From Aquificaceae bacterium (GTDB taxonomy: Bacteria > Aquificota > Aquificia > Aquificales > Aquificaceae), in the NCBI GenBank assembly GCA_037481935.1, contig JBBFKQ010000004.1, positions 1-64,000 on the forward strand: DNA of 64,000 nt, written 5' to 3'. Positions 1-64,000 of this stretch are shown here, piece by piece. Within the stretch, counting starts at the first letter, position 1, and each line of letters begins with the position of its first letter. Under the pieces are notes generated by a model. That model made no database searches. It had not been told where the DNA came from and saw only the letters and a list, made by a program, of their open reading frames with translations. The position numbers and the translations under genes are program-made.

Positions 1-191
1 AATCTACATGGCGGTAATTTCTTACAATCTCCATAGGCTCTGGAGTGCAGGGATGCTATAACTTGCAACTTGCGTTAAAACCTATTTCAATACCCCCTGA
101 AACTATTCTGGTTAAAACCCAGTATCCGTGCAAGCTCCCGTCTTTCAGGTTTACCACATGCTCAAGATGCGCTTGCACCGCGTATGTTTTC

Positions 192-220
192 TTAACCATT
201 ACAGAAAACTATGTTATAAT
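192..220 (+). promoter_or_regulatory. Sigma-70-type promoter for the MoaD/ThiS-like gene
   Basis: A TTAACC -35-like hexamer (192-197) and a perfect TATAAT (215-220) are 17 bases apart. The expected transcription start (about 227) falls next to the GAGGAGG ribosome site at 225-231, so the leader would be only about a dozen bases. The -10 box is convincing and the -35 is weak. Confidence 0.55.
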
Positions 221-238
221 AAACGAGGAGGTTTTGCA

Positions 239-520
239 ATGGCTATAACTGTTAGAGTCCCCACGCCGCTGAGAAGAGTAACCAACGGTCAGGGTGAAGT
301 GCAGGTGCAGGCTGGCACCATAAGAGAAGCCATAGAGAAACTTGAAGAGGCATACCCTGGCTTTAAAGAAAGGCTTGTGGACGAGCAGGGTGAGGTAAGA
401 AGGTTTGTGAACCTTTACCTTAACGACGAAGACATAAGATTTCTTAAGGGTCTTGATACAGAACTCAAAGATGGAGATGTTCTCTCTATAGTCCCTGCCA
501 TTGCAGGTGGTCAGAGGTAA
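239..520 (+). CDS. MoaD/ThiS family sulfur-carrier protein
   Basis: A 93-residue ubiquitin-fold (beta-grasp) sulfur carrier. Such proteins carry sulfur as a C-terminal Gly-Gly thiocarboxylate for molybdopterin, thiamin, cysteine or methionine synthesis. The TLREAIEKL-type helix and the LKDGDVLSIVPAIAGG tail are typical of the family. The ATG at 239 is chosen because GAGGAGG lies seven bases upstream and a TATAAT box just before it; an in-frame extension back to 128 would run through that promoter. The protein ends in GGQR rather than GG, so two residues would have to be removed before thiocarboxylation, as known for carriers processed by JAMM-type peptidases. It is monocistronic and overlaps the convergent gene by ten bases. 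The exact pathway cannot be read from the sequence. Confidence 0.85.
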   Translation: MAITVRVPTPLRRVTNGQGEVQVQAGTIREAIEKLEEAYPGFKERLVDEQGEVRRFVNLYLNDEDIRFLKGLDTELKDGDVLSIVPAIAGGQR

Positions 521-759
521 ACCCTTTCCAGATAAAGTAAGAGCTCTTCAAAAAGAGCCATTGCCATTTCTTCCGACGGCATATCCATATTTACCCTCTC
601 CACACCGCCTGTAGATACCACAATCCTCTTTCCCTTTAATTCTACTGTCCTTATATGATAATACGGCACAACAAGGGTTTTCTCGTCAGTCCTGTAAATC
701 AAGTATCTGCTCTCAAGCTCCACCCCCAGCTTTTTGAGGTTTTCCCTTATGCTCTTCAT
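511..759 (-). CDS. Small conserved-looking protein of unknown function
   Basis: An 82-residue, charged, soluble protein with no signal peptide or membrane segment. It shows a beta-rich middle (residues 20-50, with short hydrophobic strands around Tyr-Leu-Ile-Tyr and Arg-Ile-Val-Val) and an amphipathic C-terminal helix. The start overlaps the stop of the upstream methyltransferase by four bases (ATGA), so it is translationally coupled to the uvrB-methyltransferase operon. I do not recognise the family. The coupling and the coherent hydrophobic pattern make it a likely real gene. Confidence 0.7.
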   Translation of the reverse strand: MKSIRENLKKLGVELESRYLIYRTDEKTLVVPYYHIRTVELKGKRIVVSTGGVERVNMDMPSEEMAMALFEELLLYLERVYL

Positions 760-1385
760 ACCAAGCCTGGTGGTATCTTTATGGGGCTATGAAACCTTTC
801 TGGTTCCTCCTTGACCACCATGGCATAGACTCCAAAGCAGTATCTGCCTAGCTCTACGACCCTTCCAACCCTCAAGCCTGCCTCCTCAAGCATAAGACCC
901 ACCTCCCATTCAGAATAAACTTCCTCTGGTGGAGGACCCTTGTCCCTCTCTTCCTTTTTCCAGTCTATTATAGCTACATAAGCGAGAGTTTTGCAAACTC
1001 TTTTTATCTCCTGCATAAAATCCACAGGGTTCTCAAGCTCATGAAAGACGAAAGCCATAAAGACAAAATCCACCGTGTTTTCTGGTAAAGGTAGACGGTT
1101 TTCTTCAGAGGGCAGGACCTCCACGTTGGAAAGTCCAAGGCTTCTGACTTTGTTGCTGGCGTATTCCACAGCGAGTGGCTCTATATCTATAGCATAAACT
1201 CTTCCTTCTGGTCCTACGGCCTCCGAAAGATAGGGAAGGTAAAAGCCTGCACCCGTGCCCACGTCAAGCACCCTCATGCCTTTTCTCAGCCCGAACTCTC
1301 TGAGGGTCTTCTGGGGGTCAAAAAGCTCAAGCCTGCCTGGGTCGTCCAGCTTCTGAAGTTTTGAGGGGTCAAACTTGTGTCCCAT
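756..1385 (-). CDS. Class I SAM-dependent methyltransferase
   Basis: A 209-residue Rossmann-fold methyltransferase. SAM-binding motif I is VLDVGTGAGFYLPYL (about residues 39-53), followed by an acidic motif II (YAIDIEPLA) and the motif IV-like segment VDFVFMAFVFHEL, as in UbiE/ArsM-like enzymes acting on small molecules. No substrate-specific domain is visible. It starts eight bases after the uvrB stop and its stop overlaps the next start, so the three genes form one operon. The substrate is unknown; the link to DNA repair is only positional. Confidence 0.85.
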   Translation of the reverse strand: MGHKFDPSKLQKLDDPGRLELFDPQKTLREFGLRKGMRVLDVGTGAGFYLPYLSEAVGPEGRVYAIDIEPLAVEYASNKVRSLGLSNVEVLPSEENRLPLPENTVDFVFMAFVFHELENPVDFMQEIKRVCKTLAYVAIIDWKKEERDKGPPPEEVYSEWEVGLMLEEAGLRVGRVVELGRYCFGVYAMVVKEEPERFHSPIKIPPGLV

Positions 1386-1393
1386 GGAAAAAA

Positions 1394-3385
1394 TTATATG
1401 AGCTTTAAAAGCTCTCTTAGCTGTTTTATCTCATCTCTGAGCCTTGCAGCCTTTTCAAACTCCCACTTCTTTGCACACTCCCACATCTCCTTTTCCAGCT
1501 TGTTTATACGCTCTATAAGGTCTTCTTCTGAGGATATGCCCTTTGGAAGCTTCACCGGTAGTTTTACATAATCCAGCTCTTCTATTGCCAGCAGTTCTTT
1601 TATGGGCTTTACTATGCTCTTTGGTGTTATACCATGCTCCCTGTTATACCTTTCCTGAATCTGCCTTCTTCTGTTGGTTTCTTCTATGGCCCTCCTCATG
1701 GACTCGGTGACCCTGTCTGCGTAAAGTATGGCTTTGCCATTGATGTTTCTCGCCGCACGCCCTATGGTCTGTATAAGGGAGGTGTAGCTCCTTAAAAAGC
1801 CTTCCTTGTCTGCCTCCAGTATGGCAACAAGAGACACCTCTGGCAGGTCAAGACCCTCTCTCAGAAGGTTTACGCCCACTATTACTTCCACTGCACCTTC
1901 CCTCAGCTCCTTTACCACCTTCGCCCTTTCTATGGCATCCAGGTCTGAGTGCATATATTTTGCCTTTATACCCCTTTCGTTAAGGTATTCTGCAACCTCC
2001 TCCGCAAGCCTCTTTGTGGTGGTAAGCACAAGAGCCCTTTCCTTCCTTTTTCTTCTCTCCCCGATTTCCCTTATCAGGTCCTCAATCTGGTTTCTCGTGG
2101 GACGCACCTCTACCACAGGGTCAAGAAGTCCCGTGGGTCTCACGATTTGTTCCACCATTATGCCCTTGCTTCTCTGAACTTCCCATTCTCCCGGAGTTGC
2201 AGACATGTATATGACCTGGTTGAGTTTCTGCAGAAACTCTTCAAACTTGAGGGGTCTGTTGTCAAGGGCGGAGGGCAGTCTCCAGCCATACTCCACCAGC
2301 TTTTCCTTTCTTGACCTGTCTCCGTTATACATGGCTCTTACCTGCGGTATGGTCACATGGGACTCATCCACTACAAGGAGGAAGTCATCGGGAAAATAGT
2401 CAAGGAGCGTAAAGGGAGGTTCTCCTGGCTTTCTGCCATCAAAGTATCTGGAGTAGTTCTCTATACCCTTACAGTGCCCGAGCTCTCTTATCATCTCCAT
2501 ATCATGCATGGTTCTCTGATATAGTCTCTGGGCTTCCACCATCCTGCCCTGAGATTTGAACCACTCCACTCTTTCCTTGAGGTCTTTCTCTATCTGCTGG
2601 AGGGCTTCTTCTATTGTGTCTCTTGGTGCTACGTAGTGGCTTGCGGGGAAGAGCACCACCTTTTTAAGGTCTTTTATCTTATGCCTGTTGAGGGCATCCA
2701 TCAGCTCTATGGACTCTATTTCATCATCCCAGAACTCTACCCTGATGAGCTGGTCTTCCATATCAGATGGCACCACTTCAAGGGCATTACCCTTTACTGC
2801 AAAGGTCGCCCTTCTTATAGCGTAGTCGCTGCGCTCATAGCCTATCTCCACTAGCTTTCTTGTAAGCCTGCTCAGGCTCAGCCTCTGTCCCACTTCAAGG
2901 GAAACTCTCATTGAGTAGTAAGCCTCCGGAGAGCCAAGGCCGTATATGCAGGAAACTGAGGCGACCACGATAACGTCCCTGCGTTCAAGCACGGACACGG
3001 TGGCTGAGTGCCTGTATCTTTCCAGAATCTCGTTGATGCTGGCGTCCTTCTCAATGTAGAGGTCCTTTTCGGGTATGTATGCCTCTGGCTGGTAGTAATC
3101 GTAGTAGGAGATAAAGTATTCCACCGCATTGTCTGGAAAGAGCTCTTTCAGCTCCCGATAGAGCTGTGCGGCCAGTATTTTGTTGTGGGCTATTATAAGG
3201 GTCGGCTTTCCGTGTTTTTCAATGACGTTGGCTATGGTGAAGGTTTTGCCTGTGCCTGTGGCACCCAGAAGCACCTGCTCCTTTACCCCAGACTCAAGGT
3301 TTTCCAGTAGCTCCCTTATAGCTCCCGGCTGGTCGCCGGCGGGTTGGAGGTCTGTTTTTATACTAAACCCCGACAGGGTTTTCAT
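1394..3385 (-). CDS. uvrB: UvrABC excinuclease subunit B
   Basis: The 663-residue helicase-like damage-verification subunit of nucleotide excision repair. It takes over the lesion from UvrA and presents DNA to UvrC. Visible are the Walker A motif [11 protein letters not shown] (about residues 40-50), the beta-hairpin segment [14 protein letters not shown], the DEAD-like [11 protein letters not shown], helicase motif [11 protein letters not shown] and a C-terminal UVR domain (about 625-660) that contacts UvrC. The length is normal. It is first in a minus-strand operon and divergent from pseG. A possible -10 (TATGAT) lies about ten bases before the ATG and I see no convincing -35. No LexA-type box is evident. 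Confidence 0.98.
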
Positions 3386-3435
3386 AACTTATCATAATTT
3401 AAACCGCTCCGTTGGCCTTGACCACATAAATCGCC

Positions 3436-3452
3436 GTGCCATTCTCTGGCAC
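3436..3452. repeat. Short perfect inverted repeat in the uvrB/pseG divergent region
   Basis: GTGCCA-TTCTC-TGGCAC is a six-base-pair perfect inverted repeat with a five-base spacer, placed between the two divergent starts. It could be an operator or an RNA hairpin. Only the symmetry is seen, and no known factor site matches. Confidence 0.4.
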
Positions 3453-3485
3453 TCGTCAGACAGGGCAAGAATGCCGTCAGCAAGT

Positions 3486-3491
3486 TATAAT
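3486..3491 (+). promoter_or_regulatory. -10 box just upstream of pseG
   Basis: A perfect TATAAT ends nine bases before the GTG start of pseG, with no Shine-Dalgarno sequence between. The expected start of transcription (about 3498) gives a leaderless or two-base-leader mRNA. No good -35 hexamer is found at 16-18 bases. Confidence 0.5.
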
Positions 3492-3499
3492 TTAGACCC

Positions 3500-4585
3500 G
3501 TGAAAATACTGATTCTTACCGAAGGCTCTTCTCATATAGGCCACGGACACATCACTAGGTGTCTTTCCCTTTATGAAGCCTTCTCAGTATACGGTCAGAA
3601 GCCTTTTATGTTAGTGGCCGGAGACGGCTCGGTGGAGGGGGTTTTGAGAGGGGTAAACCATCGCATTTTTGACTGGCACGGGCGGTGGAAGGAGGTGAGG
3701 GATATCCTGAAAGACTATCACCTCGTTGTGGTTGACTCTTACATTGCGGGGAGAGAAATCTACGAAGACATATCCGGCTCTGCAAGGCTCGGGCTGTTCA
3801 TAGACGACTACAAAAGGCTTGATTACCCACCAGGTGTTGTGCTCAACGGCGGAGTTTACGCAGAAGAGCTCTGCTATCCCGAAAGGACTGGGGTCAGATA
3901 CCTTCTTGGACCAAAATACATACCCCTCAGAAGTGCCTTCTGGAAGATAGGGAAAAAAGCCATAAGAAAAAGGCTTAGAAGGGTTCTCATAACCTTTGGT
4001 GGGGACGACACCAGAAACATGACGCCACGGGTAGTCAATCTTCTTCTGGAAACCAGAAAAGACTTAGAGCTCTTTGTGGTTGTAGGCAAGGGCTTTGGCA
4101 ACAAAGATGGCATTTACAGGTTCAGGCATGAAGGGGTAAAGATTTTTGAAGGTCTGTCTGCGGAGGGTATGAGGGATATAATGCTTTCTGTGGACGTAGC
4201 CATAAGCGCCGGCGGTCAAACAACCTACGAGCTTGCAAGAACTGGCACGCCTACCATTCTCGTTGCGGTCGCCGAAAATCAACTTCTAAACTGCAAGGGC
4301 TGGGAAAAGCAGGGCTCTGCCCTCTACGCCGGCTGGTGGGAGGAGAAGGTGCTTATGGAGAACTTGCTTTCTGCCCTTAACAGGCTTGCGGACTGGAACT
4401 TGAGAAAAGAAATGTCCAGAAGGGGCAGGAGGCTGGTGGACGGCAGAGGTGCTCTGAGAGTTGCCAGAGAGCTTTTGAGAACATATGATTATAAACATGG
4501 AGCAAGCAGAGCTTCAAAAGAGCTATACCATAAGAACCTTCCACGACATAGTATCAGCCCTGAAAGAAAACCCGGCCTGGCTTGA
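3500..4585 (+). CDS. pseG: UDP-2,4-diacetamido-2,4,6-trideoxy-beta-L-altropyranose hydrolase
   Basis: A GT-B-fold hydrolase that removes UDP from the pseudaminic acid precursor, giving the free sugar used by PseI. The N-terminus has the PseG signature GSSHIGHGHITRCLSL (Gly-His-x-x-R), and the C-terminal half has ITFGGDD and SAGGQTTYELARTGTP, the nucleotide-binding loop. GTG is the only sensible start. The reading frame runs 89 bases past the ATG at 4497 of the next gene. The family normally ends near the VARELLRTY segment, so the last 25-30 residues look like read-through into the neighbour. It is the only pse gene on the plus strand; the rest of the pathway lies just downstream on the minus strand. 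Confidence 0.93.
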   Translation: MKILILTEGSSHIGHGHITRCLSLYEAFSVYGQKPFMLVAGDGSVEGVLRGVNHRIFDWHGRWKEVRDILKDYHLVVVDSYIAGREIYEDISGSARLGLFIDDYKRLDYPPGVVLNGGVYAEELCYPERTGVRYLLGPKYIPLRSAFWKIGKKAIRKRLRRVLITFGGDDTRNMTPRVVNLLLETRKDLELFVVVGKGFGNKDGIYRFRHEGVKIFEGLSAEGMRDIMLSVDVAISAGGQTTYELARTGTPTILVAVAENQLLNCKGWEKQGSALYAGWWEEKVLMENLLSALNRLADWNLRKEMSRRGRRLVDGRGALRVARELLRTYDYKHGASRASKELYHKNLPRHSISPERKPGLA

Positions 4586-5390
4586 AGAACTCAGAATGCT
4601 CATACTCACCACAGAGCTGGTTGAACTGCCAAAGAAGTTTGAAGAGTTTGCGAAAGAGGTCAGGGAAAGATTTGACAGACTGGAAAAGGAAGTTGCATAT
4701 CTAAAGGAAAAAAGCCAGAGCACGGAGCAGAAACTGGAAGAGGTCAAGAGTGATACTGAAAATCTAAAGACAAATATGGCAGTGGTGAAGGAGGATGTGG
4801 ATACTCTCAAAACCGATATGACTGTGGTAAGAAAGGATATAGAATTCCTAAAGGGGGAACTGCAAATTGTAAAAACTGACGTTGCGGAGCTCAAAGGGGA
4901 CAACCTTGAAAGGAAGGTAAGAGAGAGGGCCGGTGCTTATCTTGGCAGGCACTTCAGGTATTCGGAAGTTATAGACTTAAATGCCTTTGTGAGAAAACTT
5001 GACGAAGCAGAAGACAGTAGTATCATAACCGCAAAGGAAAGGGAAGATGCCCTTGAGCTTGACGCAGTGGTAAAGGCTAAAATAAAAGAAACAAGGCAGG
5101 ATGTTATGCTTGCCATAGAAGTATCTTACTCAGTTCACGCAGAGGATGCAGAAAGAGCCATGAGGGGAGCCCAAACCGTCCAGAAAGTCTACAACATGAC
5201 CACCCTGCCTGTAGTTATAGGCGTGAACGTGAGTAAAAACCCTTGCAGAAAAATACAGGGATGTGGTTTTTATAAAGCTCGCTCGCTCGCAGGATTAATC
5301 ATCCCCATCACGATAACATCTTTCCACCTGCCATCCTTGAACACAAACTCCCTGAGCCTGCCCTCCTCCACAAAGCCCATCCTTTTGTAA
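4485..5390 (+). CDS. Coiled-coil protein with PD-(D/E)XK nuclease-like domain, frameshifted at the 3' end
   Basis: Residues 20-55 form a helical DUF3782-type head, about 60-145 are a heptad coiled coil with repeated LKTDM/VVRKD-like units, and about 150-255 form a restriction-endonuclease-like core (ELDAVVKAK followed by MLAIEVSYS, where the usual ExK lysine is Ser). After Asn252 (5238-5240) the sequence stops looking like the family. In the +1 frame from 5242 it continues LAEKYRDVVFIKLARSQD and stops at 5298, a natural end. One extra base in the CCC at 5240-5242 explains this, so the real C-terminus is probably 5298 and the reading to 5390 is an artefact antisense to the next gene. Start may be 4485 or 4497. 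The function is unknown; a paralogue lies at 8820-9422. Confidence 0.6.
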   Translation: MIINMEQAELQKSYTIRTFHDIVSALKENPAWLEELRMLILTTELVELPKKFEEFAKEVRERFDRLEKEVAYLKEKSQSTEQKLEEVKSDTENLKTNMAVVKEDVDTLKTDMTVVRKDIEFLKGELQIVKTDVAELKGDNLERKVRERAGAYLGRHFRYSEVIDLNAFVRKLDEAEDSSIITAKEREDALELDAVVKAKIKETRQDVMLAIEVSYSVHAEDAERAMRGAQTVQKVYNMTTLPVVIGVNVSKNPCRKIQGCGFYKARSLAGLIIPITITSFHLPSLNTNSLSLPSSTKPILL

Positions 5391-6370
5391 AAATTTGTAG
5401 CCCTCTCGTTGTCCTCTATAACCTCCAGCTTGAGAGTGTGAAGTCCTGCCACCTCAAAGGCAAGACTTATGGCTGACCTTTCAAGAATCAGCCCCGCACC
5501 GTGTATCTTTTCCTCAGGGTTTGCGTAGATGCCAAAGTAGGCATTGCGGTTGTGAAGGTCCACTTTATTTAGATAAATGACACCGATTAACTTACCCTCT
5601 GAGCATACCAGATAGTAAAAGTTCCTTTTATCTCTTTTCAGGTTTTCTACAAACTCCTTGTGTTCCTCCACGCTTATTTCATGGTCCGTATACATCCACC
5701 TTCTAACCTCTGGATGGTTTCTCCACCTCCTGACCATCTCCCTCTCTTCTTCAGTCAGGTTCACAAAGTTTTTCAGAAGAACTTTTCCAAGCTCTATATC
5801 TCTCCTTAAGCTCTCTGATGGGCGTGTCCCATCCCTTTTCTCTGATGAAAGGTTCAAAGATTGCGTATTCTCTCCTGTAGTGCACTGACCCCCCCCGTGT
5901 TGCTTAAGTGGCTTGATTTCCATATTTTTTATTCTATCCCAGTTTTCTTTAAAAAGTTTCTGAATCTCTCTGTGAAGTTTCAGGTATGAGCTCCTGAGGG
6001 TTTCTTTTTCCTCATCAATGAAGACCTCCCTCTGCAGGAGAATGTCCCCTGTGTCCACGCCCTCGTCAACAAGGTGAATGGTAACCCCCTTGGGCGTATC
6101 CTCCAGAAAGCTCCAGACGTTGGGATACGCTCCCCTGTTGTAAGGCAAAAAGGATATATGCAGGTTTATTATCCTTGGACAGTATGCACGAACCACATCT
6201 CTGGGTATTATGTGCTTGTAGTTGTAGCTTATTATGAAGTCTGGGCTTATAGATTTCATATACTCAAGGTTCACCTGCTCTTCTGTGTATACTACATCCT
6301 CTACTATTTCTTTCAACCACTCAAAAAGCTCTAAGCTGTGCTGGTTTCCGCCAAGGAAAAGGATTTTCAT
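5270..6370 (-). CDS. pseH: Formyltransferase/PseH N-acetyltransferase fusion across a G8 tract
   Basis: Residues 1-158 are a methionyl-tRNA-formyltransferase-like sugar N-formyltransferase: NLHISFLPYNRGAYP carries the catalytic Asn and His, and GVTIHLVDEGVDTGDIL the Asp. Residues from about 195 to 360 are a GNAT acetyltransferase of the PseH type (start LGKVLLKNFVNLTEEE; acetyl-CoA segment NPEEKIHGAGLILE; ends FVFKDGRWKDVIVMGMI), which acetylates the 4-amino sugar made by PseC. The two parts meet at eight G residues (5889-5896). With six or nine G the first frame continues for 45 family-like residues (including HYRREYAI and EKGWDTPIREL) and stops at 5751, giving a separate protein of 205-206 residues. 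PseH would then need the TTG at 5857 or coupling. As written, it is one 366-residue protein. Confidence 0.85.
   Translation of the reverse strand: MKILFLGGNQHSLELFEWLKEIVEDVVYTEEQVNLEYMKSISPDFIISYNYKHIIPRDVVRAYCPRIINLHISFLPYNRGAYPNVWSFLEDTPKGVTIHLVDEGVDTGDILLQREVFIDEEKETLRSSYLKLHREIQKLFKENWDRIKNMEIKPLKQHGGGQCTTGENTQSLNLSSEKRDGTRPSESLRRDIELGKVLLKNFVNLTEEEREMVRRWRNHPEVRRWMYTDHEISVEEHKEFVENLKRDKRNFYYLVCSEGKLIGVIYLNKVDLHNRNAYFGIYANPEEKIHGAGLILERSAISLAFEVAGLHTLKLEVIEDNERATNFYKRMGFVEEGRLREFVFKDGRWKDVIVMGMINPASERAL
5889..5896 (-). repeat. Homopolymer of eight G (coding strand) at a domain junction
   Basis: Eight consecutive C on the plus strand read as G8 inside codons 159-161 of the formyltransferase/PseH gene. 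It is the exact point where the two enzyme domains change frame relative to each other, so its length sets whether they are fused (8), separate (6 or 9) or truncated after about ten residues (7). It may be a contingency tract or a sequencing error. Confidence 0.7.
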
Positions 6371-7056
6371 AGTATTTTCCTCACCAGTTTAAAGCCTTCA
6401 GCATATTCACAACCTACCTGCATGCCCCTCAATTTTGCTAAATATTCTATTCCTTCTATGGACCTTGGATGGGGGTATTGCCTCAATTCACTCCTGTAGC
6501 ATTGCATTGCCTCAATTTTCTTCCTGATGTGCTTCTCTGAAAGCGTAAAGTATGTGTCTGGTTGAAAACTGACTGGGTAAGCCCATTCTGTGGAGGATAG
6601 AACTTCACAGGAGTATATCTCTTTTACAGAACTACCCGGCTGAGGCCTCGTAGCCGTTAGCACGGCTCTGTAAGTTATCTGATGGTCTATGTTCAGGTCT
6701 CCTCCGTGATGGGTGAAAATTATTTCCGGTTTTATCTCCTCTATTACTTTTTCCACTGTTTTTACGATATCAAGCAAAGGGACGCTATCAAACCTGTTGT
6801 CCGGAAAATCACAGAATATTACTTTTTTAACACCCAGTAATCTGTTAGCCATTAAAGCATCTTCTCTGAGAGCTTCAAGCTCCACCTTTCTTGTCTTTGG
6901 CTCTCTTTTCTCATCCCTTGACGTTATACCTTCTCCAAGTATCAGAGTATAAACCTCATTGCCCTCTTCAGAAAACTTTGCAACTGTTCCCCCGCAACCG
7001 AGAACTTCATCGTCTGGATGTGCAATGATTAACAAAATACCTGAACTATGAGTCAT
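6367..7056 (-). CDS. PIG-L/LmbE family N-deacetylase
   Basis: A 229-residue zinc-dependent deacetylase of the LmbE/PIG-L fold, a family that removes N-acetyl groups from sugars. The first metal motif AHPDDEVLGCGGT (residues 13-25) and the second THHGGDLNIDH (about 116-126) are intact, with the expected His-x-x-Asp-Asp and His-x-x-x-Asp-x-x-His ligands. It overlaps the formyltransferase upstream by 11 bases and the formyltransferase/PseH gene downstream by four, so it sits between two formyltransferases. This suggests removal of an acetyl group before N-formylation of a pseudaminic-acid-type sugar. The substrate is inferred from position only. Confidence 0.85.
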   Translation of the reverse strand: MTHSSGILLIIAHPDDEVLGCGGTVAKFSEEGNEVYTLILGEGITSRDEKREPKTRKVELEALREDALMANRLLGVKKVIFCDFPDNRFDSVPLLDIVKTVEKVIEEIKPEIIFTHHGGDLNIDHQITYRAVLTATRPQPGSSVKEIYSCEVLSSTEWAYPVSFQPDTYFTLSEKHIRKKIEAMQCYRSELRQYPHPRSIEGIEYLAKLRGMQVGCEYAEGFKLVRKIL

Positions 7057-7744
7057 CTTCTATAACCTCAAACCTGCCTACTACTTTATCTACTTTTAGA
7101 ACTGCCTCAGTAAACTCTATTTTTAGTTTCCCCAATTTTATAAATGCCTTTGGATAATCTTCTGCATCAAGCATGCGTATAAAATCGTAGAAATCCTCTA
7201 AATTACTTATGTTCGCATCTAATATGTTGCTATTCTCTGGTTTTAGCCTTCTATATATGCTTCCTTTGCCTTCTTGCTTATAAGGCGTGATGTTACATTC
7301 AATAATTGTAGGTATCATGCTAAAGAAAATAATATTAGATATCTTTATAAACAACTCTTCTGCTGTGCCTAATTCCAACCAGATATCATGCTTTAAAAAG
7401 ATATCTCCTTCATCAATGCCCCCTGATATCCTAAAGGCTGTAATTTTTGTTCTATAAATTTTTCTAATTATATGGTTTTGTAAAGGGCTCCCGCCTCTGC
7501 CTTCAGGCAAATCTCCTATATGAAACCCTATGCAATTATATTTAGTGTATAGCCACTCTGGGATCATCCAAGACCAGTGCGGGAAGAATACATAATCTGG
7601 ATTAAGACTGTATAGCATATCTTCATTTAGGTCTTCAGGTTTTTCAACTATATGAGTTTGATATTTGTCTTTATATAAGTCTCTAAATCTTAAGGCATTT
7701 TTGACATTCCATCTTCTTATAGTAGCAATCAGAACCTTTTTCAT
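7046..7744 (-). CDS. Formyltransferase-fold protein (second copy), AT-rich
   Basis: A 232-residue formyltransferase-like protein. It keeps the core order of the family: NPDYVFFPHWSWMIP, then CIGFHIGDLPEGRGGSP where the catalytic Asn of the usual Asn-x-His is replaced (F-H-I), then ITAFRISGGIDEGDIFL with the Asp. The missing Asn makes the chemistry uncertain. The gene is visibly more AT-rich than its neighbours (many AAA, ATA, TTT codons) and has no clear ribosome site, which suggests separate acquisition. It lies between the glycosidase-like gene and the PIG-L deacetylase and overlaps the latter by 11 bases. Probably modifies an amino sugar for the flagellar glycan. Confidence 0.7.
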   Translation of the reverse strand: MKKVLIATIRRWNVKNALRFRDLYKDKYQTHIVEKPEDLNEDMLYSLNPDYVFFPHWSWMIPEWLYTKYNCIGFHIGDLPEGRGGSPLQNHIIRKIYRTKITAFRISGGIDEGDIFLKHDIWLELGTAEELFIKISNIIFFSMIPTIIECNITPYKQEGKGSIYRRLKPENSNILDANISNLEDFYDFIRMLDAEDYPKAFIKLGKLKIEFTEAVLKVDKVVGRFEVIEDDS

Positions 7745-7756
7745 AGTATATTTGTC

Positions 7757-8833
7757 TTATATAGTAGAGATATCTGCTTTTCCAACGCAAAACTTGTTCC
7801 ATTCTTCATAATCCTTTTCATACTCTCCATACCCATGGCTAAAGTTTGCACCCGAATAGTATACTATAAGCTCACCCGTATTTTTCATCAATGGCTGGTT
7901 AGCAGTAGTTATCATTCCACAATCCCACTCTCCTTCTTCTCCAAGGGGTATGATAGGCTCATCAGAGACAAGCTCCCATTTTCTGCAGTCTTTGCTATAA
8001 GCAAGGTAGACCTCAATCTTCCCGTCGTGGGTGCCTCTGGGTATCTCATGGTCTATCATAAAAAGCCACAGAAAACCAAGGTAGTGGTCTTTATAGTTAA
8101 AGGGGCACAGCCCATAAAAGTCTGCCCATTTGAAGCCTCTCTTCTGGGCTATTCTGTCCTCCCTTTCTAAGGGTATCCATACAGTCCTTGGTTTGCTCCA
8201 GTTGAGGAAGTCTTTGCTTGTGGACATGCCCACACACCGGCGGGTTCTTCCCTGTGGGTCTATCTTGTAGGTCTTTACCATAGCTCTGTAGACCTTCTTC
8301 TTTTCGTCATAAAAAACCGGTGCCACATCGCTATACCAGACCTTTCTGGTCTTTTTGTTGGGAAACTTGAGCAGAGGGATAACTGGGTTTTTATCGTATT
8401 CTACAAAGTTTATTCCATCCTTTGAAAAGACAACACAGTAGCCCCTGTCTGTGTAGCCAAAGAGCTTGTAGGGATACTCGTCCTCTGGTATGTATATCAC
8501 TGAGGGTATGTGGTAGTTTGCCACCACATTGCTCATACACTCCAGGGACTGGGTTTTGTGGTAGAAGTCAAGGACTTTGCCCTCCACCTCCACGGTGGGA
8601 TACAGATGGGGCAGGCTCTCTTTGAGGGGTCTTATGAGGGGCTTTTGCCAGTGGATACCATCGGTGGACTCCGCAAGGCATACAAAAAAGCCTATCCCAT
8701 CCACATAGCTCTGATAATACATCCTGAGCCTGTCGGGAAGCTCTATTACTGAGCCGTAAAGGTAGGTATGCTTTTCTTCCCATGGGTATTGGGGACACAG
8801 GACGGGTCTGGGGTATTTTTCAGCCCTGAGCAT
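7757..8833 (-). CDS. Glycoside hydrolase-like five-bladed beta-propeller protein
   Basis: A 358-residue protein with the repeated blade pattern of the GH43/GH32/GH130-type propellers: AESTDGIHWQKP, VFSKDGINFVEYDKNPV, GMSTSKDFLNWSKP and AYSKDCRKWELVSDEP, each an 'S-x-D-x-x-x-W' type turn. An acidic site of the expected kind is present (TDRGY, SDVAPVFYD, and GEEGEWDCGM near residue 310). ATG 8833 is chosen because GAGGAGG lies just upstream; the TTG twelve bases earlier overlaps that site. No signal peptide, so it is cytoplasmic. It sits inside the flagellin-glycan operon, so it may trim or rearrange an activated glycan, but the reaction is unknown. Confidence 0.7.
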   Translation of the reverse strand: MLRAEKYPRPVLCPQYPWEEKHTYLYGSVIELPDRLRMYYQSYVDGIGFFVCLAESTDGIHWQKPLIRPLKESLPHLYPTVEVEGKVLDFYHKTQSLECMSNVVANYHIPSVIYIPEDEYPYKLFGYTDRGYCVVFSKDGINFVEYDKNPVIPLLKFPNKKTRKVWYSDVAPVFYDEKKKVYRAMVKTYKIDPQGRTRRCVGMSTSKDFLNWSKPRTVWIPLEREDRIAQKRGFKWADFYGLCPFNYKDHYLGFLWLFMIDHEIPRGTHDGKIEVYLAYSKDCRKWELVSDEPIIPLGEEGEWDCGMITTANQPLMKNTGELIVYYSGANFSHGYGEYEKDYEEWNKFCVGKADISTI

Positions 8834-9422
8834 GCACCTCCTCAAAGTTCAGAATATCCATATACTCCCATTCCCTGAAAGCCATGGCGTAGATGCCTGC
8901 CTGAGACAGGAGCCTGATAAAACCCTCGCTGAAGCTAAGACTGCCCATGATGAGAATTAACTCTTTGTCCGCATACTCAGGGAAGTATTGCAAGAACCTT
9001 TTTGCCTTTTCTTTGAACTCCTCTATGTGCTTTTCTCTCGGTGTGGTCTTGACCTCAAGGAGAAAAACCTGCTTTTCACACACCGCAAAGGCGTCAAACT
9101 CTTCGTATATGCCCTTTTTTCTGTTTTCGTAAACCACCCTGAGATACGCCCTTTCAGGCTCACACTGGAAGTATTTCCTGACCACAGGCTTGAAAGCTGG
9201 AAATACAATATCCTCCACTATGGTTCCCATCTTATTCGCAATCTCACCCCAGCGTTTGTTTAATTCCCTTAGCTCTTTCCTGTGTTCCTCCCTATACTCC
9301 TCTATCTTGCGGTCTGTTTCTGCCGTATACCTTATAACCCATTTTTTAAAGTCCGCCATCTCTTCAATGAGGTATTCCATCAACCTCTCAAGCCTGTCAA
9401 CTCTTTCCTCTACCTTTTCCAT
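8820..9422 (-). CDS. Coiled-coil PD-(D/E)XK nuclease-like protein (DUF3782 type)
   Basis: A 200-residue protein with a coiled coil at about residues 1-65 and a restriction-endonuclease-like core. The core has EEFDAFAVCEKQVFLLEVK (about residues 105-125), which supplies the Asp and the Glu-x-Lys of the PD-(D/E)XK site, and a C-terminal strand-helix (ADKELILIMGSLSF). Unlike the paralogue at 4485 it keeps the active-site lysine and shows no frameshift. It overlaps the glycosidase-like gene start by 14 bases and follows the SpsF/aminotransferase gene, so it is co-transcribed with the glycan genes. The family is common in thermophiles, with no established role. Confidence 0.7.
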   Translation of the reverse strand: MEKVEERVDRLERLMEYLIEEMADFKKWVIRYTAETDRKIEEYREEHRKELRELNKRWGEIANKMGTIVEDIVFPAFKPVVRKYFQCEPERAYLRVVYENRKKGIYEEFDAFAVCEKQVFLLEVKTTPREKHIEEFKEKAKRFLQYFPEYADKELILIMGSLSFSEGFIRLLSQAGIYAMAFREWEYMDILNFEEVHAQG

Positions 9423-9452
9423 CTTAAATCTCCAGCTTTTAAATTTAAACCC

Positions 9453-11486
9453 TCACATCCTTCTGAAAACGGGCTGTAGCAGTTGCCCCTCCAGTAGCTC
9501 CTCCACCATCTCATACTCCACCGCATACTTTACGATGTCAAGCACCTCGTCGTAGACCTTCAGAGTTCTCTCTATTACCTTGTCGTCGTGGGGCAGAGCC
9601 ATGTTGTGTCCGCCTGTAAAGAGCACTCCCCTTTTTGCACACTCCTGCTGAAAAAGTGTCTTGAGCTTCAGGCTCTCATCCCTGAAGTCCAATAAAAACC
9701 TGACCGGATAGCCCTTCGCATAGACAAGGCCCTCAAGTTCTTTCTCTTCTATGAGCTTCTGGATGCCCTCTTTGAGCTTCCGTCCCTGCTGCCACAGGTA
9801 GGGTATCACCTCGTGGTCTTTTAGATACTCTACGGTAGCCAGGGCTGACGCTATGCTTGCGGTCTCACCGCCAAAGGTAAAGGAAAAGAAAACCTCTTCA
9901 AAGAGCTCCATTATCTCAGCCCTGCCCACTACCGCAGATATGGGCATGCCGTTTCCCATGGCTTTTCCAAAGCAGGCAAGGTCTGGCACAACTCCAAAGT
10001 ATTCCTGAGCACCACCGAGGGAAAAGCGAAAGCCGGTAACCACCTCGTCAAAGATAAGAAGTGCTCCGTGCCTGTGGGTCAGCTCTCTGACCTTCTGCAG
10101 GAAGTCTCCCTCTGGCTCTTCTATGCCTACCGGCTCCATTATGACGCAGGCTATCTGGTCAGGGTATTCTTCAAAGAGTCTCTGGAGGCTCTGGAGGTTG
10201 TTGTATTCAAAGGTGAGAGTGAGCCTTTTTACTTCTTCTGGCACCCCTCTACTACGGGTGGTCGTGCCAATATACCAGTCCTGCCAGCCGTGATATCCAC
10301 AGCTGGCTATGTATTTCCTGCCGGTGTATGCCCTTGCAAGCCTGACCGCTGCGGAGGTGGCGTCAGAGCCGTTCTTTCCAAAGCGCGCCATTTCACAGCA
10401 TGGTATGACTTCTCTCAGAAGCTCTGCAAGCTCAGCCTCCAAGTAGCTCGGCAGTGTAAAGACCGTCCCCCTTCTCAGCTCCTTTTCAACCCTTTCCAGC
10501 ACTGGCTCAAAGGCATAGCCCAGGACGCACGCCCCCAGACCCATGGTGTAGTCTATGTAGGTGTTACCGTCAAGGTCTACCAGCTGACAGCCCTTCCCCT
10601 CCCTTACAAAGAGGGGCACTGCCCCCACAGAAAACTGAAGGTAGGACTTGCTAAAGGTCTGAGAGCAGTTAGGGACGAGCCTCTTTGTCCTCTCAAAGTG
10701 CCGAAGGCTTTCCTCAAGTTTTAACCTTCTTCCCTTCAGGCTTTTTATGAACTCCCTGTCCTCTCTCAGAGACCTGAGGTATCCCTCGTTAACAGGAATT
10801 TCTTTTTCTCTTTCAAGTAGTTCCGGTCTTTCCTTTATGAGCCTTACCACATCCCAGTATACAAAGTCCTCTCTCTGGAGGGCTGTGATTATCCTCTCTA
10901 TGACAATTAGGTCCTCCGGGTAGTCCAGGCTCAGGTGGATGTGAGAGAGGTCTTCTTCATGAAGCCTATAAAAGAGCCTTTTTGCCCTCTTTGATTTCCT
11001 TATGTAAGGGCTCACATGCTCTCTCTCTGAGGGCAGTTTTGCCTTCTGGTCTGCTCTAAGTATCCACTCCCCCTTTATGACCTCCACATCAAAGCCATTG
11101 ACTATGGCATTATAGGCGAAGTAATCAAGGTCTTCGTCCTTGTACAGCTCTACCGCCATATCAATAAGGTTGTGGTCTATAAGAGGGCAGTCCGCAGTCA
11201 CTCTAATTACCGTATCCAGTTCAAAGTTGGCGGTCGCCTGTGCGTATCTGCTGAGAACATCAATGGGATGTCCTCTAATAACTTCCCAGCCCTTGCATAC
11301 GCCTATCCTTTCTATTATGTCATCCTGCTCAAGCCACGAAGTGACAAGCACCCTGACATCTACCTTTGCCCTGCCAGCCCTTGAAAGAACCCAGTCCAGC
11401 ACAAGCCTTTCGTAAAGAAGCTGAATGCTTTTACGGGGATACCTACTTGAGCCATTCCTTGCCTGTATGACTAGCCCTACTCTCAT
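9453..11486 (-). CDS. SpsF-like cytidylyltransferase fused to class-III aminotransferase
   Basis: A 677-residue fusion. Residues 1-235 form an SpsF/COG1861 nucleotidyltransferase (VIQARNGSSRYPRKSI, then VIRVTADCPLIDH, then SEREHVSPYI). Residues about 275-660 are a PLP aminotransferase or aminomutase of the glutamate-1-semialdehyde type (LDGNTYIDYTMGLGA, FDEVVTGFRFSLGGAQ with the PLP Asp, FGKAMGNGMPISAVVG with the Schiff-base Lys, FTFGGETAS). The ATG at 11486 overlaps the PseC stop as ATGA; a longer in-frame start at 11519 lies inside pseC. It occupies the place where pseF (CMP-pseudaminate synthetase) is usually found, and no other cytidylyltransferase is in the locus. It may therefore activate the sugar while the second domain installs or shifts an amino group; this is inference. 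Confidence 0.85.
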   Translation of the reverse strand: MRVGLVIQARNGSSRYPRKSIQLLYERLVLDWVLSRAGRAKVDVRVLVTSWLEQDDIIERIGVCKGWEVIRGHPIDVLSRYAQATANFELDTVIRVTADCPLIDHNLIDMAVELYKDEDLDYFAYNAIVNGFDVEVIKGEWILRADQKAKLPSEREHVSPYIRKSKRAKRLFYRLHEEDLSHIHLSLDYPEDLIVIERIITALQREDFVYWDVVRLIKERPELLEREKEIPVNEGYLRSLREDREFIKSLKGRRLKLEESLRHFERTKRLVPNCSQTFSKSYLQFSVGAVPLFVREGKGCQLVDLDGNTYIDYTMGLGACVLGYAFEPVLERVEKELRRGTVFTLPSYLEAELAELLREVIPCCEMARFGKNGSDATSAAVRLARAYTGRKYIASCGYHGWQDWYIGTTTRSRGVPEEVKRLTLTFEYNNLQSLQRLFEEYPDQIACVIMEPVGIEEPEGDFLQKVRELTHRHGALLIFDEVVTGFRFSLGGAQEYFGVVPDLACFGKAMGNGMPISAVVGRAEIMELFEEVFFSFTFGGETASIASALATVEYLKDHEVIPYLWQQGRKLKEGIQKLIEEKELEGLVYAKGYPVRFLLDFRDESLKLKTLFQQECAKRGVLFTGGHNMALPHDDKVIERTLKVYDEVLDIVKYAVEYEMVEELLEGQLLQPVFRRM

Positions 11487-12589
11487 AACAGGACAAGTAT
11501 CACTTTCTCCACCACCCATTCCAGCTCTTCCTCCCTAAGTGCCGGATAGAGTGGTAGGCTCATGACCCTCTCGTAAAAGTCCTCTGCCACAGGGCATAGC
11601 CCCCTCCTGTAGCCAAGCCCTTCCATAAAGGGGTGCCAGTAGACGGGGATGTAGTGCACCTGCGCGCCTATGCCCTGAGCCCTGAGCTTTCTGAAGACCT
11701 CCCTTCTCCTTTCCTTTTCCCTGAGCCTTACAGGATACAGGTGGTAAGAATGAAGGGCATAGGGCTTTTCTGCAGGGAGACTTATGGCGTCAAAGTCTTT
11801 GAACTTTTCCCCGTAGAGCCTTGCCAGCTCTCTGCGTCTTCTGACAAAACCCTCTAACTTCCTGAGCTGAGATATGCCAAGGGCACACTGAAAGTCCGTT
11901 ATCCTGAAGTTAAAGGACGGAAACTCAACCCAGTATTCCCAGTCTTCGCCCCTGACTATGCCGTGGTTTCTGCACTGCATGAGCCTTCTGTATAGCCCTT
12001 CGTCGTTGGTGAGCACCGCGCCTCCTTCGCCTGTGGTTATGTGCTTGACAGGGTGGAAGCTAAAAACTGTCGCATGAGAGTATCTGCAGGAGCCCGTTTT
12101 ATGCCCCCTATACTCAGAGCCAAGGGCATGGCAGGCGTCTTCTACCACATAAAGCCCATACCTCTGAGCGACCTGCCAGACCTTTTCCATGTCCACGGGA
12201 TGCCCGGCGTAGTGAACTGGAACTATGAGCCTTGTCCTCTCCGTTATAAGGCTCTCCAGCAGGCTCACATCCATGTTTCCCGTGTCCCCTTCCACATCGC
12301 AGAATACGGGTCTTGCTCCCAGAAGAACCCCAGTGGAGACCGTTGCGGTAAAGGTTATGGGAGTGGTTATAAACTCATCACCCTCGCTCAGCCCTAGGGC
12401 TCTGTATACACAGTAAAGGGCAGAGGTGCCAGAGTTGAAGACAACCGCATATCTGGCTCCGCAGTAGCCAGCAAGGGCTTTTTCAAACTCTTCAATCTTT
12501 GGTCCCTGAGTGATAAAGTCAGACCTAAGGACCTCAAGCACCGCCTTTATGTCTTCTTCATCAATGAACTGCTTTCCGTAAGGTATCAT
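11483..12589 (-). CDS. pseC: UDP-4-amino-4,6-dideoxy-N-acetyl-beta-L-altrosamine transaminase
   Basis: A DegT/DnrJ/EryC1-family PLP aminotransferase of 368 residues. It converts the 4-keto product of PseB to the 4-amino sugar using glutamate. The N-terminus MIPYGKQFIDEEDI is characteristic of PseC, as are ITTPITFTATVS and the PLP lysine in SFHPVKHITTGEGG (about residues 178-191). It lies 65 bases after pseB and is translationally coupled to the SpsF/aminotransferase fusion. Orthology is supported by the pseB-pseC-pseG-pseI context. Confidence 0.95.
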   Translation of the reverse strand: MIPYGKQFIDEEDIKAVLEVLRSDFITQGPKIEEFEKALAGYCGARYAVVFNSGTSALYCVYRALGLSEGDEFITTPITFTATVSTGVLLGARPVFCDVEGDTGNMDVSLLESLITERTRLIVPVHYAGHPVDMEKVWQVAQRYGLYVVEDACHALGSEYRGHKTGSCRYSHATVFSFHPVKHITTGEGGAVLTNDEGLYRRLMQCRNHGIVRGEDWEYWVEFPSFNFRITDFQCALGISQLRKLEGFVRRRRELARLYGEKFKDFDAISLPAEKPYALHSYHLYPVRLREKERRREVFRKLRAQGIGAQVHYIPVYWHPFMEGLGYRRGLCPVAEDFYERVMSLPLYPALREEELEWVVEKVILVLL

Positions 12590-12654
12590 TCTTCAAACTC
12601 GTAGCTGTGGTATAGCTTTATGCCCCTTTGCTTTGCAACTGCATGATTTAAAAT

Positions 12655-13680
12655 TTATGCCTCCACACCCTCAAGGGCCTTCTCCAGAAAAATCTTCAGC
12701 TCTTCTCCTTCCAGCCACCAGTCGTTTCTGTCGCTCCTGTAGAAAAAGCCCTCGGGCATTCTCGGGTATCTCTGCCACTTCTCAAGAGCTCTGGCTTCAA
12801 AGCTGAAATGAGGCAGTATGACAAAGTATTCTTTATCCTCGTGCCTTACGAGCCTTACATCCCTTGCTTCATCCTCTGATATTAGACTCTCGTGGAGCTT
12901 CTCTCCGGGTCTTATCCCAATAAACTTAAAACTACATTCCGGACACATGGCTTTTGCAAGGTCCACAATCCTGACACTGGGAATCTTTGGCACAAAAACC
13001 TCCCCGCCATCTGCTTCCTGAAGGGCAAAGAGCACGAGCCTGACGCCCTCTTCAAGGCTTATCCAGAAGCGAGTCATAGCGGGGTCTGTTATGGGCAGCT
13101 CCCTTGAGCTTTCAGACAGGAGCTTCAGAAAGAGGGGTATGACGCTTCCTCTGCTTCCCACCACGTTGCCATACCGGACTATGCTAAAGGAGGTTTCCTT
13201 TGCACCTGCATATGAATTGCCAGCAATCAGCAACTTTTCCATGGTGAGCTTTGTGGCACCGTAGAGGTTCACCGGGCTCACCGCCTTGTCGGTGGAGAGG
13301 GCTACAACCTTTTTGACCCCCTTTTCAATGGCGACCTCTATGATGTTCTGGGCACCTATTATGTTGGTCTTTACCGCCTCAAAGGGGTTGTATTCAAGTA
13401 TTGGCACATGCTTGAGGGCTGCTGCATGGACCACATAGTCCACACCGTCAAAGGCAAACCAGAGCCTGTCCTTATCTCTGATATCTCCCAGAAAGAACCT
13501 GAGCTGGGGATACTGGCTCTCTGGAAACTCTTTGCTCATCTGCCACTGCTTGAACTCGTCCCTGCTGAAGACGATTATCTTTTTGGGTCTGTGATGCCTG
13601 AGCACATACCTTATAAAAGCCCTTCCAAAGGAACCTGTTCCCCCGGTGATAAGGATTGTCTTTCCCTCCAGAAAGCTCAT
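12655..13680 (-). CDS. pseB: UDP-N-acetylglucosamine 4,6-dehydratase (inverting)
   Basis: A 341-residue extended short-chain dehydrogenase/reductase that starts the pseudaminic acid pathway: 4,6-dehydration and 5-epimerisation of UDP-GlcNAc. ILITGGTGSFGRAFIRYVL is the NADP-binding loop (residues 9-27). The FlaA1/PseB hallmark AALKHVPILEYNPFEAVKTN and the YGATKLTMEKL (Tyr-x-x-x-Lys) site are present. The start overlaps the pseI stop by four bases. Length and motifs are normal. Confidence 0.96.
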   Translation of the reverse strand: MSFLEGKTILITGGTGSFGRAFIRYVLRHHRPKKIIVFSRDEFKQWQMSKEFPESQYPQLRFFLGDIRDKDRLWFAFDGVDYVVHAAALKHVPILEYNPFEAVKTNIIGAQNIIEVAIEKGVKKVVALSTDKAVSPVNLYGATKLTMEKLLIAGNSYAGAKETSFSIVRYGNVVGSRGSVIPLFLKLLSESSRELPITDPAMTRFWISLEEGVRLVLFALQEADGGEVFVPKIPSVRIVDLAKAMCPECSFKFIGIRPGEKLHESLISEDEARDVRLVRHEDKEYFVILPHFSFEARALEKWQRYPRMPEGFFYRSDRNDWWLEGEELKIFLEKALEGVEA

Positions 13681-14720
13681 TCTATTAGCTCCCAGCTCAG
13701 GGGGGTGCCGGCAGGTATGTCAACCCTTGCCCTTCTTCCGAGGATTTCCTTCAGGTATCTGGGGTGAAGACCATAACCGGGTCGGACGCTCCGCACCTTC
13801 TCCTGAGTGAAAACCTCTCCAGCCTTGATGTCCTCTGCCACAAAGAGGCTCCTTGAGAACTTTCTCATCCTTTTCTGTTTTTCAGTTAGCTCGTAGCTCA
13901 CCTTTCCAAGAGCCTTCTCCACCTGCCTTATGGCTTCCACCATGGCTCTGAACTCTGCAGGCTCAAGGGAAAAGGCACTGTCAGGACCTCCAAGGCTTCT
14001 GTCCAGAATGAAATGCTTTTCCACCATCACCGCTCCAAGGGTAACGGCCGCCACAGGCACCGCAATCCCCAGCGTGTGGTCAGAAAGCCCCACGGGCACA
14101 CCAAAGGTCTCAATCATGTTGGGAATAGTCCTCAGGTTCGCATCTTCAAAGGGAGTGGGGTATTCAGACACACACTTGAGAAGGATTACCTGGTCGTTTC
14201 CGACCCTCCTGCATGCCTGCAGAGCCTCTTCTATGTCCGAGAGGGTGGCAATGCCTGTGGAGATTATGACCGGTTTTCCCTTGCTGGCAATGTATTCTAT
14301 GAGGGGTATGTCGGTTATCTCAAAGGATGCCACCTTGTAGGCGGGCGTTCCCAGCTCTTCAAGAAAGTCTACCGCGGTCCTGTCAAAGGGTGAGGAGAAG
14401 CATATTAGCCCCAGACTTCTTGCAAACTCAAAGAGCTTCTGGTGCCACTCCCATGGCGTGTAGGCTTTTTTATAAAGGTCATAAAGATACTGCCCATCCC
14501 ATAGCGTTCCCTCTCTTATCATGAAGTGTTCGTTTCTAATGTTCAGGGTTATGGTGTCTGGGGTGTAGGTCTGGAGCTTGACGGCGTCCGCACCCGACTC
14601 CTTTATGGCTTCTATGGTCTTCAGAGCCAGGTCAAGGTTCTGAAGGTGGTTGGCGGATAGCTCCGCAACTACAAAAACTGACTGGCCTTCACATATCTTT
14701 CTTTCTCCTATTTTCATCAT
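13677..14720 (-). CDS. pseI: Pseudaminic acid synthase
   Basis: A 347-residue NeuB-family aldolase-type enzyme that condenses the PseG product with phosphoenolpyruvate. The TIM-barrel part shows VVAELSANHLQNLDLAL, GADAVKLQTYTPDTIT and the sugar-binding FSSPFDRTAVDFLEELG. The C-terminal about 60 residues are an SAF (antifreeze-like) domain (SLFVAEDIKAGEVFTQEKVRS) that caps the active site in the dimer. ELSANHLQ rather than AEIGxNH-type spacing fits PseI more than NeuB. Two ATGs in tandem (14720 and 14717) overlap the maf stop; the first gives the usual ATGA overlap. Confidence 0.95.
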   Translation of the reverse strand: MMKIGERKICEGQSVFVVAELSANHLQNLDLALKTIEAIKESGADAVKLQTYTPDTITLNIRNEHFMIREGTLWDGQYLYDLYKKAYTPWEWHQKLFEFARSLGLICFSSPFDRTAVDFLEELGTPAYKVASFEITDIPLIEYIASKGKPVIISTGIATLSDIEEALQACRRVGNDQVILLKCVSEYPTPFEDANLRTIPNMIETFGVPVGLSDHTLGIAVPVAAVTLGAVMVEKHFILDRSLGGPDSAFSLEPAEFRAMVEAIRQVEKALGKVSYELTEKQKRMRKFSRSLFVAEDIKAGEVFTQEKVRSVRPGYGLHPRYLKEILGRRARVDIPAGTPLSWELIE

Positions 14721-16645
14721 CCAAAGTCCTCTAAAAGTTTCCTAATCTCCTTTCCAGCATCCCTGAGAAATTTATAGTATAACCCATAAAACCCTTTCAC
14801 AAACTCTTTCATCCCATGCCCCTTCAAGCTGAGGGCGTGCCCCAGAGCTATCTGGCTCCAGCGGTGGGTGTTGTGATAGGTGAGGTTGTAAAGAAGAGGG
14901 TTTTTCATTAGCATAAGCTTTCTCACCAGCTCGCTAAAGCTGTAAACCGTATCGTGATAAGAAGAAAAATCAAACCTCCCTGGAAACTCTCTCACAAACT
15001 CTGAGAGGGTTTCAAAGTCTGTATGGAGCTTTCTCAGGACTTCTGAAGGCTTTACCATGTTCACATAGCGCGTGTCAAAGTTATCTTCTATGTTCTTTAT
15101 AGCTGTATTCTTATCGGCGGATTTTTCCAGCCTGAAAAAGTCTATGGGCAGTGGGATGGCTCCCTCTATCTTTGCACCATCAGAGGTGTTGTAAACTTTT
15201 ATTCCCTTTTTCTTTATGGTCTGCTCTATACCATACTTGGTGTTGAGAAACCACACGTGAGTTCTGACCTCACCCCCGAAGTTGCCCGGGACTGGTATTT
15301 CAAATTTAATCTCCGCCTTTGAGAGAAGGCTCTGGGGGTTGTAGTAGCTTGTGAGCTTTGAATGATGACTCTCTGTCTTTGAGCCAAGGTCAACCCCAAA
15401 CAGGTATACCTCCTCAAAGCCAAACTCGGCGGCAAGGGCAACGCCTGCGGCGGTAACCGTGGGTCCCGTATGCCATATAATAGGCGAACCTGTAGGCTCA
15501 AGAAGCAATGCCCCTGTGTCATTGAGTTTGAGGAACATATAACCCTTTTTAAAGAGCTTAAAGCAATCCGTCCAGAGGGGGTTGTTGGCAATGAGCCTTG
15601 TCTTCTTTAGAAAGCTTCTGTCAAGCTCAATGAGCGTGTCGTAGGTGTATTTCGTTCTCTCTATTTCCACGTGAAAGTCTGGCACAATGCCAGCCCTCTG
15701 AAGGGCAGATATGGCAGTTCCGCAGGAGAATATGACAGCCCTGTCTTTATACTCCCTTATTTTATCTATGGCGTAGTCCAGAGAGGGACCCGCCCCCACC
15801 ACAAAGGCAACCGAACCTTGAGGAACTTTCTTTTGAGGGTAGTAAAGGGGTATTTTCCTTTCAAACTTCTCAAGAGTCCATCTGAGAGACCACAGCTCGT
15901 CGTCAAAATATCCATGAAAAAGCTCCTGAAAGGCCGGGGAGGAATTAAACCAGTCTATGAGCCTGAGGGGTGGGTTATACTGAAGGTGTTCAAAGTAGTA
16001 GCCCCAGTAGAAAACTCCCGGGTTTAACTGTTGTATGGTTCTCAAAAGCTCCTGAAAGGCAATGTCAAGGTCTGGCTCAAGTATGAGCTTGTCGTGGACT
16101 ATGAAGTTGAGCGTCCTGCCGGGCTTTGAATAGTATTCAAAGAGCCTTTCCCAGTCAAGGTAGTAAATGCTGAGCCTGAAAAAGGCCGGCACATCAAGGA
16201 TTATGAGGTTCTGCACCTCGAAACGCTCCAGCAGAAGCTCAAGGTGTATCCCAAAGCCAAGCCCAGCCATGAGTAGCAGGGGAATATGTCTTGTGTTTCT
16301 GATAGTCTCTGGCTCAACTCTGTTGCCAATGAGCTTTATCAGTTTTGCATCGTATCTATGGGCGATAATCTCAGTGTCTTCTGATGTATCTGAGAGGTCT
16401 ATATCAGGGAAAATCCTCGTTGGCTTGTCTTCAAAAGCCTGCACCTGAGAAAGGCTCATTGCATAGGCATCCCCTCCGTAGATGCCCCCACCCCCAAAGT
16501 CCACATCCAGCCTACCATCTCTGACTATTACATTGAAGTTTTGAGGAAGACTTGAGATAAGCTGGAGTATGCCAGGTGCTCTTCTGCTCAAAAACTGGTG
16601 GTTTTTGTAAAGCCTCTCCTTGAGGAACTCCTCAGTTATTTGCAT
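14717..16645 (-). CDS. Motility-associated factor (Maf) glycosyltransferase
   Basis: A Maf-family protein (DUF115/MptE-like core) of about 642 residues, thought to transfer pseudaminic-type sugars from the CMP form to flagellin Ser/Thr in the cytoplasm. The core carries GSVAFVVGAGPSLDYAIDKI (about residues 270-290), the following CGTAISALQRAGIVPDFHVEIE and LFGVDLGSK. The ATG at 16645 is favoured over 16687; neither has a good ribosome site, and the upstream segment gives a basic, hydrophobic 14-residue tail unlike a family start. It is first in the minus-strand glycan operon and divergent from the flagellin gene, its probable substrate. Confidence 0.88.
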   Translation of the reverse strand: MQITEEFLKERLYKNHQFLSRRAPGILQLISSLPQNFNVIVRDGRLDVDFGGGGIYGGDAYAMSLSQVQAFEDKPTRIFPDIDLSDTSEDTEIIAHRYDAKLIKLIGNRVEPETIRNTRHIPLLLMAGLGFGIHLELLLERFEVQNLIILDVPAFFRLSIYYLDWERLFEYYSKPGRTLNFIVHDKLILEPDLDIAFQELLRTIQQLNPGVFYWGYYFEHLQYNPPLRLIDWFNSSPAFQELFHGYFDDELWSLRWTLEKFERKIPLYYPQKKVPQGSVAFVVGAGPSLDYAIDKIREYKDRAVIFSCGTAISALQRAGIVPDFHVEIERTKYTYDTLIELDRSFLKKTRLIANNPLWTDCFKLFKKGYMFLKLNDTGALLLEPTGSPIIWHTGPTVTAAGVALAAEFGFEEVYLFGVDLGSKTESHHSKLTSYYNPQSLLSKAEIKFEIPVPGNFGGEVRTHVWFLNTKYGIEQTIKKKGIKVYNTSDGAKIEGAIPLPIDFFRLEKSADKNTAIKNIEDNFDTRYVNMVKPSEVLRKLHTDFETLSEFVREFPGRFDFSSYHDTVYSFSELVRKLMLMKNPLLYNLTYHNTHRWSQIALGHALSLKGHGMKEFVKGFYGLYYKFLRDAGKEIRKLLEDFG

Positions 16646-16751
16646 GTATAGGATTTTACAGTATTTCAGGCAGGATGGGTAGGTCATATCAACTCGCTCT
16701 GCAGTAAAGCCTCTCTTGAAAAAGGTTGCACGAAGTCATGTATTAGGGGCT

Positions 16752-16777
16752 TAAAAATTTCTCTTTCCATCCGATAA
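16752..16777 (+). promoter_or_regulatory. Sigma-28 (FliA) flagellin promoter
   Basis: TAAAAATT (16752-16759) and TCCGATAA (16770-16777) match the sigma-28 boxes TAAAGTTT and GCCGATAA, with a ten-base spacer (consensus eleven). It lies 35 bases before the flagellin ATG. Class-3 flagellar control of fliC-flaG-fliD-fliS is therefore expected. Confidence 0.85.
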
Positions 16778-16811
16778 AAACACATAACAAACCTTAAAGG
16801 AGGTGCAAACC

Positions 16812-18410
16812 ATGGCACTGAGAGTGAACTTCAACTTTGAAGCGGCAGCAACCCATACCGCCATCCTTTCCAACGAGAGGGAGATGAACAAGTCTCTACT
16901 CAGGCTCTCAACGGGTATGAGAATACTCAACGCTGCGGATGACTCCGCAGGTCTGTTCATCGCAGACCAGCTCATGGTGGTTGGCTCTGGTCTTGAGGAA
17001 GGCAACAGGAACATCCAGACAGGTCTTTCTGCCTTGAGAATTGCCGAGAGCTCTGCAGGACAGATATTCAACAGGCTCAACGAGATTTACAAGAGGACAG
17101 TGCGTGCGGCAAACGACATAAACGACCCCAATGCGAGGGCGAGTCTTCAGAGAGAGATTGACAACTTCATTGATGCCATCAAGAAAATAGGCACAGACAC
17201 CGAATACAACGGCATAAAGCTCCTTGATGGAACCTTTGCCGGCAGGGCAATTCACTATGGAGCAAGAAAAGACCAGATACTGGAAATTGACATTAAGAGC
17301 GTTTTGCCCAATGATATAGGTGCCTTCATGGTTAAAGGTCAGGGTGCAAGGTATACAAGTAGTGCTAATGCTGTGACTGCTGGAACATTTGTTGATCTTC
17401 TTAGTACTTCATCGAACTGGCTTGTTGATTCAGGAGACTATGTTGACATAGCGGGCATCAGGGTGCTTGCTTATGATGGAGTGCAGAGGTTTGTGGATGC
17501 AAAAACTCTTGCCGAAAACATAAACAGTAACAAAGCCCTTCAGGCTCTTGGCGTTGAGGCAGTGGCAAAGAACACAAACCATGCAAGTGCAAACTATGCT
17601 GGGTTTGCCAATTTTGTACAGATAGTCGGAACTGCTGGAACTGTTGACTCTGTCACCTTAGAATTCTACATAGGTAACGTTAATGCTGCTGGAAGCGCAA
17701 ACTTTACAGTAACTATCAACAGCAACATAACAAGCGTGCAACAGCTTGCTGACGCTATAAATACAGCAGCTTCTGGAGCCAATGCTCCTGTAAGCGCCAA
17801 GGTTGTAAATAACAGACTCTTTCTTGAGACAAACAAGGGAGAAACTATTGCGGTCAGAACAAGCATATCAGCTACTGGACTTCCAAGCACTGCAACTGTC
17901 AATGTAAACTTGGGTCAGGTACTTGAAAACGCAGGAACTGTTAACTTTACAACAACAAGTAATTATGCCTTCTACATTGACGTAGGCACTATAGACATAG
18001 CCGGCGTTGAGACTTATAAGCTGGATTACAACGGAGTTTCAACTGCAACTTCAGGTTTCAACTTCAACGTTGCCACTGGAGGCAATGCCAACGCTAAGAA
18101 CCTGTATGCTGTGAGCGTTCTTACCAACGAGCAGGCGGAGGAGTCCATGCTCATAGTCAAAAAAGCCCTTCAGCGTGTGGACACCATTAGAGCCCAGATC
18201 GGTGCGGTCATGAACAACCTGCAGTCCATATACGACTCTCAGAAGGTAGCCCTTGACAACACCAGAGAGGCTGAGAACGTGATAAGGAACACAGACTACG
18301 CAGAGGAGATGACCAACTTCACCAAGCTCCAGATAAAGATGCAGTCCTCCATGGCGATGCTTGCACAGGCAAACCAGCTTCCTCAGCTTGTGCTCCAGCT
18401 CCTCAGGTAA
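16812..18410 (+). CDS. fliC: Flagellin
   Basis: A 532-residue filament protein. The N-terminal D0/D1 helices (residues 1-140: LRVNFNFEAAATHTAIL, LRLSTGMRILNAADDSAGL, SALRIAESSAG) and the C-terminal D1/D0 helices (about 440-532, ending QANQLPQLVLQLLR) are canonical. Residues about 175-430 are a Ser/Thr/Asn/Ala-rich surface domain that supplies many O-glycosylation candidates. No cysteine. The ATG at 16812 follows AAAGGAGGTG; the GTG nine bases earlier overlaps that site. It is divergent from maf, and the pathway next to it probably glycosylates it. Confidence 0.98.
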   Translation: MALRVNFNFEAAATHTAILSNEREMNKSLLRLSTGMRILNAADDSAGLFIADQLMVVGSGLEEGNRNIQTGLSALRIAESSAGQIFNRLNEIYKRTVRAANDINDPNARASLQREIDNFIDAIKKIGTDTEYNGIKLLDGTFAGRAIHYGARKDQILEIDIKSVLPNDIGAFMVKGQGARYTSSANAVTAGTFVDLLSTSSNWLVDSGDYVDIAGIRVLAYDGVQRFVDAKTLAENINSNKALQALGVEAVAKNTNHASANYAGFANFVQIVGTAGTVDSVTLEFYIGNVNAAGSANFTVTINSNITSVQQLADAINTAASGANAPVSAKVVNNRLFLETNKGETIAVRTSISATGLPSTATVNVNLGQVLENAGTVNFTTTSNYAFYIDVGTIDIAGVETYKLDYNGVSTATSGFNFNVATGGNANAKNLYAVSVLTNEQAEESMLIVKKALQRVDTIRAQIGAVMNNLQSIYDSQKVALDNTREAENVIRNTDYAEEMTNFTKLQIKMQSSMAMLAQANQLPQLVLQLLR

Positions 18411-18419
18411 TAAATATAC

Positions 18420-18445
18420 GGGGAGGTTCCACCTCCCCCCTTTTT
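18420..18445 (+). terminator. Rho-independent terminator after flagellin
   Basis: GGGGAGGT-TCC-ACCTCCCC is an eight-base-pair stem with a three-base loop, followed by CC and T5. It would make a flagellin-only abundant transcript with partial read-through to flaG-fliD-fliS. Confidence 0.88.
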
Positions 18446-18459
18446 AAGTGAGGGGAGAA

Positions 18460-18837
18460 ATGAAAATAGGACCTGTTGAGCAACAGGTGAATGCCGGGCC
18501 TCAGATGGTTGCCCAGAGGCAGGTTCAGGATGGAGCACTTGAGGGTATGAGAAAGGAGGTGGAAAGGGAAGTTCAGCAGGCACAACAGGAGGCTCAGGAA
18601 AACATAAGCATGAAGTCTGAAGAGCTTCGGAGATTACTTGAGGAAGTGAAAAGAAAGTTTGACATGCTCAGCAAGTATTTAAAAATAGACATAGACACGG
18701 AGCTTGAAATACCCGTTGCCAAGATAATAGAGAAGGACACCAACAGGGTGATTCGTCAGATACCCCCTGACTACCTTCTTGACCTGATGAAAAAGATTGA
18801 CCAGATGCTTGGTATACTTTTACAGAAGGAGGTATGA
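18460..18837 (+). CDS. flaG: FlaG family protein
   Basis: A 125-residue FlaG-type protein, which modulates filament length in other bacteria. The N-terminal 45 residues are Gln/Glu-rich and disordered. The FlaG core is KYLKIDIDTELEIPVAKIIE followed by the signature VIRQIPPDYLLDLMKKI. The ATG at 18460 with GAGGGGAG just upstream is preferred to the GTG at 18448. It sits between the flagellin terminator and fliD, with three bases between its stop and the fliD start. Confidence 0.9.
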   Translation: MKIGPVEQQVNAGPQMVAQRQVQDGALEGMRKEVEREVQQAQQEAQENISMKSEELRRLLEEVKRKFDMLSKYLKIDIDTELEIPVAKIIEKDTNRVIRQIPPDYLLDLMKKIDQMLGILLQKEV

Positions 18838-18840
18838 GCT

Positions 18841-20163
18841 TTGGCCGGGGAAATATACTTTAACAACTTGACAGGCAGGTTTGACTGGGGCTCCATAGTG
18901 GACCAGATAATAAGGTTAAAATCTATTCCCATACAGAGGCTCTCTCAGGAGGCCCAGCAGGTGCAGGCAAGGCAGTCTGCCCTTCAGGGTCTATCCAGTG
19001 CTGTATCGGACCTGTCAGGGCTTTTTGAAACTCTTAATGTGAATGACCTTTTTAAGAGCAAAAGGGCTACTTCCTCAGACAGTTCAATATTGACAGCAAC
19101 AGCTACAGAAAATGCACCCAACATAACTCTGAATATCTCTGTAAACCAGCTTGCCCAGAAGGAGGTTCTTATTACACAGCAGGGCATTTCAGACCTGAAC
19201 ACACCCATGAGCTGGAGTGACTTTCAGATAGCTTACAACGCGGGAAGTTCAACCCTTTACTTTGATGTGCAGGCAGGCTTTGGCAGACTTTCAGACCTGA
19301 TAAACGCTATAAACCAAGCTGCCGGTGACAAGATAGTTGCCAGCATATTTTATGATGGTTCACAATACAGATTGATGCTGTCTGAAAAGGATGAATCCTT
19401 TTCAACTGCTGAGACAGCCTCCGGAAGCACAGTCATATCTTTCAACACCCCACCCATCATAAATGGAAACGCCTGGAGCCTTGATACTAGCAATCCACTT
19501 CAGAATGCCCGGAATGCCAGTATAAGCATAGGCTCCAGCATCCTCACAAGCCCCGGCAACAGGTTTGAAAACCTTGTGAGTGGTCTGAGCTTGGAGGTAA
19601 AAAGGGTGGGTGATGCCACGGTTTCCGTGAGCGACGACTATTCAGCAGTTTCCAGATTTCTGGAGGACTTTGTTAAAGGCTACAACGTTGTTATATCTCA
19701 GGTTAACAAGCTAACCGGTAAGGATGCACTCTTTCAGGGCGACTACTCCATAGTGGGTATAAAGACCGAGCTTTCAAGGATGCTTGATGGGCTTTTTGCC
19801 AACGACCTTATAAACATAAAGGAGGACGGCACCCTTGAGGTGAACAGTTCTGGGGTTAACTCTTTAGCGAGCTCAGACCCTCAGAGGCTCGGGGAGATTC
19901 TCACAGAACTCAAAAATACAATGGGAGGCTACGCCCTGAGAACTTCCACAACCCTTCAGACTTTCAATAACGACCTTCAGAGCAGACTGGACGCCATAAA
20001 CACAAGGGCTCAGGAATTGGGGCAGCAACTGGTAAGGGAAGAGGAAAGGCTCAGGCTTGAGTATGCAAAGGTTGAAGCCTTTATGAACCGGGCTCAGGAT
20101 ATAATGGCAAGACTGCAGACCTTTATAGTCAGCCTTTCAGAAATGCAGGGAGGTAAGAGATGA
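18841..20163 (+). CDS. fliD: Flagellar hook-associated protein 2 (filament cap)
   Basis: A 440-residue cap protein that guides flagellin folding at the filament tip. The N-terminal FliD domain begins WGSIVDQIIRLKSIPIQRL with heptads, the middle is beta-rich, and the C-terminal coiled coil (about 370-440: LQSRLDAINTRAQELGQQLV then RLRLEYAKVEAFMNRAQDIM) is typical. TTG at 18841 is the only start that fits AGAAGGAGGT at 18824-18833. It overlaps fliS by four bases. Confidence 0.94.
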   Translation: MAGEIYFNNLTGRFDWGSIVDQIIRLKSIPIQRLSQEAQQVQARQSALQGLSSAVSDLSGLFETLNVNDLFKSKRATSSDSSILTATATENAPNITLNISVNQLAQKEVLITQQGISDLNTPMSWSDFQIAYNAGSSTLYFDVQAGFGRLSDLINAINQAAGDKIVASIFYDGSQYRLMLSEKDESFSTAETASGSTVISFNTPPIINGNAWSLDTSNPLQNARNASISIGSSILTSPGNRFENLVSGLSLEVKRVGDATVSVSDDYSAVSRFLEDFVKGYNVVISQVNKLTGKDALFQGDYSIVGIKTELSRMLDGLFANDLINIKEDGTLEVNSSGVNSLASSDPQRLGEILTELKNTMGGYALRTSTTLQTFNNDLQSRLDAINTRAQELGQQLVREEERLRLEYAKVEAFMNRAQDIMARLQTFIVSLSEMQGGKR

Positions 20164-20570
20164 TTAACGCATACCTTGAGAACATGGTTTTGACCGCAAA
20201 CCCCGTAAGGCAGGTCATTCTTCTGTATGAGAAGGCGATTTCATGTCTTGATGAAGCTACGGAGCTTATGGAAAGGGGTTCTGCAGGGGCTGAAGATATG
20301 AAAAGAAAGTATGAATCCATGGGCAGGGCTACGGAGATACTTACTGTTCTTGATGCAACCCTCAATATGGAACAGGGAGGAGATATAGCAAGGAGCCTCC
20401 ATGAAGTGTATCAGGCTCTTATAAATGACCTTGTGAGGATTACTGTGGAAGGTGATGAACCTCAGACGCTCCGCAAAATGATAAAGATACTTACAGAGCT
20501 CAAAGAAAGCTGGGAAGAAGTGGAGAAGAAAGTATATGGAAGACCTGAAGCAACTGCTCCTGCGGTGTGA
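20160..20570 (+). CDS. fliS: Flagellar export chaperone FliS
   Basis: A 136-residue four-helix chaperone that binds the C-terminal D0 helix of flagellin before export. Recognised by INAYLENMVLTANPVRQVILLY at the N-terminus, ATEILTVLDATLNMEQGGDIA in the middle and LTELKESWEEV at the end. It is coupled to fliD by an ATGA overlap and shares 35 bases with the next small gene. Confidence 0.94.
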   Translation: MINAYLENMVLTANPVRQVILLYEKAISCLDEATELMERGSAGAEDMKRKYESMGRATEILTVLDATLNMEQGGDIARSLHEVYQALINDLVRITVEGDEPQTLRKMIKILTELKESWEEVEKKVYGRPEATAPAV

Positions 20571-20778
20571 AGTCTATCTCCAGCAGGAAGACTGGGATAA
20601 ACTGATAGAAACGCTGAGCAGTATAAATCAGGAGCATATGGAGAATCTGGACCTCCAGACTGCTCAGGAATGCCTCAGGATTCTTGAACATCTTATAGCA
20701 CTGGGAGAGGTGTTTAGAAATAAACTTGCAGAGGGTCTTGTCAACCTGAAGAGGTTTAAGGAAAGTTATGGAGCTTAG
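20536..20778 (+). CDS. Small helical protein after FliS, possibly FliT-like
   Basis: An 80-residue all-helical acidic protein (LKQLLLRCEVYLQQEDWDKL, then ALGEVFRNKLAEGLVNLKRF). Size, helix content and place after fliD-fliS are those of FliT, the FliD export chaperone, but the similarity is too weak to name it with confidence. It starts 35 bases inside fliS in another frame and ends four bases into the convergent polyprenyl synthase gene. Confidence 0.65.
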   Translation: MEDLKQLLLRCEVYLQQEDWDKLIETLSSINQEHMENLDLQTAQECLRILEHLIALGEVFRNKLAEGLVNLKRFKESYGA

Positions 20779-21674
20779 CTTTCTCTGTGTATTAGTTTCA
20801 GTATCAGGTTCTCTATGCCGCCGGAGGCATCAAAGCCCCTTATGAAGTGTAAGACCTTCTCAATTTCAGTTGCAGCCCTCTCTCTTGTTTTTTCAACCCC
20901 GCCGTGTCTCAAAACGAGTGTTCTTAGTTTCTCGTGCCCACCATCGTAAAAAAGCACCCTTTCCTCCTCTTTCAGTTCAGGGAGCACGCACAGAAGGGGA
21001 TAGGTGCATTTACCCTCTGCAAGGTCAGAACCCACTGGCTTTCCCAGTTTTTCTTCACTGCCCGCATAGTCCAGAGCATCGTCAATTAGCTGAAAGGCTC
21101 TGCCGACTATAAGCCCCATCTGGTAAAAATCCCAGTAATCTTTTCTGTCTGCCATAAGAGCACCCACTGCCATGCATGCTCCAAAAAGGGCCCCGGTCTT
21201 ATAGTCTATTATCCTCATGTATGTTTCCTCATCAATAAGCCTGCCAAGGCTTCTGAGCTCTAAAAGCTGCCCCTGAGACATCTTCATAACTGCATCACTG
21301 AGCACTTCAATACTCTGAAGGTTTCCAAAGCGTGAATACAGAGAAAGAGCCTTTGCATACATATAGTCACCTGTCAGAACACATGCCTGATTGCCATAGA
21401 TAAGGTTGGCACTCTTCTTGCCTCTCCTCCTTTCTGCCCCATCCACCACATCATCGTGAAGCAGAGAAGCTATGTGCACATACTCTATACCCACGGCGAG
21501 AGGAATAACCCTCTCCACATTACCTCCCAGCGCTTCGCATACCATTATGGTAAGAAGAGGCCTTACTCCCTTACCACCGGAAGATATGATATAGCTGCCT
21601 ATATCGTAAACTTCTCTTACTTCGGGGTCAAGGTAAGAGAGTATCTTCTCTCTTATATTCTGAGTATCTACCAT
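20775..21674 (-). CDS. Polyprenyl diphosphate synthase
   Basis: A trans-isoprenyl diphosphate synthase of 299 residues that extends the side chain of the respiratory quinone or of a membrane lipid. First Asp-rich motif LLHDDVVDGAERRRGK (about residues 72-87), second QLIDDALDYAGSEEKLGKP (about 193-211) with GSDLAEGKCTYPLL. Small residues before the first motif (Tyr-Val-His-Ile-Ala-Ser) favour long chains, consistent with an octaprenyl or heptaprenyl enzyme. Its partner would be the menaquinone route represented here by mqnD. Confidence 0.9.
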   Translation of the reverse strand: MVDTQNIREKILSYLDPEVREVYDIGSYIISSGGKGVRPLLTIMVCEALGGNVERVIPLAVGIEYVHIASLLHDDVVDGAERRRGKKSANLIYGNQACVLTGDYMYAKALSLYSRFGNLQSIEVLSDAVMKMSQGQLLELRSLGRLIDEETYMRIIDYKTGALFGACMAVGALMADRKDYWDFYQMGLIVGRAFQLIDDALDYAGSEEKLGKPVGSDLAEGKCTYPLLCVLPELKEEERVLFYDGGHEKLRTLVLRHGGVEKTRERAATEIEKVLHFIRGFDASGGIENLILKLIHRES

Positions 21675-21698
21675 AGGCTAAAATAGTATAAACCAGCT

Positions 21699-22670
21699 CT
21701 ACCACTGGGCGGTAATCTTTGCTTTTTTGTTCAGGTATTTGTCCACAGCAAGGGCAGCTTTTACACCATCTGCCGCTGCTATCACAGCCTGCTTTATGTT
21801 GGTGCAGAGCACATCTCCCGCAGCAAATACTCCGGGAACTGAAGTCATCATTTCTTCGTTGACCACTATGCAGTGTTCTCCGTTCATCTCCACCTGGTTC
21901 ATAAGAAAGTCCACCGAGGGCTTGTTACCACCCAGGAATATGAATACACCATCCACCTGCAGGAGCCTTTTCTCCTTCGTTGTAATATTCTGAACCCACA
22001 GCCCCTCCACAAGGGATGTGCCTGAGATTTCCACAACCCTGTGATGAAGGAGTATTTCCACCTTTGGGTTGAACTGTATCTCAGAGACCATCTCGTGGGG
22101 TGCCTTTATCCTGCTGGAAGGGACAACGAGGTAAATCTTGCTTGCAAAACGGGCTATAAACTCAGTTTCCTCAAGGGCGTAGTCATCCTCTCCTATTACA
22201 GCCACAGGTCTGTCTTTGAAAAAGGCTGCATCGCAGACCCCACAGTAAGATACACCCTTACCGAGGAATTCTTCCTCACCTTTATACTTGTTCGTCCTTT
22301 CCATAGCTCCCGATGCAACTATCACAGCCCTGCCCTTAAATTCTCTACCATCTATGGTATATACTCTCTTTATATCATTCATCAGGTCCGTAGCTATTAC
22401 CTTACCCCTTATAAACTCTGCACCAAAGGCTTTTGCATGTTCACGAATAAGCTTCAGAAGCTCATATCCAGATAAGGGACCCCTTATACCAGGGTAGTTC
22501 TCTATCTGTTGCGTCACTCCAAGCGCTCCATCTGCCTCAGCCCTATAAAGCACAAGGGTTGAAAGGCCAGCTCTTGCGGTGTATATGGCCGCAGAGGCAC
22601 CTGCGGGTCCACCGCCAATTATAATTACATCGTAAACCTTATCTGTATGAAAATCCAGTGTCAGCTCCAT
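21699..22670 (-). CDS. trxB: Thioredoxin reductase (FAD, CxxC)
   Basis: A 323-residue TrxB-type flavoprotein. FAD site IIGGGPAGASAAIYTARAGL (residues 17-36), redox centre CGVCDAAFF (about 145-153; the usual form is CATCDG), NAD(P) domain in the middle and the C-terminal FAD motif VFAAGDVLCTNIKQAVIAAADG. The NAD(P) loop VAVIGEDDYALEETEF is Gly-poor compared with the normal GGGDSA, so the electron donor may differ from NADPH. It follows ahpC after a hairpin and probably reduces thioredoxin-like carriers feeding that peroxiredoxin. Confidence 0.88.
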   Translation of the reverse strand: MELTLDFHTDKVYDVIIIGGGPAGASAAIYTARAGLSTLVLYRAEADGALGVTQQIENYPGIRGPLSGYELLKLIREHAKAFGAEFIRGKVIATDLMNDIKRVYTIDGREFKGRAVIVASGAMERTNKYKGEEEFLGKGVSYCGVCDAAFFKDRPVAVIGEDDYALEETEFIARFASKIYLVVPSSRIKAPHEMVSEIQFNPKVEILLHHRVVEISGTSLVEGLWVQNITTKEKRLLQVDGVFIFLGGNKPSVDFLMNQVEMNGEHCIVVNEEMMTSVPGVFAAGDVLCTNIKQAVIAAADGVKAALAVDKYLNKKAKITAQW

Positions 22671-22689
22671 ACCTTATCCTCCATATAGA

Positions 22690-22718
22690 ATATAAAAATA
22701 TAGTCCCCCCAGTGGGGG
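22690..22718 (-). terminator. Terminator-like hairpin between ahpC and trxB
   Basis: On the minus strand CCCCC-ACT-GGGGG is followed by GACTATATTTTTAT. The stem is only five to six G:C pairs and the T run is interrupted, so it may attenuate rather than stop transcription into trxB. Confidence 0.5.
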
Positions 22719-22723
22719 AAGTT

Positions 22724-23323
22724 TCAAGTCTGCAGAGCCTCGTAAACTCTCCCTACAAGCTCCTGAGATGGCTTGAGGGTTTTCTCACCCTCTTTCCACT
22801 TTGCAGGGCAGGCCTCATCGGGATGGCTCATCAGGTATGCGTTTGCCTTCATCTTGCGCACCAGTTCTTCTGCGTTCCTTCCCACGTTGTAGAAGTTAAC
22901 TTCAGAGCCAACAAGTATACCATCTGGGTTGATTATAAAGGTTCCCCTCAAGGCAAGCCCCGTGTTTTCATCGTAGACTCCAAAGAGCCTTGAGACCTTT
23001 CCTGTAGGGTCTGCACCCATGAGATATCTGACATTCTCCAGTAGTTTTTCTGCTCTCTGCCATGCAAGATGGGTGTATTTGGTGTCCGTTGAGACGGATA
23101 TTACCTCAACCCCCATCCTCTGGAGCTCTTCGTAGTGCTCTGCAAGGTCTGCCAGCTCTGTGGGACATACAAAGGTAAAATCTGCAGGGTAGAAAAAAAG
23201 CACTGTCCATTTCCTCTCCCTGAGAAGGTCCTCCAGGGAAACCTTCCCAAAGCCGAGAGTTTTGGGGTCATACACCTCCATCTCAAAATTTGGAACCTTC
23301 TGTCCAACCTTAACTGCTTCCAT
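22724..23323 (-). CDS. ahpC: Peroxiredoxin (AhpC/2-Cys type)
   Basis: A 199-residue typical 2-Cys peroxiredoxin that reduces H2O2 and organic peroxides. Peroxidatic Cys in FFYPADFTFVCPTE (about residue 50), resolving Cys in HPDEACPAKWKEG (about 170), and the Arg-containing VSRLFGVYDENTGLALRGTF segment. It starts behind a strong ribosome site and a clear promoter, and is followed by trxB. It is a likely peroxide defence in a microaerophile. Confidence 0.95.
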   Translation of the reverse strand: MEAVKVGQKVPNFEMEVYDPKTLGFGKVSLEDLLRERKWTVLFFYPADFTFVCPTELADLAEHYEELQRMGVEVISVSTDTKYTHLAWQRAEKLLENVRYLMGADPTGKVSRLFGVYDENTGLALRGTFIINPDGILVGSEVNFYNVGRNAEELVRKMKANAYLMSHPDEACPAKWKEGEKTLKPSQELVGRVYEALQT

Positions 23324-23358
23324 GTCTTACCTCCTTAATCAAGTTTTTGTTATTGAAT

Positions 23359-23386
23359 ATTATAAGCTATTGAGAAAAATTTGCAA
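23359..23386 (-). promoter_or_regulatory. Sigma-70-type promoter for ahpC
   Basis: On the minus strand TTGCAA (23386-23381), sixteen bases, TATAAT (23364-23359). The leader to the ATG is about 30 bases and contains AAGGAGGT. No PerR- or OxyR-like palindrome is obvious. Confidence 0.8.
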
Positions 23387-23443
23387 TATGATGTAAGTCA
23401 ACTCCAGGAATGAGAGTTTATAATCTTTAACCAAGGAGGGTTT

Positions 23444-25291
23444 ATGAAAAAAGCCATTCTTGTAAGGCTTGTAGGTGTAATGCTACTTGCCTTTTTACTT
23501 ATACTCGCAACCACGCTTTATACCTTCAGATCTCAGGCTATTGGAGAGTCCAAGCAGAGGGCATACATAATATCTGAACTGGTCAGGGATACACTTACCT
23601 CTTTTATGGTCATGGGCGTAATAAACAGGAGGGATGAGTTTCTTAGCAGAATAAGGGAGATAGAAGGGGTGGAGGAGATAAGGGTTATAAGGGCAAAGAG
23701 CGTGGTGGAGCAGTTTGGAGGTGGCATGAGGTTTGAGCTGCCAAAGGATGAGCTGGAAAGGGCAGTCCTCCAAACAGGCAAGACCATGGAGCATCTTGAG
23801 GAATCCCTCACCTCAGTTAAATACAGAATAGTTATACCTTACAGGGCAGAGCCTATAAAGGGGGTAGACTGTCTTCAGTGCCACAGGGCTAAGCCAGGTG
23901 AAACCCTTGGTGCCATAAGTCTGAGCATGGACCTGACTCACATAAGGTCAGCTTCTGCAAAGGTTCTCTCCGTGCTTACTGTTGCTTTCCTGCTTGCCCT
24001 TGCCGCGGTTGCACTTTTTATGAATCTTTTTATAACGAAGATAAGTAGCTTTATAAATGAGCTTGCTCAATTTATGAAGTCTGCGGGGGAGGGCTCCTTT
24101 AAATATGAAATAAAAACAGACCCAGGATATGAAGCCAGTGCACTGAAAGAGATATTATCCCAGTCCTTCAAAAGCCTTCACAATACCCTGAACTCTGTTG
24201 AGGAGAAGGTCAGGAGCATGATAGGTTATGGGGTGTTGAAAACTGGAAATGTGCTTTCGGACACTTCAAAGATTGTGGACGAGCTTCTTAACATCTATAA
24301 GTTCAAGAGGGTAATAGAAAAGGACAGGCGTAAGAAGGACGTTTACGAGAGGATAAGGGAGGTGCTGGAGGATTACATGAGCCTTGACAACTTCTGTCTG
24401 TATGAAGTGAACCAGGCAAAAAACAGGATGAGTCTGGTTTATGCCATAGGTTCCAAAAGCCGCTGCAATGAGGTTATACTTGAAAATGCAGAGGAATGCA
24501 GGGCAAAAAGAACAGGAACCAGCGTGGATTCAAGAGAGTTTCCCTGCATATGCCCAAACTTTGGAGATAACCAGGCATGCAAAGAAGGTAGACTTCATTA
24601 CTACTGCATACCCGCATACGTGGGTGGTGCGGTGGGCAATGTGGTGCAGTTAATCTACGAACCTGAGATGGAGCCCTTTATAAACCTGTTAATACCATAC
24701 ATAAAGGGCTATCTCAATGAGGCGGCGCCAGTGCTTGAGGCAAGAACCTACATGGACATGCTCAGAGAGCAGTCATTCAGAGACCAGCTTACAGGGCTAT
24801 ACAACAGGAGGTTCCTTGAGGAGACGATTGATAAGCTGGTTGCCCAGACAAGAAGGCGTGGGACAGCTCTGGGCATTCTCATGGTGGATGTGGATTACTT
24901 CAAAGAGGTCAACGATAGATACGGTCATGATGTGGGGGATAGAGTTCTCAGAGAGGTTGCCCATCAAATACAAAAATCTGTGAGAGAGGCAGACATGGTG
25001 ATAAGATACGGTGGAGAGGAGTTTATGGTGCTTCTGGTAGACGTGCAGCCTGGTAAGTCTGAAGAGGTGGCTGAGAAGATAAGAAGGGCTATAGAAAACC
25101 ACACCATAGAGGCACCAGGGATTGTGCTGAAAAAGACCGTTAGCATAGGTGTTGCTGAATTTCCCCATGACTCTGATAAAATATGGCAGTGCATAAAGTT
25201 TGCAGATGTTTCTCTTTACAGGGCAAAGCAGGCGGGCAGGAACAGGGTTGTAAGGTTCAGAACCGAGTTCTGGCAGGAGGAGAGTTACTAA
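23444..25291 (+). CDS. Membrane diguanylate cyclase with periplasmic c-type haem domain
   Basis: A 615-residue sensor. TM1 at about residues 7-27; periplasmic domain with a CLQCH haem-attachment motif at 143-147; TM2 at about 176-198; a HAMP-like linker; a helical and GAF-like region (about 240-420) with six cysteines including PCICPNF; then a GGDEF domain from about residue 438 (FRDQLTGLYNRRFLEETI) with active site RYGGEEF at about 521-527 and an intact RxxD inhibitory site (READ) five residues before it. It should make c-di-GMP in response to a ligand or redox change at the periplasmic haem. It starts behind CCAAGGAGGG and is divergent from ahpC. Confidence 0.9.
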   Translation: MKKAILVRLVGVMLLAFLLILATTLYTFRSQAIGESKQRAYIISELVRDTLTSFMVMGVINRRDEFLSRIREIEGVEEIRVIRAKSVVEQFGGGMRFELPKDELERAVLQTGKTMEHLEESLTSVKYRIVIPYRAEPIKGVDCLQCHRAKPGETLGAISLSMDLTHIRSASAKVLSVLTVAFLLALAAVALFMNLFITKISSFINELAQFMKSAGEGSFKYEIKTDPGYEASALKEILSQSFKSLHNTLNSVEEKVRSMIGYGVLKTGNVLSDTSKIVDELLNIYKFKRVIEKDRRKKDVYERIREVLEDYMSLDNFCLYEVNQAKNRMSLVYAIGSKSRCNEVILENAEECRAKRTGTSVDSREFPCICPNFGDNQACKEGRLHYYCIPAYVGGAVGNVVQLIYEPEMEPFINLLIPYIKGYLNEAAPVLEARTYMDMLREQSFRDQLTGLYNRRFLEETIDKLVAQTRRRGTALGILMVDVDYFKEVNDRYGHDVGDRVLREVAHQIQKSVREADMVIRYGGEEFMVLLVDVQPGKSEEVAEKIRRAIENHTIEAPGIVLKKTVSIGVAEFPHDSDKIWQCIKFADVSLYRAKQAGRNRVVRFRTEFWQEESY

Positions 25292-25303
25292 AATATTCTA
25301 TTG

Positions 25304-27565
25304 ATGAGAGAAAGAGACCTTATAAGGCTTGAGTTTTTTCATGTTCTGGACAGGATAAAGACCTATGCTCATTCAAAGGCAACAGAGAGGTTCATTGACC
25401 AGATAAGGCCCACAAGCGACAGGGATTCGCTGAAAGAAAAATTGAGCCTTGTGGAAGACTTTATGAAAGTTTCCAACAGAGTAAATCTATACAACTTTGA
25501 GGATGTGGAAGAACTTATAAAGAGGACTTCCATAAAGGATTATGCCATAACAGTGGATGAAGCCCTTGCACTTCTTAAGGTGATAAGGCTTATAAGGGAG
25601 CTCAGAAAAGTTCTCGGGGAAATGGTTCAGACATACAGGAGCCTTACCAGGCTTACAAAGGGGCTCCATCTTTTTAGCAGCCTTGAGAACATGATTGAGT
25701 CTGTTATAGACCCGCGGGGCTTTGTAAAAGACTCTGCAAGCGAGAATCTTAGGGAGATAAGGCAGAGGATAAGGGATACAGAAAAGGAGGTGCTTAAGAG
25801 GCTTGAAGCTGTCTTCTCAAGACCAGATGCTGACAGGGTCTTTTCTGACAAATTCGTTGCCTACAAAAATGGCAGGTATGTGTTGCCAGTAAAGACCACA
25901 GAGGTCAAGAAAGTGGTCGGTGTAGTGCACGGGACCTCCTCCTCTGGCTTTACCACATATGTGGAGCCTCAGAGCGTAATTGAGCTAAACAACAGGCTTA
26001 CAACCCTACGAGATGAAGAAGAGGAGGAGGTAAGAAGGATACTGAAAAAACTCTCTTCCATGATTGGTGAGCAGTCCCAGAGGCTTATGGAGGCCTTCAG
26101 AACTCTTGTGAAGGTAGATTATCTGAATTCTGTTTCTCAGTTTTCCAGAGCATATGGAGGAAGGTTCCCCTCCATGGGTCAGCATGTGGAGCTTCTGGGG
26201 GTGAAACATCCGCTTCTGGTGTTTCTGAAGGAGGATGTGGTTCCTCTTGATATAGTCATAAAGGGCAAAAGAGGGCTTGTGTTAACAGGACCAAATACGG
26301 GTGGTAAAACTGTGGCCCTGAAAACTCTTGGCCTTTGCTGTCTTCTTTTCCAGTCTGGCATACCCATACCTTTGCAGGAGGGCACACTACCAGTTTTTGA
26401 AAATGTCTTTGTGGACGTGGGGGACGAGCAGAGCATAGAGCAGAGCCTCTCCACCTTTTCCTCTCACATGGTCAACATTGCTGAGTTCCTGCCCCATGTG
26501 AAGGAAAACACCCTGGTGCTTCTTGATGAGCTGGGTGCTGGAACTGACCCCGTAGAAGGTTCAGCCCTTGGAGTTGCAGTTCTGGAATATCTAAGGGAGA
26601 AAATGGCCTTTGTGCTTGTTAACACCCATCACACACCCATAAAGGTGTATGCCCTCAACTCTGACTACTACACGCCAGCAAGCACGCTTTTTGACAGAGA
26701 AAGCCTGAAGCCTCTTTACAGGATAGTATACGATGCGGTGGGGGAAAGCATGGCACTTTTTGTAGCCCAGAAGTGTGGTATGCCGGAGGAGCTGATACAG
26801 AAGGCAAGAAGATTTCTTCCTGCAGGCTTTGAGGAGTATTTTACCGCAAGAGAAATGCTTGAAAGTTATATAAGGGAGTATCAGGAAAAGCTAAGGGAAC
26901 TGCAGGAGGAGAGAGAAAGACTTGAAAAAATGATAGCGGAGCAGGAAGCCATGCTTAGGGAGCTTGAAAGCAGAAAGAAGCAGGAGATAAGAAGAGCCAT
27001 AGAGGATGTAAAGGAGCGTTTTGAGGAGTTTCTCCATGAGGCAGAAAAGCACATGAGAAGTCTAAAAGACAGGCAGAAGCTCAGGGAGCTGTTCAGGGAG
27101 AAGGTAGAGGAAGCCTACAAAAAGGAAAGGGAGGAAACCATAGAGGTTGGAGACTGGGTGGAGATATTTGGCTCAAAGGGTAGAGTGCTTGAAATAAGGG
27201 AGGGAAAAGCCTGCCTTCTGGCTGGTGGTGTAAGGGCATGGGTGAAGCTCTCAGAGCTAAGAAAGACCGAACCACCTCCAGAAGAGCAGCAACCGGAGAA
27301 GGTTTTTGAGATAAAGAGAAGTTCACCATCGGAGATAAACCTGACAGGCTTTAGCGTGGAGGAAGCAATCACCAAACTTGAACTTTTTCTTCAGGAAGCC
27401 CACAGCATGGGTCTGAAGGCTGTAAAGATAATACATGGTTATGGGACTCTGAAGAGAGCTGTTCAGGAATTTCTCTCTTCTTCACCCCTTGTGGTTTTCC
27501 ACAGGGAGGGGTATCCAAAGGAGGGAGGAGCGGGAACCTCCCTCGCATATCTGAACAGAGACTAG
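25304..27565 (+). CDS. mutS2: Endonuclease MutS2 with Smr domain
   Basis: A 753-residue MutS2: MutS-type core and ATPase (Walker A GPNTGGKTVALKTLGL at about 329; STFSSHMVNI and LLDELGAGTDPVEGSALG following), a long coiled coil (about 520-625, KLRELQEERERLEKMIAEQ) and a C-terminal Smr nuclease domain (about 675-753, INLTGFSVEEAI and KIIHGYGTLKRAV). It suppresses recombination or rescues stalled ribosomes in other bacteria. The ATG at 25304 has no adjacent Shine-Dalgarno; a TAAAAT box at 25289-25294 suggests a leaderless start. A TTG three bases earlier is also possible. Its end overlaps sqr by four bases. Confidence 0.95.
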   Translation: MRERDLIRLEFFHVLDRIKTYAHSKATERFIDQIRPTSDRDSLKEKLSLVEDFMKVSNRVNLYNFEDVEELIKRTSIKDYAITVDEALALLKVIRLIRELRKVLGEMVQTYRSLTRLTKGLHLFSSLENMIESVIDPRGFVKDSASENLREIRQRIRDTEKEVLKRLEAVFSRPDADRVFSDKFVAYKNGRYVLPVKTTEVKKVVGVVHGTSSSGFTTYVEPQSVIELNNRLTTLRDEEEEEVRRILKKLSSMIGEQSQRLMEAFRTLVKVDYLNSVSQFSRAYGGRFPSMGQHVELLGVKHPLLVFLKEDVVPLDIVIKGKRGLVLTGPNTGGKTVALKTLGLCCLLFQSGIPIPLQEGTLPVFENVFVDVGDEQSIEQSLSTFSSHMVNIAEFLPHVKENTLVLLDELGAGTDPVEGSALGVAVLEYLREKMAFVLVNTHHTPIKVYALNSDYYTPASTLFDRESLKPLYRIVYDAVGESMALFVAQKCGMPEELIQKARRFLPAGFEEYFTAREMLESYIREYQEKLRELQEERERLEKMIAEQEAMLRELESRKKQEIRRAIEDVKERFEEFLHEAEKHMRSLKDRQKLRELFREKVEEAYKKEREETIEVGDWVEIFGSKGRVLEIREGKACLLAGGVRAWVKLSELRKTEPPPEEQQPEKVFEIKRSSPSEINLTGFSVEEAITKLELFLQEAHSMGLKAVKIIHGYGTLKRAVQEFLSSSPLVVFHREGYPKEGGAGTSLAYLNRD

Positions 27566-28854
27566 CAGGCAGACCCTGGTGAACCGGAACAGTCAGAGCA
27601 CAGGTGAATTGGGTGAATCTTCAGAAGGAATTCAAGCCCCTTTTCTTCAAACCACGGCGCCACGTCCCCGTGTTTTACCTTCCACAAAAAGTATTTTTCA
27701 AAGGCTGACTTGATGTAGTGCATTATGGCACCTTTCCTGTAAAGCACCGTTGACCTGGGAGGAAGCACAGGAGAAGCGAAGAAGCCCATGGCATCGCCAC
27801 CCATATCCGCTATGCATATGGCAGACAGCTCAGGAGCGTATCTGTCTGGATTGTTCCTTATGTCGTTGATTATGTTGTGAGCAACCGCAAGAGCCATCTG
27901 CTCTATCATCATACCAGTCTTGGGTGCACCTGTGGGTATGGGTGTTTGCTCCACAGGAGGTATGGCAGTGACCACTCCTACTCCAAAGATATTCCTGTAT
28001 GTGGGGTTCTGAAAGCATCTGTTGACTATGACCATCTTGTTGGCTGGGTTTGCCACCTTTTCACCTGCAGACTGAACTACTTCGGGACCCATAAACCTTG
28101 GCATAATCATGGAGAGTTTTGCAGGTGCCTCATAGGTCTTGCCCTCAAGGTCTTCGTATATTACCCTGTCCGGCTCAACCTTTGTTATCTTCACGTTGGC
28201 AACCCACTTTATGCTCCTTTCTGCCATTACATCTTCCATGAGCCTTCTGGAGGGTCCGACACCACCAAGCCCCATATGACCCACGTAAGGTTCTGATGTA
28301 ATGTAGGTTATGGGCACCTTATGCCTTATGCCTCTCTTTTTGAGTTCATGATGGAGCATGAAGGCAAATTCGTAAGCCGGACCGAAACAGCTCACGCCCG
28401 GTATGGCACCCACCACCACAGGTCCCGGGTTTCTGTAGAACTCTTCAAGCCTTTTGTTGAGCTCCATGGCGTGCTCTGCAGTGCACACAGAGGTGGAGTT
28501 CTGCTCCTGACCCTCTGCGCCAAAGACAAGCTTTGGACCTGTGGCTATGACCAGATAGTCATACTCTACAACCTTACCACCCTTTGTCTTTACCCTGTTG
28601 GCTTCAGGGTCAATGCTCTCCGCATCCTCGTTTATGAAGTCTATGCCGTGCTTTGGAAGGAGTCCTGCAAGGGGGACACTTATGTCCTCGAACTTCCTCC
28701 AGCCCAGAGCGAGGTGGGGCCAGGAAGGAGTGAAGCCGAAGTAGGGTCTTCCCGATATGATGGTGACCTTCAGGCTTTTGTCTAACTTTTTGAGGTCGTA
28801 GGCGGTGGCTATTCCACCTATCCCACCGCCGATTATCACCACATGCTTGCTCAT
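27562..28854 (-). CDS. sqr: Sulfide:quinone oxidoreductase
   Basis: A 430-residue membrane-associated flavoprotein that oxidises sulfide and reduces quinone. FAD site VVIIGGGIGGIATAYDL (residues 5-21), YDYLVIATGPKL, redox cysteines at SVCTAEHA (about 123), GVSCFGPAYEF (about 155) and AICIADMGGDAMGFF (about 346), matching the three-cysteine pattern of sulfide:quinone reductases. The C-terminus has a KSAFEKYFLWKVKHGD amphipathic segment for membrane binding and an unusual Cys-rich tail (CSDCSGSPGSAC). It is divergent from the bc1 operon that would accept its electrons through the quinone pool, and has its own strong promoter. Confidence 0.95.
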   Translation of the reverse strand: MSKHVVIIGGGIGGIATAYDLKKLDKSLKVTIISGRPYFGFTPSWPHLALGWRKFEDISVPLAGLLPKHGIDFINEDAESIDPEANRVKTKGGKVVEYDYLVIATGPKLVFGAEGQEQNSTSVCTAEHAMELNKRLEEFYRNPGPVVVGAIPGVSCFGPAYEFAFMLHHELKKRGIRHKVPITYITSEPYVGHMGLGGVGPSRRLMEDVMAERSIKWVANVKITKVEPDRVIYEDLEGKTYEAPAKLSMIMPRFMGPEVVQSAGEKVANPANKMVIVNRCFQNPTYRNIFGVGVVTAIPPVEQTPIPTGAPKTGMMIEQMALAVAHNIINDIRNNPDRYAPELSAICIADMGGDAMGFFASPVLPPRSTVLYRKGAIMHYIKSAFEKYFLWKVKHGDVAPWFEEKGLEFLLKIHPIHLCSDCSGSPGSAC

Positions 28855-28891
28855 AACACAACCTCCTGAGTTTTATAAGTAATAGCTTATA

Positions 28892-28921
28892 ATTATATAA
28901 GCAAAATGTTAGACATGTCAA
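28892..28921 (-). promoter_or_regulatory. Strong promoter for sqr
   Basis: On the minus strand a perfect TTGACA (28921-28916), eighteen bases, TATAAT (28897-28892). CAGGAGG precedes the ATG by seven bases. It is back to back with the bc1 promoter 23 bases away. Confidence 0.85.
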
Positions 28922-28943
28922 ATAAAATTACAAAAAACTCCTT

Positions 28944-28972
28944 TTGTCCTTTATAATTCCTTCTGATATAAT
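28944..28972 (+). promoter_or_regulatory. Promoter for the cytochrome bc1 operon
   Basis: TTGTCC (28944-28949), seventeen bases, TATAAT (28967-28972), with CAGGAGGT eight bases before the Rieske ATG at 29007. Two strong divergent promoters share about 80 bases, so one regulator could act on both. Confidence 0.82.
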
Positions 28973-29006
28973 TAAAATGTTATGAACTATGTCAGGAGGT
29001 AAAGTC

Positions 29007-29525
29007 ATGGAAACTTCAAGAAGGGACCTTATGGGTCTTGCCATAGGCGGTCTCGGAGTTGTGGGAGTCCTTGGAGTCCTGTATCCAATAGTCAAGACTC
29101 TTGCACCAAGCGCTGCCTCACTTGCGGGTGCCATGGTGGAGGTGGATGTGGCTTCCATCCCAGAAGGGCAGGTCAGGGTTGTATCCTGGAAGGGCAAGCC
29201 TGTCTTTGTGGTCAAGCTCCCACAGGGCTTCCAGTGGACCGGTAAGGCAAAGGAGGAGGTCAATGCCAGACTACTTCAGGGTCAGGAGGCATACGCTCTC
29301 ATAGCGGTATGCACCCACCTTGGCTGTGTTCCTCTCTGGAAGCCTCAGGGTGAGGCTGAGTTTAACTACCCTGTTTTTCACTGTCCCTGTCACGGAGGTT
29401 TCTATTCACCGTGGGGAGATAACATAGCCGGTCCTCCGCCAAGACCACTTCACGTGCCTCCGCAAAAGAGGGATGGCAACAAGCTTGTTATAGGTGAAGC
29501 AGGCTTTGTCAAGGAACTTACATAA
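29007..29525 (+). CDS. petA: Rieske iron-sulfur subunit of cytochrome bc1
   Basis: A 172-residue Rieske protein, the high-potential [2Fe-2S] acceptor of quinol oxidation. A twin-arginine signal and membrane anchor SRRDLMGLAIGGLGVVGVLG occupies the first 25 residues. Cluster ligands are in CTHLGC (about residues 100-105) and CPCHGGFYS (about 124-132), with the two extra cysteines for the disulfide. The ATG at 29007 sits eight bases after AGGAGGT; a start at 28989 would precede that site. First gene of petA-petB-petC. Confidence 0.96.
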   Translation: METSRRDLMGLAIGGLGVVGVLGVLYPIVKTLAPSAASLAGAMVEVDVASIPEGQVRVVSWKGKPVFVVKLPQGFQWTGKAKEEVNARLLQGQEAYALIAVCTHLGCVPLWKPQGEAEFNYPVFHCPCHGGFYSPWGDNIAGPPPRPLHVPPQKRDGNKLVIGEAGFVKELT

Positions 29526-29537
29526 GGAGGTGTGAAG

Positions 29538-30749
29538 ATGCTTGGAAGGATTGGCAGATGGATTGATGAAAGGGCGCACCTTTCTGAGCTTTGGCAGTCT
29601 CAGATGGTGGACTACAAAGTGCCCAAAAACCTCACCTTCCCCTACGCTTTTGGGATTATGGCAATAGTGGCCTTTGCCATTCAGGTCATTTCTGGCATAT
29701 TCCTTACCATGTATTATCAGCCAAACGTTCATACCGCTTTTGACAGTGCCAACTACACCATAATGAAAGAAGTGCCTTTCATGTGGCTCATAAGGCACGT
29801 GCACGCCGCGGGTGCAAACTTCTTCCTTGCGGTAGTCTACCTCCATATATTCACTGGCATATACTATAATGCTTACAAGAAGCCGAGGGAACTTACCTGG
29901 ATTGTGGGATGGCTCATTTACTTTGTTCTCCTTGTAACAGCTCTTACCGGATACCTCCTCCCCTGGGGACAGCTTTCTTACTGGGGCATGGTGGTTACCG
30001 CAGAGATTCCTACTTCAATAGACTCTGCACCTCTCATAGGTCATCTCAAAATAGGAGAGACCATATCCATATGGATGAAGGGAGGTTATGAAATAGGTCA
30101 GATAACCCTCGGAAGGTTCTTCGGTCTTCATATATGGCTCCTGCCCCTCATACTTCTCCTTCTTGTAAGCATACACCTCTATCTAGTGCGTGCAGCGGGT
30201 ATATCCAATCCAGAGGGAAGAGAGATAGACAAGAAAAAAGAAGGTGTCCCCTTCCATCCTTACATGACCCTCAAGGAGGGTGCCTACATAATGGGCTACC
30301 TTGCGGTGTTTTTCTTCTTTGTCTTCTTCTACATGCACCACTTCCTGCCACCAGACAACTATGACCCTGCAGACCCCTTCAAAACACCAGCCCACATAGC
30401 TCCTGAGTGGTATTTGCTGGCATACTATACCATATTCAGGTCCATACCTGACAAGTTCCTCGGTTTTGTGGCCTTCAATCTTTCCCTTGTCTTCTTACTT
30501 ATACTGCCCTTCCTTGACTTTTCACCACTAAAGAGTGCGAGGAACAGACCTCTCTTTTTCATAATGTTTATTGTGCTGGTAATATCCTCCATGGCTCTTA
30601 CTATACTGGGGACCATGCCTCCCACACCCACCAACGCCATGCTTGGCCTCGTGTTTACCGCAGGACTCTTTGCCTTCTTCCTTTCTCTCCCCATCATATC
30701 CATCATAGAGTGGGGATGGTATAAAGCAAGAGGAGGTGAGAAGCAATGA
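29538..30749 (+). CDS. petB: Cytochrome b subunit of cytochrome bc1
   Basis: A 403-residue full-length cytochrome b, eight membrane segments. Haem ligands are in MWLIRHVHAAGANFFLAVVY and GLHIWLLPLILLLLVSIHLY (His pairs fourteen apart in helices B and D). The quinol-site motif PEWYLLAYYTIFRSIPDK is present at about residues 290-307. AAGGAGGTG precedes the ATG at 29538, which is preferred over the GTG six bases earlier. Its end overlaps petC by four bases. Confidence 0.96.
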   Translation: MLGRIGRWIDERAHLSELWQSQMVDYKVPKNLTFPYAFGIMAIVAFAIQVISGIFLTMYYQPNVHTAFDSANYTIMKEVPFMWLIRHVHAAGANFFLAVVYLHIFTGIYYNAYKKPRELTWIVGWLIYFVLLVTALTGYLLPWGQLSYWGMVVTAEIPTSIDSAPLIGHLKIGETISIWMKGGYEIGQITLGRFFGLHIWLLPLILLLLVSIHLYLVRAAGISNPEGREIDKKKEGVPFHPYMTLKEGAYIMGYLAVFFFFVFFYMHHFLPPDNYDPADPFKTPAHIAPEWYLLAYYTIFRSIPDKFLGFVAFNLSLVFLLILPFLDFSPLKSARNRPLFFIMFIVLVISSMALTILGTMPPTPTNAMLGLVFTAGLFAFFLSLPIISIIEWGWYKARGGEKQ

Positions 30750-31378
30750 TTAAGACCATCTTTTTTACGGTTATCATAGTGCTGTTTTTTTACATAATAT
30801 GGATTAACAACATTTTTGCCCATCGTGAAACTTACGAGATGCCCTCTCAGTATGCAAAGATAGCAAGTGATGTGAAGAGCTACGCAAAGGAGGGTAAACA
30901 GCTATTTGAGCAGAACTGTCAGGCATGCCATTCTGTCAGATATGATGCGGTTTACATAAGCTCTGTGCAGGCGAACCCAAAACTCAAAACGCTACAGGAA
31001 AAGTATGGAAAGGTTCTGCCAAGAGATGTATATGAGGCGGTATTCCATGAAGACCTCATGGCATTGAAAGAGTCATTCGGTAAGGTTCCTCCAGACCTTT
31101 CCACCATGTATCTTGTCAAGGGTAAGGAATACTTATTCAACTTTACCCTTGAGCCTCAGAAGGTGCTTCCGGGAACATCCATGCCCCCGGTCATGGCAGG
31201 AAGACCAGAGGAAACTGCAAAGATAATCGCCTATCTCAAGTCTGTATCCGAGCCCTCTCCTGAGGAGAAAAACAAGAGGGTTCTTATGGGTGTGGGAACA
31301 ATAGCCTACCTTGTGGTTATGGGTGTCCTTCTGTGGTTATGGAGAGGAAAAATTCTCAAGAGGATGGGCTTGCACTGA
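30746..31378 (+). CDS. petC: Cytochrome c1 subunit of cytochrome bc1
   Basis: A 210-residue c-type cytochrome. N-terminal membrane segment or uncleaved signal (residues 3-22), haem site CQACH at 58-62, the likely axial Met in LPGTSMPPVM (about 145-155) and a C-terminal anchor (VGTIAYLVVMGVLLWLW). The c1-like middle (RDVYEAVFHEDLMAL, KVPPDLSTMY) supports assignment. It overlaps petB at the start and the convergent DNA-glycosylase gene at the end by 23 bases. Confidence 0.93.
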   Translation: MIKTIFFTVIIVLFFYIIWINNIFAHRETYEMPSQYAKIASDVKSYAKEGKQLFEQNCQACHSVRYDAVYISSVQANPKLKTLQEKYGKVLPRDVYEAVFHEDLMALKESFGKVPPDLSTMYLVKGKEYLFNFTLEPQKVLPGTSMPPVMAGRPEETAKIIAYLKSVSEPSPEEKNKRVLMGVGTIAYLVVMGVLLWLWRGKILKRMGLH

Positions 31379-32009
31379 TGCATTTGTCCTTCAGGGGGCA
31401 CTCCCTACACAGGGGGTTGCTCCTGCAATACCTCTTTGCGTGCTCGTCTATGAGGGCGTGGAATTCTCTATAGACTTCAAGGTCCTGGGGGAGGTTTGAC
31501 TCAAAGAAACTCTTGAGGCTGTGGTAATTTCCATCAACTCCCATAAGCCTTTTCATAAACCTCTGTGTGTATTTGTCCACCACGAAACTCAATCTTTCAC
31601 CTGCATAGAGAAGTATGGCATCTGCAGTTTCAGGTCCTATTCCTTTGACCTTTAAAAGCCCCTCCCTTGATACCTCTCTTACCATGTCCGTTGGATTTAT
31701 AAACTCTGCCACCGCCTTTAGTCTCTCTGCCTTCTGATGGTAGAAACCGGAGGGTCTTATGAGTTCTCTGAGCTTCTCAATCCTGGCATTCCTTATAAAC
31801 CGAAGAGACAGCTCACCCTCCCTTTTCAGGTTTTCTAAAGACTTCTCCACGTTCTTCCAGCTTGTGTTCTGTGTAAGCACAGCCCCTATTATGACCTCAT
31901 CCCTCGGGTCCGTGCCCTTGAGTTTGTGGTATTGAATGTCCACAGGCCACCATTTTTGAGGACCGTAAAGCTCAAGTAAAAGCCCGTAGAGCCTGAGCAA
32001 CCTCATCAT
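31356..32009 (-). CDS. Endonuclease III-related DNA glycosylase (COG2231/MagIII-like)
   Basis: A helix-hairpin-helix DNA glycosylase of about 217 residues. DEVIIGAVLTQNTSWKNVEK fits the COG2231 group that includes 3-methyladenine glycosylase MagIII. The HhH is VKGIGPETADAILLYAG; the endonuclease III lysine is Glu here while the catalytic Asp remains (VVDKYTQ), implying a monofunctional enzyme. A C-terminal Cys cluster (CRSNPLCRECPLKDKC, spacing 5-2-5) could bind a [4Fe-4S] cluster. Start 32009 or 32006 (tandem ATGs after AGAAGG); a GTG at 32021 is possible. Overlaps the kinase-like gene by 38 bases. Confidence 0.85.
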   Translation of the reverse strand: MMRLLRLYGLLLELYGPQKWWPVDIQYHKLKGTDPRDEVIIGAVLTQNTSWKNVEKSLENLKREGELSLRFIRNARIEKLRELIRPSGFYHQKAERLKAVAEFINPTDMVREVSREGLLKVKGIGPETADAILLYAGERLSFVVDKYTQRFMKRLMGVDGNYHSLKSFFESNLPQDLEVYREFHALIDEHAKRYCRSNPLCRECPLKDKCISASPSS

Positions 32010-32559
32010 AGACCTTCTCACCCCCTGAATATCTCATACCAAGCTCCTTTGCCCTTTCCCTCTGAAGGAAGCCTTCCCTGACAAGCAGTTGAAGAAACTG
32101 AGTGAGGTTGTGTAGCTTTTTTGCTTCTGGGCTTCCCCTTTCAAAGTCAAGCAGATAAACATTCCCGTCTTCTCCTATGAGGGTGTTTTTGTCAAGCCTC
32201 TGAAGCTCCTCTTTGTTTATACCGAGGGAGTCAAGAATCTTTATTAGTTCAAGTATCCTGAGGTATATATCCACCTTCTCCTGAATTGTGAGTTTCTTTT
32301 TTTCTATGGGAACTCCTTCTATAAAGGTATAGACTATAAATTCCTCCCCGCAGTAGAGGAGCTGGGGAAACCCTTTCATTCCCAGCAGTCTTCTGAGTAT
32401 CTCACATTCCTTTTTAATGGCATACACTCTTTCCCTGTCCCTTGCCACCTTTATAGCAACTCTTTCCCCCTTCCACACACCCCTGTAGATATAACCCCTC
32501 CACCCTCTGTTGAAGAGCTCAAGACCTTCCACTTCTGCCCTGAACTCTTCAAACCTCAC
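31972..32559 (-). CDS. COG2112-type predicted serine/threonine kinase
   Basis: A 195-residue protein-kinase-fold protein. Gly loop and lysine are in RGYIYRGVWKGERVAIKVARD (about residues 20-40), the helix-C Glu in KKECEILRRL, and the metal-binding Asp in VYLLDFERG instead of DFG. The catalytic loop is NKEELQRLDKN rather than HxDxxxxN, which matches the COG2112 group best known from archaea. Whether it phosphorylates proteins is unknown. It overlaps the HMA gene start and the glycosylase gene, so it belongs to the mltD-mobA-HMA operon. Confidence 0.75.
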   Translation of the reverse strand: MRFEEFRAEVEGLELFNRGWRGYIYRGVWKGERVAIKVARDRERVYAIKKECEILRRLLGMKGFPQLLYCGEEFIVYTFIEGVPIEKKKLTIQEKVDIYLRILELIKILDSLGINKEELQRLDKNTLIGEDGNVYLLDFERGSPEAKKLHNLTQFLQLLVREGFLQRERAKELGMRYSGGEKVYDEVAQALRAFT

Positions 32560-32761
32560 CGACCACCCTGTAGCCCCACTCCTCTATTGCAGACTTTAGC
32601 GTGTGGAAGGGGATTTCTTCCTCCATACGGACCTGCACCTTCCCTTCCTGAAGAGTGACCTCCACATGGGATACACCTTCAAGGGAGTAGATTGCCCTCT
32701 TTACAGTCTCCACACAGTGCTGACAGGTCATACCCTCAACCTTCAAAGTTTTTTCCACCAT
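32549..32761 (-). CDS. Heavy-metal-associated (CopZ-like) protein
   Basis: A 70-residue HMA-domain protein with ferredoxin-like beta-alpha-beta fold. The metal site MTCQHC (residues 10-15) and the hydrophobic IYSLEGVSHVEVTLQEGKV are typical of Cu(I) chaperones such as CopZ. No copper ATPase is next to it in this window. It overlaps mobA by 26 bases and the kinase-like gene by 11, so it is translationally coupled. Confidence 0.9.
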   Translation of the reverse strand: MVEKTLKVEGMTCQHCVETVKRAIYSLEGVSHVEVTLQEGKVQVRMEEEIPFHTLKSAIEEWGYRVVGEV

Positions 32762-33335
32762 AAGTCTTTAATATATACTCAGCATCTGTCTTCGTGTTCA
32801 TGTTCAGGAAGGAAAGGAGCTCTGGGTCAAGTCCAATCACTTCCCTCTCGGTAAGTTCCTTGCGAGTAAACCTTTCCACGAAATCCACAACCTTCTCACC
32901 TCCAGAGTTGAGGTAGACCCTTAGCTCTGGCAAAACTTGCCTGTAGTATACCGCAAAAAGAGGATAGAGCTTTCCACCTATCCTGAAAAGGGTTATAGGT
33001 GGTTCTGCCCTTTCCAGCAGAAGCTGGACAACCTCCCTCTTTATCATGGGCATGTCTCCAGCCAGTATCAGGGCTCTATCCCCTCTGAGATTTTCCAGTG
33101 CTGTGTATACACCAGCAAGAGCGAGCTGTTTTGCAATTTTATCCTCCAGTATTTCCACATCCTTTAAGAAGGAAAACTTTTCTCTATCCTTAGTCACAAG
33201 GCAAAGCCTTTCGCAAAAACCTCTGAGGGCATCAACAGTGTATTCTATTACCTTCTTTCCACCAATCTGGTATAGCAGCTTGTCTTCACCAAAGCGTTTG
33301 CTGAGACCACCTGCAAGCACAAAGCATTCTGTCAT
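32736..33335 (-). CDS. mobA: Molybdenum cofactor guanylyltransferase
   Basis: A 199-residue nucleotidyltransferase that joins GMP to molybdopterin. N-terminal GTP-binding motif FVLAGGLSKRFGEDKLL (residues 5-21) and metal-binding ALILAGDMPMIKREVV (about 90-105). The sequence is shorter and more divergent than E. coli MobA, so a MocA-like CTP use cannot be excluded. It starts on the stop of mltD (one-base overlap). Confidence 0.88.
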   Translation of the reverse strand: MTECFVLAGGLSKRFGEDKLLYQIGGKKVIEYTVDALRGFCERLCLVTKDREKFSFLKDVEILEDKIAKQLALAGVYTALENLRGDRALILAGDMPMIKREVVQLLLERAEPPITLFRIGGKLYPLFAVYYRQVLPELRVYLNSGGEKVVDFVERFTRKELTEREVIGLDPELLSFLNMNTKTDAEYILKTYGGKNFEG

Positions 33336-34270
33336 TACTTGATGATAAGTTTTGCTCCGTTTGGCAGCCTTTCAACCCTTTCCGCTGAGTTCTGTTCCCT
33401 GGGTATGTAAACATATGTGCCTGCAGGTATAATCCCGGTTCTTATATGAGGATTGAGGTCTCTGAAGGTGCTTTCCCTTACACCTTTTCTTAATAGAACT
33501 TCCTCAACTGCAGTGTCTTTCTCCACAAGCCGCCTGTCTATTTCCATACCTTCAACCCTGACAGAAAGCCCGTACTTTTCAGGGTCTCTTGCGAGGAGGA
33601 GCACTGCAAAAAAGGCGGGAACGTAATTTCTGGTCTCCTCTGGCAGAAAACGCTGGGTTACCCAGAAGTCAACACCGCCAGTTCTTCTCGCCACACAGTT
33701 CTCACCACAATTGTAGCTGGCAAGGGCAAGCTCCCAGCTTCCAAACATACCGTAGAGGTCCTTGAGATACCTCATGGCAGCATCTGTGGCCTTCAGAACG
33801 TCAAACCTTTCATCCACATACTGGTCTACCCTGAGCCCATACCTCCTTGCAGTGGAAGGTATAAACTGCCAGAGTCCGGCAGCCCCGGACCTTGACACAG
33901 CAAAATTGTTAAAGGCACTTTCTATGACTGGAAGAAGGGCTAGTTCTTCAGGAAGACCATGCCTCTGCACTATTGGTCTTATGAGGGGCATGTAGTAGTT
34001 TGCCCTCTGGAGGGTAAGCTCAAAGAACCTTTTGTTGCTCAGGTAATAGTCCATAAACCTTCTTATTTCTTCTCTGTCCGGTATGGGTATGCCGAGAGCT
34101 TTTGCCTCCTCCCTTATAAACCTTTCCTCTTCCTCCGAGAAGTAAAAGCTCCCCCTCTGGACAAGGCTTACATTATGCTCTGCCCTGGGTATGGTTGCCT
34201 GACGAACCACTGGAGTGCAGGAGCTTAAGATTGTTGCTGATAGACACAGGAATAAAACCCCCTTTTTCAT
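33335..34270 (-). CDS. Membrane-bound lytic murein transglycosylase (MltD-like lipoprotein)
   Basis: A 311-residue lipoprotein that cleaves peptidoglycan with formation of 1,6-anhydro ends. Signal with lipobox-like LSATILSSC (Cys about 17), SLT domain from about 95 (LLPVIESAFNNFAVSRSGAA with the catalytic Glu, then GLWQFIPSTARRYGL and LASYNCGENCV) and a C-terminal LysM-like module (FRDLNPHIRTGIIPAGTYVY). The ATG at 34270 follows GGAGGG by six bases and begins a normal signal peptide; the longer start at 34297 would destroy it. Confidence 0.92.
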   Translation of the reverse strand: MKKGVLFLCLSATILSSCTPVVRQATIPRAEHNVSLVQRGSFYFSEEEERFIREEAKALGIPIPDREEIRRFMDYYLSNKRFFELTLQRANYYMPLIRPIVQRHGLPEELALLPVIESAFNNFAVSRSGAAGLWQFIPSTARRYGLRVDQYVDERFDVLKATDAAMRYLKDLYGMFGSWELALASYNCGENCVARRTGGVDFWVTQRFLPEETRNYVPAFFAVLLLARDPEKYGLSVRVEGMEIDRRLVEKDTAVEEVLLRKGVRESTFRDLNPHIRTGIIPAGTYVYIPREQNSAERVERLPNGAKLIIK

Positions 34271-34330
34271 ATCAACCCTCCAGTGTTTATTATACACTCA
34301 TCGCCATCGGTGTTATAAATTTAATACATA

Positions 34331-35374
34331 ATGCAGCTGCTTACCTCTTTCAATCTGGTGGAGCTGAGGGAAAGGTTTGGAGAGCTTGGGCTTGAATCCT
34401 ACAGGGCTGCCCAGGTGCTTGACTGGCTTTACAAAAAGTTTGAAACGGATTTTCAGAAGATGACAAACCTTTCAAAGGCTCACAGGGTTCTGCTTTCTGA
34501 GCACTTCAGAGTTCATACCCTTGAGGCTGTCGGCAAGGTGTCCACTGAGGACTCGGTTAAATATATATTCAGGACAGAAGATGGCCATATGATAGAAACC
34601 GTTCTTATCTTTGAAAGGGACCACCTGACTCTCTGTGTATCCTCTCAGGTTGGCTGTGCGGTGGGTTGCAGGTTCTGTGCCACGGCAAAGGATGGACTTT
34701 TGAGAAACCTAACTCCAGCAGAGATAGTTGACCAGTATCTCCTCGTTCAGAGGGAAACGCCAGGCAGGATAAGGAATGTGGTCTTTATGGGTATGGGTGA
34801 ACCCCTGGCAAACTATGAGGCGGTGAGGAAGGCTGTGGAGATAATGGTGAGCCCCTGGGGGATAGACCTTTCCAAGAGAAGGGTGAGCATATCCACCAGC
34901 GGTCTTGTGGCTCAGCTCAGAAAAATGTCAGAGGACCCCCTTATGAGAGAGCTCAACCTTGCCGTTTCTATAAACGCTCCATCCCAAAATCTCAGAGAGT
35001 TTCTCATGCCCATAAGCAGGACAAACAGCCTGCAGGAGCTTTTTCATGTCCTCGTAAACTTTCCCTACCCTCCCGACAGAAGGATAATGCTTGAGTATGT
35101 GGTAATAAAGGGTATTAACGACTCACCACGGGAAGCCAGAGAACTGGCAGACATGGTAGCTCCTTACAGGAGAAAATTCAAGGTGAACCTCATACCCTAC
35201 AATCCTGACCCCTCCCTTCCCTTTGAAAGACCATCCCTGGAGAGCGTTTACGCCTTTCAGGAAGTGCTCAGAAGGTATAACATATCCACCTTCATAAGAC
35301 TGAGCAAGGGTGTTGAAGTTTTTGGAGCCTGTGGGCAGCTCAGGAGCAAAAGGCTTGAGCTTATGGTAAAATAG
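34331..35374 (+). CDS. rlmN: Dual-specificity RNA methyltransferase RlmN
   Basis: A 347-residue radical-SAM enzyme that methylates C2 of A2503 in 23S rRNA and A37 in some tRNAs. The CxxxCxxC cluster site is CAVGCRFC (about residues 110-117), with GMGEPLANYEAV and ISTSGLVAQLRKM. The C-terminal cysteine needed for the methyl-transfer step is in VFGACGQL. No Shine-Dalgarno is seen before the ATG; a TATAAA box about 14 bases upstream suggests a very short leader. Confidence 0.96.
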   Translation: MQLLTSFNLVELRERFGELGLESYRAAQVLDWLYKKFETDFQKMTNLSKAHRVLLSEHFRVHTLEAVGKVSTEDSVKYIFRTEDGHMIETVLIFERDHLTLCVSSQVGCAVGCRFCATAKDGLLRNLTPAEIVDQYLLVQRETPGRIRNVVFMGMGEPLANYEAVRKAVEIMVSPWGIDLSKRRVSISTSGLVAQLRKMSEDPLMRELNLAVSINAPSQNLREFLMPISRTNSLQELFHVLVNFPYPPDRRIMLEYVVIKGINDSPREARELADMVAPYRRKFKVNLIPYNPDPSLPFERPSLESVYAFQEVLRRYNISTFIRLSKGVEVFGACGQLRSKRLELMVK

Positions 35375-35379
35375 AACAG

Positions 35380-36063
35380 GTGCAGTCAATTCCCAGATGG
35401 CTCAGGGAGCTTGTAATAGTTATAATAGTGGTCCTCTTTATAAGGGCCTTTCTTGTTCAGGCTTACAACATTCCCTCCGGCTCCATGAAGCCCACGCTTC
35501 TCGTGGGTGATTTTATACTTGTCAACAAGCTGGTTTACAGACTTTCTGAACCTCAGAGGGGGGACATAGTGGTTTTCAAATGGCCCATAAACCCCCAGAT
35601 AGACTTTATAAAAAGAATCATAGGGATGCCTGGGGATACCCTTGAGATAAGGGGTGAGAGGGTTTTCATAAACGGTCAGGAGCTTCCCCTGAGGCTTGTG
35701 GAAGAGGTTGTGGAAGACGGGAATTTAAAATTTATATACGAGGAAGCCCTCCCAAACGGAGTAAGACACAGAATAGCCCTATACCAGAATCCCTTTATTC
35801 AGAGAAAAGATGTTTACTACGCCAGAATACCTGAGGGGCACTATTTTGTAATGGGAGACAACAGGGATAACAGCGAGGACAGCAGATACTGGGGGCTTCT
35901 GCCGAGAGAAAACATTGTGGGGAAGGCTTTTGTTATATACTTTTCTGGTGACATACCGCCCCTTGAGAGCACTGACGTGAGTATATTAACAGGCTTTAAA
36001 CAGCTATTTCTTGCTCTGCTAAACCCAAGGTTTGAAAGAATAGGCAAACCCATCATATGGTAA
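35380..36063 (+). CDS. lepB: Signal peptidase I
   Basis: A 227-residue type-I signal peptidase with one N-terminal membrane segment (about residues 9-27). The catalytic Ser is in NIPSGSMKPTLLVGDFILVN (about residue 35), and the general-base Lys in DFIKRIIGMPGDTLEI (about 85). The C-terminal box is YFVMGDNRDNSEDSRYWG. GTG start five bases after the rlmN stop, with a weak AACAGG ahead of it, so translation is probably coupled. It cleaves exported proteins such as those at 52933 and 56709. Confidence 0.95.
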   Translation: MQSIPRWLRELVIVIIVVLFIRAFLVQAYNIPSGSMKPTLLVGDFILVNKLVYRLSEPQRGDIVVFKWPINPQIDFIKRIIGMPGDTLEIRGERVFINGQELPLRLVEEVVEDGNLKFIYEEALPNGVRHRIALYQNPFIQRKDVYYARIPEGHYFVMGDNRDNSEDSRYWGLLPRENIVGKAFVIYFSGDIPPLESTDVSILTGFKQLFLALLNPRFERIGKPIIW

Positions 36064-37771
36064 GGGGAATACCTGCCATATAAAAGTGCCTTATAGTATG
36101 CTTTATGAGAGTTGGATTTATCCCCTTTGCATACATTAAACCCAGTATAAGAGGGGGTAAACTTTCAGGCTCAACGAAAGGCTCTACTATCTTTCCATCT
36201 TCCAGATATGCAAACTGATTAAACTCTTCAAGGAAAGATTGAAGCTCTGACGCCTCCATGTTGTCTCTCAAATATGCTACCAGGCTGTTGCATACCTCCA
36301 GAACTACCTCTCTATCATTAACTTCAAAAGCTACTGGCAGCAGACCCCTTTCTAGCCTGGCGAAGAGTTCCTTAACTCTTTCCTGAGAGTGCACGGGATT
36401 TCCAAACATGGGCAGTATGGAGTCCACCTCTTCCCAATTTATCCGCTTAAGTGCTCTGTTCAGGGTATCCTGTGAGGGTGCCATAAAGCCTGTGTATATG
36501 AGAACATCTTCTAAGTCACCCCCCTCTACAGGGTTCAGCTCTTCGTATGTGCAGAGAGAGCTCAGAAACCTGCCCGTGAACAGATAGCCCCTGCTTTCCT
36601 CAAGCATGGCAAAACTGCCCCTTTCAGGAAGAAAGGGTAGTGGGACAAATCTGAGCACATCCCCTGTAGCAAGCCTGAGCCTTCTGTTTGGGAAGGATTC
36701 AAAAGCCCTTATCCTGGCCTGGGGAATACCGAGGGCTTTTAACCTCTGGGCTATGCTCAGGGAAGTTATCACCAATGCCCTCTGGTTTGACTGAAGCATG
36801 CTGAGAATGCCCGAGCATTCATCCACAGCAGAGCCAAGGATTACTACCGCCCTTAAGGCATCCACAGTGCCAATCACCTGCTCCAGCTTTGCCCTTATAA
36901 GGATGTAATCCTGCATGGTGCCTATGTTTATCAGCACAGGGACCCTTATGCTTTCCCTTTCATATATACGCAGGTATGAGTTTTTCTGAAGCAATCCACC
37001 CTCCTGAGGCACTCCTATCCAGAAAAGTCCATCACCTGTTTCTATGGGCTGGCTCATATCAAGGACAGGCCTTGAAGTTGCAGGCTCCTCCTCTTTTAAC
37101 CCCACCTGTGTCAAGAGTTGCTCTGGAACATAGCCATAGACAATAGTGGAAAGAAAGTCCCAGTTGTTTTTGTATACGTAGCTCATAACAGCCCTGTCTT
37201 CCTCATAAACATCAAGGGTGGTTTTCACATCTTTAGGAATTAGAGTAAGTATTTCCTCCCTGCCACAGCTACTGCCCTTTATAATGCCTTCATGTATGTA
37301 TATGGTGCAGAAATTCTCTTCATCTTCTATATCTTCTATCAGGAGGGATGAGGTAACGCCCTTACGCAAGAGTTTAAGAAGCACATTGACAGGTCCCGTG
37401 GCAGAAAGGGAGGCCACATCCTGAGGCTCCCTGCTCAGGCTGACAATCTTGGTTAAAAGTTCCATAGGGTTGAAGGGTAAAACCACAGAGTTTAAATCTC
37501 TCAGTCCATATTTTCTTAATGACTCGGCCTCCTCATAGCTTTCCACGAACAGAACCGGCAATATGTATTTTTCAAGCTCAAGGAGTTTAAACCAGAAGTC
37601 TATGTCCTCTGCAGGTAGTATTAAGATTTCAGGCTCCGACACCTTTAAAAGCTCAAAGGCTTTGTTCTCATCAAGTGCTATAAGAAGCTTATGTCCGGTT
37701 ATGTTGAATATGTCCGCAAGAAGGGAAAAATACTGCTTTTTCTTGTCCAGCAACATACACAGAACACCCAT
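36053..37771 (-). CDS. Large protein with REC-like and degenerate metallo-beta-lactamase (flavodiiron-like) domains
   Basis: A 572-residue soluble protein. Residues about 1-115 have the strand-helix rhythm of a response-regulator receiver but no clear phospho-Asp. About 125-205 resembles a DUF4388/PATAN-like module (VNVLLKLLRKGVTSSLLIED). About 245-440 follows the metallo-beta-lactamase course of flavodiiron proteins (GLFWIGVPQEGG, NSYLRIYE, TGDVLRFVPLPFLPERGSFA, YLFTGRFLSSL), but the HxHxDH-type site reads GSAVDECSGIL, leaving only the Asp. A diiron site is therefore unlikely to be intact. The ATG 37771 follows GGGAGGT. Chemotaxis-type oxygen-sensing proteins share this domain, but the function is unproven. 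Confidence 0.65.
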   Translation of the reverse strand: MGVLCMLLDKKKQYFSLLADIFNITGHKLLIALDENKAFELLKVSEPEILILPAEDIDFWFKLLELEKYILPVLFVESYEEAESLRKYGLRDLNSVVLPFNPMELLTKIVSLSREPQDVASLSATGPVNVLLKLLRKGVTSSLLIEDIEDEENFCTIYIHEGIIKGSSCGREEILTLIPKDVKTTLDVYEEDRAVMSYVYKNNWDFLSTIVYGYVPEQLLTQVGLKEEEPATSRPVLDMSQPIETGDGLFWIGVPQEGGLLQKNSYLRIYERESIRVPVLINIGTMQDYILIRAKLEQVIGTVDALRAVVILGSAVDECSGILSMLQSNQRALVITSLSIAQRLKALGIPQARIRAFESFPNRRLRLATGDVLRFVPLPFLPERGSFAMLEESRGYLFTGRFLSSLCTYEELNPVEGGDLEDVLIYTGFMAPSQDTLNRALKRINWEEVDSILPMFGNPVHSQERVKELFARLERGLLPVAFEVNDREVVLEVCNSLVAYLRDNMEASELQSFLEEFNQFAYLEDGKIVEPFVEPESLPPLILGLMYAKGINPTLIKHTIRHFYMAGIPLTI

Positions 37772-38019
37772 CAATAAACCTCCCCCTTCTGACCTGCTGT
37801 TCTCAGAAGCACCAGCTGTTCCCTGAGTATGTTTATTGACTGCACCACCATGAAAAAGGCATGTTCCACATGAAGAAGGGCAGACTGAAAGGAAAGGTCA
37901 TCCTCAAGAAGTCTGAGCTCTCTGAACCTTCTGTAAAACTCATCCAGGTCTGTGCCGAACTCTAAAAGGGTCTTAAGGGTCTCTTCCGAGAGCTCTATAG
38001 CAGTTTTTTTAGTATCCAT
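37771..38019 (-). CDS. Small unknown helical protein
   Basis: An 82-residue acidic helical protein (ETLKTLLEFGTDLDEFYRRF; ALLHVEHAFFMVVQSINILR). No family recognised. It overlaps the preceding gene by 25 bases and shares its stop codon with the next ATG (TGATG), so it is made together with the REC/MBL-like protein and may act with it. Confidence 0.6.
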   Translation of the reverse strand: MDTKKTAIELSEETLKTLLEFGTDLDEFYRRFRELRLLEDDLSFQSALLHVEHAFFMVVQSINILREQLVLLRTAGQKGEVY

Positions 38020-38396
38020 AGGCTACCTACCTCCTCTCCTTCTGCTCTTGGCATATTATACCTGCTGAAGAGTATTGATTCAACCATTCTGAGCTCATAG
38101 CTTTCCATGTTCTCTATCCATAGCCTTGCATTGCCCTCCTCAATGGTATGTTTAAGGATTATGTCCCCCTCCTCATCCATGTAAACGTCTCCACCGCCTG
38201 CCATAAAGCCCACTGTGACACAGAGGGTAAGAAAGTTCAGAGCCCCCACGCTCATTCTTGGCTTTTCGGTCCCCCTGTGTATCTTCAGGTATGTGCAAAG
38301 GGCAAGACCTACTCTCATAAGGTTTTCTGGCGTAAAAGGATAAAGCCCTATCTTTCCCTGCATGCAGTTTTCTTCAAACAACTTCCCTGACTGCAC
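37995..38396 (-). CDS. Protein resembling a decayed phosphohexomutase N-terminal domain
   Basis: A 133-residue protein. GKIGLYPFTPENLMRVGLAL (about residues 14-33) is close to the opening of phosphomanno/phosphoglucomutases, and FMAGGGDVYMDEEG echoes their 'aGlmaaGadV' strand, but the catalytic Ser loop and the other three domains are missing. It might be a repurposed single domain or a remnant. GTG 38396 has GGAGG nine bases upstream; an ATG at 38363 lacks a ribosome site. It overlaps tlyA by 23 bases and is coupled to the small gene downstream. Confidence 0.55.
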   Translation of the reverse strand: MQSGKLFEENCMQGKIGLYPFTPENLMRVGLALCTYLKIHRGTEKPRMSVGALNFLTLCVTVGFMAGGGDVYMDEEGDIILKHTIEEGNARLWIENMESYELRMVESILFSRYNMPRAEGEEVGSLWILKKLL

Positions 38397-39150
38397 TCTC
38401 TACAGCCTCCTCCAGATTTTCTAAGGCTTTAAGATGCCTGCCTGAGAGAAGGAAGAACTCTTCATTTCCCTTTGTGCCCTTTGGCTTTGACTTTGTCACC
38501 CCAGCCACATTAAAGCCGGCAGAGGTTAAAAACTCAGCCACCTTTATGACAGCTTGTTTTTTGTCCTCTTCTCTTTTTACTATACCCTTCCTTACCCTTT
38601 CTGGACCCACCTCAAACTGTGGTTTTACAAGCACCAGCAAAATTCCCTCCTCCTTAAGGAATTTTACCACATGGGGGATTATTTTGGTAACCGATATGAA
38701 GGATACATCTACGGTTATCAAATCCACTGGCTCAGGTATGTGTTTATCCGTCAATTCCCTTGCATCTGTATCTTCATAGAGAATCACTCTGGGGTCTGAC
38801 CTGAGCTTTGGGTCCATCTGACCCCGTCCCACATCCACAGCATATACCTTCTCTGCACCAAACATCAAAAGACACTGGGTAAAGCCACCCGTTGAGGAGC
38901 CCACATCTATAGCCACCATATCCCTCACATCAAGACCAAACCTGTTTATAGCCCATTCCAGCTTGTATCCTCCCCTGGAAACATACTTTGGAGGCTCTCT
39001 GACCTCTACCCTCTGCCCCTCTTTTACTCTTGTTCCTGCCTTCGTGACAGGTTTACCATCCACATACACGAGCCCTGCCATTATCATGGCCTGAGCCTTT
39101 TCCCGTGTAGAGACCAAGCCCCTTTCAACAAGATACTGGTCAAGCCTCAA
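38374..39150 (-). CDS. tlyA: TlyA family rRNA (cytidine-2'-O)-methyltransferase
   Basis: A 258-residue protein with an N-terminal S4 RNA-binding domain ([20 protein letters not shown], residues 2-60) and an FtsJ-like SAM domain (MVAIDVGSSTGGFTQCLLMF at about 78-97, VDLITVDVSFISVTKIIPHV). The family 2'-O-methylates 16S and/or 23S rRNA and, in some cases, has haemolysin-like annotations without basis. The start overlaps the yggT stop by four bases. Confidence 0.94.
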   Translation of the reverse strand: MRLDQYLVERGLVSTREKAQAMIMAGLVYVDGKPVTKAGTRVKEGQRVEVREPPKYVSRGGYKLEWAINRFGLDVRDMVAIDVGSSTGGFTQCLLMFGAEKVYAVDVGRGQMDPKLRSDPRVILYEDTDARELTDKHIPEPVDLITVDVSFISVTKIIPHVVKFLKEEGILLVLVKPQFEVGPERVRKGIVKREEDKKQAVIKVAEFLTSAGFNVAGVTKSKPKGTKGNEEFFLLSGRHLKALENLEEAVESAVREVV

Positions 39151-39386
39151 AGCTTTAAAAGATACTTGATGAGATAGAGTATAAAAAGAAGAATAAGTGG
39201 GGAAAAGTCAAGCCCACCGGCTGGTGGGACTATTTTCCTTATTGGACTGAGAAGAGGGGCAATGAGGCTGTCAAGCCTTTCATAAAATTTACTTTCTCTT
39301 ATTTTTGGTATCCAGGAACCCACCGCATGAAGCAGGACAAGGATTATAAGAAGGTTTATAAGGAAGGATAATATACCCTTTATCAT
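39147..39386 (-). CDS. YggT family membrane protein
   Basis: A 79-residue protein with two membrane segments (residues 5-27 and 58-78) around a conserved [20 protein letters not shown] loop, the YggT signature. The family is linked to cell division or osmotic tolerance without a defined activity. It overlaps rplQ and tlyA by four bases each. Confidence 0.88.
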
Positions 39387-39739
39387 TCTACAAGCTCAAG
39401 GAGGGCAAGCTCACAACCATCACCCTTTCTCTTTTCTGGTAGCTTTATTATCCTTGTATAGCCTCCATTCCTGTTTTCAAACCTGGGTGCCACCTCTTCA
39501 AAAAGCCTTTTCACCACCCTTCTGTCGGGCAGAAGCCTCAGGGCAAGCCTCCTTGATGCCAGGTCCCCCTTCTTACCAAGGCTTATCAACCTCTCCACAA
39601 AGGGCTTTACTGCTTTTGCCCTCTGAAGTGATGTCTCTATCCTCTCTTCCATAATAAGAGCCCTTGCAAGGGACCTGTAAAGGGCAAGCCTCTGCTCCTT
39701 TGTCCTGTCAAAGTGCTTTTTCTTGACCCTGTGCCTCAT
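39383..39739 (-). CDS. rplQ: 50S ribosomal protein bL17
   Basis: A 118-residue bL17. [20 protein letters not shown] and the [19 protein letters not shown] segment are diagnostic; it ends with the short [18 protein letters not shown] module typical of bacterial L17. Last ribosomal gene of the superoperon, three bases after rpoA, as is usual (rpoA-rplQ). Confidence 0.97.
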
Positions 39740-39742
39740 CCT

Positions 39743-40696
39743 TTACCTCCTGCTTTCTATATCCATGCCAAGGTGAAGCCCCATCTGTTTCAGGGCTTCC
39801 TTTATCTCGTTTATGGCCTTTCTGCCCACATTCTTCGTGCCCTTGAGGTCTTCTTCTGTGAGCTTTACAAGGTCTCCTATGGTGGATATACCCATCCTCT
39901 TTATGGAATTGAGAGCCCTCTGAGAAACATCAAGCTCCTCTATTGGAAGGCTGAGCTTTTCCACAAACTCCTCCACAACCCCAACTGGCTCCTCTATAAC
40001 TGGCACTTCAAAGGATATGTTCTCAAGAGGGGTGAAGTTTTTCACTATAAGCCCCACCGCTTCCTTAATAACCTCGTCAGGTGTCTTTGTGCCATCTGTG
40101 TAGAGCTCCACTATGAGCCTGTCGTAGTCGCTTCTTTTCTCCACCCTTGTCTTTTCAACTCTAAAGGCAACTTGACGAACTGGGGAAAAATCTGCGTCCA
40201 CAAGTATCCACCCTACTTCTCCAAGAACTTCCATCTCCTCTGTAGGCAGGTATCCAAAACCCTTTTCAATCCTGAGCTCTATGTTGACTTCTCTGTTCGG
40301 GTCAGTAATGGTGAGTATTTTCTGGTCTGGGTTTACCACCTCCACACTTGGGGGGAGGCTTATATCTCTCGCATATACAGCACCCTCACCCTTCTTTTTC
40401 AGATAGAGCACCTCCACATCAGAGGTGTGCATTTTAAACCTTACCCTTTTGAGGTTTGCTATTATTTCAAGAGTGTCTTCCTGAACACCCTCAACGGATG
40501 AGAATTCGTGATACACACCGTATATCTTCACAGCGGTCAGGGCAACGCCCTGTATGGAAGAGAGAAGCGTCCTCCTGAGGGAATTTCCCACAGTTATTCC
40601 AAAACCTCTCTCTAAGGGCTCCATCACAAAGCGGCCGTAGGTCTTTGTCCTCTCTTCCCAGTAGACCTTTGAGGGGAAAAGAAACTCTCTAAGCAT
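39743..40696 (-). CDS. rpoA: RNA polymerase alpha subunit
   Basis: A 317-residue alpha subunit. The N-terminal dimerisation domain (GRFVMEPLERGFGITVGNSL; RRTLLSSIQGVALTAVKI) assembles beta and beta-prime. The C-terminal domain (about 245-310, LDVSQRALNSIKRMGISTIG, with helix-hairpin-helix) contacts UP elements and activators. The linker is normal. A functional alpha-CTD supports activation at sites near -41.5, as suggested at 51581. Confidence 0.98.
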   Translation of the reverse strand: MLREFLFPSKVYWEERTKTYGRFVMEPLERGFGITVGNSLRRTLLSSIQGVALTAVKIYGVYHEFSSVEGVQEDTLEIIANLKRVRFKMHTSDVEVLYLKKKGEGAVYARDISLPPSVEVVNPDQKILTITDPNREVNIELRIEKGFGYLPTEEMEVLGEVGWILVDADFSPVRQVAFRVEKTRVEKRSDYDRLIVELYTDGTKTPDEVIKEAVGLIVKNFTPLENISFEVPVIEEPVGVVEEFVEKLSLPIEELDVSQRALNSIKRMGISTIGDLVKLTEEDLKGTKNVGRKAINEIKEALKQMGLHLGMDIESRR

Positions 40697-40708
40697 ACTC
40701 TTTCCTCC

Positions 40709-41338
40709 TTAGACCCTTGAGTAGAACTCTATTATGTACTGAAGGTTGACTGGAACCTCCAGCTGAATATCCTTTGGAAGGTCTATGACCTTTCCTCTGA
40801 AGTTCTCCTTGTCCAGCTCAAGCCAGGGTGGAACACTTCTCGGGTCTATGTTTTCCAGATTTTCCAGAACCTGTGCTATATCTCTGGAAGAGGGCTTTAG
40901 CTCTATTATGTCTCCCACCTCAACCCTGTAAGAGGGTATGTCCACCTTTCTGCCGTTTACCAGAAAGTGTCCGTGGGAAATCCACTGTCTTGCCTGTCTT
41001 CTTGTGCTTGCAAAGCCAAGCCTGTATACCACGTTGTCAAGCCTTCTCTCCAGAAGCTGGAGAAGAACCTGTCCTGTGTTGCCCTTGGAGCGTGATGCCT
41101 CGTCAAAATATTTCCTGAACTGCTTCTCCCTGAGACCTCCGTACAGGAACTTGAGCTTCTGCTTTTCCATAAGCCTTATGCCGTATTCGGTAAGCTTCTT
41201 CCTCCTGCCTTTTACCCTTCCATGCTGGCCTGGGGGAAAGTTCCTTCTTGCCAGGGTTTTGGGAGCACTCTTTTTCCCTGATACTACCACGCCGAGCTTT
41301 CTGTCAATTCTTACCTGAGGTCCCATATACCTGCCCAT
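40709..41338 (-). CDS. rpsD: 30S ribosomal protein uS4
   Basis: A 209-residue uS4. GRYMGPQVRIDRKLGV begins the protein, and the S4 RNA-binding domain carries RRLDNVVYRLGFASTRRQAR. No zinc cysteines in the N-terminal part, i.e. a C-minus form. It is a primary 16S rRNA binder and often the autoregulator of the alpha operon. Confidence 0.97.
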   Translation of the reverse strand: MGRYMGPQVRIDRKLGVVVSGKKSAPKTLARRNFPPGQHGRVKGRRKKLTEYGIRLMEKQKLKFLYGGLREKQFRKYFDEASRSKGNTGQVLLQLLERRLDNVVYRLGFASTRRQARQWISHGHFLVNGRKVDIPSYRVEVGDIIELKPSSRDIAQVLENLENIDPRSVPPWLELDKENFRGKVIDLPKDIQLEVPVNLQYIIEFYSRV

Positions 41339-41341
41339 GCT

Positions 41342-41731
41342 TCAAACCCTCCTCTTAGCAGGTGGTCTGCATCCGTTATGGGGTATGGGTGTTATATCCC
41401 TTATTGCCTTTATCTTTATGCCTGCGGCATAGATGGCTCTCAGAGCAGATTCTCTTCCAGCTCCTGCCCCTTTAACTCTCACTTCTGCTTCCTGAAGCCC
41501 ATATTCCTGAACTGCCCTCTTTGCAGCCTTCTGAGCGGCAAGCTGTGCTGCATAGGGCGTGCTTTTCCTCGTTCCCTTAAAGCCCACAGTTCCACCACTT
41601 TCCCAGACAAGCACATTGCCCTGCTTATCGCTTATGGTTATTATGGTGTTGTTGAAGGTGCTCAGTATGTGAACTATTCCTTCCGTTACGGTTTTTTTCT
41701 GCTTTTTGGGCTGTTGTTGCCTTCTCGCCAT
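41342..41731 (-). CDS. rpsK: 30S ribosomal protein uS11
   Basis: A 129-residue uS11 with a Lys/Gln-rich N-terminal extension, the central [21 protein letters not shown] and the C-terminal [13 protein letters not shown]-type end (here [13 protein letters not shown]). It lines the mRNA path at the platform. It follows rpsM by eleven bases. Confidence 0.97.
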
Positions 41732-41742
41732 AAATTACCTCC

Positions 41743-42123
41743 TTACTTTGCTATCTTTTTCTTTGTGCCACCAACTGTTTTCCTCTTACCCTTTCTGGTT
41801 CTTGAGTTGGTCCTTGTCTGCTGACCCCTAACGGGCAGGCCCTTTACATGCCTCATACCCCTGTAGCATCCCATGTCTATGAGCTTCTTTATGCTCATCT
41901 GCACTTCCCTTCTGAGGTCACCCTCTACCGTGTAGTTCTGTTCTATAAACTTCCTTATGGTGTTTAGCTCCTCGGGTGTTAGCTCTCCCAGTCTCTTTGT
42001 GCCCTGTATGCCGGTTTTTTCACATATCTCCTTTGCCCTTGCCCAGCCTATACCATACAGGTATGTGAGGGCAACTTCCAGCTTTTTACCATCTGGAAGG
42101 TCAACTCCAGCTATCCTTGCCAT
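41743..42123 (-). CDS. rpsM: 30S ribosomal protein uS13
   Basis: A 126-residue uS13: [20 protein letters not shown] at the start, the H2TH-like [19 protein letters not shown] and the basic C-terminal tail [16 protein letters not shown] that contacts tRNA in the P site. Eleven bases after rpmJ. Confidence 0.97.
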
Positions 42124-42134
42124 ATCTTACCTCC

Positions 42135-42251
42135 TTAACTACCCTGTCTTTGCTTGTGCTTTGGGTTTTCGCATATGACCATAACTCTTCCCTTTCTCCT
42201 TATCACCTTACACTTGGCGCATATTGGCTTGACAGAAGGTTTTACCTTCAT
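42135..42251 (-). CDS. rpmJ: 50S ribosomal protein bL36
   Basis: A 38-residue bL36, too short for most gene callers. It begins [17 protein letters not shown] and continues with [13 protein letters not shown]-x2-C-x12-C-x4-H is an intact zinc ribbon (C-plus form). It lies in its standard place between infA and rpsM, with AGGAGG just ahead of the ATG. It appears to be the first gene behind an internal promoter. Confidence 0.95.
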
Positions 42252-42274
42252 GCTAACCTCCTTGTAAGCAGAAA

Positions 42275-42302
42275 ATTATAGCACAAAATCATCCCCTGTA
42301 GA
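42275..42302 (-). promoter_or_regulatory. Internal promoter between infA and rpmJ
   Basis: On the minus strand TCTACA (42302-42297), sixteen bases, TATAAT (42280-42275) with an upstream TGC, an extended -10. It would start transcription of rpmJ-rpsM-rpsK-rpsD-rpoA-rplQ independently of the rplN promoter. Its -35 overlaps the infA stop. Confidence 0.65.
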
Positions 42303-42520
42303 CTATCCTCCCGCGGGTGAGGTCATAGGGAGAGAGTTCCACCTTCACCTTATCACCGGGCAGTATCCTTATGAAGTGTATCCTCATCTTGCCAGAGACG
42401 TGGGCAAGCACCTCATGGCCCGTTTCCAGCTTTACCCTGAACATGGCGTTGGGGAGGGCTTCAAGAACCTCACCTTCAAGCACTATACCCTTTTCCTTCT
42501 GCTTCTCTTCTCCTTTCTTC

Positions 42521-42528
<8 letters not shown>
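42289..42528 (-). CDS. infA: Translation initiation factor IF-1
   Basis: A 79-residue OB-fold protein: [40 protein letters not shown] and [13 protein letters not shown] are canonical IF-1. About ten extra charged residues ([11 protein letters not shown]) are added at the N-terminus compared with E. coli. Overlaps map by eight bases. Confidence 0.96.
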
Positions 42529-45231
<2,703 letters not shown>

Positions 45232-45235
<4 letters not shown>

Positions 45236-45678
45236 CTTACCTCCTCGCAGACCCCGCCGAGGGATTCAATCTTCTGCCTTGCAGACTGAGAAAAGGCGTG
45301 GGCTCTTACCTTCAGAGCCTTTGTAAGCTCTCCATCTCCCAGCACCTTGACGGGCATCCCTTTTCTTACAAGCCCCTTTTCCAGTAGAGTTTCCGGGCTA
45401 ACTTCCTGACCAGCTTCAAAGTATCTTTCAAGGGTCTTTAGGTTAACCACCGCATACTCTATCCTGTTTACAGGTCTGAAACCTCTCTTTGGCACTCTTT
45501 TGTGAAGGGGCGTCTGACCACCCTCAAACCAGGAGGGAAGTCTCCTGTCTCCTGACCTGGTTTTCTGCCCCTTATGACCCTTACCACAGGTCTTTCCCAG
45601 CCCAGAACCTATACCTCTTCCCACTCGTTTCCTTTCCTTTGTTGATCCTTCCTTCGGTGCAAGCTCATGCAGTTTCAT
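45232..45678 (-). CDS. rplO: 50S ribosomal protein uL15
   Basis: A 148-residue uL15. [40 protein letters not shown] and [17 protein letters not shown] are family signatures. It overlaps secY and rpmD by four bases each, indicating tight coupling. Confidence 0.97.
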
Positions 45679-45860
45679 TCCTTGACCTCCTCTACCTGAA
45701 GAAGATGAAGCGCCTTGCGTATGTTCCCCCTTACCATGGGGTTATCTTCAAGCAGGACTTCCTGGCCTACCTTTTTAAGCCCTAGGCTTTTTACGGCCTT
45801 TACCTGAGCCTCGGGCTTTCCTGCAAGACCTCTGACAAGTTTCACCTTAAGCCTGGCCAT
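45675..45860 (-). CDS. rpmD: 50S ribosomal protein uL30
   Basis: A 61-residue uL30: [20 protein letters not shown] followed by [20 protein letters not shown]. Length is normal. Located between rpsE and rplO as expected. Confidence 0.95.
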
Positions 45861-45871
45861 TACACTCCTCC

Positions 45872-46459
45872 TCAGGGTATACGAAGGTCTCTTGCGTATA
45901 TGTGGTAGCGCTTCTTTATGAGCTCGGGGTCTATACCCCTCTCCTTTGCCACCTCTTCGGCAGACCTGAGCTTGAGAAGGGCGTCAAAGACAGCCCTTAC
46001 CACATTGTTGGGGTTCGTGCTCCCTTGAAGTTTTGTGAGCACGTCCGTATAGCCTGCCAGCTCAAAGATGGGTTTTGCAGCGCCACCTGCCACAATACCT
46101 GTCCCCCGCCTTGCAGGTATAACCTTTATCATGGTGGGGCCGTAATGACCCACCACATCGTGGGGGACGGTTCCGTTTTCTATAGGGACCCTTATGAGGT
46201 GCTTTCTTCCATCCTCTATCGCCTTCGCAATGGCTATTGGCACTTCCCTCGCCTTTCCAAGTCCAAAACCCACAAAGCCTCTCTTGTCCCCTACTATAAC
46301 CAGAGCACTGAAGGAAAACCTCTTTCCACCCTTGGTTACCCTTGTGGTTCTCTTGGCGTATATGAGCCTTTCCTCTATCTGCAGCTGGTCCTCAAGCTCT
46401 GCTATTCTCTGGTCTCTTCTCTTATTGTCAATGAGCTTTTCAATTGATACACCACCCAT
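45872..46459 (-). CDS. rpsE: 30S ribosomal protein uS5
   Basis: A 195-residue uS5. The double-stranded-RNA-like N-terminal domain has TRVTKGGKRFSFSALVIVGD and GFVGFGLGKAREVPIAIAKA; the C-terminal domain has GTGIVAGGAAKPIFELAGYT. An N-terminal extension of about 25 charged residues precedes the fold. Involved in decoding fidelity. Confidence 0.97.
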   Translation of the reverse strand: MGGVSIEKLIDNKRRDQRIAELEDQLQIEERLIYAKRTTRVTKGGKRFSFSALVIVGDKRGFVGFGLGKAREVPIAIAKAIEDGRKHLIRVPIENGTVPHDVVGHYGPTMIKVIPARRGTGIVAGGAAKPIFELAGYTDVLTKLQGSTNPNNVVRAVFDALLKLRSAEEVAKERGIDPELIKKRYHIYARDLRIP

Positions 46460-46470
46460 ATCTGCCTCCT

Positions 46471-46848
46471 TTAGAATTCAAGACCAAGCTCTCTGCATTT
46501 ATCTGCAAAGGCCTTTATCTTTCCATGGTAAAGAAAACCACCTCTGTCAAAGACCACCTTTCTTATGCCCTTTTCCATAGCCTTCTTTACCAGTATCTCG
46601 GCCACTTTCTGCACATCCTCTATGGACTTTCCTCCTCTCTTACCGGCAAGCTGTAGGAACTCCGGGTCTATGGAAGAGGCAGAAACCAGCGTTCTTGACT
46701 GGCCCCCAGAGTCATCAATCAGCTGAGCGTAGAAGGCATTCAGGCTCCTGTAAACGCTGAGCCTTGGTCTTTCTGGAGTTCCCACGATTTTCTTTCTTAT
46801 CCTCTTGTGCCTTCTTTCTCGCTTTTCATGCCTGCCGAGCTTTGCCAT
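46471..46848 (-). CDS. rplR: 50S ribosomal protein uL18
   Basis: A 125-residue uL18, which binds 5S rRNA: basic N-terminus [40 protein letters not shown] and the C-terminal [20 protein letters not shown]. Eleven bases before rpsE. Confidence 0.96.
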
Positions 46849-46859
46849 AGCTTACCTCC

Positions 46860-47414
46860 TTACTTCTTGCCGCCTTTGCCCTTTCCTGCCGCCTTTCCAG
46901 CCTTGAGCCTGAGCACCTCACCCTCGTATCTTATGCCTTTGCCCTTGTATACGTTGGGTTTTCTGAAGGCCCTAATCTGGGCGCATACCTGCCCTACCCT
47001 TTCCTTGTTTATACCGCTGACGTATATTTTGTTTTCTTTTACCTCTATCCTTACGTCTGAAGGTATGGGATAAACCACAGGGTGTGAGAGTCCAAGGCTC
47101 AGCTCAAGGTTGTTTCCCTTGACTGCAGCTCTGTATCCAAGACCAACCACCTCAAGCACTTTTGTAAAGCCTTCGGTAACACCCTTTATCATATTTCTTA
47201 TGAGTGCAGCGGTTGTGCCGTGCATGGCCCTGTGAAAGGGCTGGTCAGAGGGTCTAGTTACCCTTACGGTGTTTCCCTCCAGACTGACCTCCATATCTGG
47301 ATGTAGCTTCATTGAAAGCTTGCCTTTAGGTCCTTCAACTCTGAGCTCACCATCCTGAAGGCTCACCTTAACACCCTGGGGGATTTCAATGGGTTTCTTG
47401 CCTATCCTTGACAT
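46860..47414 (-). CDS. rplF: 50S ribosomal protein uL6
   Basis: A 184-residue uL6 with two related domains: [20 protein letters not shown] and [20 protein letters not shown]. The binding motif near the end ([20 protein letters not shown]) is intact, and a Gly/Lys-rich tail follows. Confidence 0.97.
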
Positions 47415-47423
47415 GTCTGCACC

Positions 47424-47828
47424 TCACCATACATAGGCTAATATCTCCCCACCCTTGCCCAGCCTTCTGGCATCATGGTCTGTTATGAGACCTGAGTCGG
47501 TGGAGAGTATGGCTACGCCAAAACCCCTCTGAACGTGAGGGATTCTGTGCTTGGGAGTGTATATTCTCCTTCCAGGCTTTGAAACTTTCTGAAGCTCCGA
47601 TATGGCGTTCCTTTCCTTCTTGGGGTCAAGATACTTGAGATGAACCCTCAGTATATACTGGGTGCCCTTCTTACCCTCCTGGAGTCTTTCCCATCCTTTT
47701 ATGTAGCCTTCCTTCTTGAGAAGCTCAAGTATGGACTCTTTCAGCCTTGAAGAGGGGATGTCCACGTAATCCATCCTTCTCCTTATTGCGTTCTTTATGG
47801 CGGAGAACATGTCTGCCACTGGGTCCAT
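47424..47828 (-). CDS. rpsH: 30S ribosomal protein uS8
   Basis: A 134-residue uS8. DPVADMFSAIKNAIRRRMDY opens the protein and the RNA-binding C-terminal part has GFGVAILSTDSGLITDHDAR. In E. coli S8 represses the spc operon by binding its mRNA near rplE; no structure was verified here. Confidence 0.97.
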   Translation of the reverse strand: MDPVADMFSAIKNAIRRRMDYVDIPSSRLKESILELLKKEGYIKGWERLQEGKKGTQYILRVHLKYLDPKKERNAISELQKVSKPGRRIYTPKHRIPHVQRGFGVAILSTDSGLITDHDARRLGKGGEILAYVW

Positions 47829-47839
47829 ATCTTACCTCC

Positions 47840-48028
47840 TTACCAGCTGGACTTTTTAATGCCTGGAAGTTCGCCCTTTAGGGCGAGCTCCCTGAAACAC
47901 AGTCTACACATACCAAACTGTCTTATAAAGCCTCTTGGCCTGCCACAAAGAGGACATCTGTTCTTCTGCCGGACCGCATACTTGGGAAAATGCATTACAT
48001 CCTTTGCCACCTTTGCCTTTCTTGCCAT
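47840..48028 (-). CDS. rpsN: 30S ribosomal protein uS14, zinc-binding short form
   Basis: A 62-residue type-Z uS14: [20 protein letters not shown], then [20 protein letters not shown] with the C-x2-C-x12-C-x2-C zinc site. Start 48028 has AGGAGG just upstream. A longer in-frame start at 48094 lies inside rplE and is rejected. Confidence 0.95.
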
Positions 48029-48029
48029 G

Positions 48030-48599
48030 TTAACCTCCTGCACTCCTAATGGGAAGCCCCAGCAGCGCCAGAAGCCAGAAAGCCTCCTCATCACTCTTTG
48101 CGGTAGTCTGAATGATTATGTCCATACCCCTTATGGCATCCACCTTTTCATAATCAATCTCTGGAAAAACTATCTGCTCCCCAATTCCAAAGGCGTAGTT
48201 TCCCCTTCCATCAAAGGACCTGGGGTTAAGCCCCTTAAAATCCTTCACCCTTGGAAGGGCCACACATATGAGCTTATCAAGAAAGTCCCACATCCTTTCC
48301 TTTCTCAGCGTAACCTTGAGACCAACGGGCATACCCTTTCTAAGCTTAAAGCCAGCCTCTGATTTCTTTGCCCTTCTTACCGCCGGTTGCTGACCTGTTA
48401 TGGCCCTCAGGTCTTCCATGGCCCTTTCAAGGTGCTTTATGTCTCCAACCGCCTCACCTACGCCCATATTTACCACCACCTTAACTATTCTGGGGACTTC
48501 CATGGGGTTTTTGTAGCCGAAGCGGTTTATCAGCTGCGGAACCACCTCTTCCCTGTACTTGTTGTAAAGCCTTGATACATACCTGGTTTCTACGCTCAT
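48030..48599 (-). CDS. rplE: 50S ribosomal protein uL5
   Basis: A 189-residue uL5 that binds 5S r[43 protein letters not shown] and the C-terminal [16 protein letters not shown]. It ends a base before the rpsN start and overlaps rplX by four bases. Confidence 0.97.
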
Positions 48600-48952
48600 G
48601 CTTCAACCCTCACTTTCTCTCTTATAAGGTCGATGTTTTCCTTACACTTTTTGCAGAACCTGTATTTCCTCAGAGTATCACCTTCCCTGAGCGTTCTTAT
48701 GCCTACCCTTGTGGGCCTTTCGCACTTGGGGCATATGAGCATTACATTGCTTATGTGGAGAGGAGCTTCTATCTCGTATATGCCACCTTCTCTCACGTTG
48801 GGTATTTCCTTGAGGTGTTTTTTCACCAGGTTAACATCCTTTACTATCACTCTGTTTTCTTCCCTGAGAACCTTTATGACCTCACCAGTTTTTCCCTTCT
48901 CCTTTCCTCTCAGAACAACCACTGTGTCGCCCTTCTTTATCCTCTGAGCCAT
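48596..48952 (-). CDS. rplX: 50S ribosomal protein uL24
   Basis: A 118-residue uL24 with the KOW motif ([20 protein letters not shown]). Four Cys in ICPKCERP and FCKKCKE form a zinc-ribbon-like insert. The ATG at 48952 is inside the TGATG junction with rplN and follows GGAGGTG; the GTG three bases upstream is not needed. Confidence 0.95.
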
Positions 48953-49317
48953 CACACCACCTCCGGAGCAAGAGATGCCAGTTTGGTAAAGCCCCTGTTT
49001 CTGACCTCCCTGGCTATTGGCCCAAGTATGCGCGTGCCCAGAGGCTCTCCATATTGATTGAGAAGAACCACCGCATTGTCATCAAACTTTATGTAGCTGC
49101 CATCGGAACGCCTTACTTCTTTCTTTGTCCTTACCACCACCGCTCTGTAGACCTTGCCCTTTTTTGCCGGGCTGTTGGGTGCGGCAACCTTTACTGTGAC
49201 AGTTACCACATCACCCACTGTGGCATACTTCCTCGGGGCGTAGGGTATGCCTATAATCTGAACCCTCTTGGCCCCCGAGTTATCCGCAACATTTGCATAA
49301 CCCTGTCGCTGTATCAT
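48952..49317 (-). CDS. rplN: 50S ribosomal protein uL14
   Basis: A 121-residue uL14: [20 protein letters not shown], then the core [20 protein letters not shown] and the C-terminal [18 protein letters not shown]. It is the first gene of this transcript; the usual upstream partners (rpsQ, rpmC, rplP and the S10 block) are not attached, so the S10 and spc parts are separated in this genome. Confidence 0.97.
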
Positions 49318-49345
49318 AGTCTTCCACCTCTGTTATAAGCTAAAA

Positions 49346-49373
49346 ATTATACCACAAGTAAGCCCCTGTTGAA
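49346..49373 (-). promoter_or_regulatory. Promoter of the rplN-rplQ superoperon
   Basis: On the minus strand TTCAAC (49373-49368), sixteen bases, TATAAT (49351-49346) preceded by TGG (extended -10). The leader to the rplN ATG is about 22 bases and contains AGAGGTGG. Confidence 0.75.
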
Positions 49374-49507
49374 GAACTGGAGCTATCTAACCAAGGCTGT
49401 TTATTTTAATCTATAGAAGGGGCTTCTGTCAAGTGGTAAAGGCATAGACCCGTAATCAGGCTACATCAACGGGCTTATAAGAAGTTTCAGGCGTCCGCAG
49501 AGTGGGT

Positions 49508-49513
49508 TATACT
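49508..49513 (+). promoter_or_regulatory. -10 box before the ArsA-like gene
   Basis: TATACT ends nine bases before the ATG at 49523. TTTCAG at 49485-49490 is a weak -35 at seventeen bases. No ribosome site lies between, so a leaderless mRNA is likely. Confidence 0.45.
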
Positions 49514-49522
49514 TTCTTTCTT

Positions 49523-50710
49523 ATGAGGGTAATTCTCTTCTCAGGCAAGGGTGGCGTTGGCAAAACCACCATATCAGCCGCAACCGCCTACAGGCTTTCA
49601 AGCCTCGGCTACAGAACCATCGTGGTTTCCCTTGACCCAGCACACAGCCTTGGGGATGCCTTTGATGTGCCAGAAGAGGAAAAGACCAGGGCAAAGGGAC
49701 TGCCCATAAAAATCTCGGATAACCTCCACATACAGGAGATAGACATACAGGAGGAAGTGGACAGATACTGGGGTGATGTTTACAGGTTCCTGGAGCTTCT
49801 CTTCAACACCACTGGGCTTGATGAGGTTGTTTCTGAAGAGCTTGCCATACTTCCCGGCATGGAGGAGGTAACAAGCCTCCTGTATGTGAACAAATATTAC
49901 AGAGAGAGGGAGTTTGATGCCCTTGTTCTTGACCTCCCTCCCACCGGCGAATCCCTGAGGTTTGTTTCTATGCCAACGGTTCTCAAGTGGTATATGAGAA
50001 AGATATTCAACGTGGAGAGGACCATTCTCAAGGTGGCAAGACCTGTAGCAAGGAGGCTTACGGATGTCCCAATACCAGACGATGAGTATTTCAGGGCTCT
50101 TGAGAACTTCTACGAAAAGCTAAAGGGTGTGGATGAGATTCTTGTTGACCCGGATGTAACCTCCGTCAGGCTCGTGGCAAACCCTGAAAAGATGGTTCTC
50201 AAAGAGAGCCAGAGAGCCTTTATGTATTTTAACCTCTTTGGGGTGAATGTGGATGCTGTTGTGGTTAACAAGGTTCTGCCTTCCTCTGTAGAAGGATGTG
50301 AACACTTTTCAAGGTGGGTGCTCACTCAGAGAAGATACCTTGAGGATATGCAGGCACTCTTCTACCCAGTTCCTGTGTTTACAGTTCCTCTCATGGAGGA
50401 TGAGGTGGTGGGTGAGGAAAGGCTCAGGATTCTCTCAGACCTTATATACGGTGATACAGACCCTGCAAGGGTATTTCACAGAGAAAAACCCTACGAGTTT
50501 ATAGAGCAGGATGGTGAATACATGGTCAGGCTGAGAGCCCCTTTCCTCACAAAGGAGGGACTCTCCGTCCTTAAGAGCGAGGGTGAGATTGTTATAAGGT
50601 GGAAGAACTTTAAGAGTCATATCTTGCTCCCCAGAAAGCTCAGGGACTATGAACCCAAGGGTGCAAAGATTGAAGAGGGATACCTTAAGGTCTTTCTCTC
50701 AAGAACTTAG
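49523..50710 (+). CDS. ArsA/GET3-family ATPase
   Basis: A 395-residue SIMIBI ATPase of the ArsA/TRC40 family. Deviant Walker A FSGKGGVGKTTISAATAYRL (residues 6-25), switch I SLDPAHSLGDAF, switch II LVLDLPPTGESLRFVS, and an ArsA-type C-terminal beta domain (PFLTKEGLSVLKSEGEIVIR). No CxxC zinc motif of eukaryotic Get3 and no arsenite-binding Cys triad, so neither tail-anchor targeting nor arsenite export is shown. An in-frame GTG at 49502 lies across the -10 box. Neighbours give no functional clue. Confidence 0.85.
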   Translation: MRVILFSGKGGVGKTTISAATAYRLSSLGYRTIVVSLDPAHSLGDAFDVPEEEKTRAKGLPIKISDNLHIQEIDIQEEVDRYWGDVYRFLELLFNTTGLDEVVSEELAILPGMEEVTSLLYVNKYYREREFDALVLDLPPTGESLRFVSMPTVLKWYMRKIFNVERTILKVARPVARRLTDVPIPDDEYFRALENFYEKLKGVDEILVDPDVTSVRLVANPEKMVLKESQRAFMYFNLFGVNVDAVVVNKVLPSSVEGCEHFSRWVLTQRRYLEDMQALFYPVPVFTVPLMEDEVVGEERLRILSDLIYGDTDPARVFHREKPYEFIEQDGEYMVRLRAPFLTKEGLSVLKSEGEIVIRWKNFKSHILLPRKLRDYEPKGAKIEEGYLKVFLSRT

Positions 50711-51397
50711 TAGAAAGTCCCTTATCCTTCTCAGGTCTTCCACGAATTCCTTCTCAGCGCCCGGGTTTCTGAGAATGTAAGCAGGGTGGTAGGTGAGAAG
50801 GACCTTTATTCTTCTGTCGTAGGGGTAGTCAAAAAAGTTCCCTCTGTGTTTTGTTATTGGTAGTGATTTTCCCAGTATACCCTCAAGCGCTGTAGCGCCC
50901 AGACATACTACGAGCTTTGGGTTTATTATTTCTATTTCCTTTCTCAGGTAAGGCAGACAGGACTGCATCTCTTTTGCAGTAGGCTTTCTGTTGCCCGGAG
51001 GCCTGGACTTTACCACATTGGTTATGTAAACATCCTCTCGCCTGAGCCCCACCTCCTCAAGTTTCTGGTTAAGATACCTGCCAGCTCTTCCCACAAAAGG
51101 TCTTCTTAGCTGGTCCTCCTCTTCTCCTGGGGCTTCTCCTACAAAGACAACGGGCGAGTAAGGGTTGCCTTCTCCAAAAACATAACCGCTTGCACCCTCA
51201 TAAAGGACGCACTTTTTTTCATCCACAATTTTCCTGTAGAGGTCACCAAGAAGTTCCTTCCTGTCCTTTTCCCGCACCGCTTGTGCTTCCCTACTCTGTG
51301 GTTTGCTTGCAGGAATGTTTACACTTTCAGTGTAAAGAACATCAAAACCAATCTTCTCCAGAGCCCTGAGGGTTGCCTGAAGCTTATATCTTTCCAT
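50699..51397 (-). CDS. Type-4 uracil-DNA glycosylase
   Basis: A 232-residue family-4 UDG for removing deaminated cytosine, important at high temperature. Motif A is GEAPGEEEDQLRRPFVGRAG (about residues 87-106), motif B TYHPAYILRNP (about 200-210). Four cysteines (two near ESVNIP.. KKCVLYEG, others at CLPYLRK and VVCLGA) only partly match the usual iron-sulfur pattern. The ATG at 51397 gives the family-like start MERYKLQATLRALEKIG. An in-frame ATG at 51487 would add 30 basic Gly/Pro/Arg residues encoded by hairpin DNA. Confidence 0.9.
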   Translation of the reverse strand: MERYKLQATLRALEKIGFDVLYTESVNIPASKPQSREAQAVREKDRKELLGDLYRKIVDEKKCVLYEGASGYVFGEGNPYSPVVFVGEAPGEEEDQLRRPFVGRAGRYLNQKLEEVGLRREDVYITNVVKSRPPGNRKPTAKEMQSCLPYLRKEIEIINPKLVVCLGATALEGILGKSLPITKHRGNFFDYPYDRRIKVLLTYHPAYILRNPGAEKEFVEDLRRIRDFLLSS

Positions 51398-51413
51398 TAG
51401 CTTAATTATAGCA

Positions 51414-51469
51414 GGGGACCCAGTCGGGTCCCCGGGAGGAGGGCGTCCTCTCCCCCTCTTACTCCTCCC
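51414..51469 (-). other. Two strong hairpins in the udg leader
   Basis: 51414-51433 is GGGGACCC-AGTC-GGGTCCCC (eight perfect pairs). 51434-51441 (GGGAGGAG) pairs perfectly with 51462-51469 (CTCCTCCC), and a smaller GAGG-GCGT-CCTC at 51439-51450 competes with it. They lie in the transcript predicted from the promoter at 51501-51530, just before the udg ATG, and stand out from the base composition around them. Possible regulatory leader or small RNA. Confidence 0.5.
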
Positions 51470-51500
51470 AGCCTTATGAGAAACCATCCTGATGCTGGAA

Positions 51501-51530
51501 ATTATAGAGATGTAAGCCTTAATTTATCAA
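51501..51530 (-). promoter_or_regulatory. Promoter upstream of the udg leader
   Basis: On the minus strand TTGATA (51530-51525), eighteen bases, TATAAT (51506-51501). Transcription from about 51494 would give a leader of about 97 bases carrying both hairpins. A second TATAAT (51410-51405) sits just before the udg ATG. Confidence 0.65.
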
Positions 51531-51580
51531 GTCGCACAATGTAGCGTGATTGTCACTAACAGTGTCACGAAAGCACTGAA

Positions 51581-51602
51581 ATATATGATTTAAATCATAT
51601 AT
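51581..51602. promoter_or_regulatory. FNR/CRP-type palindromic operator
   Basis: A perfect 22-base palindrome centred at 51591.5. Its core TGAT-TTAA-ATCA (51586-51597) matches the FNR-class layout TTGAT-N4-ATCAA at eight of ten positions. The centre lies about 42-45 bases before the predicted start of the luxR-like transcript, the class-II activator position. A 25-base imperfect hairpin (51545-51569) lies next to it. Confidence 0.6.
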
Positions 51603-51623
51603 ATTTGTATCCCATCCTCCTGT

Positions 51624-51629
51624 TAAAAT
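51624..51629 (+). promoter_or_regulatory. -10 box of the membrane LuxR gene
   Basis: TAAAAT ends nine bases before the ATG at 51639, with no ribosome site between. No -35 match is seen, as expected for a promoter that depends on an activator bound at 51581-51602. Confidence 0.45.
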
Positions 51630-51638
51630 ATCAACGGA

Positions 51639-52931
51639 ATGCTGCCTATCATAAGTCTCAGCCTCTTTGTCTTCTGGCTTGTATCTTTTCCAATGGGTGG
51701 CCCTCTCCTTCATGACATTGGCTATTTCCCTTTTTTTCTCCTGGGACACATATCTGGTTTTTTCCTCATAGCCTCAATAAAGGGATTCTTTCTCAGAACT
51801 TTCCCCTTTTTTATTCCAGCTACTGCTATATTAACTGCCTTTTTCCCAGTGTCCGACCAAACTCTCAGACCTTTACTTATGCTGCTCATTGGCTTTCTAT
51901 CTTCCAGTCTTGCGGTGTATGTGGGGGTAATTCTGACAAATAGTGTTCAAAAAAAGGATATTCTTGGTCTGGGGATAGGAAATATCGCCATGGTTTTTCT
52001 CTCAAACATACCTGTAAGGGAAAATTATAAGTTTTTAATTTTAAGTATTGCACCAGTTCTGAGTCTTACTAAGAAATCTTTTGAAATTTCCTCTGAAAAT
52101 ATACCTCTTAGCTTATGGCTAAGATTTTTACCGGGCGTCTTTATTCTCTACCTCACGGGAGGTCTTATGTATGGTGTGCTTATGGAAGCCTACCGTAAGG
52201 AGGCCCTTCTGTATGGTATTGAGGTCATTTTCTACGCATCTGCTGTATTTCTGTGTGTAATCCTGCTGAAGGATTGGGATGAAAATCTACTGATTCTTTC
52301 CGTGGTTTCCTTTGCCCTGGGATACTTTCTGATGCATACGGGTAATGGTCTTGGTTTAAACCTTGCCATGTATGCGGTCCAGATAGGTTTTGGTTTTGCT
52401 GATGTATTTCTACTTTATACCTTGATAAAGCTCAGAAATCCCATAAAGGCATTTCCTGTTGGTTTTGGAGTTGTTTGCAGTGCTATTCTTGTGGGCTATT
52501 TCCTCTTTAAAATTATGGAAGACACAAGAAGTCTTATAGCTTTAGGGAATCTTATACTCGTGGGTTTTTCTGTATACTTAGTGCATGCAAACAGAGCTAA
52601 TAGAAGAGGTTTGGAGGAGGTTTCTCAGAAGTCAGAGGATGTCCATGCAATTGAAAATATACCTCATACCCAGAAAAGTGCCTCGCCGGAAGGTTTTTTG
52701 CAGGAGCTATGCAGGAAAAGGCAAGCTTATAAAAAGACGCTTTCTAAGAGAGAGAGGGAAGTGGTTCTACTACTGCTTGAGGGTCTCAGCAACGAGGAAA
52801 TAGGTCAATATCTCGGTATATCAACCTCAAGCGTTAGAGAATACTTGAGAAGAGCTACAGAAAAGCTTAGCATTGGTAGAGAAGAATTGGTTTCCATGTA
52901 TGAAGAGTGGAAGAAAAACTTAGAAACGTAG
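51639..52931 (+). CDS. Polytopic membrane protein with C-terminal LuxR-type DNA-binding domain
   Basis: A 430-residue protein. About ten hydrophobic segments fill residues 1-320 (first MLPIISLSLFVFWLVSF; last LIALGNLILVGFSVYLV), then a polar linker (about 322-362) and a LuxR/FixJ helix-turn-helix (about 363-425: LSKREREVVLLLLEGLSNEE, then IGQYLGISTSSVREYLRRAT). DNA binding is thus tethered to the membrane, and the membrane part, not a soluble ligand domain, must sense the signal. I do not recognise the membrane family. It is a single gene behind an FNR-like site. Confidence 0.8.
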   Translation: MLPIISLSLFVFWLVSFPMGGPLLHDIGYFPFFLLGHISGFFLIASIKGFFLRTFPFFIPATAILTAFFPVSDQTLRPLLMLLIGFLSSSLAVYVGVILTNSVQKKDILGLGIGNIAMVFLSNIPVRENYKFLILSIAPVLSLTKKSFEISSENIPLSLWLRFLPGVFILYLTGGLMYGVLMEAYRKEALLYGIEVIFYASAVFLCVILLKDWDENLLILSVVSFALGYFLMHTGNGLGLNLAMYAVQIGFGFADVFLLYTLIKLRNPIKAFPVGFGVVCSAILVGYFLFKIMEDTRSLIALGNLILVGFSVYLVHANRANRRGLEEVSQKSEDVHAIENIPHTQKSASPEGFLQELCRKRQAYKKTLSKREREVVLLLLEGLSNEEIGQYLGISTSSVREYLRRATEKLSIGREELVSMYEEWKKNLET

Positions 52932-52932
52932 A

Positions 52933-53181
52933 TTATTTTTTGAAAAGGTCCTCCAGCCATGACCTTTCAAAGCACTTTACACCTTCTTCGTAGGACTGGC
53001 TTTTCTCAAGACAGCTCTTTATTCCATCAAGTCTCCTTACACCCAGATTCTTACACACGCTCCAGAAGTATCTGCAGTATTCTTTGTCCCTGAGTGGATT
53101 CGTCTGGCATCTCTGAGAGTCATCCTGAGCCCACACAAGAGCACCAAAAGTCAGGCTGAAAAATATAAAGAGTAGCTTCAT
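52933..53181 (-). CDS. Small secreted Cys-rich protein
   Basis: An 82-residue protein with a signal peptide (KLLFIFFSLTFGALVWA, cleavage near Gln-Asp-Asp) and a mature part of about 63 residues with five cysteines (QRC, EYC, SVC, KSC, VKC) and many charged residues. Its ATG overlaps the nuoF stop as ATGA, so it is coupled to nuoE-nuoF. I do not recognise it. A helical periplasmic protein with two disulfides is likely. The longer in-frame start at 53280 would lose the signal peptide. Confidence 0.75.
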   Translation of the reverse strand: MKLLFIFFSLTFGALVWAQDDSQRCQTNPLRDKEYCRYFWSVCKNLGVRRLDGIKSCLEKSQSYEEGVKCFERSWLEDLFKK

Positions 53182-54455
53182 ATCTGTGCAGGGAAACTTT
53201 TTCTGTATTTTTCCCACTCCTGTGGAAACTTCTGCATAGTCTGGCGTATGAGCCTTCCGGCCACAGCCCCAAGCCCGCATATGGAGGTGGGTTGTATGTA
53301 TGAGTTTACAAACTCAAAGCCTGCCCACTCCCTTTCATCTGCATGGTTGTGAAGTATCCTCTCAAGTAGATATGCCTGCTCGTGGGTTCCAACCCTGCAG
53401 GGCGTGCACTGACCACAGCTCTCATGGGCGTAAAACTCCGCCACCCAGAGACACGCCTGAACTATGTCATCCTCCTCTGTAAGCACTATAACCGTGCCCG
53501 TTCCACCAAAGCCAAAGGGTGAGTAGTCCATGGGTGTATCCAGCTCCTCCGTAGAAAAGCAGTCAAGGGCTCCAGAAAAGACGGCCTTTACCTTTTTGTT
53601 TCCTATCGTTCCACCCGCATACTTGAAGATGACCTCTCTCAGAGTTGTGTTCATAGGAAGCTCGTAAACCCCCGGCTTTTTGACCTTTCCACTGACGGGG
53701 AAAAGCTTTGGTCCCGGATAGTCGCTCGGTCCTATGTAGCGGTATTCTTCCCAGCCCATACCCACTATAAGGGGAATATTGCAGAGGGTCTCCACGTTGT
53801 TTACCACCGTGGGCCTTCCAAAAAGACCATACTGAACTGGAAAAGGAGGCTTTATCCTCGGAAAACCCCTTTTACCTTCAAGAGACTCAATAAGAGCGCT
53901 TTCCTCTCCGCAAATGTAGGCGCCTGCACCTCTTGCCACATAAATTTCAAGGTCAAAGCCAGAACCCAGAATATTTTTCCCCAGAAAGCCCTTCTTCTTT
54001 GCCTCTTCTATGGCATCTCTGAGGATGTAATAGCCCGCCGGATACTCGCCCCTTATGTATATGAAGGCCTGGTTGGCACCTATGGCATAGGCGGATATTA
54101 TCATACCCTCTATCAGAAGATGAGGGTCTCTCTCCATGAGTATTCTGTCTTTAAAGGTGCCGGGTTCAGATTCGTCTGCATTGCATATGAGGTATCTGGG
54201 AGCTGGGTTCTGCACCGCAAACTTCCACTTTCTTCCTGTGGGAAAACCCGCACCACCCCTTCCTCTGAGCTGGCTTCTGTCAACCCAGTCTACTATTTCT
54301 TCCGGTTTCATGTTGAGAGCTTTCTCCAGAGCCTGATACCCACCGTCTTTGAGATATTCCTCTATGGTGTGAACTCTTGGCTTTTTTGCCCTCTTGAGCA
54401 AAAGGTTGAGGGTAGTCTCTGCGTATATATCAGGTGTAACGGGATAGGACCTCAT
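53178..54455 (-). CDS. nuoF: NADH:quinone oxidoreductase subunit F (NuoF)
   Basis: A 425-residue NADH-dehydrogenase flavoprotein. FMN/NADH loop QLRGRGGAGFPTGRKWKF (about residues 66-83), GEESALIESLEGKRGFP (about 180), and the [4Fe-4S] site ESCGQCTPCRVG (about 350) plus SICGLGAVAGR. The ATG 54455 follows AAAGGAG and gives a normal N-terminus; upstream in-frame codons lie in nuoE. Complex I membrane genes are not in this window, so the module could serve complex I or a soluble dehydrogenase or hydrogenase. Confidence 0.95.
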   Translation of the reverse strand: MRSYPVTPDIYAETTLNLLLKRAKKPRVHTIEEYLKDGGYQALEKALNMKPEEIVDWVDRSQLRGRGGAGFPTGRKWKFAVQNPAPRYLICNADESEPGTFKDRILMERDPHLLIEGMIISAYAIGANQAFIYIRGEYPAGYYILRDAIEEAKKKGFLGKNILGSGFDLEIYVARGAGAYICGEESALIESLEGKRGFPRIKPPFPVQYGLFGRPTVVNNVETLCNIPLIVGMGWEEYRYIGPSDYPGPKLFPVSGKVKKPGVYELPMNTTLREVIFKYAGGTIGNKKVKAVFSGALDCFSTEELDTPMDYSPFGFGGTGTVIVLTEEDDIVQACLWVAEFYAHESCGQCTPCRVGTHEQAYLLERILHNHADEREWAGFEFVNSYIQPTSICGLGAVAGRLIRQTMQKFPQEWEKYRKSFPAQI

Positions 54456-54900
54456 GGAGCTTCTCCTTTGATTCAAACTTGTAGGTGTCTTCGTCCACCA
54501 TAAAACACGGTGCTTCCGAGCATGCACCTATACACTGCACACCTATTAATTTGAACCTTCCGTCTTTGGTTACCTCGCCGGGTGATATACCTAGGAGTTC
54601 ATTTATGGCTCCGAGCACTTTTTTTGAGTCCATAAGGTTGCAGACAACGCTTACGCATACCCTTATCCTGTGTCTGGCAGGCTCTCCCCTGTCAAACATG
54701 TCATAAAAAGAGACCACGTTTTCCACATGATTCAGCGGAACTTCTAAGAGCCTTGCCACCTCCTCGAGAGCAAAGAAGGGGATGTGTCCGTAGTGGTCCT
54801 GAACTTCGTGAAGACAGATAAGAACAGCCTGCTCCTTTCTTGGGAAGTAGTCTGCATGCTCTCTCAACTTCTGCATTAACTCCTCAGGTAAGACACCCAT
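54430..54900 (-). CDS. nuoE: NADH:quinone oxidoreductase subunit E (NuoE)
   Basis: A 156-residue thioredoxin-fold [2Fe-2S] subunit. Ligands are in CVSVVCNLMD (C-x4-C, about residues 82-87) and CIGACSEAPCF (C-x3-C, about 123-127). The N-terminal helical bundle (YFPRKEQAVLICLHEVQDHY) is typical. It pairs with NuoF to move electrons from NADH. It shares one base with mqnD and overlaps nuoF by 26 bases. Confidence 0.95.
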   Translation of the reverse strand: MGVLPEELMQKLREHADYFPRKEQAVLICLHEVQDHYGHIPFFALEEVARLLEVPLNHVENVVSFYDMFDRGEPARHRIRVCVSVVCNLMDSKKVLGAINELLGISPGEVTKDGRFKLIGVQCIGACSEAPCFMVDEDTYKFESKEKLHEVLSRYT

Positions 54901-55742
54901 TAGTCTATCACCTCATCGCTAAAGATTACCTGTGGCATTTTAGCTTCAATTATACCTCTTTCAATACCCATCTGTAGCAGAAGCCTTACCGCTCGCCTGC
55001 CATCTTCTCCATAATCCAGAGTTCGCTGGTTTACATACATACTCACGAACCTCTCAGTTCTTGCCGTGTCCTCTTTTATCTCTCTGGCATACTCTCTGGC
55101 AAAGCTGAGGGCTTCACCCCTATTTTCAAGGGCATATTCTATGCTCTTTTTCATGAGTCTCTCCATCTTTTTTATCACTTCCATGCCCAGGTCTTTTCTT
55201 ATAACGTTGCACCCTAAGGGAAGGGGAAGCCCGGTTTTTTCCATCCACCACTGGCCAAGGTCAAGGAGCTTTTTGAGCCCTCTGTCCCTGTAGCTGAGTT
55301 GCCCTTCGTGAATTACCAGCCCGGCGTCAACCCTACCCTCTGCAACCGCATCCAGCACCCTGTCAAAGGGGAGCACAATCTCTTCAAAGTCCGGCTCGTA
55401 AAGCTTCAGAACAAGGTATGCGGTGGTGAGTTTACCCGGAATTGCTACCCTTTTACCTTTAAGACTCTCCAAATCTCTCACAGATACTACGATTGGACCA
55501 TATCCCTCTCCAACGCTTCCACCACTGGGAAGCACGAGATAATTCTCTGCCACATAGGGGTAGGCATGAAAGGAAAGTGCCGACACCTCGTAAGTGCCCT
55601 TCAGAGCTTCTCTGTTGAGTGTCTCAATATCCGCAAGCACATGCTCAATCTGGAGACCTTCTGTGTCTACCTTGCCCGTGGTGAGTGCGTAAAACATAAA
55701 GGCATCGTCCGAGTCAGGACTGTGGGCTATTCTTATCCTCAT
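54900..55742 (-). CDS. mqnD: 1,4-dihydroxy-6-naphthoate synthase
   Basis: A 280-residue MqnD of the futalosine pathway to menaquinone, converting cyclic dehypoxanthinyl futalosine. Periplasmic-binding-protein-like fold. [16 protein letters not shown] (residues 5-20), [20 protein letters not shown] and [10 protein letters not shown] are diagnostic. It supplies the quinone used by SQR, bc1 and complex I in this window. It overlaps lpxD by 29 bases. Confidence 0.94.
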
Positions 55743-56712
55743 GCCTTCTCTCCTTAAAAAGCTCAGGCAGTTTTAAAATATATGCATAAAGCCTCTTCCA
55801 CTTTGACCACTCCATAGCCGGAATGGCTCCTCCATAAACCTTTCCGCCTTCAAGGCTTTTTGAGACGCCTGCCTTTGCAGAGACAACTGCCCCATCGCCT
55901 ATTTCCACATGGTCTGCGACACCCACCTGTCCAGCCAGAACTACCCCCCTACCCGTCTTGACGCTACCAGACAGACCCACCTGAGATACAATTATGTTCC
56001 CCGCACCTATCCTGCAGTTGTGACCTATCTGAACAAGGTTGTCTATTTTTGTGCCGCTCCCTATTAAGGTCTGGTCTATTAAGGCTCTGTCTATGCATGT
56101 GTTGGCTCCTATCTCCACATGGTCCTCTATGACCACCTTCCCAATGTGGTTTAGTTTGAGTATCCCCTCTGGACCCACGTAGTAGCCAAAGCCATCCGCC
56201 CCTATCACAGAACCGCTGTGAATTTTTACCCCTTCACCAATCACGCAACCGGGATAGACATGAACACCGCTGAAAAGAACGCTGTTCTTTCCTATTCTCA
56301 CACCCTCACCTATATAGCAGAAGGGATATACCTTCACGCCATCATCAAGAACTGCACCCTTTCCAAGATAGACAAAAGGACCCACATAGACATCTTTCCC
56401 AATGCGAACGCCTTCTTCAATATGGGCCTTTTCAGATATGCCAGAGGGATGCTTCTCTGGATACGCATAGGACAGGAACCTGGCAAGGGCAAGTCTTACC
56501 GCTCCTACCCTGATGTAATTGGGGAAATCTACCTCTTCAGAGACCACCAGCACAACTCTCAGACCCTTTAGTTTTTCCACCTGCTCTTTTTCCTGACAGA
56601 AAACTACGGTGCCTTCCCTCGGGTTTTCCACAGAAGAGAGGCCTTCTACTTCAAAGTCTGGGTCTCCATACAGCTTCCCCTGCAAGAGCTCAGCAACCTC
56701 AGAGAGCTTCAT
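55714..56712 (-). CDS. lpxD: UDP-3-O-acylglucosamine N-acyltransferase
   Basis: A 332-residue left-handed beta-helix acyltransferase, the third step of lipid A synthesis, showing an outer membrane with LPS. The N-terminal uridine-binding domain (residues 1-95, [20 protein letters not shown]) is followed by hexapeptide repeats ([53 protein letters not shown] with the catalytic His). It follows ompH, the common ompH-lpxD order. Confidence 0.95.
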
Positions 56713-57194
56713 TTTTGCTGGTCAAGCCTCTGGATGACCTCCGCCGTTATGTCTATCTCCGCAGACCTGTATACGAAGGCTGAGCAGTCTAGAATCCCTG
56801 TGAAGCCTTGCCTTTTGGCTATGTCCTCTGATATACTCCTCACTCTGGATATTATTTCTTCTTCCATCTTCCCCTTAATTTCTGAAAGCTCCCTCTGAGC
56901 CTTCTGCTGGAGCTCCATACCCTCTGCCTCTGCCTTCTGATATTCTCTTATCCTCTGTTCCCTGACGTTCTGGGCAATTCCCTTGCTTTCTATCTGTTTT
57001 CTGAGCTCTTCAAGCCTCTTGTTAATCTGGTCCAGTTGCTTCTGATACTCTTCCGCCTTTGTTCTTAGCTGGGTTTCTTTGCCTTTTACCAGCTGAGATT
57101 CGGAGAGTATTCTGTTAGGGTCTACGCAGGCGAACTTCTGCTGGGCAAAGCCAAGTGTGGAAACAAAAAGGAACATAATCAGCGATTTCTTCAT
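56709..57194 (-). CDS. OmpH/Skp family periplasmic chaperone
   Basis: A 161-residue protein with a signal peptide ([18 protein letters not shown]) and a long helical tentacle-like coiled coil (about 35-120: [33 protein letters not shown]) between short beta segments, the Skp plan. It carries unfolded outer-membrane proteins. It overlaps lpxD by four bases. Confidence 0.9.
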
Positions 57195-57226
57195 TCTTTA
57201 CCTCCTTTAAAAATGATAGCATAGAC

Positions 57227-58465
57227 TCAGACTGCCTCCCTCATTATGTAGGTGGGTTTGAGCTTGTTTTTTACCACCTCAGCGTTTACGAGAACCTTTT
57301 TCACGCCACGCATGGAGGGTATCTCAAACATCACATCCAGCATTATTTCCTCCATAATCGCTCTTAGACCTCTTGCACCCGTTTTTCTTCTTATTGACTC
57401 CCTTGCTATCTCCACAAGGGCATCATCGGTGAACTCAAGCTCCACCTCTTCCATCTCAAAAAGTTTTTTGTACTGTTTAACAAGGGCATTTCTCGGCTCT
57501 ACAAGGACCCTTATAAGTTCCTCCTCTGTTAGCTCATCCAGCACTGCAATGACTGGAAGCCTGCCCACAAACTCGGGTATTAGCCCGTAGTGTATAAGGT
57601 CGTCCACCTCCACAAAGTGAAGAGGGTTTTCCCCCTTCTCAAACTTTCTTATTTCAGCCTCAAAGCCAACCACTGACTTTCCGAGCCTTCTCTTTACTAT
57701 GTCTTCAAGCCCAACGAAGGCTCCACCGCATATGAAGAGTATGTCGGTGGTGTCTATCTGTATAAACTCCTGATGAGGATGCTTCCTGCCTCCCTGGGGT
57801 GGAACATTAGAAACTGTCCCCTCAATAATCTTCAGGAGCGCTTGCTGAACTCCTTCACCGGAGACATCTCTTGTTATGGAGGGGTTTATACCAGCCTTCT
57901 TGGCAATCTTGTCTATCTCGTCAATGTATATTATTCCCCTCTGCGCCGCCTTCACATCATACCCGCAGTTCTGCAAAAGCCTTACCAGCACATTTTCCAC
58001 ATCCTCTCCCACATAACCCGCTTCCGTGAGAGTGGTTGCGTCGGATATGGCAAAGGGCACATCCAGTATCTTTGCAAGGGTTTTTGCCAGAAGGGTCTTG
58101 CCAGAACCTGTGGGACCTATCAGGAGTATGTTGCTCTTTTCTACCTCCACGTCGTCAAGGCTCAGTCCCAGTTCTTTTGCCCTTATCCTCTTGTAGTGGT
58201 TGTAAACTGCAACAGATAATACCTTCTTTGCCCTTTCCTGACCTATCACATACTGGTCAAGCTGTCTTTTTATTTCCTCCGGGGTAGGGATTTCTTTTGA
58301 AAGGTTGTAGCTGAGCTGTTTTTTCTGGTCTTTTATGATGTTGTTGCATACCTCCACGCACCGGTCGCATATGAAGGTGTCGTTGGGTCCTGCAATGAGC
58401 ACAAGCACCTCGCTCTGAGACCTGCCACAGAAGGAACAGTGATTTTCCTGCCTTTTTCTTGACAT
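57227..58465 (-). CDS. clpX: ATP-dependent Clp protease ATPase ClpX
   Basis: A 412-residue AAA+ unfoldase. Zinc-binding domain with [10 protein letters not shown] and [10 protein letters not shown] (residues 10-42), Walker [21 protein letters not shown] (about 113-132), pore loop [11 protein letters not shown], Walker [16 protein letters not shown] and the ClpP-docking VVGFEAEI loop (the family IGF). It recognises substrates for the adjacent clpP. One base separates it from the clpP stop. Confidence 0.98.
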
Positions 58466-58466
58466 A

Positions 58467-59063
58467 TCAGCTCCTCTTCTCTATGACTCTGTCCACTATG
58501 CCGTATTCCATAGCCTCCTGAGCAGACATAAAATAATCCCTTTCCACATCTCTTTCAATCTTTTCAAGGGGCTGTCCTGTGTGCTTAGCAAGAATTTCAT
58601 TCAGCATGTGCTTTATCCTCTTTATCTCCTCCGCGTGAATTATTATGTCTGTTGCCTGACCTGTTATACCTCCCAGAGGCTGGTGAATCATGATTCTTGA
58701 GTGTGGCAGGGCATACCTTTTGCCCTTTGCACCTGCGGAAAGAAGAACTGCACCCATGGAGGCTGCCTGACCAAGGCATATGGTAACCACGTCGGGCTTT
58801 ATATACTGCATGGTGTCGTATATGGCCATGCCGGCAGTAACGGAGCCACCCGGGGAATTTATATACATATATATGTCCTTGTCAGGGTCCTGAGCCTCCA
58901 GAAAGAGGAGCTGCGCCACTATGAGGTTCGCTATGTGGTCATCAATGGGAAAGCCAAGCAGGACTATCCTGTCCTGAAGCAGTCTTGAGTATATGTCGTA
59001 GGCTCTTTCACCTCTTGGGGTTTGCTCAATAACTATGGGAACAAGCTGGTCAAGTATTTTCAT
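58467..59063 (-). CDS. clpP: ATP-dependent Clp protease proteolytic subunit
   Basis: A 198-residue serine peptidase. Catalytic Ser in [16 protein letters not shown] (about 98), His in [11 protein letters not shown] (about 123), Asp in [12 protein letters not shown] (about 172). ATG 59063 lies after AAGGAGG and inside the tig end by 14 bases; an in-frame start at 59087 adds an unlikely Lys/Arg run. Standard tig-clpP-clpX order. Confidence 0.97.
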
Positions 59064-60345
59064 CCTTTTCCTCCTTTTTCTCTTCAATTTCTTTCACAAC
59101 AGCCTTTGAAACTATATCTTCAAGTGCCTTTTCCCTCTTTATGTCCTCCTCGAGGACAGGTAGCAGGTTTTCTCTCTGCAAAAATTCCCTCATCTCCTCA
59201 ACAGACCTTTCGTAAGCCTTTGCCAGCTCCTCTATCCTCTTCTGCAGTTCTTCCGCACTTACCTGAATACCTTTCTCCTGAGCATATTTGTCCAGTATGT
59301 ATCTGAGCTTTATGCTCATGACTGCCTGAGGTGTGAGCTCCTGAGCTATTGCCCTGTAGTCCAGATATTTGGGGTCTATGCCCCACTGGGAAAGTTCCCT
59401 GACCCTTCTCTCCACAAGGTGTGAAAGTTCCCTCTGCAGAAGGGTCTGAGGGATGTCAAACTCATGCATCTGAACCAGCTTTATTGCCACTGCATCCGCT
59501 ATCATGGCCTTCCTCAGGTTTTCAAGTCCTGACCTTACCTCTTCCCTTATCTTCTCTTCTGCCTCTGCCCATGTTTGACCAAGCCCCAGCTCCTTTGCAA
59601 AGTCGTTGCTGAGCTCTGGAAGCACCTTTTCCTTTACGCTCTTGAGGGTTATCTCAACCTTTGCCTTTCCTGCAGGCTTGCCCTCCGTATCATAAAGGGT
59701 AAGGTCATGAAGCACAAAGCTGTCTCCCTCCCTCTTTCCAATAAGCTCTCTTTCTATCTCTTCTCTGAAGGTCTTTGTTCCTATTACCCCAGAGGTCTCT
59801 CCCTCTGTGGTCTCACCACTCTCAGTTTCCTCAACCCTGTAGTCCACAACTGCAAGGTCGCCTTCTCTCACTTCCCTCTCCACAGGCTCCCAGACCGCAT
59901 GCTCCTCCCTTATCTCCTCTATCCTCTTCCTTACCAGCTCGTCGCTGAACTCAACCTTCCTTATCTCAACCTCAAGACCTTCTAAGTTCTGGAGCTCAAA
60001 CTCCGGAGGGACTTCAAAGGACACACTGTAGCTGAGTTTCTGGGAAGGCTCTTCCAGCTGAACCTTCTCAAGGTATATGTCAGCAACTGGCCTCAAACCA
60101 CTTTCCTGTATGGCACCTGCCAGCGTTGCGTTTGCCACTTTCTTGCCCACCTCTTCCTGTATGAAGTCCCTGAACTTGGCTTTTATTACCCAGAGGGGGG
60201 CTTTGCCTTTCCTGAAGCCTTCCACCTCCGCATTCTGCCTGAGGTAGTTGTAAACCTCATCCAGAGCAGACCTGACCACATCGCCCTCTACCTCAACCTT
60301 AAGGGCTTTAAAAAGTCCCTGTCTGTCTTCTACGCTTACCTTCAT
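59050..60345 (-). CDS. tig: Trigger factor
   Basis: A 431-residue ribosome-associated chaperone. The ribosome-binding signature is in [16 protein letters not shown] (about residues 40-55, family GFRxGKxP). A PPIase-like domain is at about 150-245 ([33 protein letters not shown]) and helical arms follow to the C-terminus. It is first in the tig-clpP-clpX group and follows tRNA-Leu by 16 bases. Confidence 0.95.
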
Positions 60346-60361
60346 ACAAACCTCCTGCTTT

Positions 60362-60447
60362 TGGTGCGGGTGGAGGGAGTTGAACCCTCACGGGCTATGC
60401 CCACAGGATCCTAAGTCCTGCGCGTCTGCCAGTTCCGCCACACCCGC
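60362..60447 (-). tRNA. tRNA-Leu (anticodon UAG)
   Basis: An 86-base class-II tRNA. Acceptor GCGGGTG pairs with CACCCGC, the discriminator is A, and CCA is encoded. The anticodon arm is CAGGA-CTTAGGA-TCCTG with TAG at the anticodon. The long variable arm (TGGGCATAGCCC) and GGTTCAACTCC T-arm are normal. It reads CUN Leu codons and lies directly upstream of tig, possibly on the same transcript. Confidence 0.97.
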
Positions 60448-60460
60448 TCAGAAATACAAA

Positions 60461-60487
60461 ATTATAACCTGCTTTTAGTCAATTCAA
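60461..60487 (-). promoter_or_regulatory. Promoter of tRNA-Leu and possibly tig-clpP-clpX
   Basis: On the minus strand TTGAAT (60487-60482), fifteen bases, TATAAT (60466-60461). The predicted start is seven bases before the tRNA. Confidence 0.72.
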
Positions 60488-60519
60488 CGTGCACTGAGAG
60501 CCATATATTTACATAGACT

Positions 60520-61710
60520 ATGGAAAAGTTTATAGAGCTTCCTCTAGACCTTGCTCAGAAGTGCGTAAAGTGTGGACTATGCAAGTCTGTCTGCCCCACC
60601 TATCCCTATGTGCAGGAAGAGGCAGGCTTTGCCCGTGGAAGGCTTGCCCTGGCAGAGATGGTGGTAAAAGGAGAATTGCCCCTATCTGAGGAGGTGGCAA
60701 GGCAGTGGGACCAGTGTGCCATGTGCAGAAGGTGTGAGTGGATATGTCCCAACAACGTGGAATACAAAGAGATAATGGTAAAAGCGAGGGACATGCAAAG
60801 AGAAAGCCTCGGGCAGGGAGTGGTGAAGTCTCTTGGTCTAAAATCCCTTGAACTCATGCAGTCTGGTTTTGGCAGAAAGGCTATAAAGCTCGCCGGAAAG
60901 CTCCTGAGTCCGTTGCCCTCGGAGATAAAAACCCCCTTTCCCACCGGTGCAGTGAAGTTTATGCCAAAGCCCACAGCCAGGGCTTTTGGACTGAGGGGCA
61001 AGGTCTTTGAGGCTCAGGAGGAGAAGGGAAAGCTCTTATTTTTCACCGGCTGTATGATAGATGCTTTCTACGGAAAGACCGGGGAAAATGTGATAAAGCT
61101 CATGAACAGGGCAGGCTATACGGTGGTGGTGCCAGAGGATATAAAGTGCTGTGGTGCTCCACACTACTACTCGGGAAACCTTCAAGCCTTTGAAAGGTTG
61201 AGAGACCATAACTTGAAAGAGATGGGGAAATATGACTTCGACGCAGTGGTGGTTGCATGCCCTACGTGCGGGGGAGCCCTGCAGGAGGACTATAAGTTAG
61301 ACAAGCCAGTGTATGACTTTGCGGAAATCGTCTTCAAAAGTCCCTTGAGGTTTAGAGGCTCAGGAAAGAGGCTGACCTTTCATGTGCCCTGCCATTCATA
61401 CAGCGCCATGAAGGTAAACGATAAGGTTTTCTATGGAGTTATGGAGAGGGTTGAAGGTGACGAGGTGAGGAAAGCTGAAAAGGACAAATCCTGCTGTGGC
61501 TTTGCAGGTCTCTTCTCCATTACAAACCCCAAAATGTCCGACCAGATACAGAGGGAAAAGATAGAAGACCTTCAGAAAACTCAGGCTCAGGTGGTGCTCA
61601 CCACATGCCCTGGCTGCGTGCTTAACCTCAAGGACGGGGTCAAAAAACACTGCACGGGTCAGGAAGTTATGCACCTTGCGGACTACCTTGCGGAGAACCT
61701 TCAGGGATGA
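60520..61710 (+). CDS. GlcF/HdrD-like Fe-S oxidoreductase subunit
   Basis: A 396-residue protein. Two [4Fe-4S] ferredoxin motifs are at the N-terminus (CVKCGLCKSVCP at about 15-26, CAMCRRCEWICP at about 68-79), followed by two CCG domains (IKCCGAPHYYSG at about 208, SCCGFAGLFS at about 326). This is the layout of glycolate oxidase GlcF, LutA and heterodisulfide-reductase-like subunits. No flavoprotein partner (GlcD) is adjacent, so the donor is unknown. No Shine-Dalgarno: a TATATT box lies eleven bases before the ATG, again a short or absent leader. Confidence 0.87.
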   Translation: MEKFIELPLDLAQKCVKCGLCKSVCPTYPYVQEEAGFARGRLALAEMVVKGELPLSEEVARQWDQCAMCRRCEWICPNNVEYKEIMVKARDMQRESLGQGVVKSLGLKSLELMQSGFGRKAIKLAGKLLSPLPSEIKTPFPTGAVKFMPKPTARAFGLRGKVFEAQEEKGKLLFFTGCMIDAFYGKTGENVIKLMNRAGYTVVVPEDIKCCGAPHYYSGNLQAFERLRDHNLKEMGKYDFDAVVVACPTCGGALQEDYKLDKPVYDFAEIVFKSPLRFRGSGKRLTFHVPCHSYSAMKVNDKVFYGVMERVEGDEVRKAEKDKSCCGFAGLFSITNPKMSDQIQREKIEDLQKTQAQVVLTTCPGCVLNLKDGVKKHCTGQEVMHLADYLAENLQG

Positions 61711-61724
61711 TAGAATAGAAGAGC

Positions 61725-62705
61725 ATGAGAATACTCGTAACGGGGGGAGCCGGATACATAGGCTCACACATGGTAAAGCTTCTCGGGGAAAGGGGTTACG
61801 AGGTTCTTACAGTGGATAACCTCTCTGAGGGAAACCCGTGGGCAGTGTTGTATGGGGACCTCAGGGTGGTGGACCTTCTGAACTACAAAGCCCTTGAAGA
61901 GGTCTTGCTTGATTTCAGACCAGAAGCGGTCATACACTTTGCCGCAAAGGTAAAGGTGCCAGAAAGCGTAAGGAAACCTCTCCATTATTACGAGAACAAC
62001 CTTATGGGCACGGTAAACCTCCTTCAGGCTATGCGGAGGGCAGGGACTGAGTATCTCGTCTTTTCTTCAACCGCCGCCGTCTACGGAATTCCGGAAAGAA
62101 TACCCGTAAGAGAGGAAGACCCCACAGTTCCCATAAACCCCTACGGATGGAGCAAGCTCTTTGCAGAGCAAGCAATAAGAGACTTTTCTCATGCCACAGG
62201 GCTGAAGTATGTTATTCTCAGATACTTTAACGTGGCAGGAGCAGACCCTGAGGGAAAGATAGGTCAGGTAAGCAAGGAGCCCACCCATCTCATACTGAGG
62301 GCTGTAAAAGTGGCAACCGGTCAGATACCCTACCTTGAGGTCTTTGGCACCGATTATCCCACAACAGACGGGACATGCATAAGGGACTTTGTGCACGTTA
62401 TGGACCTCTGTGAGGCACACCTCGATGCCCTCAGTTATCTGCAGGAGGGTGGAAAGCCAGACATCTTCAACGTGGGTTACGGCAGAGGATACTCGGTGCT
62501 GGAGGTGATAAACAGGGTAAGGGAGGTTTCGGGGGTGGACTTTGAGGTAAGGTATGCACCAAGGCGTGAGGGAGACCCTCCAGCTCTAGTGGCAGACAGC
62601 ACAAAGATAAGGGAAAGGCTCGGCTGGAAGCCAAAATACGAAGACCTCCCATATATAATAAAGACCGCCCTTGATTGGGAAAAGTCCTATATTTATTCTG
62701 AATGA
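61725..62705 (+). CDS. galE: UDP-glucose 4-epimerase
   Basis: A 326-residue extended SDR epimerase that interconverts UDP-glucose and UDP-galactose (or the N-acetyl forms). NAD site ILVTGGAGYIGSHMVKLLGE (residues 3-22), catalytic FSSTAAVYG and NPYGWSKLFAEQA (Tyr-x-x-x-Lys), and RYFNVAGADPEGKIG. It supplies sugars for LPS or capsule. It overlaps the next gene by four bases. Confidence 0.95.
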   Translation: MRILVTGGAGYIGSHMVKLLGERGYEVLTVDNLSEGNPWAVLYGDLRVVDLLNYKALEEVLLDFRPEAVIHFAAKVKVPESVRKPLHYYENNLMGTVNLLQAMRRAGTEYLVFSSTAAVYGIPERIPVREEDPTVPINPYGWSKLFAEQAIRDFSHATGLKYVILRYFNVAGADPEGKIGQVSKEPTHLILRAVKVATGQIPYLEVFGTDYPTTDGTCIRDFVHVMDLCEAHLDALSYLQEGGKPDIFNVGYGRGYSVLEVINRVREVSGVDFEVRYAPRREGDPPALVADSTKIRERLGWKPKYEDLPYIIKTALDWEKSYIYSE

Positions 62706-63013
62706 TAGAGTTTGAAATTCTGGAAAGGTTGAAGGAGATAAGAGACCCGGAGATACCCATAGATATAGTGAACCTGGGGCTCATATACGGTGTGCAGTTA
62801 AAGGAGAATGTGGCATACGTGGACATGACGCTCACGGTCCCTTCCTGCCCTGCAAGGGGCTTCTTCGCCCAACATATAAGAGAACACCTCCTCAAAAACT
62901 TTCCACAGTTAAAAGATGTTGTGATAAACTTTGTATTTGAGCCTGCCTGGAGCAGGGATAAGATATCTGAGGAAGGCTTGCAGAAACTCAGGAGTATGGG
63001 ATGGAATATCTGA
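62702..63013 (+). CDS. MIP18/SufT-family (DUF59) Fe-S assembly protein
   Basis: A 103-residue DUF59 protein. RDPEIPIDIVNLGLIYGVQL and MTLTVPSCPARGFFAQHI carry the family DPE and the conserved Cys of the T-x-x-x-C-P motif. The family helps insert Fe-S clusters or acts in phenylacetate oxidation (PaaD); a general SufT-like role is more likely. Coupled to galE and to the V4R-like gene by overlaps. Confidence 0.88.
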   Translation: MIEFEILERLKEIRDPEIPIDIVNLGLIYGVQLKENVAYVDMTLTVPSCPARGFFAQHIREHLLKNFPQLKDVVINFVFEPAWSRDKISEEGLQKLRSMGWNI

Positions 63014-63486
63014 AGGATAAGTTCAGGGCGCTTGCAGAAGCCATCGAAAGGGAGTCTGTGCTTGTCCACCGTGCTGCCCTTGTGGATGGATACAGGGACA
63101 TACACAAACTCAGCAAACTGGGCATTGACAAGGTAATAAAGAAGGCAACTCAGTTTGGCGGGAAAAAGGGTGCGAAGATACTCAAAGAAAGGTATGGCAT
63201 ATACACAGACAGACTGGATGAAGCCCTCGATGTGCTGACAGTCATAGCAGAATCCTCAAGGCTTCTGGATGTGTTTGAATATGACCTTGACAGGATGGAG
63301 ATAAGAGTTGATGGCTCAATTCTCGTTGAAGCCGTTGGGCAGAGCAAAAACCCCGTATGTGAGCCTATGGCTGGCTTCTTTGAAGGTTTTCTTGGCGAGC
63401 TTCTGGAGAGAAAACTGAGCGTTAAGGAAATTGCCTGCAAGGCTCAGGGACATGAAAGGTGTGTTTTCAAGATAACTCTCAAGTAG
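63001..63486 (+). CDS. V4R-like small-molecule-binding domain protein
   Basis: A 161-residue protein. An N-terminal helical part (about 1-75) leads into a V4R (4-vinyl reductase/XylR-N-type) fold whose C-terminal signature is CKAQGHERCVFKI, with conserved Cys-x(4-6)-Cys. Stand-alone V4R proteins are thought to bind hydrophobic ligands or metals. There is no DNA-binding domain. It follows and overlaps the DUF59 gene by 13 bases. Confidence 0.7.
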   Translation: MEYLKDKFRALAEAIERESVLVHRAALVDGYRDIHKLSKLGIDKVIKKATQFGGKKGAKILKERYGIYTDRLDEALDVLTVIAESSRLLDVFEYDLDRMEIRVDGSILVEAVGQSKNPVCEPMAGFFEGFLGELLERKLSVKEIACKAQGHERCVFKITLK

Positions 63487-63487
63487 C

Positions 63488-63886
63488 ATGGTGGTAATCA
63501 AGGTCAGGACCACAAAACATACCAGTTTTGTAAACATAACAAGTCAGGTCCGAGAAATAGTGAAGGCATCCGGTGTAAAATCGGGCATATGCCTTGTCTA
63601 TGTCCCTCATACAACTGCCTGTGTCCTTATAAATGAGGGTGCAGACCCTGATGTGATAAAGGATATAGCTTACTCCATAGAGAAGCTGGTTCCATGGAGG
63701 GACGCCTATGCCCACTCGGAAGGGAACTCTGCAGCGCACATAAGGAGTGCCATAATAGGCAACTCAAGGGTCATACCCATAGAGGATGGAGACCTTGTCC
63801 TGGGCACCTGGGAAGCCATATTCCTTACAGAGTTTGATGGTCCAAGGGAAAGAAAGGTAGTGGTTAAAATCATAAGGGAAGAATAA
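63488..63886 (+). CDS. YjbQ/UPF0047 family protein
   Basis: A 132-residue UPF0047 protein: VRTTKHTSFVNITSQVREIV, VPHTTACVLINEGADPDVIK and SAAHIRSAIIGNSRVIPI, with the conserved His and Glu of the trimer active site. Related proteins have weak thiamin-phosphate synthase activity in vitro; the physiological role is unclear. The start is one base after the preceding stop. Confidence 0.9.
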   Translation: MVVIKVRTTKHTSFVNITSQVREIVKASGVKSGICLVYVPHTTACVLINEGADPDVIKDIAYSIEKLVPWRDAYAHSEGNSAAHIRSAIIGNSRVIPIEDGDLVLGTWEAIFLTEFDGPRERKVVVKIIREE

Positions 63887-63888
63887 GC

Positions 63889-64000
63889 ATGAAGCTAATC
63901 TTGCTCCTGATTATGCTCGCTGGTTTAGCGTTTCCAAGAGAAGTTCCTTTTACGCAGGAGGACAGGGACAGGATTATAAGACTTGAGGAAGGACAAAAAC
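63889..64000 (+). CDS. Secreted protein, truncated by the window end
   Basis: The first 37 codons of a gene cut at base 64000. A typical signal peptide (KLILLLIMLAGLAFP) is followed by a charged helix start (TQEDRDRIIRLEEGQ), which looks like the beginning of a coiled coil. It starts two bases after the yjbQ stop and is probably in the same operon. The family cannot be judged from this fragment. Confidence 0.6.
   Translation, partial: MKLILLLIMLAGLAFPREVPFTQEDRDRIIRLEEGQK

Follow-up and report, generated by a model that had tools for sequence, protein, structure and literature searches.

In the 64-kb stretch of DNA analysed here (the window, from genome G000 of a thermophile in the Aquificaceae, a relative of Hydrogenobacter), a run of exactly eight G holds a homologue of the formyltransferase PseJ and the acetyltransferase PseH in one reading frame, and the segment that follows the run is conserved as protein in another frame, that of the complete PseJ. 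The length of the run differs between related species, which suggests a genetic switch. Our leading explanation, offered tentatively, is a slipped-strand (contingency-type) switch at the pseJ/pseH overlap, acting between PseJ and PseH output. The features of the locus are:

5270-6370, minus strand: open reading frame (ORF) of 366 codons, composed of a formyltransferase core (residues 1-160), an out-of-frame linker (161-190) and PseH (approximately 193-355).
5889-5896, minus strand: the G8 tract, exactly eight G, read as codons GGG GGG GG(T) in the fusion frame.
5751-5888, minus strand: alternative-frame PseJ C-terminus, SVHYRREYAIFEPFIREKGWDTPIRELKERYRAWKSSSEKLCEPD, followed by TGA (5753-5751) and reached only when the tract is decoded as nine (or six) nucleotides.
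5808-5888, minus strand: 81 nt over which purifying selection acts on the PseJ frame and not on the fusion frame (G000 compared with G007).
5270-5799, minus strand: PseH coding region proper, where the selected frame switches, as aligned with the stand-alone PseH of G002 and others.

The initial annotation had claimed that eight G at the junction keep the formyltransferase and PseH in one frame, and frame arithmetic confirms it: G8 gives a fusion of 366 amino acids, and five G, which the annotation did not mention, gives one of 365. Its further claims, that one G more or two fewer restore the formyltransferase C-terminus with a stop at 5751 and that seven G truncate the protein, are borne out as well. 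G9 and G6 yield a free formyltransferase of 206 and 205 amino acids, respectively, ending in ...HYRREYAIFEPFIREKGWDTPIRELKERYRAWKSSSEKLCEPD at the TGA of 5753-5751, and G7 and G10 lead to a stop after 171 and 172 amino acids. In a nine-nucleotide reading, the GGG of the PseJ motif QHGGGSxH would come from the tract. At the peptide level, HYRREYAIFEPF... belongs to the full PseJ, and DGTRPSESLR is an example of a fusion linker peptide. The tract is the sole G/C run of at least seven within the 64-kb window. Long G runs are avoided there, with two overlapping G7 matches seen against approximately 17 predicted from dinucleotide shuffles, and G8 occurs at four sites in the entire 1.69-Mb genome.

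Regarding the identity of the formyltransferase, which the annotation had left at the family level, the 366-codon ORF matches PF00551 at residues 31-138, and its core is 81% identical to the orthologue of G013. This 206-aa orthologue shows full-chain homology to PseJ in both sequence and fold: phmmer aligns it to PseJ of Anoxybacillus kamchatkensis (6ci2) at 3.5e-49, and the first-ranked Foldseek match is 6ci4 (E 4.5e-19, 188 columns, 47% identity). The identity to the A. kamchatkensis enzyme (PDB 6ci2, 6ci4, 6ci5, 6edk) extends over the whole fold, including the C-terminal QxxGGSxH. The active-site residues N69, H71 and D106 (NLH, DTG), invariant in the family alignment, are present in the window protein, whereas the C-terminal motif QxGxGSxH and the helices that follow it are present in the alternative frame and missing from SxH onwards in the G8-encoded protein. 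On these comparisons the window formyltransferase is a PseJ homologue, predicted to formylate a UDP-amino sugar. The title of 6ci4 describes a crystal soaked with UDP-4-amino-4,6-dideoxy-L-A..., an amino sugar that we take, from the known pathway and the PseH reaction given for NCBIfam TIGR03585, to be the substrate acetylated by PseH. Because the nucleotide sugar would be shared, PseJ and PseH are probably rivals for a single amine. In the phmmer alignment the PDB chain consists of PseJ alone, as a separate protein, whereas here pseJ overlaps pseH and its frame is set by a G tract.

PseH itself is assigned with confidence, as residues 200-355 match the equivalog model TIGR03585 with 180.8 bits against a cut-off of 93.1. 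When the whole fusion was used as the query, this genome gave one PseJ and one PseH, both inside the 366-codon ORF. The locus is surrounded in the window by pseI, pseC, a pseF-like gene and a pseG-like gene, of which the following bear on the pathway:

3500-4585, plus strand: PseG-like UDP-sugar hydrolase (TIGR03590, 141.4 bits, just under the cut-off of 153.55), the next step of the pseudaminic acid pathway.
6367-7056, minus strand: PIG-L family deacetylase, whose stop overlaps the PseJ start, in the same operon.
11483-12589, minus strand: PseC aminotransferase (TIGR03588, 468.5 bits against a cut-off of 423.5), which makes the amino sugar acylated by PseH/PseJ.
13677-14720, minus strand: PseI pseudaminic acid synthase (TIGR03586, 531.3 bits against a cut-off of 340.25).

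The pathway neighbours of PseJ in other genomes are the same as for the A. kamchatkensis PseJ system. In three genomes of other phyla or classes, the PseJ homologue comes after pseG. In L035, of the Nitrospirae, and in L069, a more distantly related member of the Aquificota, pseI is on its other side; L070 is the third, and in the stretches read beside these three homologues there is no pseH.

A further comparison concerns which frame is under selection. G000 and G007, both fused as assembled, differ at 15 of the 81 nucleotides after the tract, and 11 of the 15 differences fall at third positions of the PseJ frame. In that frame they cause two amino-acid changes, where shuffling of the substitutions predicts 9.7 (no shuffle among 5,000 went as low, P<0.0002); in the fusion frame the same 81 nt have 12 changes against 9.3 expected. 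Nei-Gojobori omega is 0.043 for the PseJ frame versus 1.9 for the fusion frame, in a small sample of three sequences and 27 codons; synonymous sites between G000 and G007 are near saturation. Over the next 54 nt the pattern is reversed, with conservation now in the PseH frame (P 0.025 and 0.006). The formyltransferase C-terminus that had been noticed in the other frame is thus a real, selected protein segment by both omega and the shuffle test. Such conservation in two fused assemblies indicates that, over most of the period since G000 and G007 separated, PseJ has been translated through to its full C-terminus, and by the same measures the fusion linker is not selected as protein.

Among the members of the genus searched, only three have PseJ, and the tract differs in each at the homologous position. 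It is G8 in G000 (CACGGGGGGGGTCAG, fused), G7C in the complete genome of G007 (CATGGGGGGGCTCAA, fused, 368 aa) and G9 in the complete genome of G013 (CATGGGGGGGGGTCAA), where the genes are split into a 206-aa PseJ and a PseH overlapping it in another frame. The gene structure therefore changes as the tract lengths predict, in a comparison of three species of one genus with one genome per species rather than of strains. The initial annotation had held that relatives with only six or nine G, or a fusion conserved without a G run, would speak against a variable tract; neither pattern is seen, as one relative has nine G and another is fused with G7C. Two properties of a contingency locus are found here: a surface-glycan gene whose reading frame depends on the length of a homopolymeric tract, with arrival of the sugar at the surface predicted from the pathway, and a tract length that differs among related genomes together with the coding arrangement. 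The G9 is the sole G run of at least eight in the 1.69-Mb genome of G013, and GGG is the rarest glycine codon in all three genomes (16% in G000, 13% in G007 and 11% in the small G013 sample). In more distant PseJ genes the motif QxGxGSxH has K or E in the middle and there is no G run; the tract thus seems confined to this lineage, which has Gly at the middle position. One scan of the genome contigs revealed no further fused or tract-bearing locus. G007 also has a run of 16 G approximately 50 bp upstream of gapA (C1:402013-402028; L049:1501-1516), a candidate promoter-spacing switch or assembly artefact; as a conserved switch it was rejected, being absent from the other genus members inspected.

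The fusion costs PseJ its last ~45 residues. The PseJ family alignment shows no variation at Q157, G161 or H164; the fusion retains the first two and loses H164 and everything beyond, including two helices predicted in the 206-aa protein at 166-176 and 185-203. In a model of the fusion, residues 158-182 are disordered (pLDDT below 50) and the PseH part is mostly confident. We infer that the fused PseJ is impaired. Could the fusion nevertheless be a genuine bifunctional enzyme, with the out-of-frame segment as its linker? The frame is long and open in two species, the PseJ catalytic residues N69, H71 and D106 and the entire PseH domain are kept, and LgrA (F-A domains) and ArnA likewise carry a PseJ-like or related formyltransferase domain within a larger polypeptide. 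However, the LgrA alignment runs through its QxxGGTxH motif, whereas the fusion here breaks inside the motif and its linker is not selected. The linker's omega of 1.9-2.1 beside a conserved alternative frame, the loss of invariant H164 and the C-terminal helices, and the split genes of G013 make such an enzyme very improbable. Taken together, the selection pattern and the lost residues argue that the fusion, rather than a settled bifunctional enzyme, is of recent origin, reversible, bypassed through slippage in decoding, or an error. Ruling against a long-standing bifunctional enzyme leaves reversible switching, decoding slippage, and error or recent mutation. Of these, decoding slippage seems the least likely: the length in the DNA would not vary from G8 (or G7C), and some full-length PseJ would be made beside the fusion, either through slipping of RNA polymerase or through ribosomes shifting by -1 on GGG GGG GGT, giving both activities from one allele. 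The frame reached by a -1 shift on the run is precisely the selected PseJ frame, and selection on that frame persists though two long-separated genomes are fused. There is precedent on a seven-G run, in that low-level decoding shifts are described for herpesvirus thymidine kinase mRNA in work cited by PMC5009743. Nevertheless, downstream RNA structure is not in excess in this genome (z 0.27), and a stimulatory structure for frameshifting was looked for there and rejected. The hairpin of G007 is unusual (z -4.65) but starts within the run of G and is not common to the orthologues. The DNA of G013 already carries the PseJ frame, which means that the recoding arrangement is not a conserved one; a slippery site with a stimulatory RNA element was not found across the orthologues, which have no shared downstream structure. 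In addition, PMC1088944 documents bacterial transcriptional slippage mainly on A/T runs.

A somewhat more plausible alternative, still rather unlikely in our view, is that the normal run is nine nucleotides, that pseJ and pseH are ordinary overlapping genes, and that the fusion is an assembly error or isolated recent mutation, here and separately in G007. The strong purifying selection on the PseJ frame through the region fits this explanation. Frameshifts relative to homologues do occur, with about one more for every ~140 kb of coding sequence compared in each genome (~46,000-48,000 aligned residues, from 400-kb samples each of G000 and G007). The others found were one in each genome, at a CCCC site in G000 and in the PIG-L gene just upstream of pseJ in G007, so that in G007 the neighbouring gene carries a second one-base frameshift. 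Against it, the three other G8 runs of G000 all lie in intact ORFs, and G8 is not generally miscounted; assembly error is disfavoured for this reason. Two of these genes we take from their sequence to be plsX and hisF, well-known conserved genes, and all three, the third being one further gene, were rejected as further switches. A net loss of one base is seen at the same place in two genomes, and G007 has no other clear frameshift in the ~145 kb compared, the PIG-L gene apart. It is unlikely that two otherwise clean assemblies each lost one base independently at the same tract, and widespread homopolymer error was dismissed on the low frameshift rates in 400 kb of each genome. The two frameshifts are located at C2 ~210801-210860 of G000 (L098:15801-15860), where a conserved gene is frameshifted near the CCCC run relative to G007, and at L005:820-1050 of G007, where the PIG-L gene, intact in the window (6367-7056), is shifted by one base near an A6GGG run.

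The slipped-strand switch is accordingly a provisional first choice ahead of error or recent mutation, and then of slippage. With nine G, as in G013, PseJ would be complete and PseH would have to start internally; with G8, as here, or G7C, as in G007, PseH would be read as the C-terminal half of the fusion from the pseJ start. Because both enzymes would act on the same 4-amino group of UDP-4-amino-4,6-dideoxy-L-AltNAc, a one-base change would shift pseudaminic acid between its 7-N-formyl and 7-N-acetyl forms. The choice between formylation and acetylation of a flagellin-type sugar, named in the initial annotation, is thus the right axis, since PseJ and PseH share a substrate. We infer that the change would be reversible in the population, that the fusion would lack PseJ activity and keep that of PseH, and that the sugar would change with it. 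In its full form, with tract slippage alternating full-length PseJ (formylation) and fused PseH (acetylation) and thereby giving chemically different pseudaminic acids among cells of a thermophile, the proposal is possible but doubtful. With nine G the start options for PseH in G000 are a poorly placed TTG at 5857, without a well-placed ribosome-binding site and the only start nearer the tract than the next, and ATA at 5797, a possible rare start 4 nt after AAGGAG. G013 has an ATG in the PseH frame at the tract edge with no Shine-Dalgarno sequence before it. Given such poor starts, the fused state may be the better PseH-expressing state. The same lack of a convincing start and ribosome-binding site for stand-alone PseH in the G9 state also counts against a switch, as does the one-base frameshift in the PIG-L gene beside pseJ in G007, where local decay or error is possible. 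Runs of seven to nine G are, moreover, at the short end for contingency loci and hypermutable tracts.

The nearest parallel is the flagellin glycosylation locus of Campylobacter jejuni, where the homopolymeric tract of Cj1295 controls flagellin pseudaminic acid structure (PMC3068675). As here, a poly-G tract lies in a gene of a pseudaminic acid locus, and a one-base change alters the frame, in that case with an effect on sugar structure. The Campylobacter gene is turned on or off, whereas here the tract would choose between two enzymes for one amine by splitting or fusing them, in an Aquificota host, with a shorter run and from single genomes. The locus also resembles the frame-transition genes of GeneTack (PMC3711429), in which ORFs overlap or are fused at a repeat and which are classed as phase variation, recoding or coupling; the running text of that paper mentions neither acetyltransferase nor Hydrogenobacter. 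A literature search for phase variation in Aquificales found no relevant report. If the switch is real, one base pair would choose between two modifications of one sugar instead of merely switching a gene off, and hot-spring chemolithotrophs would join the organisms with contingency loci. Immune evasion cannot then be the driver in such organisms, and the likely reason would lie in phage or attachment pressure.

Several other genes of the window were observed around the locus. Directly upstream of pseJ, a second formyltransferase-like protein (7046-7744, minus strand, Formyl_trans_C_2) adjoins the PIG-L deacetylase, and the two could deacetylate and then formylate another sugar amine. The operon also encodes a 362-aa protein without a Pfam match (7757-8845, minus strand). 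Inside the pseudaminic acid cluster, a PseF-like cytidylyltransferase (CTP_transf_3) is fused to a class III aminotransferase resembling PRK06209 (9453-11519, minus strand). On the opposite strand, the 3' end of a coiled-coil ORF (4485-5390, plus strand) extends approximately 120 nt antisense into pseH, and its C-terminus is unlike those of the G007 and G013 homologues (242 aa).
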